Shown here piece by piece: positions 1 to 39,753 of a stretch of DNA of 39,753 nt. The notes below the pieces were generated by a model. It was not told the DNA's origin. It made no database searches and was given only the letters and a program-made list of their open reading frames with translations. Within the stretch, counting starts at the first letter, position 1; every line of letters starts with the position of its first letter. The DNA comes from Clostridia bacterium (GTDB lineage Bacteria; Bacillota; DSM-521; Neomoorellales; JACIYF01): contig JACIYF010000013.1 in assembly GCA_014360065.1 (NCBI GenBank), positions 1 through 39,753 on the forward strand, read 5' to 3'. A program made the position numbers and the translations under genes.

Positions 1-59
1 ACTTGATTGAAAAAGTGGGAGCAGAACTGAGAAATATGATGACATGGCTTAAGAAATAG
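1..59 (+). CDS. C-terminal tail of an unidentified protein (partial)
   Basis: An open frame enters from the left edge (first full codon at base 3) and stops at TAG 57-59, giving 18 residues ending in WLKK. It runs in the direction of the next genes. The fragment is too short to assign a family. It could also be a chance open frame, so confidence is modest. Confidence 0.4.
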   Translation, partial: LIEKVGAELRNMMTWLKK

Positions 60-99
60 AAACTGGGTAGCAAGCCGCGAATTGGTTAATGCGTCGAAA

Positions 100-126
100 G
101 GTAGCCGCGGCTTTGCCGCGGCTACC
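100..126 (+). other. Perfect 11-bp inverted repeat (stem-loop)
   Basis: GGTAGCCGCGG (100-110) and CCGCGGCTACC (116-126) form a perfect 11-bp GC-rich stem with a 5-base CTTTG loop, lying 10 bp before the AAGGAGG of the next gene. No T-run follows, so it is not a standard intrinsic terminator. It may be a Rho-assisted terminator, an mRNA-stabilising hairpin or a dispersed palindromic repeat. I saw no second copy in this window. Confidence 0.6.
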
Positions 127-149
127 AAGCTCATCAAGGAGGGCTTTCA

Positions 150-917
150 TTGATCTGGGTTAGATTTGTAGCCAAGGACCAAGTTTCTTATGGGCTCTTA
201 GAAGGGCAAACTATCCGGCGAGTAAAGGGAGACCCGTACCAGGGGTTTGATACTACCGAAGAAACTTTTACTTTAGGGACAACCCAGTTGCTCTGCCCTT
301 GCGTACCCACTAAAATCATTGCCATTGGGCTCAATTACGCCGATCACGCCCGTGAATCCAACCTAGAGATACCTAAAGAACCAGTGGTTTTTTTAAAAGC
401 GCCTTCGGCTTTAATTGGACCCAAGCAGGATATTATTTATCCCCGCAACAGCAGGAAAGTCGAATATGAAGCTGAACTAGCAATAGTGATTGGTAAGCAG
501 GCTAAACGGGTTAGCCAAGAGAAAGCCAGGGACTTTATCTTAGGTTATACGTGCGCTAACGATGTTTCCGCTCGAGATTGGCAATTTAGGGACGGGGGAC
601 AGTGGACTTTAGGCAAATCGTTTGACACCTTTGCACCCATTGGTCCTTGGATCAATAGCACAATTGATCCCTCTGATCTAGCCATTAAAAGTAAAGTCAA
701 CGGCGAGGTGAGGCAGGACTCTTCTACCCGAGAGATGATTTTTGGGGTCAACTTCTTGGTGAGCTTTTTATCCCAGGTAATGACGCTGGAGCCAGGGGAT
801 GTCATTCTAACTGGTACTCCCCCTGGGGTTGGGACCTTAAGGCCAGGAGACGAGGTTACCATAGAAATCGAAGGTCTTGGGGAGCTTACCAACCGAGTAG
901 TTCCCGATGTTGGTTAG
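150..917 (+). CDS. Fumarylacetoacetate hydrolase (FAH) family protein
   Basis: A 255-residue member of the FAH superfamily, whose metal-dependent members cleave C-C bonds in 2-oxo acids or decarboxylate, hydrate or isomerise related diacids. Visible family marks are the LNYADHA stretch near residue 61, the metal-binding EYEAE block (Glu107, Glu109), the NDVSARD block with Asp138, the GKSFDTFAPIGP segment, and the TGTPPGVG loop near the C-terminus. The start is TTG at 150, with AAGGAGG at 137-143 six bases upstream. It ends shortly before the HutP-like gene and probably shares its transcript. The family covers acylpyruvases, oxaloacetate decarboxylases and 2-hydroxyhepta-2,4-diene-1,7-dioate isomerases. 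The exact substrate cannot be told from sequence alone. Confidence 0.9.
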   Translation: MIWVRFVAKDQVSYGLLEGQTIRRVKGDPYQGFDTTEETFTLGTTQLLCPCVPTKIIAIGLNYADHARESNLEIPKEPVVFLKAPSALIGPKQDIIYPRNSRKVEYEAELAIVIGKQAKRVSQEKARDFILGYTCANDVSARDWQFRDGGQWTLGKSFDTFAPIGPWINSTIDPSDLAIKSKVNGEVRQDSSTREMIFGVNFLVSFLSQVMTLEPGDVILTGTPPGVGTLRPGDEVTIEIEGLGELTNRVVPDVG

Positions 918-948
918 TCGGAGAAAAGTCCATCTGGAGGAACCGAAA

Positions 949-1392
949 ATGACGCTATCCGGCAGCCGAAAAGTGGCTAGCATAGCAATACAAATGGCTA
1001 TCAGTGAAAGCCGTGAAGAGGAAAACCGGTTGAAATCCAGGTTTCATGGGCAGGGGTTTAAAGTAGCAGCTGTTGATTATGGGGGCGACTTCATCAACTC
1101 AGCCAGTAAGATTGTGGAGCGGGCTGTAGTGGCTGCTAAGCGGGAAGGAGTGATACGGGAGACTCACGCTGACGAGGGAGCTGTGGCTGGCGCAACCAGG
1201 GAGGCTTTAAGCCAGGTAATGCCTAAAGCACTAGGGCTAAACGTTGGCGGCAAAATTGGCATTGCGCGGCAAGGAGACCATATTAGCGTAGCCATATTCT
1301 TTGGCATCGGTTTGTTACATTTAGATGAGGTGGCTATCGGGCTGGGACATCGTGCAGCTGCTTTACTGGCCAACCATGCAGCTGGGCCGTAA
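949..1392 (+). CDS. HutP-family RNA-binding protein (candidate antiterminator)
   Basis: 147 residues, close to the 148 of Bacillus subtilis HutP, a hexameric RNA-binding antiterminator that needs Mg2+ and L-histidine and recognises NAG (often UAG) triplets. The C-terminal core with GKIGIARQGD, ISVAIFFGIGLLHLDEVA and GLGHRA is typical of clostridial HutP-like proteins. By my alignment the metal-binding histidines correspond to His73 and His134, while the position of HutP His77 is glycine. An ATG at 907 in the same frame would overlap the FAH gene, but I prefer 949 because CTGGAGG (934-940) sits eight bases before it and the length then fits the family. There are no hut catabolic genes nearby. 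The neighbours are aromatic biosynthesis genes, so its target may differ from that of HutP. Confidence 0.8.
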   Translation: MTLSGSRKVASIAIQMAISESREEENRLKSRFHGQGFKVAAVDYGGDFINSASKIVERAVVAAKREGVIRETHADEGAVAGATREALSQVMPKALGLNVGGKIGIARQGDHISVAIFFGIGLLHLDEVAIGLGHRAAALLANHAAGP

Positions 1393-1501
1393 TTGGGAAT
1401 GAGGCCTCGTACGTTGAAGGCGTTAGGCTGCTAAATCTTGGTGAAGCGTTGGGGCTGGAAGCTGGACCTGGAGAAAATGCGTTTTTACGGAGGAGAATCG
1501 C

Positions 1502-1879
1502 TTGCTTCGTGGCATTAAGGGCGCTATCGGGGTTGAGGCTAATACCAAAGAAGCGATTGAGGCTGCAAGCGAACAGTTGCTAACAGCGATTATAAAGGCC
1601 AATCAAATAAACATAGACGATGTTGCCAGCGTTTTTTTCACTACTACCCCAGATCTAAACGCTGGTTTTCCTGCAGCTGCTGCCAGAAAACTTGGTTTTT
1701 CCCAGGTTCCCCTTATGGGGGCAGTAGAAATGTCTGTACCAGGAAGCCCCCCTAGAATCATAAGGGTAGTCTTGCATGTGAATACCTCTAAGCAGCAACG
1801 GGAAATGATCCATGTTTATTTAGGTCGAGCCAGACACTTGCGGCCAGATTTGTCGAATGGCAGTACGGTAGTAGGGTAG
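1502..1879 (+). CDS. aroH: Chorismate mutase, AroH type
   Basis: 125 residues, like the trimeric AroH class (127 in B. subtilis), which converts chorismate to prephenate in the cytoplasm. Family blocks visible are RGIKGAIGVE at the N-terminus, FFTTTPDLNAGFPAAAARKLG, VEMSVPGS, IIRVVLHVNT and HVYL, ending in LRPDL. The Arg63, Glu78, Arg90 and Tyr108 equivalents are present. The residue matching B. subtilis Arg7 is Lys6, a conservative change in the active site. The start is TTG at 1502 with GGAGGAG (1489-1495) six bases before it. It supplies prephenate to the fused PheA-TyrA enzyme encoded two genes later. The TAG stop lies inside a tandem repeat. Confidence 0.93.
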   Translation: MLRGIKGAIGVEANTKEAIEAASEQLLTAIIKANQINIDDVASVFFTTTPDLNAGFPAAAARKLGFSQVPLMGAVEMSVPGSPPRIIRVVLHVNTSKQQREMIHVYLGRARHLRPDLSNGSTVVG

Positions 1880-1894
1880 TAGGGTGTAGTAGGG
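1869..1894 (+). repeat. Three 8-bp TAGTAGGG repeats (UAG-rich tract)
   Basis: TAGTAGGG occurs at 1869-1876, 1877-1884 and, after a TG spacer, 1887-1894. In RNA this gives six UAG triplets in 24 bases, and the aroH stop codon (1877-1879) is one of them. The pair at 1880 and 1887 has the 4-base spacing known for HutP sites; most others do not. It lies about 120 bases before the aroF leader terminator. A simple slippage-derived repeat is the alternative reading. Confidence 0.75.
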
Positions 1895-1977
1895 CGGCAC
1901 CAGGTTTGCTAACGGTTAGACTGGTAGCAACCTTGGCTAAGTTAGAGTCAAGTCGCAGTGAGGCAGGTTGGCAGAAC

Positions 1978-2019
1978 GGAAGGGCTAAAGGCTAATGTGG
2001 CATGGCTAAATGCCCTCCC
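1978..2019 (+). promoter_or_regulatory. Possible antiterminator helix in the aroF leader
   Basis: GGAAGGGC (1978-1985) can pair with GCCCTCCC (2012-2019) at 7 of 8 positions. This would occupy the left arm of the terminator stem at 2013-2030 and so exclude it. A second small hairpin, GGCAT (1999-2003) with ATGCC (2010-2014), also overlaps that arm. Mutually exclusive structures in front of aroF are what an attenuator would show. This is a by-eye pairing, not a computed fold. Confidence 0.35.
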
Positions 2020-2035
2020 TTGCGGGAGGGATTTT
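2013..2035 (+). terminator. Intrinsic terminator in the aroF leader
   Basis: CCCTCCC (2013-2019), loop TTGC, GGGAGGG (2024-2030), then ATTTTT. The 7-bp stem and T-run form a clear Rho-independent terminator. It stands 54 bp before the aroF start and after aroH, so it either ends the upstream transcript or acts as an attenuator for the aromatic operon. Confidence 0.8.
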
Positions 2036-2088
2036 TGTCTATCCATTTAGGCAATGAGTCTCATGAAGGTGTAAATGGAGGGGTAAGT

Positions 2089-3117
2089 ATGATCGTAGTA
2101 ATGGAACCAAGGGCTACCGCTGGCCAAGTTGAGGCAGTGAAGGCTAGGCTTCTTAAAGAAGGATTTCGGGTGCATGTATCGGAGGGTGTAGAACGAACCA
2201 TCATAGGTGCCATTGGCGATAAGACTCGCTTGGCCGGCCAATCACTTGAAGCTATGCCGGGAGTAGAGAAAATCGTACCTATATTAAAACCGTTTAAACT
2301 GGCTGCTCGTGAGTTTAAGCCTGAGGACACGATAATCTCGCTAGGAACGGCCCAATTTGGAGGGGGCGTGATAGAAGTCATCGCTGGACCATGTGCCATT
2401 GAGACTGAGGAGCTGGCTATGGAAGCAGCAATGGCAGTCAAGGCTGCGGGAGCTAAATTGTTTCGTGGTGGAGCCTTTAAGCCACGTACCTCGCCTTATT
2501 CCTTCCAGGGGCTCGGGAAAGAGGGCTTGACTATTCTCAAGAGGGTTCGCGAAGAGACGGGGTTGTTGATCGTGACCGAGGTTATGGATGCCCGCGATGT
2601 GGAATTGGTAGGCGAATATGCTGATATCCTGCAGGTTGGTGCCCGCAACATGCAAAACTTCTTTTTACTTCGAGAGCTTGGCCAGCAGAGGCACCCGGTT
2701 CTTTTGAAACGTGGCCCATCGGCTACTATAGAAGAATGGATACTGGCTGCTGAATATGTGATGAGCGAGGGTAACAATAACGTGATTCTATGCGAGCGAG
2801 GGATCCGTACTTTCGAAAACTATACGCGGAATACTCTGGACTTGAGCGCTGTTGCCTTGGCCAAGCAACTCACTCATCTTCCAGTTGTTGTCGACCCTAG
2901 TCATGCTACCGGCAATTGGCGGTTGGTGACTCCTATGGCCCTGGCTGCCATAGCTGCCGGAGCAGATGGGCTGCTCATAGAGGTTCATCCCAGCCCAGAG
3001 ACTGCATGGTCGGATGGACCCCAATCTCTTACCCCGAAGCACTTCCAAGATCTCATGGTAAAGGTAAGGGATGTTGCTAGCGCGGTTGGAAAAAGATGGA
3101 GGGAGAGAGTGAAATAA
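2089..3117 (+). CDS. aroF: 3-deoxy-7-phosphoheptulonate synthase (DAHP synthase, AroF/KdsA-like type)
   Basis: 342 residues. It catalyses the first shikimate step, condensing phosphoenolpyruvate with erythrose 4-phosphate. The N-terminal 70 residues form the small ferredoxin-like regulatory domain typical of this type (MIVVMEPRATAGQVEAV, then GVERTIIGAIGD). The barrel follows, with GPCAIE, FRGGAFKPRTSPYSFQG, LLKRG, ILCERGIRTFE, DPSHATG and LLIEVHP. I chose ATG 2089 because GGAGGGG (2077-2083) precedes it. An earlier in-frame ATG at 2002 lies upstream of the leader terminator and would add a sequence unlike the family. Its TAA stop overlaps the start of pheA-tyrA by one base (TAATG), so translation is probably coupled. 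Confidence 0.95.
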   Translation: MIVVMEPRATAGQVEAVKARLLKEGFRVHVSEGVERTIIGAIGDKTRLAGQSLEAMPGVEKIVPILKPFKLAAREFKPEDTIISLGTAQFGGGVIEVIAGPCAIETEELAMEAAMAVKAAGAKLFRGGAFKPRTSPYSFQGLGKEGLTILKRVREETGLLIVTEVMDARDVELVGEYADILQVGARNMQNFFLLRELGQQRHPVLLKRGPSATIEEWILAAEYVMSEGNNNVILCERGIRTFENYTRNTLDLSAVALAKQLTHLPVVVDPSHATGNWRLVTPMALAAIAAGADGLLIEVHPSPETAWSDGPQSLTPKHFQDLMVKVRDVASAVGKRWRERVK

Positions 3118-5195
3118 TGCATGGTCGGACCTTAGGCTACCTTGGGCCGCCGGGCACATTTTCTGAGGAAGCCGCTCACCTTTTCATCAAGGCACAAGCT
3201 AGAAAAAGCCACGGGTGGCGGCTAGTTCCCTTGAGTAGCATTGACGAGATAGTTGAAGCAGTAGCCAGCGGAGACCTAGAAAAGGGCATTATTCCTTTGG
3301 AAAACTCCATTGAAGGCTCAATTAACGTAACCACCGATTGTATCATGAAACACCCAGAGATAAAGCTAGAGGGAGAAGTCATTGTTGATGTAGATCATTG
3401 CCTTGCGGTTAAACAGCACAGTAGCGATTCATCCGATCAATTCCGAGGCATAACCACGCTGTATTCGCACCCACAGGCACTGGCTCAGTGCAAAGGATAC
3501 ATCCAGCGGCGACTTCCCGGAGCTGAAATTAGATACGCTCCCAGTACGGCTGAAGCAGCTAGCCTGGTAGCTAGCGGAGGTGCTGACCTAGCAGCAATTT
3601 GTTCACCGTGGGCGGCCAGGGTCTATGGTTTAGACATTCTGGCTTATAAGATCCAAGATTATCCACTTAATCAGACCAGGTTTGGGGTGGTTGGCCTGGA
3701 ATGTCCTACACCGACCGGGGACGATAAAACCTCCATCCTTTTTTCCTTAGAGGACTTTCCCGGTTCACTTTACCTGGTACTGGAAATATTCGCTAAAGCC
3801 GGTATCAACCTAACTCGAATTGAGTCTAGACCGGCCAGAGTTGGCATCGGAAAATACTATTTCCTGCTCGATTTTGTAGGCCATCGAGAAGATCCAGTAG
3901 TGTCCGAAGTTTTAAAAGAGGTACAAGGTCAAGTTACCTATTTGCGAGTCTTGGGATCATATCCTTGCTTTCGCTGGCAGGGTAGCCCGGCCAGAATGTC
4001 TGCCCTCGGACCACCTACTCATGCTCCCGAGCCTTTGGGTAAGGCTCAAACTGAAGCTGGCAGAGTTGCCGCCAAAATAGCTATCATTGGGCTAGGATTA
4101 ATTGGTGGATCGCTGGGCCTAGCCCTCATGGAACAGCCATGCATTCGGGAGGTTATCGGTATAGACAGGGATGCCAGGGCAGTGGAGCAAGCATTGAAGC
4201 GGCAGGCAATACATAGGGGGTATCTACTAGATGAAGCAGAGGAAATCTTAAAAGGTGTAGATACTGTGTTCCTTGCCGTCCCAATCTCTGAGGTAAGAAA
4301 AACCCTGTCCTGGCTTTACCAATTTGTATCTAACGGTTGCCTTGTAACTGATGTTGCCAGCTGTAAAGAGGGGATAGTAAGTTTCGCTCGAACATTATCC
4401 TCAAATGCTGTTCCTTTTATCGGGGGACACCCTTTGGCCGGATCTGAGCAAAAGGGCATAGGGGCTGCCGATCGCTACCTCTTTGAAAACGCTGCCTATA
4501 TTTTAACACCTTATTCCGACAGTCCACTCTGGGCCATTGAAAAGCTCACATCGATGATCCAATCCATTGGAGCTAGAGTTTTATTTATGTCTCCAGGGGA
4601 GCACGATCGGATTGTTGCTAGCATAAGCCACCTACCTCATGTGGTTGCCAGTGCCTTAGTAAATACCGCTGGGGGTAGACAAGACTCGGGTTCCAATGCC
4701 ATAGCCCTAGCATCTGGAGGCTTCCGGGATACTACCAGGGTGGCCTCAAGCGATCCGGAACTTTGGGCAGGAATTATTTTGGAGAACCGCGAATATGTGC
4801 TAGAGGCTTTGGAACATTTCTGCCAAAACCTCGATCGAGTCCGAGGATGGCTGTTGTCTGCCGAGGGCGAATATTGCCGCCAGCACCTTTGTGATTGGTT
4901 GGCCCAAGCCCGGCACCTACGTGCTAGCATTCCGCGCCGATTACGCGGTCTTCTTCCTCAACAATTTGATGTAATTGCTGAGGTGCCAGATAAACCTGGT
5001 TGGATAGGGCTAATTGGCACCCTATTAGGTCAACATGGAATCAATATTGCGGATATCCAGGTATTGACTGTGCGTGAGGGAGAAGCAGGGTCGTTGAGGC
5101 TAAGTTTTGCCAAAGCTGAAGAAGCAGAGCAGGCCGAGGCAATTCTCAAGGCTGGTGGCGTCCGAGCTCGTTGTCGAGAGAAGAAAGGAGCATGA
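3117..5195 (+). CDS. Fused prephenate dehydratase / prephenate dehydrogenase with two ACT domains
   Basis: A 692-residue fusion. Residues 1-200 are prephenate dehydratase (GYLGPPGTFSEEAA, PLENSIEG, and the catalytic-loop TRFGVV near 187). Residues about 202-285 are an ACT domain with the phenylalanine-binding ESRP signature. A linker leads to prephenate dehydrogenase, with the NAD motif GLGLIGGSLG near 325, HPLAGSE, and SISHLPHVVASAL near 500. A second ACT domain covers about 615-690. One chain therefore turns prephenate into phenylpyruvate or 4-hydroxyphenylpyruvate. The chorismate mutase is separate (AroH). I chose ATG 3117 over the in-frame ATG 3096 because it fits the family N-terminus and overlaps the aroF stop. 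There is no frameshift in the linker, so the fusion is real in this sequence. Confidence 0.93.
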   Translation: MHGRTLGYLGPPGTFSEEAAHLFIKAQARKSHGWRLVPLSSIDEIVEAVASGDLEKGIIPLENSIEGSINVTTDCIMKHPEIKLEGEVIVDVDHCLAVKQHSSDSSDQFRGITTLYSHPQALAQCKGYIQRRLPGAEIRYAPSTAEAASLVASGGADLAAICSPWAARVYGLDILAYKIQDYPLNQTRFGVVGLECPTPTGDDKTSILFSLEDFPGSLYLVLEIFAKAGINLTRIESRPARVGIGKYYFLLDFVGHREDPVVSEVLKEVQGQVTYLRVLGSYPCFRWQGSPARMSALGPPTHAPEPLGKAQTEAGRVAAKIAIIGLGLIGGSLGLALMEQPCIREVIGIDRDARAVEQALKRQAIHRGYLLDEAEEILKGVDTVFLAVPISEVRKTLSWLYQFVSNGCLVTDVASCKEGIVSFARTLSSNAVPFIGGHPLAGSEQKGIGAADRYLFENAAYILTPYSDSPLWAIEKLTSMIQSIGARVLFMSPGEHDRIVASISHLPHVVASALVNTAGGRQDSGSNAIALASGGFRDTTRVASSDPELWAGIILENREYVLEALEHFCQNLDRVRGWLLSAEGEYCRQHLCDWLAQARHLRASIPRRLRGLLPQQFDVIAEVPDKPGWIGLIGTLLGQHGINIADIQVLTVREGEAGSLRLSFAKAEEAEQAEAILKAGGVRARCREKKGA

Positions 5196-5198
5196 CTT

Positions 5199-6482
5199 TT
5201 GGATATAGTTGTCCAACCAGCCCGCAAGTTACGAGGGACAATTATGGTCCCAGGCGATAAGTCAATCTCGCATAGGGCCGTCATAATAGGCTCCATTGCA
5301 GAGGGAAAAACAGAAATCACGGGCTTTTTACATGCCCAAGATTGCCTAGCCACCCTTACTTGCATGCGCCAATTAGGTGCCTCAATTGATTACGATCCAA
5401 GACACCAAAAGGTTACTATTGAAGGAAAGGGATTGGAAGGTCTCGAAGAACCCCAGGATGTCCTAGATGCTGGTAATTCTGGCACTACTGCTCGGCTATT
5501 GCTGGGGCTTCTGTCAGGACAGAGGTTTTTTTCTGTGATAACAGGAGACAACTCCTTGCGCCGTCGACCCATGGATAGAGTAACAATTCCGCTACGGGCC
5601 ATGGGTGCCCGGCTGCAAGGCAGAGAGGGCGGAAAATGGCTTCCCGTATCCATCGAAGGTACTCGGCTGCATGGTATTAAGCACCGCCTTCGGGTTGCTA
5701 GTGCCCAGACAAAATCGGCATTGCTGCTTGCGGGGTTGTATTCTTCGGGCAGCACCGAGGTCCAACAACCGGCTTCTACTCGCGATCACACAGAGCGCCT
5801 ACTGCAAGCTTTTGGAGCTCAAGTGGAGCAAAAGGGTAACTCCATAGCCGTGGTTGGTGGTTGCCGCTTGCAAGGGCAAAAAGTGGAAGTTCCTGGTGAT
5901 ATATCTTCAGCCGCTTTTTTCTTGGTTGCAGGTTGTCTGGTCCCCAAAAGTGAGATTATAGTCAGAGATGTGGGGGTCAACCCCAGCCGGACAGGCATTT
6001 TACGCATTCTGCAATCAATGGGTGCTGATATTGAGTTGTTTAATCGTTGCGAGAAATTAGAACCCACCAGTGACGTTGTAGTGCGCTCTAGTACGTTGAG
6101 AGCGGTAAACATTACTTCCGAAATGGTGCCTGATCTAATTGATGAGTTGCCAGTTATTGCTGTAGCCGCTTGTTTGGCTAGTGGTACTACTACTATTCGG
6201 GGGGCTTCAGAGCTACGGGTAAAAGAGAGCGATCGCTTGGCTGCTATTAGTTCAGAACTCTCGCGGCTGGGGGCCAAAATCCAAGAACTAGATGATGGAC
6301 TCATCATCGAGGGTGTCCCCCGGTTACGCGGCGGGAGGGTGCGCAGCTTTGGTGATCACCGAATAGCGATGGCTTTGGCGATTGCCGGCATAGCCTGCGA
6401 ATCGCCCGTAATTATTGAAGGCGCTGAGGCTGTGGATATATCTTTTCCAGACTTCTTTTGTACTTTGGAGTCTCTTCGATAG
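5199..6482 (+). CDS. aroA: 3-phosphoshikimate 1-carboxyvinyltransferase (EPSP synthase)
   Basis: 427 residues, the usual length. It transfers the enolpyruvyl group of PEP to shikimate 3-phosphate, the sixth step of the chorismate pathway. Visible motifs are GDKSISHRA near the N-terminus, DAGNSGTTARLL, PMDRVTIPL, QTKSALLLAGL, TRDHTERLL, DLIDELPV, LRVKESDRL and GDHRIAMA. The start is TTG 5199 with AAAGGAG (5184-5190) eight bases before it, three bases after the pheA-tyrA stop. It belongs to the same operon as aroF and pheA-tyrA. No other shikimate gene (aroB, C, D, E, K) is in the window. Confidence 0.96.
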   Translation: MDIVVQPARKLRGTIMVPGDKSISHRAVIIGSIAEGKTEITGFLHAQDCLATLTCMRQLGASIDYDPRHQKVTIEGKGLEGLEEPQDVLDAGNSGTTARLLLGLLSGQRFFSVITGDNSLRRRPMDRVTIPLRAMGARLQGREGGKWLPVSIEGTRLHGIKHRLRVASAQTKSALLLAGLYSSGSTEVQQPASTRDHTERLLQAFGAQVEQKGNSIAVVGGCRLQGQKVEVPGDISSAAFFLVAGCLVPKSEIIVRDVGVNPSRTGILRILQSMGADIELFNRCEKLEPTSDVVVRSSTLRAVNITSEMVPDLIDELPVIAVAACLASGTTTIRGASELRVKESDRLAAISSELSRLGAKIQELDDGLIIEGVPRLRGGRVRSFGDHRIAMALAIAGIACESPVIIEGAEAVDISFPDFFCTLESLR

Positions 6483-6516
6483 TGATGCAGAGTTTTCCCA
6501 TTGTAAGGAGATGTCT

Positions 6517-7188
6517 ATGTCGTTCAAGAATAGCATTGCCATTGATGGTCCAGCTGGGGCTGGAAAGAGCACGGCTGCCAAGCTTTTGGCTAAACAAGTT
6601 GGGTACGTTTACGTAGACACAGGAGCTATGTATAGGGCTCTTACTTACAAAGCCCTAAGCATAGGAGTAAGAATTGATGACGAGGAAAGCATCGAAACCA
6701 TGGCAGCCGAAACTGAGCTGGAGATTAAGCCTTCCAATTGTGGAGCAAATACACGCATATTTTGCGATGGTTATGAAGTGACAGACCAGATCCGCTCGCC
6801 ATTGGTATCTGGAAACGTATCGTTAATAGCCAGAATGGCGTCGGTACGACGACGCCTCCAGCGCTTACAAAGGGATATAGCCAGCCAGATGGATGTGGTT
6901 ATGGATGGGCGAGATGTAGGCACAAGGGTGCTGCCCGAGGCGCGCTTCAAGTTTTTTTTAACTGCATCAGTTATAATAAGAGCTGAAAGAAGGTATAAAG
7001 AGTTACGCGGAACGGGGGAGCCTGTATCCTTGTGGGCAGTAAAGAAACAAGTGATAGCAAGGGATCTCTCTGATTCACTGCGTTTCCTAGATCCTTTGGT
7101 TCGGGCTCCTACAGCTGTGTTAATCGATTCTACAAACTTGGATATTGGTCAAGTAGTCGAGGTTATGGTTTCGCATGTATGTACCTGA
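6517..7188 (+). CDS. cmk: Cytidylate kinase
   Basis: 223 residues. Phosphorylates CMP and dCMP with ATP. The P-loop GPAGAGKST is near residues 11-19, followed by VDTGAMYRA and later DGRDVGTRVLPEA, all diagnostic of bacterial Cmk. TAAGGAG (6504-6510) abuts ATG 6511 and lies six bases before ATG 6517, so 6517 is the better start. The gene follows aroA by 34 bp and precedes plsC. The order cmk-plsC-ispH/rpsA is common in Clostridia. Confidence 0.95.
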   Translation: MSFKNSIAIDGPAGAGKSTAAKLLAKQVGYVYVDTGAMYRALTYKALSIGVRIDDEESIETMAAETELEIKPSNCGANTRIFCDGYEVTDQIRSPLVSGNVSLIARMASVRRRLQRLQRDIASQMDVVMDGRDVGTRVLPEARFKFFLTASVIIRAERRYKELRGTGEPVSLWAVKKQVIARDLSDSLRFLDPLVRAPTAVLIDSTNLDIGQVVEVMVSHVCT

Positions 7189-7203
7189 AAGCGAGGTAAA
7201 GCA

Positions 7204-7851
7204 TTGTTTTATCGCTTTGCAAGGTGGCTATTTAGTTTAGTTTTTCGCTATCTATGCCACTGGACAGTTGAGGGAAAGGAAAACCTTCCTACCCAAGGGC
7301 CAGTTATTATCGTTGCTAATCATGTCAGCAACTGGGATCCTATCGTTGTGGGGGTGGCCTTAGACCGCCAGGTACATTTTATGGCAAAGGAGGAGCTCTT
7401 TAGGGTACCCGTTTTCAGGTGGATTTTGGTTGCCTTGGGGGCTTTTTCGGTTGATCGATCTCGAGGCGACCTTGGGGCTATCAAAACAGCGCTGAGGTTG
7501 TTATTGCAGGGCAAGGTAGTAGGAATGTTTCCAGAGGGGAAGCGAAACCGGAGCCAAGACCTGTTACTGCCGTTTCAGTCCGGAGTAGCTTTACTGGCCC
7601 TTAAGACCAAAGCACCGGTAATACCAGTTGGCATTAATGGAAGCCGGAGGATCTTTTACCGAGGTTGGTTTAGGCCTTTTACTGTCCGAATAGGACCCCC
7701 TGTGAAGCTACCCGATATTGTTGGCAGGAAACCATCAGCAGGTGAACTAGCCACAGCTGTTCAATACATGGAACAAGCCGTAAGTTCGTTAATCGGTCTA
7801 AAGCCAAGTGAAAAGTCGGCTAATGTTGGTACATTTTCTGACTCTAAGTAG
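7204..7851 (+). CDS. plsC: 1-acyl-sn-glycerol-3-phosphate acyltransferase
   Basis: 215 residues, membrane-associated through a hydrophobic N-terminus. It acylates lysophosphatidate to phosphatidate. The catalytic NHxxxxD motif is at 39-45 (His40, Asp45), and the FPEG glycerophosphate-binding motif is near 109-112, followed later by VPVGINGS. The start is TTG 7204 with GAGG at 7193-7196, 15 bp after cmk. It works downstream of PlsY, whose gene is at 13692, and GpsA, at 14303. Confidence 0.92.
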   Translation: MFYRFARWLFSLVFRYLCHWTVEGKENLPTQGPVIIVANHVSNWDPIVVGVALDRQVHFMAKEELFRVPVFRWILVALGAFSVDRSRGDLGAIKTALRLLLQGKVVGMFPEGKRNRSQDLLLPFQSGVALLALKTKAPVIPVGINGSRRIFYRGWFRPFTVRIGPPVKLPDIVGRKPSAGELATAVQYMEQAVSSLIGLKPSEKSANVGTFSDSK

Positions 7852-7946
7852 AAGGCTTGCAGGAATCCTCAATTTCATAACGAAACATTCACATTAAGTG
7901 TACCTGTTTTTTCGAAACGACAGTAGAAGTTGCTGGAGGCTTCAAA

Positions 7947-10154
7947 TTGCAGGTTATAGTGGCACGTGGTTCCGGTTTTTGCTACGGAGTTAAGCGAGCA
8001 GTCCAATTGGCGGAAAATGCAATAAGTACTAGCGACAAGCCCATATATTCTTTAGGGCCATTAGTGCACAATCAGCAGATGGTGGAGTTCCTAAGGCAGA
8101 AAGGGCTCGAGCCTCGTGACAGTATTGATGAGCTGTCAGGGGGACGAGTAGTTATTCGCGCCCACGGGGTTTCACCATTAGTTTTTTTTGAGGCCGAGAG
8201 GCGGGGTTTGGAAGTTATTGATGCTACCTGTCCAAGGGTTAAAAAAGGCCAAAAGCTTGCTAGCAGCTTAGCCAATAGAGGTTATCCCGTACTTATAGTA
8301 GGAAGCTTATCCCACCCTGAGGTTCAAGCTTTGATTGGCTGGGCCAATGGCCAAGCTATCATAATTGAAAACCAACGAGAGACTGACAATCTGCCGCACT
8401 TGGAAAAGGCGGCTATTATAGCGCAGACTACCGAAAGCATAGATGTCTTTGCAGCGGTGGTTGAACAAATTAGGCGAAAGGTAGACTACTTATTAGTTTA
8501 TAATACCATTTGCGAAGCTACATGGCGTCGCCAGAAGGCAGCTAGGGAACTGGCCAGACGAGTCGAGGCTATGGTTGTGGTTGGGGGGCATCAAAGCTCC
8601 AATACTACCCAACTGGCTCGCATCTGTTTACAAGCAGGCGTACCCACGTACCACGTTGAATCTGCCCAGGAGCTTCGTGGCCAGTGGTTTAAAGGACTTA
8701 ATCGGGTTGGAGTGACAGCCGGCGCTTCAACACCAGAATGGATTATTGAGGAGGTAGTAACTCGCATGTCAGAACTTAACCAAGAAAACATCTTTGAGGC
8801 AGGTGGGGAGCACCAGGGTAGCGCCGGTTTGGCCGCGGAACCAGTTAGTGCATGTTCACCTCCAACTTCTTGCGATGACTCTCTAGTTGGTGAGCCTGAA
8901 AAACAGGCATCAAGCAATGATACAGTTGACAACGAAGAAAAAGGAGAGGGCGCTGCCCAGGAACAGTTAGAGAACCAAGACCAGATGGAAGCCCAACTGG
9001 CAGAAGGCGTGAAGGAAATCCGTAGGGGCGAGATAGTCACTGGTACTGTGGTACAAATTAATGAAAACGAAGTTTTGGTTGACGTGGGCGGTAAATCTGA
9101 GGGGATAATACCGCTTTCTGAGCTAAGCGCTAGGGGACAAGTTAGTCCTCGCGAGGTAGTACAAGTCGGAGACTCGATTGCGGTATACGTTCTTAAGGTT
9201 GAAAATGAAGAGGGCCACCCGATTCTTTCTAAGAAACGGGCTGACCGAGAAGTAGCATGGGAAAAACTTGAGGAGGCTTTCAAGAATCAAACTCGGCTCG
9301 AAGCTCCAGTGATTGAAGTAGTGAAAGGCGGACTTCTAGTGGATGTGGGGATTAAAGGGTTTGTTCCTGCATCACTAGTGGAGCGGGGCTATGTGGAAGA
9401 CCTAAACTCGTATCTTGGTAAAAAGTTGCGGCTGAAAGTAATTGAGGTAGACCGCCGAAAGAACAAGGCGGTACTATCCCAAAAAGCAGTACTGGAAGAA
9501 GAGTTTGCCGAAAGGCGTAAGGAAACTTGGGATTCCCTCGCCGAGGGCCAGATCCGCCACGGGGTAGTCAGGCGCCTGACTAATTTTGGAGCTTTCATAG
9601 ACATAGGGGCAGTCGATGGTTTGCTTCACGTATCGGAAATGTCTTGGGGAAGAGTTGAGCATCCTTCCGACCTTCTCCATGAGGGTCAGGAGGTTGATGT
9701 AAAAGTTCTCGAGGTTGACCGCGAACGAGGAAGAATATCTCTGGGAATGAAATATTTGCAACCAAACCCCTGGGATACTGCTGAAGAACGTTACCCCGTA
9801 GGATCGATTGTAAACGGAAAGGTATTGCGTACAGCCTCCTTTGGGGCTTTTGTGGAAGTTGAGCCGGGGATTGAAGGTCTAGTGCATATTTCTCAGTTGG
9901 CGGACTTTCATGTGGCTAAAACCGAAGATGTAGTCTCGGTAGGCGATGTCGTTTCCGTTAAGGTTCTGAGCGTAGACTCTAAGGCGCAAAGAATGAGCCT
10001 GAGCCTCCGGGAAGCCGGTAGAGCCTTGCCAGAAAAGGCTACAGAGGAACGTGAAGCTGCGATGAATACTCCCGCCAACCACAATACCAATGAGGGCGGG
10101 GTTAGATTGGGAGAGCTTTTTGGCGACTTATTTGAACAAAACAGCGGGCATTGA
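7947..10154 (+). CDS. ispH: Fused 4-hydroxy-3-methylbut-2-enyl diphosphate reductase (IspH) and S1 RNA-binding protein
   Basis: A 735-residue fusion. Residues 1-283 are IspH (LytB), the last enzyme of the MEP isoprenoid pathway. The three [4Fe-4S] cysteines are Cys12, Cys95 and Cys189, with the HNQQ and QTTES motifs also present. An acidic, low-complexity linker (about 284-355) leads to four S1 domains at about 360-430, 446-515, 533-602 and 618-688. The last two are the best conserved (FGAF-D/E-GLLHVS type). The start is TTG 7947 with GGAGG (7935-7939) seven bases before it. This arrangement is known in Clostridia, where the S1 part stands in for ribosomal protein S1. An intrinsic terminator follows. 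Confidence 0.94.
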   Translation: MQVIVARGSGFCYGVKRAVQLAENAISTSDKPIYSLGPLVHNQQMVEFLRQKGLEPRDSIDELSGGRVVIRAHGVSPLVFFEAERRGLEVIDATCPRVKKGQKLASSLANRGYPVLIVGSLSHPEVQALIGWANGQAIIIENQRETDNLPHLEKAAIIAQTTESIDVFAAVVEQIRRKVDYLLVYNTICEATWRRQKAARELARRVEAMVVVGGHQSSNTTQLARICLQAGVPTYHVESAQELRGQWFKGLNRVGVTAGASTPEWIIEEVVTRMSELNQENIFEAGGEHQGSAGLAAEPVSACSPPTSCDDSLVGEPEKQASSNDTVDNEEKGEGAAQEQLENQDQMEAQLAEGVKEIRRGEIVTGTVVQINENEVLVDVGGKSEGIIPLSELSARGQVSPREVVQVGDSIAVYVLKVENEEGHPILSKKRADREVAWEKLEEAFKNQTRLEAPVIEVVKGGLLVDVGIKGFVPASLVERGYVEDLNSYLGKKLRLKVIEVDRRKNKAVLSQKAVLEEEFAERRKETWDSLAEGQIRHGVVRRLTNFGAFIDIGAVDGLLHVSEMSWGRVEHPSDLLHEGQEVDVKVLEVDRERGRISLGMKYLQPNPWDTAEERYPVGSIVNGKVLRTASFGAFVEVEPGIEGLVHISQLADFHVAKTEDVVSVGDVVSVKVLSVDSKAQRMSLSLREAGRALPEKATEEREAAMNTPANHNTNEGGVRLGELFGDLFEQNSGH

Positions 10155-10175
10155 CTGGGCGCATAGGCAGCTCCT

Positions 10176-10220
10176 AGGCCGGGTACTCTACAGGTAAGGG
10201 GTACCCGGCTTACTTATTTT
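10176..10220 (+). terminator. Intrinsic terminator after ispH-rpsA
   Basis: GCCGGGTAC (10178-10186) pairs with GTACCCGGC (10201-10209), extended by a G-U and an A-U pair, with a 14-base loop and the T-rich tail TTACTTATTTT. It closes the aro-cmk-plsC-ispH transcript. The next gene's AGGAGG starts right after the tail. Confidence 0.75.
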
Positions 10221-10233
10221 AGGAGGCCAAACC

Positions 10234-10968
10234 ATGTTCGGAATGCCCGTAGGGGCAGCTACGCTTATTGCCATATCAATTTTGATTTACCTCGGTTTAG
10301 CCCATAGGGTTCTAGATCGTATGCGCTTAACCGACCGACAGGCTTTGTGGGTATTGGGATTAATGGCGATTGGCAGTTTCATCAATCTCCCTCTTGGCTT
10401 CAGGAATCTTCGCATGGAAATCAACCTAGGAGGGGCAATTATACCTGTTGGAGTAGCTGTCTTTCTCGTGGCCACTGCTGGCAGTCGCTGGGAAGCAGCA
10501 CGTGCTCTCGTGGCTACAGCAGGAACAAGTGTTGGTCTGTGGGTATTGAACCGGTACGTCCTTTTGCCTGACCCTTGGCACGGCGCGATAGCGGGGATTG
10601 ATCCGGTGCTGGCTGACCCGATAATTGCCGGCGTAGTAGCTTTCCTATTGGGGCGTTCTCGGAGAGCTGCGTTCGTTGCCGCCACCATCGGCGTCCTTTT
10701 GCTGGACATATTTAATCTGGGTTGGCTTTTGCGCTCTGGATTGCCTGGGGTAGTTGCCATAGGTGGAGCTGGAGCATTTGATGCCATAGTAATTGCTGGT
10801 GTCATTTCTGTCTTGTTGGCTGAGACTGCTGGAGAACTAAGGGAGAGACTCCAAAGAGGAAATTGGGCACGTTACGAGCGCCTTCCCTTAAACGTACCTT
10901 CAAAAAAACCAACTACTAGTACCCATAACAACCCTAGCCTTAACAGCAAACCTATAAGACGGGGGTAA
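10234..10968 (+). CDS. DUF1614 family multi-pass membrane protein
   Basis: 244 residues with about six hydrophobic segments spread over residues 5-195, and a polar, Asn/Ser/Lys-rich C-terminal tail. The pattern fits DUF1614, a membrane family of unknown function often found beside spoIIP in Clostridia. Features include the FINLPL stretch near residue 48 and a repeated Gly/Ala-rich helix pattern. The start is ATG 10234 with AGGAGG (10221-10226). It lies six bases before spoIIP, so the two are probably co-transcribed. A sporulation role is an inference from this neighbour only. Confidence 0.75.
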   Translation: MFGMPVGAATLIAISILIYLGLAHRVLDRMRLTDRQALWVLGLMAIGSFINLPLGFRNLRMEINLGGAIIPVGVAVFLVATAGSRWEAARALVATAGTSVGLWVLNRYVLLPDPWHGAIAGIDPVLADPIIAGVVAFLLGRSRRAAFVAATIGVLLLDIFNLGWLLRSGLPGVVAIGGAGAFDAIVIAGVISVLLAETAGELRERLQRGNWARYERLPLNVPSKKPTTSTHNNPSLNSKPIRRG

Positions 10969-10974
10969 GTAGGA

Positions 10975-12216
10975 GTGGCCAAAACTTACCTTGCTTTAAC
11001 AATTGGACTTCTTGCCTTTGGCGTTGGGTTGTTTAACTTTCAGGACCTAGGCCTTTGGACAGTTGGTCGCTACGAATCTGAACGTTCCGAGGGCTATTTT
11101 ACAGTTATAGGTCCAGACGGAGAAGTGCTTGATAAAACTGCTAGGTACGTATATGCTGGGGACGAGCTGATAGCTGAGAACAACTATAGGTACCGCATTA
11201 AAAGAATAACTGGAGACGTAGCTCAATGCGAGCTAGTTGGCTACGAGGAACAGCTGACGCCAAGCCTGGCCGCTGCCAATACCCCGGTTGGAGGGCAGTC
11301 TCGCAAATTAGTGGCCATATATCACACTCATAGCGACGAGTCCTATGTTCCTACTGATGGCAGCGAAAGTATACCTGCTGACGGTGGTATCATTAAGGTA
11401 GGCGATGTTCTTGCCCAGACCTTAATGAGCCAAGGTATCAAGGTGGCTCACGATACTAGGCCTCATGAACCACACGATTCCGACGCCTACAGGCGCTCAA
11501 GGCGTACAGCCTTTCAACTATTGACCCAAGGACCTTCGGCTCTTATTGACGTTCACCGAGATGGGGTACCGGATGCAGAGTTTTACCGTACTAACATACG
11601 AGGCCAAGCGGCAACAAAAATCCGGCTGGTGGTGGGACGGCAAAATCAAAACATGGAGGCCAATTTGGCCTTTGCCAAACAGATCAAGGCTTACATGGAT
11701 GAGCGATACCCAGGATTAATCCGCGGTATCTTTTTGGGGCAGGGCAGTTACAACCAGGATTTATCTCCTCGTTCTATCCTTATCGAGGTGGGAACCTATA
11801 CCAACAGCCGCGACAGGGCACAAACTGGCGCCGCCTTCTTCGGGGAAGCTTTGGCAGCTGTTCTGGGAGCTGGCCCGGCTACAACTAGAGCATTACCCCA
11901 GCTACAGTCAGCACAGAGTAGGAGCGATTGGGGTAGTGTGATAGCTATCATCGCCGCTCTTATTGTGGGAAGCCTAGCTTTCTTGCTGGTCAGCACTGGA
12001 AGCTGGCGCCTAGGGTGGCAAAAGCTGCGCCAGTTCTTTTCCGTAGAGTGGGCAAATTTAATGGCGGTTAGCCGTAAACCGTTGCCTAAACCTCACCTCA
12101 TTTGCAAGCCAATTGCCAGCGGACGACATTATTATCCGAAGCCAAAACCCGCGAAAGATGCAAAAAACCAAGTCAACCAACGGCTGATTCTTGACCCTAA
12201 AAACCATCGCAAATAG
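10975..12216 (+). CDS. spoIIP: Stage II sporulation protein P
   Basis: 413 residues. SpoIIP is the peptidoglycan amidase/endopeptidase of the SpoIIDMP engulfment machine. An N-terminal membrane anchor (about 4-22) is followed by the catalytic SpoIIP domain, beginning at the IYHTHSDESY motif (His117, His119) and including LIDVHRDG, RLVVGRQNQN and LIEVGTYTNS. A second membrane segment near 323-342 is followed by a basic cytoplasmic tail, an extension beyond the usual domain. The start is GTG 10975 with GGGGG (10961-10965) nine bases upstream, just after the DUF1614 gene. Expression in the mother cell under sigma-E is expected from the family; I see no clear promoter directly upstream. Confidence 0.93.
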   Translation: MAKTYLALTIGLLAFGVGLFNFQDLGLWTVGRYESERSEGYFTVIGPDGEVLDKTARYVYAGDELIAENNYRYRIKRITGDVAQCELVGYEEQLTPSLAAANTPVGGQSRKLVAIYHTHSDESYVPTDGSESIPADGGIIKVGDVLAQTLMSQGIKVAHDTRPHEPHDSDAYRRSRRTAFQLLTQGPSALIDVHRDGVPDAEFYRTNIRGQAATKIRLVVGRQNQNMEANLAFAKQIKAYMDERYPGLIRGIFLGQGSYNQDLSPRSILIEVGTYTNSRDRAQTGAAFFGEALAAVLGAGPATTRALPQLQSAQSRSDWGSVIAIIAALIVGSLAFLLVSTGSWRLGWQKLRQFFSVEWANLMAVSRKPLPKPHLICKPIASGRHYYPKPKPAKDAKNQVNQRLILDPKNHRK

Positions 12217-12267
12217 CTCGTTCACGCCTGAGGCTCTTGGCGCTTTCAACCCTCCTGGTGTATTCCT

Positions 12268-12300
12268 TTGATAAAAAAGTTATTGATACATTGATATAAT
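12268..12300 (+). promoter_or_regulatory. Weak candidate promoter before der
   Basis: A consensus TATAAT at 12295-12300 lies 46 bp before the der start. TTGATA occurs at 12268, 12283 and overlapping the -10 at 12291. The nearest usable -35 gives a 21-bp spacer, longer than ideal. The AT-rich context and position support a promoter of some kind. Confidence 0.35.
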
Positions 12301-12345
12301 GTCAGTGGGTATACCTCGATGTGCAGGTCGGAGCGAGGGGAAGGC

Positions 12346-13653
12346 ATGAAGCAGCCGGTTGTCGCAATTGTGGGTCGTCCAAACGTAGGCAAGTCCACCA
12401 TACTAAATCGTCTGGCAGGAAAAAGACTAGCTCTGGTTAACGATGAACCCGGAGTCACCAGAGACCGCATCTATCACAGCATTGAGCACAAAGGGTTTAG
12501 ATTTACCCTAGTTGATACCGGGGGTTTGGATTTAGCCCCGTCGGATGATCCTCTAAGAACGCTGGTAGAAGAACAGAGTAGAAAGGCCGTAGAAGAAGCC
12601 GATCTAATTCTACTGGTGGTAGAAGGCACGCACGGACCGACCCTTGGTGATTGGCGATTGGCCGAGGAACTACGTAGTTCAAACAAGCCAGTCCTGGTCG
12701 TTGTCAACAAGCTCGATAGCGTTGATGATTTTCACTTGGCTTATGATTTCTATCAGCTGGGGTTGGGGGAGCCTATTCCTGTATCTGGATTGTACGGATT
12801 GAATGTCGGGTATCTTTGCGACAAATTGGTGGACTGCTTAAAGCAAAACCAGGGAGAAGAGGAAGGGGGTATAGCGAGGGAGGAAGCTGTCAAAGTTGCT
12901 TTAATTGGCCGACCCAATGTCGGCAAATCTTCCCTCTTTAATCGGCTTGTAGGTGAAGAACGGGCGATAGTCAGCGATCTTCCTGGCACAACCAGAGATG
13001 CTATTGATACTCTAGTCAGAGTGAATGACAAGACCTACCGTTTTGTTGATACGGCAGGTATTCGCAGGAAAACCCGAGTAAGACCTGGTTTAGAACAATA
13101 TAGTTCCATGCGCTCATTTACCTCCATTAAGCGTTCGGATGTAGTAGTCATGGTTGCTGATGCCCAGGAAGGCATAACTAGCCAAGACAATCGGTTGATC
13201 AACTACATCGCCCAACGTGCTGGTAAAGGGATAGTGTTGGCTGCAAACAAATGCGATTTGCTGGATCCCCAGGTAGTTAAAACCTTTCCCCCTTCTCTGT
13301 TACGCTTTATTCCCATAATCCTAACCTCGGCACGGACCGGTTTCGGCATCGCTAGCATCCTTAAAAACGTGGACATGGTATATTCCCAGTGGCGCAAATC
13401 TATACCTACGCCAGCACTGAATTCTGTCCTTCGGGAAGCTGTATCTCGCAAAGCCTTACCCCTTTACCGAGGAAAGAAGGTCCGGCTACTGTATGCGTCT
13501 CAGGTCGGTACATCGCCACCCCGGTTTTTGTTTTTTGCCAATTACCCACAGGGAATCCCACTTGCCTACCGTCGTTACTTGGAAAATCAGTTGCGTAAGG
13601 AATTTGGGTTTATAGGTAGTCCCATTTGGTTTGAATTTCGGGCCCAAAGTTAG
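12346..13653 (+). CDS. der: Ribosome biogenesis GTPase Der (EngA)
   Basis: 435 residues, the normal length. It is an essential GTPase with two G domains that acts in 50S subunit maturation. The first P-loop GRPNVGKST is at 10-18, with DTGG, and the second GRPNVGKSS is near 188, with DTAGIR. NKxD motifs are visible in both halves (VNKLD, ANKCD), and the C-terminal KH-like domain ends in PIWFEFR. The start is ATG 12346 with GAGGGGAAGG upstream. An in-frame ATG at 12319 would add nine residues not typical of Der. It heads the der-plsY-gpsA group. Confidence 0.96.
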   Translation: MKQPVVAIVGRPNVGKSTILNRLAGKRLALVNDEPGVTRDRIYHSIEHKGFRFTLVDTGGLDLAPSDDPLRTLVEEQSRKAVEEADLILLVVEGTHGPTLGDWRLAEELRSSNKPVLVVVNKLDSVDDFHLAYDFYQLGLGEPIPVSGLYGLNVGYLCDKLVDCLKQNQGEEEGGIAREEAVKVALIGRPNVGKSSLFNRLVGEERAIVSDLPGTTRDAIDTLVRVNDKTYRFVDTAGIRRKTRVRPGLEQYSSMRSFTSIKRSDVVVMVADAQEGITSQDNRLINYIAQRAGKGIVLAANKCDLLDPQVVKTFPPSLLRFIPIILTSARTGFGIASILKNVDMVYSQWRKSIPTPALNSVLREAVSRKALPLYRGKKVRLLYASQVGTSPPRFLFFANYPQGIPLAYRRYLENQLRKEFGFIGSPIWFEFRAQS

Positions 13654-13691
13654 CCAGTTGTGGTAACCTATGCGTTAGAAAGGATGAAACC

Positions 13692-14288
13692 ATGAGCTGG
13701 TCATTGTGTTTAATCTTCAGTTACATACTTGGTGCCGTTCCATTTGGCTATCTAGTCGGCCGTTACCTGGGAACTGACATTCGCAAATTTGGTAGTGGCA
13801 ACATAGGCACCACCAACGCTTTTCGAGTTCTGGGCGCGGGTCCAGGGTTGGTTGTCCTTTTCGGCGATGTGGCTAAAGGGGTTATTCCTGTCTTACTGGG
13901 GAGCCGGGTAGGTGGACCAACCTTAGCGGTTTTAGCCGGGATCCTAGCAGTTATTGGGCACAACTGGCCCATCTTTTTGAAGTTCCGAGGTGGAAGGGGA
14001 GTGGCGACAGGGGCAGGAATGTTGATTGCTCTGGCTCCGCTTGTTACCCTGATCTGCTTTTCAGTATGGATTGTGGTCGTATTGACAACTAGGTACGTTT
14101 CTCTTGGATCTATTGTTGCTGCCTGCAGTGCTCCCATCGTAATGTTATTGCTGCACCAGCCTTGGCAGTTTGTTCTGGTAACAATACTACTGGCTTTAGT
14201 CATAGTTTGGCGTCACCGGCCAAACCTAAAGAGGCTGTTGGCAGGAACTGAGTATAAGTTAGGGGATCGGGTCGGGAAAAGCAACTAG
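13692..14288 (+). CDS. plsY: Glycerol-3-phosphate acyltransferase PlsY
   Basis: 198 residues. An integral membrane enzyme that uses acyl-phosphate to acylate glycerol 3-phosphate at position 1. Motifs are GSGNIGTTNAFRVLG near 35-49, GHNWPIFLKFRGGRGVATG near 88-106, and the C-terminal WRHRPNLKRLLAGTE. About five membrane segments are visible. The start is ATG 13692, with a short AAAGGA Shine-Dalgarno. It lies 14 bp before gpsA, which makes its substrate. Confidence 0.95.
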   Translation: MSWSLCLIFSYILGAVPFGYLVGRYLGTDIRKFGSGNIGTTNAFRVLGAGPGLVVLFGDVAKGVIPVLLGSRVGGPTLAVLAGILAVIGHNWPIFLKFRGGRGVATGAGMLIALAPLVTLICFSVWIVVVLTTRYVSLGSIVAACSAPIVMLLLHQPWQFVLVTILLALVIVWRHRPNLKRLLAGTEYKLGDRVGKSN

Positions 14289-14302
14289 CGAGAGGGGAAG
14301 CC

Positions 14303-15310
14303 ATGCAAAGGTCGATTGCTGTTCTGGGGGCAGGGGGATGGGGAACGGCGCTTGCGCTTCTGTTAGCTGAGAAGAAGTACAAGGTGACGTTGTGGGCGCG
14401 CCGGCCAAGCTTTGCGGATAGACTCGCGTCTGTACGTGAAAATCAGGACTACTTGCCTGGTATCCGTTTGCCCAACAGCATTCAAATAACTAGTGATCTA
14501 GAACGTGCCGTTTACGGCTGCGATGTATTAATCCTGGCAGTTCCTTCCATGGGAGTTCGCTCCATAGCTCGGCGAATTAGCACCTTAGTTCACAGAAACC
14601 AAATCATAGTAAATGCTGCTAAAGGATTGGAACCAGATAGCCTATGCCGGCTGAGCCAGGTCATTGCGGCAGAGTTAGGCTCAGCATATGAGGATCGTAT
14701 TGTTGCCTTATCCGGCCCTACCCATGCAGAAGAAGTCTCTCGACACATGTTCACTGCTGCTGTGGTTAGCGGAACAGGCTGGTCCTCGGTTGAACTAGCC
14801 CAAGATGTGCTTATGGCCCCCTTTTTCCGGATATATACGAATCCCGATTTAACTGGAGTAGAAGTTGCCGGAGCCCTAAAAAACGTCATCGCCCTAGGTG
14901 CCGGGATATTGGAAGGCTTGGGATTGGGTGACAATAGTAAGGCAGCCTTGATAACTAGGGGTTTAGCAGAAATGGCTAGGTTAGGTGTAGCCTTAGGCGC
15001 CAATCCTGCAACATTTGCCGGGCTAGCAGGCTTGGGAGATTTGGTAGCGACTTGCACTAGCCCGCATAGCCGTAACCGACGAGCCGGGATAGCTTTGGGG
15101 CAAGGAAAACCATTACAGGCGATACTGGATGCGAGCCCTATGGTTATTGAGGGCATTCCCGCTACCTCGGCAGCTTGGAAAATGGCTCAAGAGTACGGTG
15201 TCGATATGCCTATCACTGAACAGGTCCACAGGATCATTTTTGAAAACCAGAAGCCCGAACGCAGTTTGGCCTTACTCATGGGCAGACCCAAAAAAGGTGA
15301 GTTTTTCTAG
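14303..15310 (+). CDS. gpsA: Glycerol-3-phosphate dehydrogenase [NAD(P)+]
   Basis: 335 residues. It reduces dihydroxyacetone phosphate to sn-glycerol 3-phosphate for phospholipid synthesis. The N-terminal dinucleotide motif is GAGGWGTALA (8-17). AAKGLE, SGPTHAEE, GALKNVIALGAGI, and the substrate-site block near GLAGLGDLVATCTSPHSRNR follow. The start is ATG 14303 with GAGAGGGG upstream. This enzyme makes the usual bacterial enantiomer, whereas the gene at 28641 should make the opposite sn-glycerol 1-phosphate. Confidence 0.96.
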   Translation: MQRSIAVLGAGGWGTALALLLAEKKYKVTLWARRPSFADRLASVRENQDYLPGIRLPNSIQITSDLERAVYGCDVLILAVPSMGVRSIARRISTLVHRNQIIVNAAKGLEPDSLCRLSQVIAAELGSAYEDRIVALSGPTHAEEVSRHMFTAAVVSGTGWSSVELAQDVLMAPFFRIYTNPDLTGVEVAGALKNVIALGAGILEGLGLGDNSKAALITRGLAEMARLGVALGANPATFAGLAGLGDLVATCTSPHSRNRRAGIALGQGKPLQAILDASPMVIEGIPATSAAWKMAQEYGVDMPITEQVHRIIFENQKPERSLALLMGRPKKGEFF

Positions 15311-15327
15311 CCTGGATGCGCTTTAGA

Positions 15328-15357
15328 GTAATAATGCCGGTATGCTTTCATATAAAT
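15328..15357 (+). promoter_or_regulatory. Candidate sigma-E-type promoter before spoIVA
   Basis: GTAATAA (15328-15334), a 14-bp spacer and CATATAAAT (15349-15357) resemble the sporulation sigma-E pattern of an ATA-containing -35 and a CATA-starting -10. It lies 83 bp before spoIVA, a known sigma-E target in Bacillus and Clostridia. Neither box is perfect. Confidence 0.4.
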
Positions 15358-15440
15358 ATATTGCTAATCTAACCCGACTGAAACCAAGCTATACGGGGTA
15401 ATTCACTCACGGCAAGGAGAGAGGAGGGAAGTCGAGATCA

Positions 15441-16919
15441 ATGGAACCGTATGATATTTTTCAGGATATCGCTGAACGTACCGGTGGCGACATTTACTTA
15501 GGTGTAGTTGGGCCGGTACGTTCAGGAAAGTCAACTTTCATTCGGCGCTTTATGGAGTTACTAGTAATACCCAATATAGAAAACCCGCACGAGCGCGATA
15601 GGGCTAAAGATGAACTACCTCAAGGCGGAGCTGGGCGAACCATTATGACCACCGAGCCTAAGTTCATACCTAATGAAGCTGTAGAGATCGTGGTTAAGGA
15701 AGGCCTGAAAATGCGCGTGCGAGTGGTGGATTGCGTCGGTTACTCGGTAGAAGGAGCAACTGGGTATGCGGACGAACTTGGTCCCCGGATGGTTCGGACA
15801 CCGTGGTTTGAAAATGAAATCCCTTTTCAGGAAGCAGCTGAGATTGGCACCAGAAAAGTAATAGCTGATCATTCCACCATTGGAATTGTAGTGACTACCG
15901 ATGGAAGCATCACCGAAATACCTCGCGAAAATTATGTGGATGCAGAAGAAAGGGTGGTCTGGGAACTCAAAGAGCTACAAAAACCGTTTGTCGTCCTATT
16001 AAACTCCGCTCATCCTTTCCATGAAGATACCATGCAACTTGGCCAGGAACTGGAAGTCAAATATAATGTACCGGTCTTGGCGGTTAATTGTGCCCAGATG
16101 GACGAGGATGATTTCCTAAATGTCCTGGAAGAGGTTTTGTATGAGTTTCCGGTAACTGAAGTGAATGTTGAATTTCCTAAGTGGGTAGAGGAGTTGCCTG
16201 CTGATCATTGGTTAAGGTCTCGCTGTGAAAATGCAGTGAGTGAGGCTGTCCAAGAAGTAAGACGCCTCAGAGAAATAGACCACGTTGTTTCCAGCTTGTC
16301 TGCCCATGATTTCGTTGATAAGGTTGCCTTACGAGAAATGAAGCTTGGCAGCGGTTCAGCCACTATCGACATGAGCATCCAGGAAAAATTGTACTATGAA
16401 GCAATCAAAGATGTGAGCGGCTTCTTAGTAGAGGGGCAGCATGATATCGTACGCCTCCTAAGAGACCTTAGCGAGGTCAAACGGGAATATGATAAGGTAG
16501 CGTATGGGTTGCAAGAAGTGAAAGCCACAGGGTATGGGATGGTATCACCAGCTTTAGATGAAATTGAATTGGAAGAACCGGAATTAATTCGGCAAGGTAG
16601 CCGCTTCGGGGTTCGATTGAAGGCCAGTGCACCTTCATATCACTTCATTAAAGCCAATATCGCTACCGAGATCACGCCTATCATTGGCACCGAAAAGCAG
16701 TGCGAAGAATTGGTGCAGTATATGCTGGATGAGTTTGAAGAAAACCCCCAAAAAATCTGGAACACGAACATATTCGGCAAACCCCTTCACGACCTCATCA
16801 GGGAGGGTATTCAGGGCAAGCTCTACAGAATGCCAGAACACGCGCAAGTAAAGCTCCAGGAGACCCTGCAACGTATAGTAAATGAGGGAAGTGGGGGATT
16901 GATCTGTATAATTATCTAA
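15441..16919 (+). CDS. spoIVA: Stage IV sporulation protein A (spore coat ATPase)
   Basis: 492 residues, the family length. SpoIVA is a cytoskeletal ATPase that polymerises on the forespore surface and forms the coat basement layer. The Walker A motif GPVRSGKST is at 24-32, with the conserved NIENPHERDRAKDELPQ and GRTIMTTEPKF segments, then VVDCVGYSVEGA. The C-terminus ends in LICIII, the hydrophobic tail used for SpoVM-dependent anchoring. The start is ATG 15441; AGGAGGG (15422-15428) is rather far at 12 bases. It is flanked by a likely sigma-E promoter and a terminator, so it is probably monocistronic. Confidence 0.96.
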   Translation: MEPYDIFQDIAERTGGDIYLGVVGPVRSGKSTFIRRFMELLVIPNIENPHERDRAKDELPQGGAGRTIMTTEPKFIPNEAVEIVVKEGLKMRVRVVDCVGYSVEGATGYADELGPRMVRTPWFENEIPFQEAAEIGTRKVIADHSTIGIVVTTDGSITEIPRENYVDAEERVVWELKELQKPFVVLLNSAHPFHEDTMQLGQELEVKYNVPVLAVNCAQMDEDDFLNVLEEVLYEFPVTEVNVEFPKWVEELPADHWLRSRCENAVSEAVQEVRRLREIDHVVSSLSAHDFVDKVALREMKLGSGSATIDMSIQEKLYYEAIKDVSGFLVEGQHDIVRLLRDLSEVKREYDKVAYGLQEVKATGYGMVSPALDEIELEEPELIRQGSRFGVRLKASAPSYHFIKANIATEITPIIGTEKQCEELVQYMLDEFEENPQKIWNTNIFGKPLHDLIREGIQGKLYRMPEHAQVKLQETLQRIVNEGSGGLICIII

Positions 16920-16966
16920 GAGAGACCTGGTTCATAGCCCTGGGCTACTAGCATTTACCTGCCATT

Positions 16967-16993
16967 TCCCCTTTATCATAGGGGATTTTTTTT
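16967..16993 (+). terminator. Intrinsic terminator after spoIVA
   Basis: TCCCC (16967-16971), a 9-base loop and GGGGA (16981-16985) are followed by eight T residues. The short stem is offset by the long T-run. The last T bases also form part of a possible -35 box for hom. Confidence 0.65.
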
Positions 16994-17020
16994 GATACAG
17001 TGAAGGATAAGGGTATTAAT
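16992..17020 (+). promoter_or_regulatory. Candidate promoter of the hom-thrC-thrB-lysC operon
   Basis: TTGATA (16992-16997) is separated by 16 bp from TATTAA (17014-17019), or by 17 bp from ATTAAT. It lies directly after the spoIVA terminator and 43 bp before the hom start. I see no T-box or lysine riboswitch in this short leader. Confidence 0.45.
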
Positions 17021-17062
17021 AGTCGAATAGCATACGGATGGCTGAACAAGGAGGTCTACGTA

Positions 17063-18364
17063 TTGGCTAAAGAAACAATTTATATTGGCCTTTTAGGCTT
17101 TGGCACCGTAGGTTCAGGGGTTTTTCAGTTACTGCAGGACAACAGTGAAATCATAGCCATGAAGGTGGGCCGGAGGATAGAGGTCAAACGCATCCTAGTA
17201 AGCACTTTGGAGAAACCCCGTCCTGCTTCAAGTGCCTTCTCCATTCTGACTACTGACCCGGCAAATATTCTTGAGGACCCGTCTATTGATGTTGTGGTAG
17301 AAGTAATGGGTGGCATAACCCCTTCCAAGGAATACATCCTGGCTGCCCTCAAGGCGGGAAAAACTGTGGTGACAGCCAATAAGGATATAATGGCTAGTTA
17401 TGGCAAGGAGCTATTTGATGCTTCGCAGCTCCATGGGGCTGACATCCTATTTGAAGCTAGCGTCGGTGGCGGCATACCAATCATTCATGCTTTAAAAGAG
17501 AGCCTAGCTGGTAATCGCATTAAGTCTATTATGGGGATAGTAAACGGAACTACTAACTATATCCTTACCCAAATGAGCCGAGAGGGAAAAGATTATGGAC
17601 AAGCCCTCAAAGAAGCTCAAAAATTAGGATATGCTGAGAGCAATCCCGAGGCTGATGTAGAGGGACGCGATGCGGCTAGAAAGTTGGCCATCCTGGCTTC
17701 TATTGGCTTTTCATCCAGGGTAACTTACGAACAGGTATATGCTGAGGGTATCACTCGAGTTACTCCGGAAGATATCGCCTATGCTCATGAATTGGGGTAT
17801 ACCATCAAGCTGTTGGCGATTGCTAGGGAAGTAGAGGGTGAAATTGAGGCTAGGGTGCACCCTGTACTTATTCCCGTAAACCATCCGCTAGCCAGTATAA
17901 ATGATGAGTACAACGCCATTTTTGTTGAAGGTGATGCCGTGGGACCGGCTATGTTTTATGGAAAAGGAGCGGGTCGGTTTCCTACTGCTAGCGCAGTGGT
18001 TGGGGATATCATCATGGCAGCTAGAGACATAGTTCATGGAGTCAAGGGACGGATAAGCTGCACCTGCTTTAACAATAAACGGGTCAAGGCAATCGAAGAA
18101 ATTGAGACCAAATACTATCTACGTTTGACGGTCACAGATCAGCCAGGGGTACTAGCGGGTATTGCTGGGGTATTTGGTAACCAAAAAGTGAGCCTAGCTT
18201 CGGTGATTCAAAAGCGAACCCGGGGTAGTCTGGCGGAAATCGTCCTGGTAACGCATAAAGTATGCGAGGCCAACATTAGAGAGGCTCTCAGGGTGATCGA
18301 GAAGCTTCCCACAATTAGCTCTATCGACAACGTAATAAGAGTTGAGGAAGGAGAAAACGCATGA
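17063..18364 (+). CDS. hom: Homoserine dehydrogenase
   Basis: 433 residues. It reduces aspartate semialdehyde to homoserine with NAD(P)H. The N-terminal Rossmann motif GFGTVGSGV is followed by [18 protein letters not shown] and NGTTNYIL. The catalytic region is around [16 protein letters not shown], and a C-terminal ACT domain (about 355-430, [14 protein letters not shown]) suggests threonine feedback. The start is TTG 17063 with AAGGAGG (17048-17054). An upstream in-frame GTG at 17000 lacks a binding site and lies before the -10 candidate. The stop overlaps the thrC start (ATGA). Confidence 0.96.
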
Positions 18365-19410
18365 ATTGGCCAGGAGTCCTTACAGCCTTTCGCGAATACT
18401 TGCCAATTACTGATTCTACCCCTCTTATCACCCTTAAAGAAGGCGGTACGCCACTGATAAAATCAGAAGCCTTGTCTAAAGAAGTAGGATGCAATGTTTA
18501 CTTAAAGTTTGAGGGTATGAATCCAACTGGGTCTTTTAAGGATAGGGGCATGGTAATGGCAGTGGCCAAAGCCCTAGAAAGTGGTTCCAAAGCCATAATG
18601 TGTGCTTCGACTGGCAATACTGCCGCTGCCGCTGCCGCTTATGGAGCCCTGTGCAATTTGAAGTGCACTGTTCTCATTCCTGAGGGTAAAATTGCTATGG
18701 GTAAATTGGCTCAAGCTTTAATCTACGGGGCTCAGGTGGTTGCTGTCCAGGGCAACTTTGATGATGCCCTCAAACTGGTTAAAGATGTTACCTCTAATTA
18801 TCCAATTACCTTAGTGAATTCCCTTAACCCCTATCGACTAGAAGGTCAAAAAACAGCAGCTTTCGAGGTTTGTGACCAGTTAGGCGGCTGTCCTGATTAT
18901 CTGGCGTTGCCGGTTGGCAACGCGGGCAACATAACTGCTTATTGGAAAGGGTTCAAAGAGTATTTTTCTGTCAAGAAAACGGCGGCAAAACCAAAGATGC
19001 TGGGCTTTCAAGCAGAGGGCGCAGCTCCTATCGTATTGGGACACCCGATTGAGAGTCCACAGACAGTTGCTACCGCGATTCGCATTGGTAACCCGGCTAG
19101 CTGGGCTGGGGCTGTTAATGCAGCTCAAGAATCGGGCGGCTTCATTGATACCGTTTCCGATGCTGAAATTCTTGCTGCCCAGCGCAAATTAGCTTCCACT
19201 AGTGGGGTTTTTTGCGAACCGGCCTCGGCTGCTCCGGTCGCAGGTATACTTAAACATGCCGCCAAAGGGCTCTTCAGCCGCCTAGACAACGTAGTCTGTG
19301 TTCTTACTGGCCACGGCCTCAAGGATCCTGACACTGCTATCTCCATGGCGCGCGAGCCTATTGTGATCCCTGCCTCCAAGGAAGCAGTGCTGGATGTTGT
19401 CTTTAGCTAG
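18361..19410 (+). CDS. thrC: Threonine synthase
   Basis: 349 residues. A PLP enzyme converting O-phosphohomoserine to threonine. The PLP lysine is Lys60 in the [12 protein letters not shown] motif. [16 protein letters not shown] (phosphate-binding side) and [14 protein letters not shown] follow, with [11 protein letters not shown] near the end. This length and layout match the short threonine synthase class of Firmicutes. ATG 18361 overlaps the hom stop by four bases, which indicates translational coupling. Confidence 0.96.
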
Positions 19411-19439
19411 GCTTGAGAGCTTGACAAGGAGGAACTAAT

Positions 19440-20378
19440 TTGGCCATTAGGGTATGGACGCCAGCAACTACTGCTAACCTAGGCCCCGGCTTCGATTGTC
19501 TGGGCATGGCAGTAAATCTATACAATGAGCTGGAAATGGAGCTCACCGATAAATCAGTGGAGATTGAGGTTGAGGGAGAAGGCGAGGAGGATATACCGAG
19601 AGACCAGAGCAATTTAGTTTACCAAGCAGCAGCAGCAGTGTTTAGGGAATGCGGCTTACACGGGTTTGGGTTACGGATATCGCAAAAAAACCGGATACCA
19701 ATGGCCAGGGGTATGGGCTCCAGTGCGGCTGCCATCGTAGGAGGGATGGTAGGGGCAAATTTCTTAGCAGGGAAGAAATTATCTCATGAAAAGATAGCAC
19801 ATCTCGCTACTGCGATGGAGGGGCATCCAGATAATGTGCTTCCTTGCCTATATGGTGGAGTAATAATAATAGCTCGTCAATCGTGGTCAAACGAGATTGG
19901 TTCGTTGACATACCGAAAAGTAAGCGCTCCACCTGTGAGCCTGATATTTGCTGTGCCCGAGTTTGAACTACAGACGAATAAGGCAAGAGCAGTAATTCCA
20001 GAGGCATGGCCTCGGGATGACGTTGTGTCTAATCTTGGCTGGCTTGGTTTACTGATCCTCGGTTTCGTTAACGATGACTTGGAATTGGTAGCTAAGGGCT
20101 TAAAGGACCAGCTACACCAACGTTACCGCGGAACAATCATCCCAGGCTTGTTCGAAGTTTTCAAGGCTGCAAGTGAGCACAAGGCCTTGGGGGCGGTTCT
20201 CAGTGGCGCTGGCCCTTCGGTAGTAGCGTTAGTTCCTGCGGATTATTTCCAGGGCGAGATCAGTGCGCAAATTGGGAGGGCAATGCAGGCAGCCTTTGCC
20301 AGGCATGGCATTGGTAGCAAGATTATTGAGCTTCTTCCTAGCAACGTAGGTGCAATTGTAAAGAGGGTGGAGGATTAA
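19440..20378 (+). CDS. thrB: Homoserine kinase
   Basis: 312 residues, GHMP kinase superfamily. It makes O-phosphohomoserine for ThrC. The N-terminus carries VWTPATTANLGPGFDCLGMA. The GHMP ATP motif is PMARGMGSSAAAIVGG near 95-110, and the C-terminal motif is AVLSGAGPSVVALV. The start is TTG 19440 with AAGGAGG (19426-19432) seven bases before it. The stop TAA overlaps the lysC ATG by one base. Confidence 0.96.
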   Translation: MAIRVWTPATTANLGPGFDCLGMAVNLYNELEMELTDKSVEIEVEGEGEEDIPRDQSNLVYQAAAAVFRECGLHGFGLRISQKNRIPMARGMGSSAAAIVGGMVGANFLAGKKLSHEKIAHLATAMEGHPDNVLPCLYGGVIIIARQSWSNEIGSLTYRKVSAPPVSLIFAVPEFELQTNKARAVIPEAWPRDDVVSNLGWLGLLILGFVNDDLELVAKGLKDQLHQRYRGTIIPGLFEVFKAASEHKALGAVLSGAGPSVVALVPADYFQGEISAQIGRAMQAAFARHGIGSKIIELLPSNVGAIVKRVED

Positions 20379-21592
20379 TGGGCATCGTTGTTCAAAAGTA
20401 TGGTGGCAGTTCGGTTGCCAATAGCGATCGGTTGAGGCACGTAGCCCATCGCATCATCAACTACTACAAAATGGGACACCAGGTAGTCGCTGTGGTATCT
20501 GCTCGGGGAGATACTACTGACGAACTAATAGCCTTGGCCCAAGAAGTCGCGTCTGACCCACCGCCACGGGAAATGGACATGCTCTTGGCCACAGGGGAGC
20601 AAGTATCAATTGCTTTATTGGCCATGACGATTCACTCCATGGGATATCCGGCCATATCTCTGACAGGTGCCCAGGTGGGCATTCGGACCGATGATATGCA
20701 TACCAAGGCGAAGATTCTTGAAGTCGCTTGCTCGCGCTTACTGGAAGAGCTGAAGCAGAATAAGATTGTAATTGTAGCTGGGTTTCAAGGGGTAACAGAT
20801 GAGAACGAGATTACTACTTTAGGTAGAGGTGGGTCAGATGCAACTGCTGTAGCTATTGCTGCAGCGCTCAAAGCTGATGTCTGCGAGATCTATACCGATG
20901 TTGAAGGGGTGTTTACCGCCGATCCACGCTTGGTACCATCGGCGCGAAAGCTAAACAAAGTATCTTATGATGAAATGTTGGAGTTGGCTAGCCTTGGCGC
21001 TGTAGTATTGCAACCTCGCTCGGTAGAGCTGGCCAAGCTGCACCAAGTACGGCTGTGTGTTCGGTCTAGCTTTAACGACAATACTGGAACCTGGATAGAG
21101 GAGAATCCGGACATGGAAAGAGACAATGTGGTAACTGGAATCGCCCAAGATATGAATATTGCGGAGCTCGCCATTTTTGATGTTCCTGACCGCCCAGGTA
21201 TAGCTTATAAGCTTTTCTCGGCTTTAGCTAATGCCGGCATAAACGTGGATATGATTATTCAAAGCACCATGAGAGATGATTATAATGACATCTCCTTTAC
21301 AATTTGCAAGGATGATCTCAAGCAAGCCCTCAAGGTGTTGGAAGTAGTAACTAAAGAACTGGGGGCGTCTGGATTCACATACGATGATCAGGTGGCCAAG
21401 GTAAGCATTGTTGGTGCTGGTATGATCACCAACCCTGGTGTTGCAGCCAAAATGTTTGAAGCTTTGGCGGAAAAAAACATTAACATCCAAATGATAAGCA
21501 CTTCTGAAATCAAGGTGTCTTGTGTGGTAAAACTCCAGGACGCAGAGCTAGCAGTGCAGGCTTTGCATGAGAAATTTGGGCTAGCTGGTTAG
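20378..21592 (+). CDS. lysC: Aspartate kinase
   Basis: 404 residues. It phosphorylates aspartate, the entry step to lysine, threonine and methionine. The kinase domain starts with VQKYGGSSVAN and contains GFQGV, TTLGRGGSDATAVAIAAAL and TDVEGVFTADPR. Two ACT domains follow (about 265-335 and 345-400: DRPGIAYKLFSALANAGINVDMI; NPGVAAKMFEALAEKNINIQMI), as in feedback-inhibited aspartokinase II/III types. ATG 20378 overlaps the thrB stop. It closes the operon. No intrinsic terminator is evident before the tRNA promoter. Confidence 0.96.
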   Translation: MGIVVQKYGGSSVANSDRLRHVAHRIINYYKMGHQVVAVVSARGDTTDELIALAQEVASDPPPREMDMLLATGEQVSIALLAMTIHSMGYPAISLTGAQVGIRTDDMHTKAKILEVACSRLLEELKQNKIVIVAGFQGVTDENEITTLGRGGSDATAVAIAAALKADVCEIYTDVEGVFTADPRLVPSARKLNKVSYDEMLELASLGAVVLQPRSVELAKLHQVRLCVRSSFNDNTGTWIEENPDMERDNVVTGIAQDMNIAELAIFDVPDRPGIAYKLFSALANAGINVDMIIQSTMRDDYNDISFTICKDDLKQALKVLEVVTKELGASGFTYDDQVAKVSIVGAGMITNPGVAAKMFEALAEKNINIQMISTSEIKVSCVVKLQDAELAVQALHEKFGLAG

Positions 21593-21617
21593 TCTGCGCT
21601 GACGCCTGGCAAAGTCC

Positions 21618-21646
21618 TTGACTCGTAAGTACTGGCAATATATAAT
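21618..21646 (+). promoter_or_regulatory. Strong sigma-A-type promoter of tRNA-Pro
   Basis: TTGACT (21618-21623), a 17-bp spacer and TATAAT (21641-21646). The predicted start site falls one or two bases before the tRNA 5' end at 21655. It is among the best sigma-A matches in the window. Confidence 0.85.
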
Positions 21647-21654
21647 GGCGGTGT

Positions 21655-21731
21655 CGGGGCGTAGCGCAGCTTGGTAGCGCACCACCTTGGGGTGGTGGGG
21701 GTCGGGAGTTCAAATCTCCCCGCTCCGACCA
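21655..21731 (+). tRNA. tRNA-Pro (anticodon GGG)
   Basis: A 77-base cloverleaf with encoded CCA. The acceptor stem is CGGGGCG with CGCTCCG (one G-U), the D arm GCGC/GCGC, the anticodon stem CCACC/GGTGG with loop TTGGGGT giving anticodon GGG, and the T arm GGGAG/CTCCC with loop TTCAAAT. GGG reads the proline codons CCC and CCU. It is transcribed alone from its own promoter and ended by its own terminator. Confidence 0.95.
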
Positions 21732-21742
21732 TATATATAAAG

Positions 21743-21764
21743 AAAGCCGCTGATGCGGCTTTTT
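21743..21764 (+). terminator. Intrinsic terminator after tRNA-Pro
   Basis: AAAGCCGC (21743-21750), loop TGAT, GCGGCTTT (21755-21762), with the T-run extending to 21764. The 8-bp stem is perfect. It lies 12 bp after the CCA end. Confidence 0.9.
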
Positions 21765-21902
21765 GCTTATGGATAGAAAACTCAACGTTGAGGTATTAAA
21801 GGGTCATAACATTTTGTACGCTGAAAAAGGGGGATTGCCGATCTAGGAAAAAACGAGGGTAGGTTCATCATGGTCAATAATACATAGGGAGGTTATGAAC
21901 TA

Positions 21903-22937
21903 GTGATAATTGGATTATCTGTGATTTTAGTCTTGGTACTAGTCTTGCCTTTTGTGGTTAAGCAAGTAGAGCATAACCTCGAGCCATTTCTTTTCTTAAT
22001 GGGTATAGCTGCTACCATAGTATCGGGCGTACTAAGTACTCATTTAGCAGCCGAAATTCTGCAAAACCACTTGATGTATATGATCACCGGTGCTGTGCTT
22101 ATCGCTGGTCTACTATTTAAGGCTTTTCAAAAGCGCATTAAAAGTATAATTACTTCCGTCCTTAAGGTGATACCCCTTAGGGTTTTTGTTTTTTTATTAG
22201 TGGTGATACTCGGGCTTTTTTCCAGCATAATTACCGCCATTATAGCATCGCTGGTCCTCGTGGAGATTATTAATAATCTTCCTCTGGATAGGCGCAGCAA
22301 AATTAGCCTAGATGTGATTGCCTGTTTCGCCATTGGCCTTGGCGCTGCGCTGACGCCTGTGGGTGAGCCCCTATCTACCATTGTTGTCTCCAAGCTCCAC
22401 GGCGATTTCTGGTTACTGATGCGGGAAGTAGGCGAGTTCATTATTCCCGGTGTAATCGTTTTTGGAGTTGTGGGAGCTTATCTTGTGGGCGGCCATGGGA
22501 CAGGAGCAGTTTCGCTAACCGAGGAACAGGAAGAAGAAACCTATAGCGGGGTTATAATAAGAGCAATTAAAGTGTTTGTGTTTGTGATGGCCCTGGAATT
22601 ATTGGGGGCAGGCTTTAAACCGTTAATTGATGCCTATGTGATTCACCTGGATAGCCGTATTCTCTACTGGATCAACATGATTTCTGCCATTCTCGATAAC
22701 GCTACCTTGGCGGCAGCCGAAATCAGTCCTGCAATGACTAGTATGCAGGTAGAAGCTATTCTCGTGGGCTTATTGATTAGTGGCGGTATGCTAATACCAG
22801 GCAACATCCCCAATATTATTTCCGCTGGCAAACTAAAGATTACTAGCCGGGATTGGGCCCGACTCGGCGTGCCCATTGGCCTGATTACGCTCATTCTTTA
22901 TTACTGCGTGATCTTCCTTTTGGTTCATAGAGCATAG
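21903..22937 (+). CDS. DUF1646 family predicted cation transporter
   Basis: 344 residues with about ten hydrophobic segments. The overall pattern fits DUF1646, an ion-transporter-like membrane family. It shows two-half features such as GLGAALTPVGEPLSTIVVSKL (about 143-163) and a matching second-half segment around GGMLIPGNIPNIISAGKL, which resembles the re-entrant loops of the ion-transporter (IT) superfamily. The start is GTG 21903, with GGGAGG (21887-21892) ten bases upstream. Substrate and direction are unknown. It stands alone between tRNA-Pro and speD. Confidence 0.8.
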   Translation: MIIGLSVILVLVLVLPFVVKQVEHNLEPFLFLMGIAATIVSGVLSTHLAAEILQNHLMYMITGAVLIAGLLFKAFQKRIKSIITSVLKVIPLRVFVFLLVVILGLFSSIITAIIASLVLVEIINNLPLDRRSKISLDVIACFAIGLGAALTPVGEPLSTIVVSKLHGDFWLLMREVGEFIIPGVIVFGVVGAYLVGGHGTGAVSLTEEQEEETYSGVIIRAIKVFVFVMALELLGAGFKPLIDAYVIHLDSRILYWINMISAILDNATLAAAEISPAMTSMQVEAILVGLLISGGMLIPGNIPNIISAGKLKITSRDWARLGVPIGLITLILYYCVIFLLVHRA

Positions 22938-22972
22938 TCTCCTGTTAGACACTAAGGTTGAAAGTACGGCTG

Positions 22973-23003
22973 AACTCGCGAGCTTCTTTAAGGCTCGCGA
23001 GTT
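22973..23003 (+). terminator. Perfect 11-bp hairpin after the DUF1646 gene
   Basis: AACTCGCGAGC (22973-22983) and GCTCGCGAGTT (22993-23003) with a 9-base loop. The following bases TTATG are only weakly T-rich, so this may be an imperfect terminator. It also directly precedes the -35 box of the speD promoter. Confidence 0.5.
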
Positions 23004-23007
23004 TATG

Positions 23008-23036
23008 TTGACAAAGGGATGGACCGTGTTTAAAAT
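23008..23036 (+). promoter_or_regulatory. Strong sigma-A-type promoter of speD
   Basis: A consensus TTGACA (23008-23013), a 17-bp spacer and TAAAAT (23031-23036), 57 bp before the speD start. The 5' leader is short, with no room for a SAM riboswitch. Confidence 0.8.
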
Positions 23037-23093
23037 GAGATTTGGTCTGCAGGCCGGTGAGGCTATACACGCTTTAAAAAGGGGGAATGATAA

Positions 23094-23474
23094 TTGCGCG
23101 CGTTGGGAAGACATATTTTGGCGGAGATTTATGGATGCAGCTTTGACGCACTAAACGACGTAAAAAAGGTTGAACAAGCAATGGTCAACGCAGCATTAGC
23201 AGCTGGCGCCGAAATTCGCGAAGTTGTATTCCATGAATTCAGCCCCCAGGGCGTGAGCGGTGTGGTAGTAATATCAGAATCGCACTTAGCAATTCACACA
23301 TGGCCAGAATTAGGGTATGCTGCAGTAGATGTTTTTACTTGTGGCGATAAGGTTAATCCATGGGATGCGTGCAATTACCTACTGTCGAAGTTCGAGGCAG
23401 AGCATGTTCATGCAACTGAGATAAAGCGTGGCATTATACGCGACTCGTTGGAGCAGGTAGCGGTGAACCAGTAG
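23094..23474 (+). CDS. speD: S-adenosylmethionine decarboxylase proenzyme
   Basis: 126 residues, exactly the length of the bacterial class 1b enzyme. It makes decarboxylated AdoMet for spermidine or related polyamines. The self-cleavage site is Glu62-Ser63 in [13 protein letters not shown], where Ser63 becomes the pyruvoyl cofactor; His68 and Cys83 (processing and catalysis in this class) are also present. The start is TTG 23094 with GGGGGA upstream. No spermidine synthase gene (speE) is next to it. Confidence 0.95.
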
Positions 23475-23522
23475 GGGGGATATTTATTTTACCTGCGACA
23501 CGAAGAAGTGGGTCCTGGTCGT

Positions 23523-23556
23523 GAGCCCTGTTTCTCCTGGCAGAGAGATAGGGCTC
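23523..23556 (+). terminator. Possible terminator after speD
   Basis: GAGCCCT (23523-23529) and AGGGCTC (23550-23556) enclose 20 bases that hold a small inner TCTC/GAGA stem. ATGGCTTTTG follows, so the T-run is offset and short. This is a plausible but weak terminator. Confidence 0.35.
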
Positions 23557-23641
23557 ATGGCTTTTGTTAGGCCGACAACAGGAATTCGGACCGGCAAAGA
23601 GAATATCTATGAACAGAGGCAAAAGAGAAAGGAGTCGTTGG

Positions 23642-24385
23642 GTGGTCAGTCTGCCTGTTGCCGGGCTGGAAAGAGAGCTTGCCCTCATAAACCAAAAATT
23701 AGATAAGTGCTTTCGCTTAAAATCGGGCCATGTCGGCGGTTTTATTTCTATAGAATGGGATAAATTTGATCGAGTTTTTTACCCTATGCTGGTATTGCTG
23801 TCAGCTAAATCCGTTGGTACTTTTGGGGCCAAAGTCTTGGAATTGGCAGCAGCTACCCAACTGATCGTACTGGCCAACAGACTACACCGTGATTTACCCG
23901 AAGAGCCAGGGCGCTCAGTATTAGTCGGAGATTATCTATATAGCTGTTTTAACCAGATCCTCTGCTCCTCTGGAAATATTGACCTTTTGGAGCCGCTTGC
24001 CGGACTAATCCAAGACTTAAGCAAGCTGTCCATAAGACAAATAGAAGAAAGGTTACCTTTGAACCTTAGAGATGCTCAGCAAGAAAGCCTTATTGCCGGT
24101 ATGGCTTGTGGTATTGCTGCTGGACTTGGGCTTACTTCCCAAGAGGATGTCAAGAGACTCAAGTCTTATGGGGAAAATCTTGGCTACGCATGGGCATGGC
24201 GCAAAAGCGGCAAGGAAAATCTCCCGCCTGAGGTATGTGAGCGGCTTGAAAGAGCAGGGATGGCGGTCCAAGGGTTAACTCCTACCTCGGTACGGGAATG
24301 CATTGAAGCACGCCAGAACTTGATTGCATTGGCCCAATGGATAGCAAATGAGTTTTCCGTAAATAAGAGGTATATGGTAGGTTGA
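23642..24385 (+). CDS. Polyprenyl-synthetase-like protein lacking both aspartate-rich motifs
   Basis: 247 residues from GTG 23642, chosen because AAAGGAG (23628-23634) lies seven bases upstream; an in-frame ATG at 23609 has a weaker site. The fold marks resemble trans-isoprenyl diphosphate synthases: FYPMLVLLSAK near 46-56 matches the RPALVLLAA strand, ELAAATQLIVLANRLH follows, VGDYLYSCFNQIL matches the AGDYLFARA segment, and GENLGYAWAW matches the GxxLGxAFQ helix. Yet the first DDxxD is replaced by HRDLPE and the second by RKSGK, so catalysis by the usual Mg2+ mechanism is unlikely. It may be a regulatory or partner subunit, a carrier, or a decaying gene. The assignment rests on by-eye similarity. 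Confidence 0.6.
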   Translation: MVSLPVAGLERELALINQKLDKCFRLKSGHVGGFISIEWDKFDRVFYPMLVLLSAKSVGTFGAKVLELAAATQLIVLANRLHRDLPEEPGRSVLVGDYLYSCFNQILCSSGNIDLLEPLAGLIQDLSKLSIRQIEERLPLNLRDAQQESLIAGMACGIAAGLGLTSQEDVKRLKSYGENLGYAWAWRKSGKENLPPEVCERLERAGMAVQGLTPTSVRECIEARQNLIALAQWIANEFSVNKRYMVG

Positions 24386-24438
24386 TTTAGGGATAATGGC
24401 GGTGACTGGTTAGGAATTATAGAGGGAAGGGTGCTAAA

Positions 24439-24948
24439 GTGGAAAGGTTATGGGCACCGTGGCGATCACAATATGTAGAAAGCGCCGGGGACTCGACTGA
24501 CTGTTTCTTATGTACCGAACCGCAGTCTAGCAGCGATATGGAAGCGCTTATTTTATGGCGGTCCCTAAGGACCTTTGTCATTTTAAACCGTTTTCCCTAC
24601 AACAGCGGTCACTTACTTATTGCGCCTTATCGGCACGTAAAGGATTTTGAGCAACTTACCAATGAAGAATTGCTTGACCTAGGTCAGCAAGTACAAAGAA
24701 TGGTCGTGGTGTTAAAAGAAGTCTTAAAACCCCAAGCCTTTAATATTGGCCTCAACCTTGGCGCCCCCGCGGGAGCAGGCTTGCCGGGCCATCTGCATGT
24801 TCATATAGTTCCGAGGTGGCAAGGAGATACTAATTTTATGCCTGTAACCGCGGATACCAAAGTGATTTCCGAAGGCCTACTTGACACCTGGAGCAAGCTG
24901 CGCAATTACATTGATCACCATCGCCAAGAGATTCGTGCCGACCTATGA
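24439..24948 (+). CDS. HIT family nucleotide hydrolase/phosphorylase
   Basis: 169 residues. The histidine-triad motif HLHVHIVPRW is near residue 118, with the preceding GLPGH segment. The N-terminus has WAPWRSQYV and a CFLC pair, like the Ap4A-phosphorylase-like HIT branch, in which cysteines can bind zinc. Members hydrolyse or phosphorolyse dinucleoside polyphosphates or AMP conjugates. The start is GTG 24439 with a GAGGGAAGG site. Its end overlaps the convergent Crp/Fnr gene by six bases. Confidence 0.9.
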   Translation: MERLWAPWRSQYVESAGDSTDCFLCTEPQSSSDMEALILWRSLRTFVILNRFPYNSGHLLIAPYRHVKDFEQLTNEELLDLGQQVQRMVVVLKEVLKPQAFNIGLNLGAPAGAGLPGHLHVHIVPRWQGDTNFMPVTADTKVISEGLLDTWSKLRNYIDHHRQEIRADL

Positions 24949-25635
24949 ACCAGTTTTTGATTTTTGGCGGAGCTTCGTCAGATCAGACAAGACAATTTTT
25001 TGCCTGTTAAAGGTGAGGATGCCCTCCCTTTTAAATTCAGTAAGGATTCTCGTCACAGTTTCCCTTGACACCCCAATACGGCTAGCTAGCTCTCTTTGGG
25101 TGACGGCAAGATTAATTACGGTGCCTTCGTCGGTTTTGGTTCCCAAATCATTCGCTAACTGCAGCAAAAGGGCAGCCATTCGGCTGTACGTATCCCGGTA
25201 AGCAAAAGTACTCAGTTCCACTTGGGCCATGCGCAATCGAGCAGACATCATCTTCAACATTTTGAGTGCAATTTGCGGATGTTGAATCAAAAGATGGCTC
25301 ATATCAGCAGAGGGAATGACTCCAATCTCGCAATCTTCCATGGCTTCAGCAGTAGCCGGGAATGGCCCTTTGTCAAACAGCAGTACTTCGGCAAAAATAT
25401 CTCCTTCGCGGAGGAAATGCAATATTCGCTCACGGCCATCTTCGGTACTTTTATATACTTTGACCCGCCCAGATTTTACAAAATATAACCCGTCGCCAGG
25501 TTCCCCCTCTAGGAAGATAATGTGGTGTTTTGTGTACTTGCGGTTAATTATGATGTGCTCTATTAGCTCCAAATCTTTTTGGCTTAGCCCAGAAAAAATA
25601 GGTAAGTTTTCCAGATAATGCAGGTTTTCTGCCAT
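24943..25635 (-). CDS. Crp/Fnr family transcriptional regulator
   Basis: 230 residues from ATG 25635; a GTG at 25647 overlaps the GAGG binding site and is less likely. The N-terminal cyclic-nucleotide-binding-type beta roll (about 5-120) includes FLEGEPGDGLYFVKSGRVKV and FLREGDIFAE. A dimerisation helix follows, and the C-terminal helix-turn-helix contains VTQRELASRIGVSRETVTRIL. The cysteines expected for an Fnr Fe-S cluster are absent (a single Cys lies in the roll), so an oxygen-sensing Fnr mechanism is unlikely. The effector is unknown. It is transcribed away from sigI, with a 242-bp region between the two starts. Confidence 0.92.
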   Translation of the reverse strand: MAENLHYLENLPIFSGLSQKDLELIEHIIINRKYTKHHIIFLEGEPGDGLYFVKSGRVKVYKSTEDGRERILHFLREGDIFAEVLLFDKGPFPATAEAMEDCEIGVIPSADMSHLLIQHPQIALKMLKMMSARLRMAQVELSTFAYRDTYSRMAALLLQLANDLGTKTDEGTVINLAVTQRELASRIGVSRETVTRILTEFKREGILTFNRQKIVLSDLTKLRQKSKTGS

Positions 25636-25877
25636 CGGTTGGGGCACCTCGTTTTAGCATTTTTTGTCGCAATATGATGATACCATTTCCAACTCTTAAG
25701 GATAAATTACCAAAAATGGTTTGTCCCTTTACGAATATCTGTTGTGAGGTGTCAGTCTAAGTGAAAAGGAAATACCTTATGGCTTGATAAAGGATGGAGG
25801 AAGAAAAGAGGTGAAAGCTAGGTAGAAGAGAATTAAACTCTAAAATGCTAGCTTGAGATATTAAAGGGTGGTTTGCT

Positions 25878-26639
25878 TTGGAGGATCAGAGCTGGCCTCT
25901 CGCAGCTTTCCTTAGGCGAGCCCAGAATGGTGACCAAGGAGCCTACGAAGAACTGTTGCGAAGGTACTTGCCATTTATTCTCGCGGCGGTTGCCGATGTA
26001 GTCAACCGCCAGATCTCCGTGAAGGACGATGAGGCTAGCGCTGGGATACTGGCTTTTTCTGAGGCTATAAAGGCCTATCATGCCGGCAAAGGCAGGTTCC
26101 TACCCTTTGCTCGTACCGTGATTAGGAGACGCGTCTATGATTATCTTCGCAGACAGGCTAAGTTCGTGGCGGAGGTACCGTGTAGTCACCTCGATAGCCT
26201 CTCCTGTACCCAGATTCGGGAGCAAGCGGGTGAAGGGAGTTCATTTGCCAATTCAAGAGGTATAAGTGCATACGAAAAGGAGCTAGAGGCATTTGAGATA
26301 CGGGAAGAAATTGCCTGTTTAAGCCAGGAAATGAGGGATTTGGGTATAACCTTTGCCGATGTGGCAGATTCATCCCCGCGGCAGGAGGAGACAAAGAAAT
26401 TAGCTGTTAAAGCAGCTACCTGCATTAGTAAAAATGCCCAGCTTCTCAAATACATAAGGACTCGTAAAAAATTGCCCCTTAAGGAAATTGCTGAAGATCT
26501 GTTGAGGGATCAGAACCACAGCAGTCTTTCTAGCTTTCGAATTAGAAAGACCTTAGAAAGACATCGCGCCTATATCCTGGCAGTAGCACTCATTCTAGCC
26601 GGCGATTACATCCGGCTGAAAGCGTATGCCCGGTGGTGA
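25878..26639 (+). CDS. sigI: RNA polymerase sigma factor SigI
   Basis: 253 residues, sigma-70-like without the full four regions, as usual for SigI. Region 2 features lie in the N-terminal half (LPFILAAVADVV, AFSEAIKAYHAGKGRFLPFARTVIRRRVYDYLRR). The C-terminal SigI domain is around LLKYIRTRKKLPLKEIAEDLL and RKTLERHRAYILAVALIL. The start is TTG 25878 with AAAGGGTGG upstream. It overlaps rsgI (TGATG), the classical sigI-rsgI pair, where the membrane anti-sigma factor holds SigI. In clostridia such pairs answer to heat or to extracellular polysaccharide. Confidence 0.93.
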   Translation: MEDQSWPLAAFLRRAQNGDQGAYEELLRRYLPFILAAVADVVNRQISVKDDEASAGILAFSEAIKAYHAGKGRFLPFARTVIRRRVYDYLRRQAKFVAEVPCSHLDSLSCTQIREQAGEGSSFANSRGISAYEKELEAFEIREEIACLSQEMRDLGITFADVADSSPRQEETKKLAVKAATCISKNAQLLKYIRTRKKLPLKEIAEDLLRDQNHSSLSSFRIRKTLERHRAYILAVALILAGDYIRLKAYARW

Positions 26640-27757
26640 TGGTAGTGAGGGAAGATCATAGCAGGAGCGACCAGGAACGGGGTATACTCTTGGAACGTAA
26701 GGGCAACACAGGAGTAATTCTCTGCCCAGACGGAAGTTTTCGGCGGGTTAAAGTTGTTGGTCCATGCCCAATAGGAACTGAAGGCGATTTTGAAGCAACA
26801 AATGAACCTTCCGGTCACCTGTGGCGGCAACGACTACATCGACGAAGGTGGCTGGTATGTTCTCTCGGAGCAGCTTGTTTGCTTGTGGTTTTAGCTACAA
26901 GCTGGTTGAGACACGGCCCCTTAACCCAGGTTCCAAGCATCAATCCTGTTGCCACAGTAATTGCCTATGCTACGGTTGATATAAATCCTAGTTTGGAGTT
27001 TGGTATAGACGTTGCTGGCCGAGTCCAAAGCGCTAGGGGGTTGGACCGAGACGGGTCTTTGCTTCTTGAGAGCATAGAATACCGTGACCAGGATTTGGTA
27101 GCCGTTACTACTAAAGTACTTGAGCAAGCTGCAGCTAAAGGGTATTTACCACGGACCCGGAAAGGTTTAGTCTTAGTAACTGTTTCTCCCTGCTCGCAAG
27201 ACGCAAGTGTTCTCAAATTGCTGGACCCTAAAGTCCTCATGTTAAAGGAGGCCGTACGAGCTACCACTATCCGTCTAGGTTTGCAAGCGGAAGTAGGAGT
27301 GGTATATCTAGGCAGCAAGGCTGGCCCAAAACTTCGGGATAAAGCCAATGAGCTGCGTTCCTCTCCTGGCCGGGTAGCTTTTATCCTACAGCTGGAGGCA
27401 GAAGGGAAAGCTGTTCGTGTCAATAAGTCAGCTACCAAACCTATTGAAAAAATTGCCCAAGAAGCGGGAGCTCAGATTGGGCAAACGGTGAGGATGATGG
27501 AGGCAAGAAGCGGAGAGGAGTGGGAGCAGTTACTAGTCCAGCTGGCGCCCAAGGAAACAGATGAGAGAGTGCCGGAACCTCAAAAAGAGAGAATTCAGTC
27601 TCCGGAGCCAAAGAAACACCTTGATACCCTTTTCCACGGGAACGATCAGGGCCAAAACGAGGAAAGAGCCTTGGAAGATCGTGATAGTACAGCCAATAAA
27701 AAGAAAAGTAACCAAGAAAGGAAAGAAAACGCAAGGGCTTCAACCCAAAAGAAATAA
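26639..27757 (+). CDS. rsgI: Anti-sigma-I factor RsgI
   Basis: 372 residues from ATG 26639, coupled to the sigI stop; two GTG codons just upstream are alternatives. The N-terminal RsgI domain (about 12-55) should bind SigI. One membrane segment is at about 72-89. The outside part starts with the conserved VDINPS motif, whose Asn116-Pro117 bond is the known autoproteolysis site in RsgI proteins. It continues to a hydrophilic C-terminal tail (about 295-372) that is very rich in Glu, Lys, Gln and Arg. No carbohydrate-binding or peptidase domain is visible, unlike the multi-RsgI systems of cellulolytic clostridia. An intrinsic terminator follows. Confidence 0.9.
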   Translation: MVVREDHSRSDQERGILLERKGNTGVILCPDGSFRRVKVVGPCPIGTEGDFEATNEPSGHLWRQRLHRRRWLVCSLGAACLLVVLATSWLRHGPLTQVPSINPVATVIAYATVDINPSLEFGIDVAGRVQSARGLDRDGSLLLESIEYRDQDLVAVTTKVLEQAAAKGYLPRTRKGLVLVTVSPCSQDASVLKLLDPKVLMLKEAVRATTIRLGLQAEVGVVYLGSKAGPKLRDKANELRSSPGRVAFILQLEAEGKAVRVNKSATKPIEKIAQEAGAQIGQTVRMMEARSGEEWEQLLVQLAPKETDERVPEPQKERIQSPEPKKHLDTLFHGNDQGQNEERALEDRDSTANKKKSNQERKENARASTQKK

Positions 27758-27786
27758 GGCATTTACGAAAGAACATGTCAGTGTGT

Positions 27787-27815
27787 AGCCTGGGGAGTAT
27801 ACCGGGCTTTTTATT
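27787..27815 (+). terminator. Intrinsic terminator after rsgI
   Basis: AGCCTGG (27787-27793) with CCGGGCT (27802-27808), one G-U pair, 8-base loop and tail TTTTTATTTTC. It separates sigI-rsgI from the cytidylyltransferase cluster. Confidence 0.8.
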
Positions 27816-27858
27816 TTCTTTGCCCTTTCCGGAGAAGGAATTAGAATAAGAAAACCGA

Positions 27859-27895
27859 ACCTTAATCAAGGTAAATCTAACGTTATTTTTACCTT
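27859..27895 (+). promoter_or_regulatory. Overlapping inverted repeats before the G1P gene cluster
   Basis: ACCTT (27859-27863) can pair with AAGGT (27868-27872). AAGGTAAA (27868-27875) can instead pair with TTTACCTT (27888-27895) across 12 bases. The two hairpins share the middle arm and exclude each other. The site ends 32 bp before the GTG of the first cluster gene. It could be an operator or a leader switch. I found no convincing promoter boxes. Confidence 0.35.
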
Positions 27896-27927
27896 CAACC
27901 AACAAAACGTGGGGATGGGAAGTTGGA

Positions 27928-28644
27928 GTGAAAGTCGTTATATTGGCCGCTGGATTAGGAAAACGTTTGGGTAGCTTGACTGCCACCTTGCCCAAAGCTC
28001 TTCTTCCAGTTGCTGGACGTCCGATCTTAGACTGGCAACTGAGTTCGCTGAACCGCCTTGGAATACCAGCTCGTGACATTATAGTGGTAGGTGGCCACCA
28101 GATTGAAGCTTTACAGTCGACTTTGCCTTCCGAAGTCGTACTAATATTTAACCCAGACTACGCTACTTCTAACAACATTGTTTCGTTGTATGCTGCACGA
28201 AAGCAAATAACCAACCAGGATTTTATACTTTTCAATTCGGATACTCTAGCACATCATCGCATAATAGAGCTGGTTTTTAAAGCCAATTCATTACCGACGG
28301 TAGTGATAGACAAATCTAAACCTTTGGTCGGAGAAGAAATGAGGGTTCGGGTAGTAGGAGACCAGGTACTGGGGTTTGGTAAGCACCTAACCAATGCCCA
28401 GGGAGAATATATAGGCATTGCTCGCTTTGATGCCTGGTCTTCGGCGTTACTGTTTAAGGAAATTGACGACATGGTTTGCCACGGGCTAACTGGGGAATGG
28501 TATGAAGCCGCCTTTGACCGCTTGTGCCGCCGCATCCCGGTATACGCCACTTACACCCAAGGTTGGCCCTGGATTGAGATCGACGATGCCAACGATCTCG
28601 AGCGGGCCAAGTCAATGTGGGTACCTGTGGCGATGGAACTATGA
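27928..28644 (+). CDS. Nucleotidyltransferase, probable CTP:phosphoalcohol cytidylyltransferase
   Basis: 238 residues, NTP_transferase fold. The N-terminus has LAAGLGKRLGSLTATLPKAL, the GxGxR...PK nucleotide-binding signature. FNPDYATSNNIVSLYAA near 73-89 resembles the NPxYxxTNNIYSLW block of LicC-type phosphocholine and 2-aminoethylphosphonate cytidylyltransferases, and FNSDTLAH supplies the metal-binding aspartate. A C-terminal WIEIDDANDLERA is also family-like. The start is GTG 27928. Its stop overlaps the G1P dehydrogenase start (ATGA), and a CDP-alcohol transferase follows, so the likely product is a CDP-alcohol. The substrate (glycerol 1-phosphate, inositol phosphate or other) is inferred only from neighbours. 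Confidence 0.8.
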   Translation: MKVVILAAGLGKRLGSLTATLPKALLPVAGRPILDWQLSSLNRLGIPARDIIVVGGHQIEALQSTLPSEVVLIFNPDYATSNNIVSLYAARKQITNQDFILFNSDTLAHHRIIELVFKANSLPTVVIDKSKPLVGEEMRVRVVGDQVLGFGKHLTNAQGEYIGIARFDAWSSALLFKEIDDMVCHGLTGEWYEAAFDRLCRRIPVYATYTQGWPWIEIDDANDLERAKSMWVPVAMEL

Positions 28645-29702
28645 TCACACGTGTTATAGATTTGCCTGTATTTTTCCGGGTAGGACAAGGACTCCTTGAA
28701 CAGGTTGGCTCCATCATTACCGAGGAGCACTTTGTTTTCCACCGTGTGCTTATAATCTCGGGCCCAGGGAGTACCAGCGCGGTTGCTCAGCTTGTGCTAG
28801 AAAGCCTAACTAAGGCCAATGCGTGCGTAGTCGGCTTACTGTCCGTAGAAGATAACTCGATAGAAACAGTAAACTCAATAAAGAAAAGAATTACTGACCT
28901 CGGCTCAGATCTCTTGGTAGGGGTTGGCGGGGGCAAGGTTTTGGACACGGGAAAGCTTGCTGCTTACGAAAAGAGGATCCCTTTTTTAGCTTTACCAACT
29001 GCCCTCTCCAATGATGGCATTGCTTCTCCAATTTCGGTCATCAAATTCCCCCAAGGTGTGCAGAGTATTGGCAGCCGGATTCCTTTAGGTATAATCGTAG
29101 ATACTGAAATAGTTAGCCGGGCACCGGTTAGGCTAACATCAGCTGGGGTGGGGGATCTTTTGTCAAATCTATCAGCTAGCGAGGATTGGCGCCTGGCGGC
29201 TAGGCATGGTAGAGACAAGGTTGATACCTTTGCGGATATGCTAGCTCGTAGTGCTTCTGAGAGGTTTCTATATTTAACGGAAGTGCGTGATGGGGGTCAA
29301 CGAGGAAGTGCTGAGTTTATAACTGCGTTGGCCGAGGGCTTGATTGCCAGTGGATTAGCTATGGCCATCGCGGGCACAAGCAGGCCCTGTAGTGGAGCTG
29401 AGCACCTAATTAGCCACGCTCTTGACCAGTTGCTGCCTAAGCCTTTCCCGCATGGGGTGCAAGTAGCAATTGCGACTCTTTGGGTTAATTGCCTACGGGG
29501 CAATGATTGGCAAACGTTGCGTAAGGTTTTCAAAGACCTGGGGATGGCCACAACCCCAGAGGAACTGGGTATAACCCAAGAACAATTTTTTCAAGCAATA
29601 ATAGATGCGCCCCACACTCGGCCCGGGCGATTTACTATTTTGGACTTACACAAGGACAAAAGAGAGTGGTTGAAAGTCTATGAAAAAGTATACTGCCAGT
29701 GA
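28641..29702 (+). CDS. sn-glycerol-1-phosphate dehydrogenase (EgsA/AraM-like)
   Basis: 353 residues, iron-containing/G1P dehydrogenase superfamily. It reduces dihydroxyacetone phosphate to sn-glycerol 1-phosphate, the enantiomer of archaeal lipids. Diagnostic blocks are VGGGKVLDTGKLAAY, PTALSNDGIASP (archaeal type S-x-DGIASP) and LTSAGVGDLLSN. The inferred metal ligands are Asp172, His255 (GAEHLISHALD) and His271 (PHGVQV). The start is ATG 28641, overlapping the NTP transferase stop by four bases. An upstream in-frame GTG at 28617 has no binding site. In Bacillus the homologue feeds PcrB to make heptaprenylglycerol phosphate; no pcrB is here. Confidence 0.87.
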   Translation: MITRVIDLPVFFRVGQGLLEQVGSIITEEHFVFHRVLIISGPGSTSAVAQLVLESLTKANACVVGLLSVEDNSIETVNSIKKRITDLGSDLLVGVGGGKVLDTGKLAAYEKRIPFLALPTALSNDGIASPISVIKFPQGVQSIGSRIPLGIIVDTEIVSRAPVRLTSAGVGDLLSNLSASEDWRLAARHGRDKVDTFADMLARSASERFLYLTEVRDGGQRGSAEFITALAEGLIASGLAMAIAGTSRPCSGAEHLISHALDQLLPKPFPHGVQVAIATLWVNCLRGNDWQTLRKVFKDLGMATTPEELGITQEQFFQAIIDAPHTRPGRFTILDLHKDKREWLKVYEKVYCQ

Positions 29703-30417
29703 AGTTCGTCGCGCGTCCAAGCAACGAGATTCTTGGTGGACGGTACTAGTTGTGGACCGTATCGCTATCCCCCTAGCCGCTTGGGTTGCCAGTTATACTA
29801 ACATCCATCCTACTACAATTACTTTGCTTTCCATTGGTGCAGGTCTAACTTCGGCTTGGTATTTTTACAGTTATGATGGCACTTACTTCCGTCTCGCCAT
29901 GGGGGCTGTCTTATATGAGCTATGCTTCCTACTTGATTGTATTGATGGTAAATTAGCCCGCCTAACTCATCGCGGATCCAAGTTGGGTGGTGTCCTTGAT
30001 GCTGTTGGTGACGTATTCATATTTTCGCTGAACCTATGGGCGCTGGCTTTTGGGTATCGGCAAGTAGGGCTTGGCCGGATGGACACCTATGTGATTGGGT
30101 TTTGGATACTATTCCTATTTTTCTTTCAGTTCCACATCAGGGTGCAGGTCTTTCGAATGCCGCTTATGGCCGAAGGGGGAAATAACCAGGTGGGTCCAAC
30201 CAGTACTTACCTGACAGGGTGGGCCAAGGTACTTAGCTTCTTGGATCGCCACAGGCTATCGTACTCACCGGTGAGCTTTGTTGAGATGGCTACGGCAGCG
30301 CTATTTCTGGGGCCATTAAGCGGTTATGTCTTGGAAGGATTGGTGGCTTGTGTTATTTTAGGTGTGGTAGCAGTCATATTCGCCATTCTTTCCATTGCGC
30401 TGCAAAAAGAATTTTGA
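29680..30417 (+). CDS. CDP-alcohol phosphatidyltransferase family membrane protein
   Basis: 245 residues with about six membrane helices. The complete family motif D-x2-D-G-x2-A-R-x8-G-x3-D-x3-D is present, with Asp86, Asp89, Asp107 and Asp111. These enzymes move a phosphoalcohol from a CDP-alcohol to a second alcohol, at the membrane. The gene overlaps the end of the G1P dehydrogenase gene by 23 bases. Unlike pgsA or pssA, it is coupled to a soluble cytidylyltransferase, a layout known from di-myo-inositol phosphate and phosphonolipid pathways. The acceptor cannot be told from the sequence. Confidence 0.88.
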   Translation: MKKYTASEVRRASKQRDSWWTVLVVDRIAIPLAAWVASYTNIHPTTITLLSIGAGLTSAWYFYSYDGTYFRLAMGAVLYELCFLLDCIDGKLARLTHRGSKLGGVLDAVGDVFIFSLNLWALAFGYRQVGLGRMDTYVIGFWILFLFFFQFHIRVQVFRMPLMAEGGNNQVGPTSTYLTGWAKVLSFLDRHRLSYSPVSFVEMATAALFLGPLSGYVLEGLVACVILGVVAVIFAILSIALQKEF

Positions 30418-30434
30418 GCACAGGAGGAAGTAAG

Positions 30435-31196
30435 GTGCAGGTCGATTACAGCCTAGCCGGAAGAACAGCTATAGTTACAGGTGCAAGTCGTGGCATAGGC
30501 AGGGCTACAGCCATTGCCTTAGCCGAAGCGGGAGCCAATCTCGTACTAATCGCTCGAAACGATAAACTATGCCAAGAAGTGGCTGAGACTATCCAAGGGT
30601 TTGGGCAAAAGGCGATGGTAATCGGTGCTGATATATCTGTGATAAGCCTACTAAAGGATATAGTTACAAAGGTGGTTCGGGAATACGGGCACATTGATAT
30701 TCTTGTAAATAACGCAGGTACTGCTATTACCAAGAGTGCGCTGGAACTGACGGAAACAGAATGGGACAAGGTGGTAGATCTTAACTTAAAAGCCACTTTC
30801 TTCATGAGCCAAGCGGTTGCTCCGGAAATGATCAAACGAGGAAAAGGAAAGATAATCAATATTGCTTCAGTCTTAGGGCTAGTAGGTGAACCTCAAGTTA
30901 TTCCTTACTGTGCCAGTAAAGGTGGAGTGATCCAGTTGACTAGGGCCTTGGCAGCTGAGTGGGCCCGCTATGGTATCCAGGTAAATGCTGTAGCCCCTGG
31001 CTATGCCAGGACTGCTATGAACGAGGCTGAGCTAGAAAATCAAAAGGTTTTAGACCATATTATTCGGAAAATCCCCCTGAGGCGTTTAGCTGATGTCAAG
31101 GAGATTGCTCGAAGTGTCGTTTTTCTCGCGTCTGACGCAGCCAACTATATCACTGGAGCCGTGTTGCCGGTGGATGGAGGTTGGACGGCCGTGTAG
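30435..31196 (+). CDS. Short-chain dehydrogenase/reductase (FabG-like SDR)
   Basis: 253 residues, classical SDR. The cofactor motif TGASRGIG is at 15-22, NNAG at 92-95, and the catalytic Ser145, Tyr158 and Lys162 are in place; the C-terminus is GAVLPVDGGW. The start is GTG 30435 with AGGAGG (30422-30427), 17 bp after the CDP-alcohol transferase, so it is probably the fourth gene of that operon. It may act on a keto form of the headgroup alcohol or be an unrelated acyl reductase. Substrate prediction is not possible by eye. Confidence 0.88.
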   Translation: MQVDYSLAGRTAIVTGASRGIGRATAIALAEAGANLVLIARNDKLCQEVAETIQGFGQKAMVIGADISVISLLKDIVTKVVREYGHIDILVNNAGTAITKSALELTETEWDKVVDLNLKATFFMSQAVAPEMIKRGKGKIINIASVLGLVGEPQVIPYCASKGGVIQLTRALAAEWARYGIQVNAVAPGYARTAMNEAELENQKVLDHIIRKIPLRRLADVKEIARSVVFLASDAANYITGAVLPVDGGWTAV

Positions 31197-31276
31197 GCTA
31201 ACCATGTGCCACCCACACGCATATACTGTGGGCAGTAAGTATGGAGTGCAAGATTAGTGAGGTCAAGGGTGATTGA

Positions 31277-31417
31277 ATGTCAGGCTTCATGCGATGCCCA
31301 GTGTGTGGGTGGCAAGGACTTCCAGGCGAAATCGACTGGTTTTGTGATAGCGACTGGCTGCTCTTAGTGGCAAGATGTCCCCAATGCTTGTACCTTGCTC
31401 CCCTTGAAACCTTTTAA
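31277..31417 (+). CDS. 46-residue zinc-ribbon protein
   Basis: A short frame from ATG 31277 to TAA 31415-31417, with AAGGG (31265-31269) seven bases before the start. It encodes MSGFMRCPVCGWQGLP at the N-terminus and later RCPQC, two CPxC knuckles 27 residues apart. That is a typical zinc-ribbon layout. The segment between is acidic and Trp-rich. It follows the SDR by 80 bp and converges on the thioesterase gene with a four-base overlap of stops. The function is unknown. The cysteine pairs and ribosome site make chance unlikely. Confidence 0.65.
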   Translation: MSGFMRCPVCGWQGLPGEIDWFCDSDWLLLVARCPQCLYLAPLETF

Positions 31418-31824
31418 GGGGAAAAGCTATTAACTATGTAGGTCGCAGTGGCTGTAGCAACTAAGCGGTTATTCTTGTCCTTCAATTCAGCCCAGCCGAC
31501 CATGATTCGTTTGCCTTTCTTAAGCAGCCTAGCTTCGCAGATTATGTCACTGTCTCGAGCTGGAGCCAGGAAGTTTATTTTCATTTCAACCGTTGAATGG
31601 ATTTCACTGTCTGGTGCAATACTCTTGATGGCTAGAGCTACCGTAGAATCCGCTAAAGACGCCAATGCTCCCCCATGTACAGTACCATATAGCTGAGTTA
31701 TTTCTTTTCGAAAAGGCAGTCTGACTCTGGCTTGCCCCCCGTGGGCTTCCAGAGGTTCCATCCCCAGCAACCCCCAATAGGGACTCAAATCCCCGATATG
31801 CCTTGCCACCTGATCACTAATCAT
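31414..31824 (-). CDS. PaaI-type hotdog thioesterase
   Basis: 136 residues, single hotdog domain. The YGTVHGGALASLADSTVALA stretch has the HGG motif (His50-Gly52) and Asp59, the usual catalytic or CoA-contacting positions in PaaI/YdiI-like acyl-CoA thioesterases. The start is ATG 31824 with GGGAGG upstream on the minus strand. It is divergent from the ytrH-like gene. The acyl substrate is unknown; aryl-CoA or short-chain acyl-CoA are typical. Confidence 0.88.
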   Translation of the reverse strand: MISDQVARHIGDLSPYWGLLGMEPLEAHGGQARVRLPFRKEITQLYGTVHGGALASLADSTVALAIKSIAPDSEIHSTVEMKINFLAPARDSDIICEARLLKKGKRIMVGWAELKDKNNRLVATATATYIVNSFSP

Positions 31825-31919
31825 TAGCGGAAACCTCCCATCCCTTGAAGGTTTGGAAAGTTATTTTCAGACATATAATGTCACTGGCAATTTCCTTCCA
31901 CAAAGGGGATGATACCTTC

Positions 31920-32252
31920 GTGGAAACGTTTTGGCAACGGTTAATCTTAGTTGCTTGTGTTGCTTCAGGAGTAGTGGTAGGAGCGTCCATGGCAGGTATG
32001 TTGGCGGCACTTCTAGTGGGGCGTCCGCCTTTATTGGTGATGGCAGTAGTAGCCCAGGAGATCAAAGTCTGGGCCATTGCGGCGGCCATTGGCGGCACGT
32101 TTAGTACCATAGAGATACTCGAAAGCGGCATCTTTCAAGGGCAATTCTTTGGGTTAGCCAAGCAGCTATTGATCATGCTGGCAAGCTTCCTAGGGGCTCA
32201 ACTTGGGGTTTGGCTAATCAAAATGCTTGCAGGAGGACCACCGCAAGCGTGA
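31920..32252 (+). CDS. ytrH: YtrH-family sporulation membrane protein
   Basis: 110 residues from GTG 31920, chosen because AAAGGGG (31902-31908) precedes it and the length matches Bacillus YtrH (113). Family blocks are GVVVGASMAGMLAALLVGRPP, KVWAIAAAIGGTFSTIE and LLIMLASFLGAQLG. Three hydrophobic segments are visible. YtrH is needed for efficient sporulation in Bacillus and is made under sigma-E. TATAAT (31874-31879) with a poor TTTGGA -35, or a CATATAAT sigma-E-like -10 in the same place, may drive it. It overlaps the next gene (GTGA). Confidence 0.85.
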   Translation: METFWQRLILVACVASGVVVGASMAGMLAALLVGRPPLLVMAVVAQEIKVWAIAAAIGGTFSTIEILESGIFQGQFFGLAKQLLIMLASFLGAQLGVWLIKMLAGGPPQA

Positions 32253-32719
32253 GGAAACAAATCGCCATGCTGATTCTTGGAGCCATAATAGGCATGGCAG
32301 TGACTGCCATCCGCGTGGGTGGTCAGGTCGATGTTTTATGGATTGAGAACTCTAGATTGCTGGACGAGCTCCGGTCCAGAACCGAACGGTTGCGTTTGCT
32401 GGAAGCCCAGATCAGTAAGCAATGTTACTTACGGGTCACTTCCGTTGAACCCCATGTTTCATTGAAAAGAGCATTTAATAGTGCTGAAGCCCAATCCATA
32501 TGCCTCGCCGTAGAGAGGCAAATTGCAGAAATACTAAGCCCATTGCTGGGCAAAGAAGTTAAAAGCTTAGACCCCACCCTGGTCATGCAGATACTGGACC
32601 AGCGAAGGGTTCAAGTAAACAAACAAAATTATGAGTTGCTCATTAAAACTTTGATTCTGAGTGAGAGATTAGTAGTATACGTCGAAGCCAAGCCTTTGGC
32701 GATAGCCATGGATTCTTAA
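32249..32719 (+). CDS. YtrI-like sporulation membrane protein
   Basis: 156 residues from GTG 32249, overlapping the ytrH stop, with AGGAGG (32231-32236) upstream. One N-terminal membrane segment (about 4-22) is followed by a short coiled coil (ENSRLLDELRSRTERLRLLE) and an alpha/beta domain without recognised motifs. Position after ytrH, size and topology (YtrI is 167 residues in Bacillus) support a YtrI role, but sequence similarity is weak by eye. A promoter for korDABC follows, so this gene probably ends the pair. Confidence 0.6.
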   Translation: MRKQIAMLILGAIIGMAVTAIRVGGQVDVLWIENSRLLDELRSRTERLRLLEAQISKQCYLRVTSVEPHVSLKRAFNSAEAQSICLAVERQIAEILSPLLGKEVKSLDPTLVMQILDQRRVQVNKQNYELLIKTLILSERLVVYVEAKPLAIAMDS

Positions 32720-32741
32720 AAGAGACTTAAGAGATTGTTAA

Positions 32742-32770
32742 TTGCAACTGTTACCACTTGTGTGTAAAAT
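32742..32770 (+). promoter_or_regulatory. Candidate promoter of the korDABC operon
   Basis: TTGCAA (32742-32747), a 17-bp spacer and TAAAAT (32765-32770), 45 bp before the ferredoxin start. The region is AT-rich and follows the ytrI-like stop. Confidence 0.5.
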
Positions 32771-32814
32771 TGGTTATGATACAGCTTGTCATCTAAAGTT
32801 GGGAGAGGGCAGCG

Positions 32815-33033
32815 TTGACTAAACCCATAGCGATAATGTTGGATGAGACTAGGTGCAAAGGATGTGGTCTATGCGCGTTTTTCTGTTCACGTTCAGCAAT
32901 TGACCTATCTATGCGGACCGGTGTTTTCGGCAATCCCATCCCAGTGATTAACGGAAATGGTAAATGCAATGGCTGCGGTGTATGTATTCGAATGTGTCCT
33001 GACTTAGCTATTCTGTATCAATTAGGAGAGTAA
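32815..33033 (+). CDS. korD: 2-oxoacid:ferredoxin oxidoreductase delta subunit (4Fe-4S ferredoxin)
   Basis: 72 residues with two four-cysteine [4Fe-4S] motifs, CKGCGLCAFFC near 14-24 and CNGCGVCIRMCP near 51-62. It carries electrons from the thiamine subunit to a ferredoxin. The start is TTG 32815 with GGGAGAGGG upstream, three bases before korA. Order delta-alpha-beta-gamma matches the 2-oxoglutarate (Kor) type more than pyruvate synthase. Confidence 0.9.
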   Translation: MTKPIAIMLDETRCKGCGLCAFFCSRSAIDLSMRTGVFGNPIPVINGNGKCNGCGVCIRMCPDLAILYQLGE

Positions 33034-33036
33034 CCT

Positions 33037-34122
33037 ATGACGGCGAAACGAAGATTGCTTAAAGGTACAGATGCTTTCGGCGAAGGCGCTGTTACGGCGG
33101 GATGTCAACTATTTTGCGGATATCCGATTACACCTCAGAGCGAGCTAACCCACTACCTAGCCACAAGGCTCCCCCAGGTTGGCGGCATATACTTGCAGTC
33201 TGAGAGCGAGACTGCAGCTATTAATATGGTTTATGGAGCAGCTGGTGCTGGGGCCAGGGTTCTAACAGCATCTAGCGGCCCGGGGATTAGCTTAATGTCG
33301 GAAGGATTATCCTATCTTGCTGGTGCTGAGCTTCCAGCGGTTATCATCAATATCATGCGGGGTGGGCCTGGTTTGGGGAATACCCGGCCCTCCCAATCTG
33401 ATTACTGGCAAGCTACTAAGGGAGGTGGTCACGGTGACTACCGCCTTATTACCCTGGCGCCGTGGTCGGTACAGGAGAACTTTGACTTTACGATCTTGGC
33501 TTTCGAATTAGCAGATAAGTATCGGAATCCGGTCATGATACTAGCCGATGGTATCCTAGCACAAATGATGGAGACTGTGGAAGTACTGGAAATTAGCAGA
33601 TTGAATCAAACTCCTTTTGACAAGCCATGGGCGACCACAGGTACGATGGGGCGACGCCCCAAAAACATTATAAGCTCGCTTCATCTTCCTCCCGAAGAAT
33701 TAGAAGCCCATAACCAGAAGCTACTAAACAAGTATTTGGCCATCGAAGACTGTGAAGCAAGAGCCGAATGCTACGGAATCTCGGAAGCCGAGATCGTAGT
33801 GGTTGCCTTTGGTATAGCTGCTAGAATAGCGACTGCTGCAATAGCCCTAGGCAGTGAGAGGGGGCTAAAAATCGGCCTTTTTCGACCACAGACGCTCTGG
33901 CCGTTTCCAGCCAGACAATTGCAGGAAGCAGTAAAACATGCAAAAAGAATCTTGGTGTTAGAGCTCAATACTGGCCAAATGGTATACGATGTACGGTACG
34001 CACTTGGTAGCAGTAAGGCAGTTGATTTTTATGGCCGTTGCGGGGGAATGGTTTTTACCCCAATGGAGATCTTGGGATACATCCTATCGGGAGGATCGCA
34101 AGGTGCTGTCGCCTACAACTAA
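33037..34122 (+). CDS. korA: 2-oxoacid:ferredoxin oxidoreductase alpha subunit
   Basis: 361 residues. It carries the pyrimidine-binding and transketolase-C-like domains of the KorA type: GCQLFCGYPITPQSE near 22-36, ASSGPGISLMSEGLSYL near 81-97 and IMRGGPGLGNTRPSQSD. A C-terminal domain follows. With KorB and KorC it oxidatively decarboxylates a 2-oxo acid with CoA, reducing ferredoxin; it can run in reverse for CO2 fixation. 2-Oxoglutarate is the most likely substrate given the short separate subunits, but branched-chain 2-oxo acids (Vor-like) cannot be excluded. ATG 33037; it overlaps korB by 20 bases. Confidence 0.92.
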   Translation: MTAKRRLLKGTDAFGEGAVTAGCQLFCGYPITPQSELTHYLATRLPQVGGIYLQSESETAAINMVYGAAGAGARVLTASSGPGISLMSEGLSYLAGAELPAVIINIMRGGPGLGNTRPSQSDYWQATKGGGHGDYRLITLAPWSVQENFDFTILAFELADKYRNPVMILADGILAQMMETVEVLEISRLNQTPFDKPWATTGTMGRRPKNIISSLHLPPEELEAHNQKLLNKYLAIEDCEARAECYGISEAEIVVVAFGIAARIATAAIALGSERGLKIGLFRPQTLWPFPARQLQEAVKHAKRILVLELNTGQMVYDVRYALGSSKAVDFYGRCGGMVFTPMEILGYILSGGSQGAVAYN

Positions 34123-34846
34123 CCGTCCAAGAAGCCTAGTCGATATTTCCTTTCATTACTGCCCCGGCTGTGGCCACGGGATTATTCACCGCTTAGTAGC
34201 CGAAGTTATTGATGAATTAGGGATTCAGGGCCAAACCATTGGTGTTGCTTCAGTTGGTTGCTCTGTGCATACTCTATCATATTTCGATTTGGATATGCAG
34301 CAGGCTGCCCATGGACGTGCACCTGCAGTGGCCACAGGAATTAAAAGGGTCCTTCCTAAACAGATTGTTTTTACTTACCAGGGAGATGGAGACCTAGGGG
34401 CCATCGGAATCGGGGAAATGTTTCATGCTACAGCCCGCGGGGAGAAAATAACTGTGATCTATGTGAACAATGCTGTTTACGGTATGACAGGGGGGCAAAT
34501 GGCCCCAACTACTCTTATCGGGCAAGCGACCTCGACCACACCTGATGGCCGTTTACCCGATCGAGACGGTTTTCCGATTAAGGTGGCTGAGCTGGTTAGT
34601 ATGATTGATGGGAGCGCATTTGTAGCTCGAACTTCAGTTCATAACCCTGTTAATGTTGCCAGGACTAAAAAAGCTATCAGGATGGCATTTCAGGCTCAGA
34701 TGAATAGGCTGGGACTTGGTTTGGTCGAGGTTCTGTCCCCATGCCCCACTAACTGGCATCTCTCCCCTTCGGAGGCCATGAAATGGATAGAAAATGTCAT
34801 GATAAAGTCTTTTCCCCTAGGTATTATGAAAAGCTTGGAAAGGTAA
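34103..34846 (+). CDS. korB: 2-oxoacid:ferredoxin oxidoreductase beta subunit
   Basis: 247 residues, the thiamine diphosphate-binding subunit. Motifs are HYCPGCGHGIIHRL near 17-30, GVASVGCSVHTL, YQGDGDLGAIGIGE (the GDG...N diphosphate motif, ending with NNAVYGMTGGQMAPTT). The start is GTG 34103 with GGGAGG (34089-34094) eight bases before it, inside the end of korA; earlier in-frame starts lie deep in korA. It is followed by korC 26 bp later. Confidence 0.92.
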   Translation: MLSPTTNRPRSLVDISFHYCPGCGHGIIHRLVAEVIDELGIQGQTIGVASVGCSVHTLSYFDLDMQQAAHGRAPAVATGIKRVLPKQIVFTYQGDGDLGAIGIGEMFHATARGEKITVIYVNNAVYGMTGGQMAPTTLIGQATSTTPDGRLPDRDGFPIKVAELVSMIDGSAFVARTSVHNPVNVARTKKAIRMAFQAQMNRLGLGLVEVLSPCPTNWHLSPSEAMKWIENVMIKSFPLGIMKSLER

Positions 34847-34872
34847 GGGAACGGATAAGAAGGAGAGGCCGT

Positions 34873-35424
34873 ATGGGAATGCATTTGAATGAGCGGATAT
34901 TGATAGCTGGCGTGGGCGGGCAGGGAGTCTTATCCTTAGGACATACCATAGCACAAGCTGCGGCCCTGGAGGGACGGTGGGTTAGCTGGGTTCCATCCTA
35001 TGGAGCCGAGATGCGCGGTGGGGTTACTACTTGTACAGTAGTGATCTCTGATACGCCCGTCCTCTGTCCAGTCGTTGACAGCTTCGGTAGTTTCATAGCT
35101 TTGGCTCCTCAAGCCAGCAATTTGGGGTCGTTGGTAGAAACAACTGGTTTGGTGCTCTGCGATAACAAATATTCCCACCTAGTCCGGCTTGGTAAAGACA
35201 TTCGGACGGTTACAATCCCGGCAGGCGATTTGGGAGAGAGGTTGTCGTTGACACGGTATATAAATATGATTTTTCTAGGCGCATACCTAGCCCTTCAACC
35301 TGTTGTTAGCTTTACAGCAGTTGAATTAGCATTAAAGGACATCTTCGGCCAAGGAGAGGAAATTGCTAGCGTTAACCAAAAAGCCCTACTAGCAGGAAAG
35401 GAATACATCGAACATAATGCCTAA
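34873..35424 (+). CDS. korC: 2-oxoacid:ferredoxin oxidoreductase gamma subunit
   Basis: 183 residues, POR_N-gamma fold. GVGGQGVLSLGHTIAQAA near 13-30 and the PSYGAEMRGGVTTCTVVIS block are diagnostic. The start is ATG 34873 with AAGGAGAGG upstream; ATG 34879 is possible. It completes the korDABC set. No clear terminator follows. Confidence 0.92.
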   Translation: MGMHLNERILIAGVGGQGVLSLGHTIAQAAALEGRWVSWVPSYGAEMRGGVTTCTVVISDTPVLCPVVDSFGSFIALAPQASNLGSLVETTGLVLCDNKYSHLVRLGKDIRTVTIPAGDLGERLSLTRYINMIFLGAYLALQPVVSFTAVELALKDIFGQGEEIASVNQKALLAGKEYIEHNA

Positions 35425-35494
35425 TCTTTCTCGGTGATGCATATCTATAGGCTGTAGCTAACCGACTTTTCGCTATGAAGGGAAGGTTGAGAGC

Positions 35495-36613
35495 ATGCAG
35501 CCTATTAGAAAAATGTTTCCTGGAGGTAATACAGCCAAGGGTTTCCATTCATTTTATGACTTCATTGCTCCTCTTAGGCCTAACCGCATTTATATCATAA
35601 AAGGCGGACCTGGCATTGGCAAATCAACCTTAATTCGGAAGATAGGTATGGCCCTTTACGAAAAAGGGTTGCCGCTGGAGCTGCATTTGTGTTCCTCTGA
35701 CAATAGTTCTTTAGATGCAGTTGCGCTGCCCAGCCTTAAGGTTAGTGTTGTGGATGGCACTAGCCCGCACACAGTTGATCCTAAATGGCCCGGGGCAGTC
35801 GAAGAAATTATCAACCTGGGGAATCTCTGGGATAGTAGCTACTTGCGACACCATCGCCAACCCATTATCAAGCTGTTTAATCAAATCAGTTACCTGTTCA
35901 TGCAAGCTTACCGATATTTTCAAGCTGCCAATAGCCTACTTGAGGAAAGAGAAGATTGGGTTAAGAGCATACAACCCGACTGGGAGCAGTCAGTCTATAT
36001 CGAAGCAAGAAAGCTAGGTAACCAACTCTTAGATACAAGTCTATCCCGGGAGGCAAGAGACCCGGACTGGCCAACAGGAAGGCACTTGTTCGCTAGTGCC
36101 ATTACTCCCAACGGGATAGTCAATACTTTGGGCTCTCTTACGGAAGGGATTGAGCAGCTTATCGTAATCAGAGGATGTTTGCGGTCAGCACGCACCTTGG
36201 TACTAAAGGTGTTGAGTCATTATAGCCTTGCCCATGGGTATTACACTGAAATATTCCATTGTGGTCTGAGACCTGACGACATTGAACACCTGATTATTCA
36301 ACCTACCGGCATGGCTATACTTTCTGCTGATTGGTACCTGGACTTCCAACCGCCCGGGAATTCGACACTTATTGAGGTGGACCTAGACTCACTGCTAAAA
36401 ATTAATTCTCAAAGACTGCCGTTAGAATACGTGCGCGCTCACGACCTAATGAGAACCTGTATAGAAAGAGGGATAGAACTAATACGCAAAGCTAAGGAGC
36501 ATCATGATGAACTCGAACAGTACTACAAGGATAGTATGGACTTTGCTCAAGTTAAGAAGTTTGAAGAGGGTATCCTTAACGATATCCAAACAATTGTGGT
36601 TGATGAGAACTAG
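35495..36613 (+). CDS. Two-repeat P-loop ATPase-like protein (PRK06851-like)
   Basis: 372 residues. A clear Walker A motif GGPGIGKST is at 37-45. The second half repeats the fold: the segment near 221-238 (LIVIRGCLRSARTLVL) aligns with the first P-loop but has lost the glycines and the Lys-Ser/Thr pair. The following strands (ELHLCSSDNSSLDAVALP versus EIFHCGLRPDDIEHLIIQP) also match each other. One ATP site therefore looks intact and one degenerate. The family is widespread in spore-forming Firmicutes without a settled function. The start is ATG 35495; it is probably transcribed apart from kor. Confidence 0.75.
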   Translation: MQPIRKMFPGGNTAKGFHSFYDFIAPLRPNRIYIIKGGPGIGKSTLIRKIGMALYEKGLPLELHLCSSDNSSLDAVALPSLKVSVVDGTSPHTVDPKWPGAVEEIINLGNLWDSSYLRHHRQPIIKLFNQISYLFMQAYRYFQAANSLLEEREDWVKSIQPDWEQSVYIEARKLGNQLLDTSLSREARDPDWPTGRHLFASAITPNGIVNTLGSLTEGIEQLIVIRGCLRSARTLVLKVLSHYSLAHGYYTEIFHCGLRPDDIEHLIIQPTGMAILSADWYLDFQPPGNSTLIEVDLDSLLKINSQRLPLEYVRAHDLMRTCIERGIELIRKAKEHHDELEQYYKDSMDFAQVKKFEEGILNDIQTIVVDEN

Positions 36614-36695
36614 CTACTATGGTAACATCTAGCTAGATAGGTAGTCCTCAAGCAGTGGACGGTCGAGGTGAAAATAACCGAGAGGGGGAAGTTTG

Positions 36696-37034
36696 GTGAG
36701 GGAGTGTGACGGTACCGTCACGATTAACCTGTTCACCGAAGGCGATGAATTCTTTGATCTCTTAAAAGCAGCAATTCGCGAATGGAGAGAAGCCCCATGG
36801 ACCCATGAGCAGGACCGTGCAAAGTTTGCCTTAGACTTGTACAACCGAGGACTATCCGCATACCGAGAGTACCTGACCAAGGCAGAATTAAGGGCAGAAG
36901 AGGGCTACAATTTAGAACGAGACCGGCGTTGGTTGGAAAATATGAGAAGCAAACTTGGGTATTGGGAAAAGAAACTACGAGAAGTCAGCCAACCAACCAC
37001 CTCAAAGAGGATAAGCAGTGTAAACGGCCGCTAG
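36696..37034 (+). CDS. Small charged helical protein of unknown function
   Basis: 112 residues from GTG 36696, or one more from TTG 36693, with AGAGGGGGA just upstream. I do not recognise a family. The first 15 residues look like a beta strand (GTVTINLF), and the rest is helical and charged, with a likely coiled coil around RAEEGYNLERDRRWLENMRSK. It sits between the two-repeat ATPase and galU, and its TAG stop is inside the loop of the terminator that follows. Confidence 0.65.
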   Translation: MRECDGTVTINLFTEGDEFFDLLKAAIREWREAPWTHEQDRAKFALDLYNRGLSAYREYLTKAELRAEEGYNLERDRRWLENMRSKLGYWEKKLREVSQPTTSKRISSVNGR

Positions 37035-37046
37035 GCCGTTTTATTA
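37023..37046 (+). terminator. Intrinsic terminator overlapping a gene end
   Basis: AACGGCC (37023-37029), loop GCTA, GGCCGTT (37034-37040) and tail TTATTA. The stop codon TAG of the preceding gene is at 37032-37034, in the loop and first stem base. The galU ribosome site AAGGAGG starts at 37053. Confidence 0.8.
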
Positions 37047-37068
37047 TAGAGCAAGGAGGGGTACAAGC

Positions 37069-38004
37069 TTGGCAGTAAGAAAAGCAGTCATACCGGCGGC
37101 CGGGCTGGGGACGCGCTTCCTTCCTGCAACCAAGGCCCAACCCAAGGAAATGTTGCCGATCGTCGATACCCCAATAATTCAATACGTGGTCGAAGAAGTA
37201 ATAAACTCGGGAATTGAGGATCTGCTCATCGTTACTGGGCGTGGCAAGCGAGCCATCGAAGACCACTTCGATCGATCTTTCGAGCTTGAGTACTTCTTGC
37301 GCAAAAACGGTAAAAACGAGGAGCTCAACGGAGTAAGGGACTTGTCCAATATGGCCAACATCCATTTCATCCGTCAAAAGGAACCGTTGGGCCTTGGTCA
37401 TGCTGTTTTACAAGCGCGCCAGCACATCGGCGATGAGCCATTTGCCGTGTTGCTAGGCGATGAACTGTTCTTTGGTCAGATACCTGCGCTTAAGCAGGTA
37501 ATGAATCACTATGAGCAATTCGGGGGTTCCGTAATAGCAGTACGAGAAGTTCCCGCTTCCGATGTTAGCCGCTATGGTATTATCGACGGAAGACGCATAG
37601 GCGAGAGCGTGTACGAGGTTACCGGCCTAATAGAAAAGCCTAGGCCAGAGCAAGCTCCATCGAATTTGGCCATTGTGGGCCGGTACATACTTGATCCGGC
37701 GATCTTTGATATCTTAGCGCGCATAGAACCGGGCGCCAATGGGGAGATCCAGCTGACCGATGCGTTGGATCGGCTTCGCAAGACTTCAAAAGTATATGCA
37801 TGCACTCTTGAGGCAACCCGTTACGATGTTGGGGAGAAATTAGGATTCTTACAAGCTACTGTAGAAGTAGCCTTGGCAAGGCCAGACCTAGGTGGGGCAT
37901 TTCGCCGCTACCTCACCCAATTATTTGCTACTGGCAGGGATTTTCAGGTGGAGGTAGCAGCAACATCAAAAACCCAAGGCCAAGATGATTTATCGACCAG
38001 TTAA
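37069..38004 (+). CDS. galU: UTP-glucose-1-phosphate uridylyltransferase
   Basis: 311 residues. It makes UDP-glucose for cell-envelope glycans and glycolipids. The N-terminal GLGTRFLPATKAQPKEMLPI motif, VEEVINSGIEDLLIVTGRGK, LGLGHAVLQA, LLGDELF and GLIEKP are typical of bacterial GalU. The start is TTG 37069 with AAGGAGG (37053-37059). It stands alone after a terminator and ends just before a strong hairpin shared with convergent genes. Confidence 0.95.
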   Translation: MAVRKAVIPAAGLGTRFLPATKAQPKEMLPIVDTPIIQYVVEEVINSGIEDLLIVTGRGKRAIEDHFDRSFELEYFLRKNGKNEELNGVRDLSNMANIHFIRQKEPLGLGHAVLQARQHIGDEPFAVLLGDELFFGQIPALKQVMNHYEQFGGSVIAVREVPASDVSRYGIIDGRRIGESVYEVTGLIEKPRPEQAPSNLAIVGRYILDPAIFDILARIEPGANGEIQLTDALDRLRKTSKVYACTLEATRYDVGEKLGFLQATVEVALARPDLGGAFRRYLTQLFATGRDFQVEVAATSKTQGQDDLSTS

Positions 38005-38026
38005 CCCACTGCCTACTGGCAGTGGG
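38005..38026. terminator. Symmetric hairpin between convergent genes
   Basis: CCCACTGCC (38005-38013), loop TACT, GGCAGTGGG (38018-38026) is a perfect 9-bp stem, starting one base after the galU stop. Neither strand has a good T-run, so it may be a weak two-way terminator or a 3'-end stabiliser. Confidence 0.5.
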
Positions 38027-38297
38027 CAGTCCCCAACCTCATGGGGCTTTCAAGTGGTAGGAGAATGGATGATAACAGAATTTGGGAGAACTGGTGATCT
38101 GATTCCCAATCGATCAAGAGCTGGATTATTCTTTTTGCATAGCCTTTACCACGGTAGTACACAGGAAGGTAAAGCAGCACAATCTTGACGGTGCTGCCCT
38201 TTATGCTTAACGTTAAGACAAACCGGCCACCAGCCCACCTGGTTGACTCCATGGTGACTATACATGGATCAGAAGCATCGAAACTACAGACTTTCAA
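38013..38297 (-). pseudogene. GNAT-acetyltransferase-like fragment
   Basis: A 94-residue frame from TTG 38297 (open upstream to about 38372) on the minus strand. The middle part, LPVYYRGKGYAKRIIQLLIDW, looks like GNAT motif A, with the RGKGYA acetyl-CoA pyrophosphate loop, and is preceded by a strand (STVKIVLLYL). The rest of a GNAT domain is missing or unrecognisable, and no good ribosome site is present. The last residues are encoded in the galU hairpin. It may be a remnant, a very short real protein at the end of the HadAB-like operon, or chance. Confidence 0.35.
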
Positions 38298-38349
38298 AGG
38301 TAAAGCTAATATCCCTTCAATCTTGGCCTTGAGGGATGCACATTCGGTG

Positions 38350-38790
38350 TCATACGTCCCCTCGAGTTCTGTTCAGGGCTTGGAAATGGACCGTGGCCCT
38401 ACCCCGGATCACTTTGGTTCCTTGTTGGTTTTCGGCCCATAAGTCGATGTCTGCCGAACGAGAGCCCTCGTCTTTCCCTTGTACCTCGCCGTAGCAACTG
38501 ATGATATCCCCTGGATATACCATCGCTAAGAACTTAGCTTTGAAAGAAGCAACGAAACCATTACAGCCTACCCAGTTGGTCAATACTTGTCCCAGGAAAG
38601 CCATCCCTAGCATTCCGTGCGCAACAGTGCCCTGTAAGCCGCGGGCCCGAGCTGCACTAGCATCCAAGTGGATAGGATTTGCATCCCCAGAGGCTTCGGC
38701 ATAAGCACGTATTTGCGCGTCTGTTACTAGCTTTGTAAGCGGGCCTAGCCGGTCCCCTACATGAACGCTGTCGAATCTTACAGCCTTCAA
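38350..38790 (-). CDS. MaoC-like (R)-specific acyl dehydratase/hydratase, HadB-like
   Basis: 146 residues, single hotdog. The hydratase-2 motif is ASGDANPIH, with catalytic Asp36 and His41, followed by VAHGMLGMAFLG. Members add or remove water from (R)-3-hydroxyacyl or enoyl thioesters. The start is TTG 38790, seven bases after the stop of the HadA-like gene, so the two are one operon. With its partner it matches the HadA-HadB heterodimer layout, in which the HadB-like chain carries the catalytic residues. Confidence 0.88.
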   Translation of the reverse strand: MKAVRFDSVHVGDRLGPLTKLVTDAQIRAYAEASGDANPIHLDASAARARGLQGTVAHGMLGMAFLGQVLTNWVGCNGFVASFKAKFLAMVYPGDIISCYGEVQGKDEGSRSADIDLWAENQQGTKVIRGRATVHFQALNRTRGDV

Positions 38791-38797
38791 GTTATCC

Positions 38798-39184
38798 CTA
38801 ACCCACCTTGAGTATCAGAGTAGTTTTGGCGGTATATACAAGCTTTCCGCTTCGGTCCCTTCCAGCTGTTTCCAGAATAACTAACTGGGCTGGCTCCGGG
38901 GCTGTAAATTTCCTCAGGCCTTTAACAACAGTGGTACAAGTAATCTCGTCTCCCACTTTAATTGGCCGTACGTAAGTAAATTCCTGCTCGCCATGAAGGA
39001 CCTGGCCTTGGTACGTTAAAGGTAGATCAAAAAAGACAGCAGGAAAAGTAGGTGGAGCAAAGCCGTTAGAAAAGTAAACTGGATTGGTGTCTCCTATGGC
39101 CGAAACAAATTTGCTTATTGCAGATGCCTCTACTTTAAATGTTCTGGGCCCAAATTCGGTCCCGGCGCGGAAACGATCAAGCAC
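38798..39184 (-). CDS. MaoC N-terminal-type dehydratase subunit, HadA-like
   Basis: 128 residues, hotdog fold of the MaoC N-terminal (FAS1-type dehydratase) branch. The motif reads GDTNPVYF, so the catalytic histidine position is Tyr37, while Asp32 is kept. This is the pattern of a structural or substrate-binding subunit. The start is GTG 39184 with AGGAGA seven bases upstream on the minus strand. It lies between the SDR and the HadB-like gene and should form a heterodimer with the latter. Confidence 0.85.
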   Translation of the reverse strand: MLDRFRAGTEFGPRTFKVEASAISKFVSAIGDTNPVYFSNGFAPPTFPAVFFDLPLTYQGQVLHGEQEFTYVRPIKVGDEITCTTVVKGLRKFTAPEPAQLVILETAGRDRSGKLVYTAKTTLILKVG

Positions 39185-39251
39185 ATTGAACTCTCCTGAA
39201 TTAATAGCTTTTACTTAAATAATAGCATATTGGTGTTGGCTTGTGACCTGG

Positions 39252-39753
39252 TTAGAAGGTGAATAGCTCGAGGCCGCCTGAAACGTTTAGGGCTATGCCG
39301 GTAATGTATTTGGCTTTGTCGGAGGCAAGAAAGACAATAGCGTTGGCCACATCTTCAGGATCTCCGGGGCGGCGGAAAGCGGTTCGCCTAACCATTCGCT
39401 CGTTCATTTCTGGATTGCCGGATTTCCAGGCTTCAGTAGCGATTATTCCCGGGACGATGGCATTACAAGTAATACCGTGCCGAGCCCCTTCTAAGGCTAA
39501 GGTCCTTGTCAGCCCAATGATCCCCATCTTGGTGGCAGCATAGCTTGCCTGACCATATCCTCCCAAAGTCCCAGCGACCGAAGCCATATTTATGATTCGC
39601 CCCCACCCTTGGCTCTTCATGTAAGGCCATGCTGCTTTGCAGCAGTTGTAAGTCCCAGACAGATTGACTCGTAAATCCCTCTCCCAGAGCTCATCGTTTT
39701 GCTTTTCAATGGTAGCAATATGATCAAGAGTGGCAGCATTGTTAACTAAAATG
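39252..39753 (-). CDS. Short-chain dehydrogenase, FabG/PhaB-like (partial, N-terminus beyond window)
   Basis: The frame runs from the stop at 39252 to the window end without a start, giving 166 residues. The visible part includes ILVNNAA (NNAG equivalent), SVAGTLGGYGQASYAATKMG with the catalytic Tyr and Lys, and NVSGGLELF at the end. The missing N-terminal part should hold the TGxxxGxG motif. Together with the downstream hydratase pair it suggests reversible (R)-3-hydroxyacyl metabolism, either fatty-acid synthesis-like or beta-oxidation-like. Confidence 0.88.
   Translation of the reverse strand, partial: ILVNNAATLDHIATIEKQNDELWERDLRVNLSGTYNCCKAAWPYMKSQGWGRIINMASVAGTLGGYGQASYAATKMGIIGLTRTLALEGARHGITCNAIVPGIIATEAWKSGNPEMNERMVRRTAFRRPGDPEDVANAIVFLASDKAKYITGIALNVSGGLELFTF

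Follow-up and report, generated by a model that had tools for sequence, protein, structure and literature searches.

Three overlapping genes of a Clostridia bacterium form a conserved, apparently uncharacterized set, and we predict, at about even chances, that they encode a CDP-glycerol module that is based on sn-glycerol 1-phosphate (G1P) and serves the cell envelope. G1P dehydrogenase (G1PDH) would reduce DHAP to G1P, a LicC-like NTP transferase (NTPT) would convert G1P and CTP to the mirror image of the CDP-glycerol made by TagD, and a six-helix membrane CDP-alcohol phosphotransferase (CDP-OH) would move glycerophosphate from CDP-glycerol to an acceptor destined for the envelope; as in pathways of the teichoic acid kind, this would be a glycolipid or a lipid-linked glycan. 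The genes are located together with a fourth, encoding an SDR oxidoreductase, at positions 27928–31196 of the window, the whole stretch of 39,753 nucleotides that was analysed. Open reading frame calls place all four on the + strand:

27787–27808, + strand: terminator-like hairpin in the gap between rsgI and the cluster (consensus match alone)
27928–28644, + strand: LicC-like (COG1213-type) NTPT; GTG start, 238 amino acids
28641–29702, + strand: G1PDH; ATG start, with a longer GTG start at 28617 possible
29680–30417, + strand: class I CDP-alcohol phosphotransferase, AF2299/DIPPS-like; ATG start, 245 amino acids, about six transmembrane helices
30422–30427, + strand: AGGAGG ribosome-binding site for the SDR gene, read from the sequence
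30435–31196, + strand: SDR oxidoreductase (gluconate 5-dehydrogenase/FabG-like); GTG start, 253 amino acids

The NTPT stop codon shares four bases (ATGA) with the ATG at 28641, the G1PDH and CDP-OH genes overlap by 23 bases, and the GTG of the SDR gene at 30435 follows 17 bp after the CDP-OH gene. The open reading frames thus bear out the arrangement given in the preliminary description, including the separate AGGAGG of the SDR gene and the presence of GpsA (14303–15307), which lies in the same window as PlsY (13692–14285). The hairpin separates sigI-rsgI from the cluster, in a window whose hairpin count does not exceed the shuffled expectation. G+C content and codon use of the cluster are close to those of the remainder of the window; a recent foreign origin was considered and rejected, as the composition gives no sign of it.

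What we observed directly about the set is its gene content and order, its conservation and its active-site motifs. The order NTPT-G1PDH-CDP-OH recurs in other Bacillota and in Streptomyces and Nonomuraea. In Streptomyces, where the araM-tagGH locus reads DUF5941/CDP-OH, NTPT, Fe-ADH, CDP-OH, GT2 and ABC exporter, the three genes keep the same order and short overlaps, down to the same 23 bases between G1PDH and CDP-OH, which puts the arrangement beyond chance. In contrast, the window has no DUF5941 protein, GT2 or ABC exporter, identities amount to 20–35% by gene, and the CDP-OH protein is nearer to a separate actinobacterial CDP-OH (L127, 50% over 105 amino acids) and to the DUF5941-type domain than to the third Streptomyces gene. 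Identities between loci are low in general (30–45%), and a contig scan with CDP-OH as query, which found at least four loci, says little about distribution. The context search proposed for all four genes thus succeeded for the first three. The SDR (adh_short_C2, E 1e-67) does not recur beside them at related loci, and we rejected the four-gene set as a conserved unit; the SDR is probably either a co-transcribed neighbour or an enzyme that prepares the acceptor.

Reduction of DHAP to G1P is very likely and the step we predict with most confidence, on the basis of the sequence of G1PDH. The protein matches Fe-ADH_2 (E 5e-33) and, over residues 11–344, the NCBIfam model of G1P dehydrogenase (NF002022; 294.6 bits, E 8.7e-88), a score under the equivalog cut-off of 413 bits that leaves it short of certified membership. 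The same model is matched by 11 of 11 relatives. Metal-ligand positions D180, H263 and H279 (numbering from 28617) are kept, as is the motif SNDGIASP; ligands and S(N/H)DG motif are common to the relatives and to archaeal solved homologs.

Glycerol dehydrogenase (PRK09423) scores only 88.5 bits, far below the G1PDH model (294.6), which argues against a CDP-2-glycerol route with dihydroxyacetone rather than DHAP as dehydrogenase substrate. Such a route would resemble that of the pneumococcal capsule, where wchX-gtp1-gtp2-gtp3 encode a glycerol phosphotransferase, a dehydrogenase, a nucleotidyltransferase and a phosphotransferase (PMC3493582). Dehydrogenase and nucleotidyltransferase would feed a glycerophosphotransferase in both systems, and the pneumococcal set matches the order PF04464-G1PDH-NTPT-HAD at one related locus (L110) and, with inserted genes, at another (L109). 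However, the HAD/Gtp3 partner is absent from the window (no HAD gene at 27928–31824), from the other Bacillota CDP-OH clusters and from Streptomyces, and a CDP-alcohol enzyme replaces WchX. We consider this route very unlikely.

The NTPT protein belongs to NTP_transf_3 (E 2.4e-13), with LicC (1jyk, E 3.6e-14) and IPCT as its nearest solved or curated relatives. It keeps the LicC-type motifs LAAGLGKRL, PKALLPV, NSD and W-EIDD and has the NTP-transferase fold. Sequence does not tell its substrate specificity, as its relatives act on compounds as different as phosphocholine, inositol-1-P, AEP and phosphoglycerate. Glycerol-1-phosphate was not a substrate of CpgD, which is likewise COG1213-type (PMC12275187), and the literature searched contained no report of a G1P cytidylyltransferase. 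Genomic context makes it likely that the enzyme is a CTP:glycerol-1-phosphate cytidylyltransferase. The NTPT/G1PDH pair is present in 9 of 399 genomes sampled from the phylum, and in seven of these nine the locus of the pair also holds PF04464, a CDP-glycerol glycerophosphotransferase (8 of 8 copies). None of the 15 order relatives lacking the pair has PF04464 (Fisher test, p 4e-4 when counted by genome and 0.047 when counted by genus). In our genome, in which no PF04464 was found, and in G090, which also lacks it, a CDP-OH gene adjoins the pair. Because PF04464 sits at the locus of the pair and the nearest solved CDP-alcohol enzyme, Archaeoglobus fulgidus AF2299, binds CDP-glycerol, with which its crystal structure was solved (PMC8633023, PMC4634129), we read the pathway as leading from G1P to CDP-glycerol. 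The context therefore lends support to the earlier suggestion of CDP-glycerol formation from G1P.

Activation of a different alcohol phosphate (inositol-1-P, phosphocholine, 2-HEP or phosphoglycerate), in a neighbourhood that is not one pathway, would agree with the best curated match of NTPT, the IPCT half of DIPPS, and with the best PDB match of its profile, in which nucleotidyltransferase and class V aminotransferase form a fusion. This is highly improbable, given that NTPT and G1PDH are paired again and again in different families and in two phyla, and that the genome has no clear PEP mutase. A phosphonate pathway was likewise rejected: the sole strong PF13714 match resembles methylisocitrate lyase in its EDQVWPKRCGH motif and neighbours, and the other match is below the cut-off.

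CDP-OH (CDP-OH_P_transf, E 4e-10) is a class I CDP-alcohol phosphotransferase, with the characteristic D-x2-DG-x2-AR-x8/9-G-x3-D-x3-D signature complete at residue 86 (DCIDGKLAR..G...D...D) and a six-helix fold. Its AF2 model (pLDDT 77) matches AF2299, DIPPS and PIPS in Foldseek, and AF2299 is the top relative in both fold (4q7c, E 1e-6) and profile (3.7e-24). AF2299 shares the complete catalytic motif but carries an N-terminal cytidylyltransferase-like domain in the same chain, whereas NTPT is separate in the window and G1PDH is added. Similarly, NTPT and CDP-OH correspond to the IPCT and DIPPS halves of IPCT-DIPPS, but the genes are unfused, the partner is G1PDH instead of inositol phosphate synthase, and the two proteins score 72.9 and 40.8 bits against NF041135, whose cut-off is 580.

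AF2299 and DIPPS, neither of them lipid-processing, come from a solute-making archaeon. Their similarity to CDP-OH favours a soluble product, in which glycerophosphate would pass from CDP-glycerol to glycerol, inositol or another polyol, perhaps made by the SDR, giving osmolytes like diglycerol phosphate or glycerophospho-inositol. One order relative (G059) can be expected to make di-myo-inositol phosphate, as it has the genes of both inositol phosphate synthase and IPCT-DIPPS. The six-helix fold agrees with this and counts against the envelope reading, as six-helix enzymes are described as users of soluble acceptors, while lipid-acceptor enzymes typically have three to four extra helices (PMC4634129). 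The locus itself has no adjoining glycosyltransferase, flippase or exporter, which, like the lack of detected PF04464 in the genome, also counts against the envelope. However, homologous clusters adjoin components that a cytosolic solute would not need: WecG/TagA (L105), MurJ flippase with glycosyltransferases (L013, L018), GT2 with a TagGH-like ABC exporter (Streptomyces, L125), and PF04464 (L109, L110). Where CDP-OH relatives occur (L016, L017, L127, L130), their neighbours include glycosyltransferases or Stealth proteins, which also speaks for the envelope. These teichoic-acid-type features (PF04464, TagA, exporter or flippase) are seen at the loci of relatives and not at that of the window. 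The tagG/tagH/araM synteny across Streptomyces has been associated with teichoic acid biosynthesis, with no enzyme function shown there (PMC13118837). We regard a soluble product as unlikely and an envelope acceptor as about an even prospect. The pathway to the envelope would share its CDP-glycerol donor with the TagD/TagF wall teichoic acid pathway, and TagF-family enzymes stand beside related pairs; NTPT is COG1213-type and TagD COG0615, and the predicted glycerophosphate is sn-1, not sn-3. The substrates, stereochemistry and acceptor given here are those we infer to be most likely.

The preliminary description had also envisaged a phospholipid of unusual headgroup stereochemistry. The reverse probably holds: since bacterial phosphatidylglycerol (PG) and lipoteichoic acid already carry sn-glycerol-1-phosphate (PMC5974469), G1P-derived CDP-glycerol and diacylglycerol would give the normal PG isomer, and the unusual part would be the CDP-glycerol enantiomer. 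CDP-OH could then make ordinary PG in one step instead of PgsA and PGP phosphatase; PgsA is of the same superfamily and could yield the same isomer, but the donor would be CDP-glycerol, not CDP-diacylglycerol, and the acceptor diacylglycerol, not G3P. Such a reaction would fit a genome (99% complete) in which pgsA was not detected, CDP-OH is the sole detected PF01066 protein, and PlsC, PlsY, GpsA, CdsA and PG-dependent Lgt are all present. TIGR00560 (PgsA) matched nothing in the genome, CDP-OH included; a search of the genome for a RimO ortholog also found none. Two further genomes (G094, G184; 2–3 contigs) likewise have just a DIPPS-like fusion and the cluster CDP-OH. However, same-order relatives without pgsA have cdsA and mostly lgt yet lack the cluster; there must therefore be some other way of making PG, and we rejected the argument that pgsA absence proves a role in PG. 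G090 has a typical PgsA together with the cluster, CDP-OH lacks the three to four additional helices usual for lipid acceptors (PMC4634129), and a diacylglycerol-using cholinephosphotransferase fits its fold poorly (E ~2). Such a bypass appears quite unlikely; decidedly doubtful, too, is the fuller proposal that at least two bacterial phyla make CDP-glycerol of the archaeal enantiomer and that the three genes here replace PgsA by a Kennedy-type reaction of CDP-glycerol with diacylglycerol to normal PG.

G1P is commonly viewed as the archaeal phospholipid enantiomer, and to our knowledge few bacterial uses of it have been described. A bacterial CTP:G1P cytidylyltransferase, if confirmed, would account for the persistence of G1PDH genes in many bacterial genomes and would provide CDP-glycerol of the handedness opposite to that of TagD. 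It would also predict envelope polymers with lipoteichoic-acid-like stereochemistry that are built from a cytosolic nucleotide donor. Recurrence in distant bacteria beside teichoic-acid-type genes makes both the handedness and the target of this CDP-glycerol directly testable.

The four genes lie on the forward strand where the preliminary description placed them, behind a sigI-rsgI pair:

25878-27757, sigI-rsgI pair, directly upstream of the cluster
27928-28644, + strand, LicC/MobA-like nucleotidyltransferase (NTPT)
28641-29702, + strand, Fe-ADH_2/sn-glycerol-1-phosphate dehydrogenase (G1PDH)
29680-30417, + strand, CDP-alcohol phosphotransferase (CDP-OH, PF01066)
30435-31196, + strand, SDR

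Open reading frames and a direct reading of the sequence uphold the overlaps of 4 bases (ATG at 28641 against TGA at 28642-28644) and 23 bases (29680-29702), and the 17-base gap before the SDR, with AGGAGG at 30422-30427. The family calls are upheld as well. Codon usage and G+C are ordinary for the window. A terminator-like hairpin lies upstream with sigI-rsgI; promoter-like and terminator-like counts around the cluster do not exceed those of shuffles. In the RsgI-like protein, Pfam recognises the N-terminal and central domains but no C-terminal sensor domain. The window also encodes GpsA, as described earlier, and PlsY, with Der, PlsC and SpoIVA close by. At 31845-32719, a gene for a YtrH-like sporulation protein overlaps the ORF after it, which encodes 169 aa, has no match in Pfam and may be YtrI.

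We give about even chances to a reading in which the first three genes form a sn-glycerol-1-phosphate (G1P)-based CDP-glycerol module serving the cell envelope, all substrates being predicted. The dehydrogenase reaches 294.6 bits with the NCBIfam model for G1P dehydrogenase, compared with 88.5 for glycerol dehydrogenase. It contains the SNDGIASP motif, and its metal-ligand positions D180, H263 and H279 are kept across 11 relatives. Its nearest solved relative is 3ce9 (deposited as glycerol dehydrogenase), followed by the G1P dehydrogenases 5fb3, 4rgq and 4rfl. The NTPT most resembles LicC and the IPCT portion of IPCT-DIPPS; its profile ranks 6pd1, an NTPT/aminotransferase fusion, first and LicC second.

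Of 399 genomes sampled from the phylum, 11 match the G1PDH profile. The window's own genome is one of them; none of the 15 order relatives in the sample has a match. NTPT adjoins G1PDH in nine of the 11. The window and genome G090 have the order NTPT-G1PDH-CDP-OH; G094 and G184 have it too, interrupted by a MurJ gene ahead of CDP-OH. Three genomes of one genus (L105-L107) combine a weak PF04464 match, a DUF5693 gene, WecG/TagA, NTPT and G1PDH. G324 and G029 have PF04464 (the TagF-type CDP-glycerol glycerophosphotransferase family) together with G1PDH-NTPT, with an added HAD gene in G029. Beyond the phylum, the order DUF5941(CDP-OH)-NTPT-G1PDH-CDP-OH-GT2-ABC permease-ABC ATPase is found in Streptomyces fungicidicus p1 and Streptomyces BHT-5-2 p1, and Nonomuraea shares it up to GT2. 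The DUF5941 protein (L125:6441-8258) holds its own CDP-alcohol phosphotransferase domain, so this Streptomyces locus encodes two such enzymes. A pan-proteome study of Streptomyces associates araM/tagG/tagH synteny with teichoic acid biosynthesis (PMC13118837). The module is a conserved set, not unique to this organism. Of the four-gene unit originally proposed, the first three genes recur, but the SDR does so at none of the related loci compared (Bacillota, Streptomyces, Nonomuraea). The literature searched, which left out most subscription papers, contained no described function for the module.

PF04464 is present in seven of the nine genomes with an adjacent NTPT and G1PDH, all eight detected copies lying at the pair's locus (three of them, from the L105-L107 genus, match weakly, at E 5e-8 to 7e-11), and in 0 of 15 order relatives without the pair; G223, which has G1PDH and no pair, carries two copies. 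Fisher p for the association is 4e-4 when genomes are counted and 0.047 when genera are; both values are descriptive, since the genomes were chosen from hits. In the two pair carriers where PF04464 was undetected, the window's own genome and G090, a CDP-alcohol enzyme stands beside the pair. That one or other enzyme accompanies the pair points to CDP-glycerol as the common product, with regiochemistry and handedness that we infer from G1PDH.

G029 has two diverged PF04464/G1PDH/NTPT/HAD loci (L109, L110), gtp1-2-3-like as in pneumococcus. The pneumococcal set makes CDP-2-glycerol. The same pathway in the window is very improbable: the gene sets are similar, but the pneumococcal one has a third gene (PMC3493582) whose counterpart the window lacks.

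In the CDP-alcohol enzyme the catalytic motif is complete. Its AlphaFold2 model (built from five sequences, mean pLDDT 77) is nearest to AF2299, then IPCT-DIPPS, then PIP synthases; a diacylglycerol-using cholinephosphotransferase matches at E about 2. The AF2299 structure has CDP-glycerol in a small hydrophilic pocket; neither AF2299 nor DIPPS processes lipids (PMC8633023, PMC4634129). A soluble solute as the product is nevertheless unlikely in our estimate. The order relative G059 encodes an IPCT-DIPPS fusion (L036:3586-6008) beside inositol-3-phosphate synthase, likely a di-myo-inositol phosphate osmolyte pathway; DIPPS-like fusions also occur in G094 and G184. Where CDP-OH relatives occur without the pair, they belong to glycan loci (L016, L017) or have as neighbours Stealth proteins, or else a glycosyltransferase with a sulfotransferase (L127, L130). 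The product of the Streptomyces plasmid gene L127:8004-8882 shares 50% identity with the window's enzyme across 105 residues; the gene lies amid transposases upstream of two Stealth-family genes.

The enzyme might instead bypass PgsA in phosphatidylglycerol (PG) synthesis. This is attractive because no pgsA match appears in the genome to which the window belongs (242 contigs, 99% complete), under a search whose loose first filter a very divergent pgsA could escape, and CDP-OH is its sole detected PF01066 protein, yet cdsA and lgt are present. Against this, the enzyme's six-helix architecture is of a kind associated with soluble acceptors (PMC4634129), and order relatives without pgsA also lack the cluster, which is in none of those sampled, yet keep cdsA and mostly lgt, so they must make PG in a different way. 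PF01066 was undetected in eight order relatives, two of them single-contig. Comparison of the rimO locus in ten same-order genomes (L082-L091) with L039:6112-6630 finds no pgsA in the interval separating rimO from the following gene in the ten; G372 has it there. We therefore regard a bypass as distinctly unlikely.

Stereochemistry also bears on the suggestion of a phospholipid with an unusual headgroup stereochemistry. Lipoteichoic acid contains sn-glycerol-1-phosphate derived from PG, and wall teichoic acid sn-glycerol-3-phosphate derived from CDP-glycerol (PMC5974469). Together with established PG chemistry, this means that G1P-derived CDP-glycerol transferred to diacylglycerol would give ordinary PG, not an unusual form, and the suggestion is probably the wrong way round. 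Moved onto a glycan, G1P-derived CDP-glycerol would instead yield a polymer with the handedness of lipoteichoic acid.
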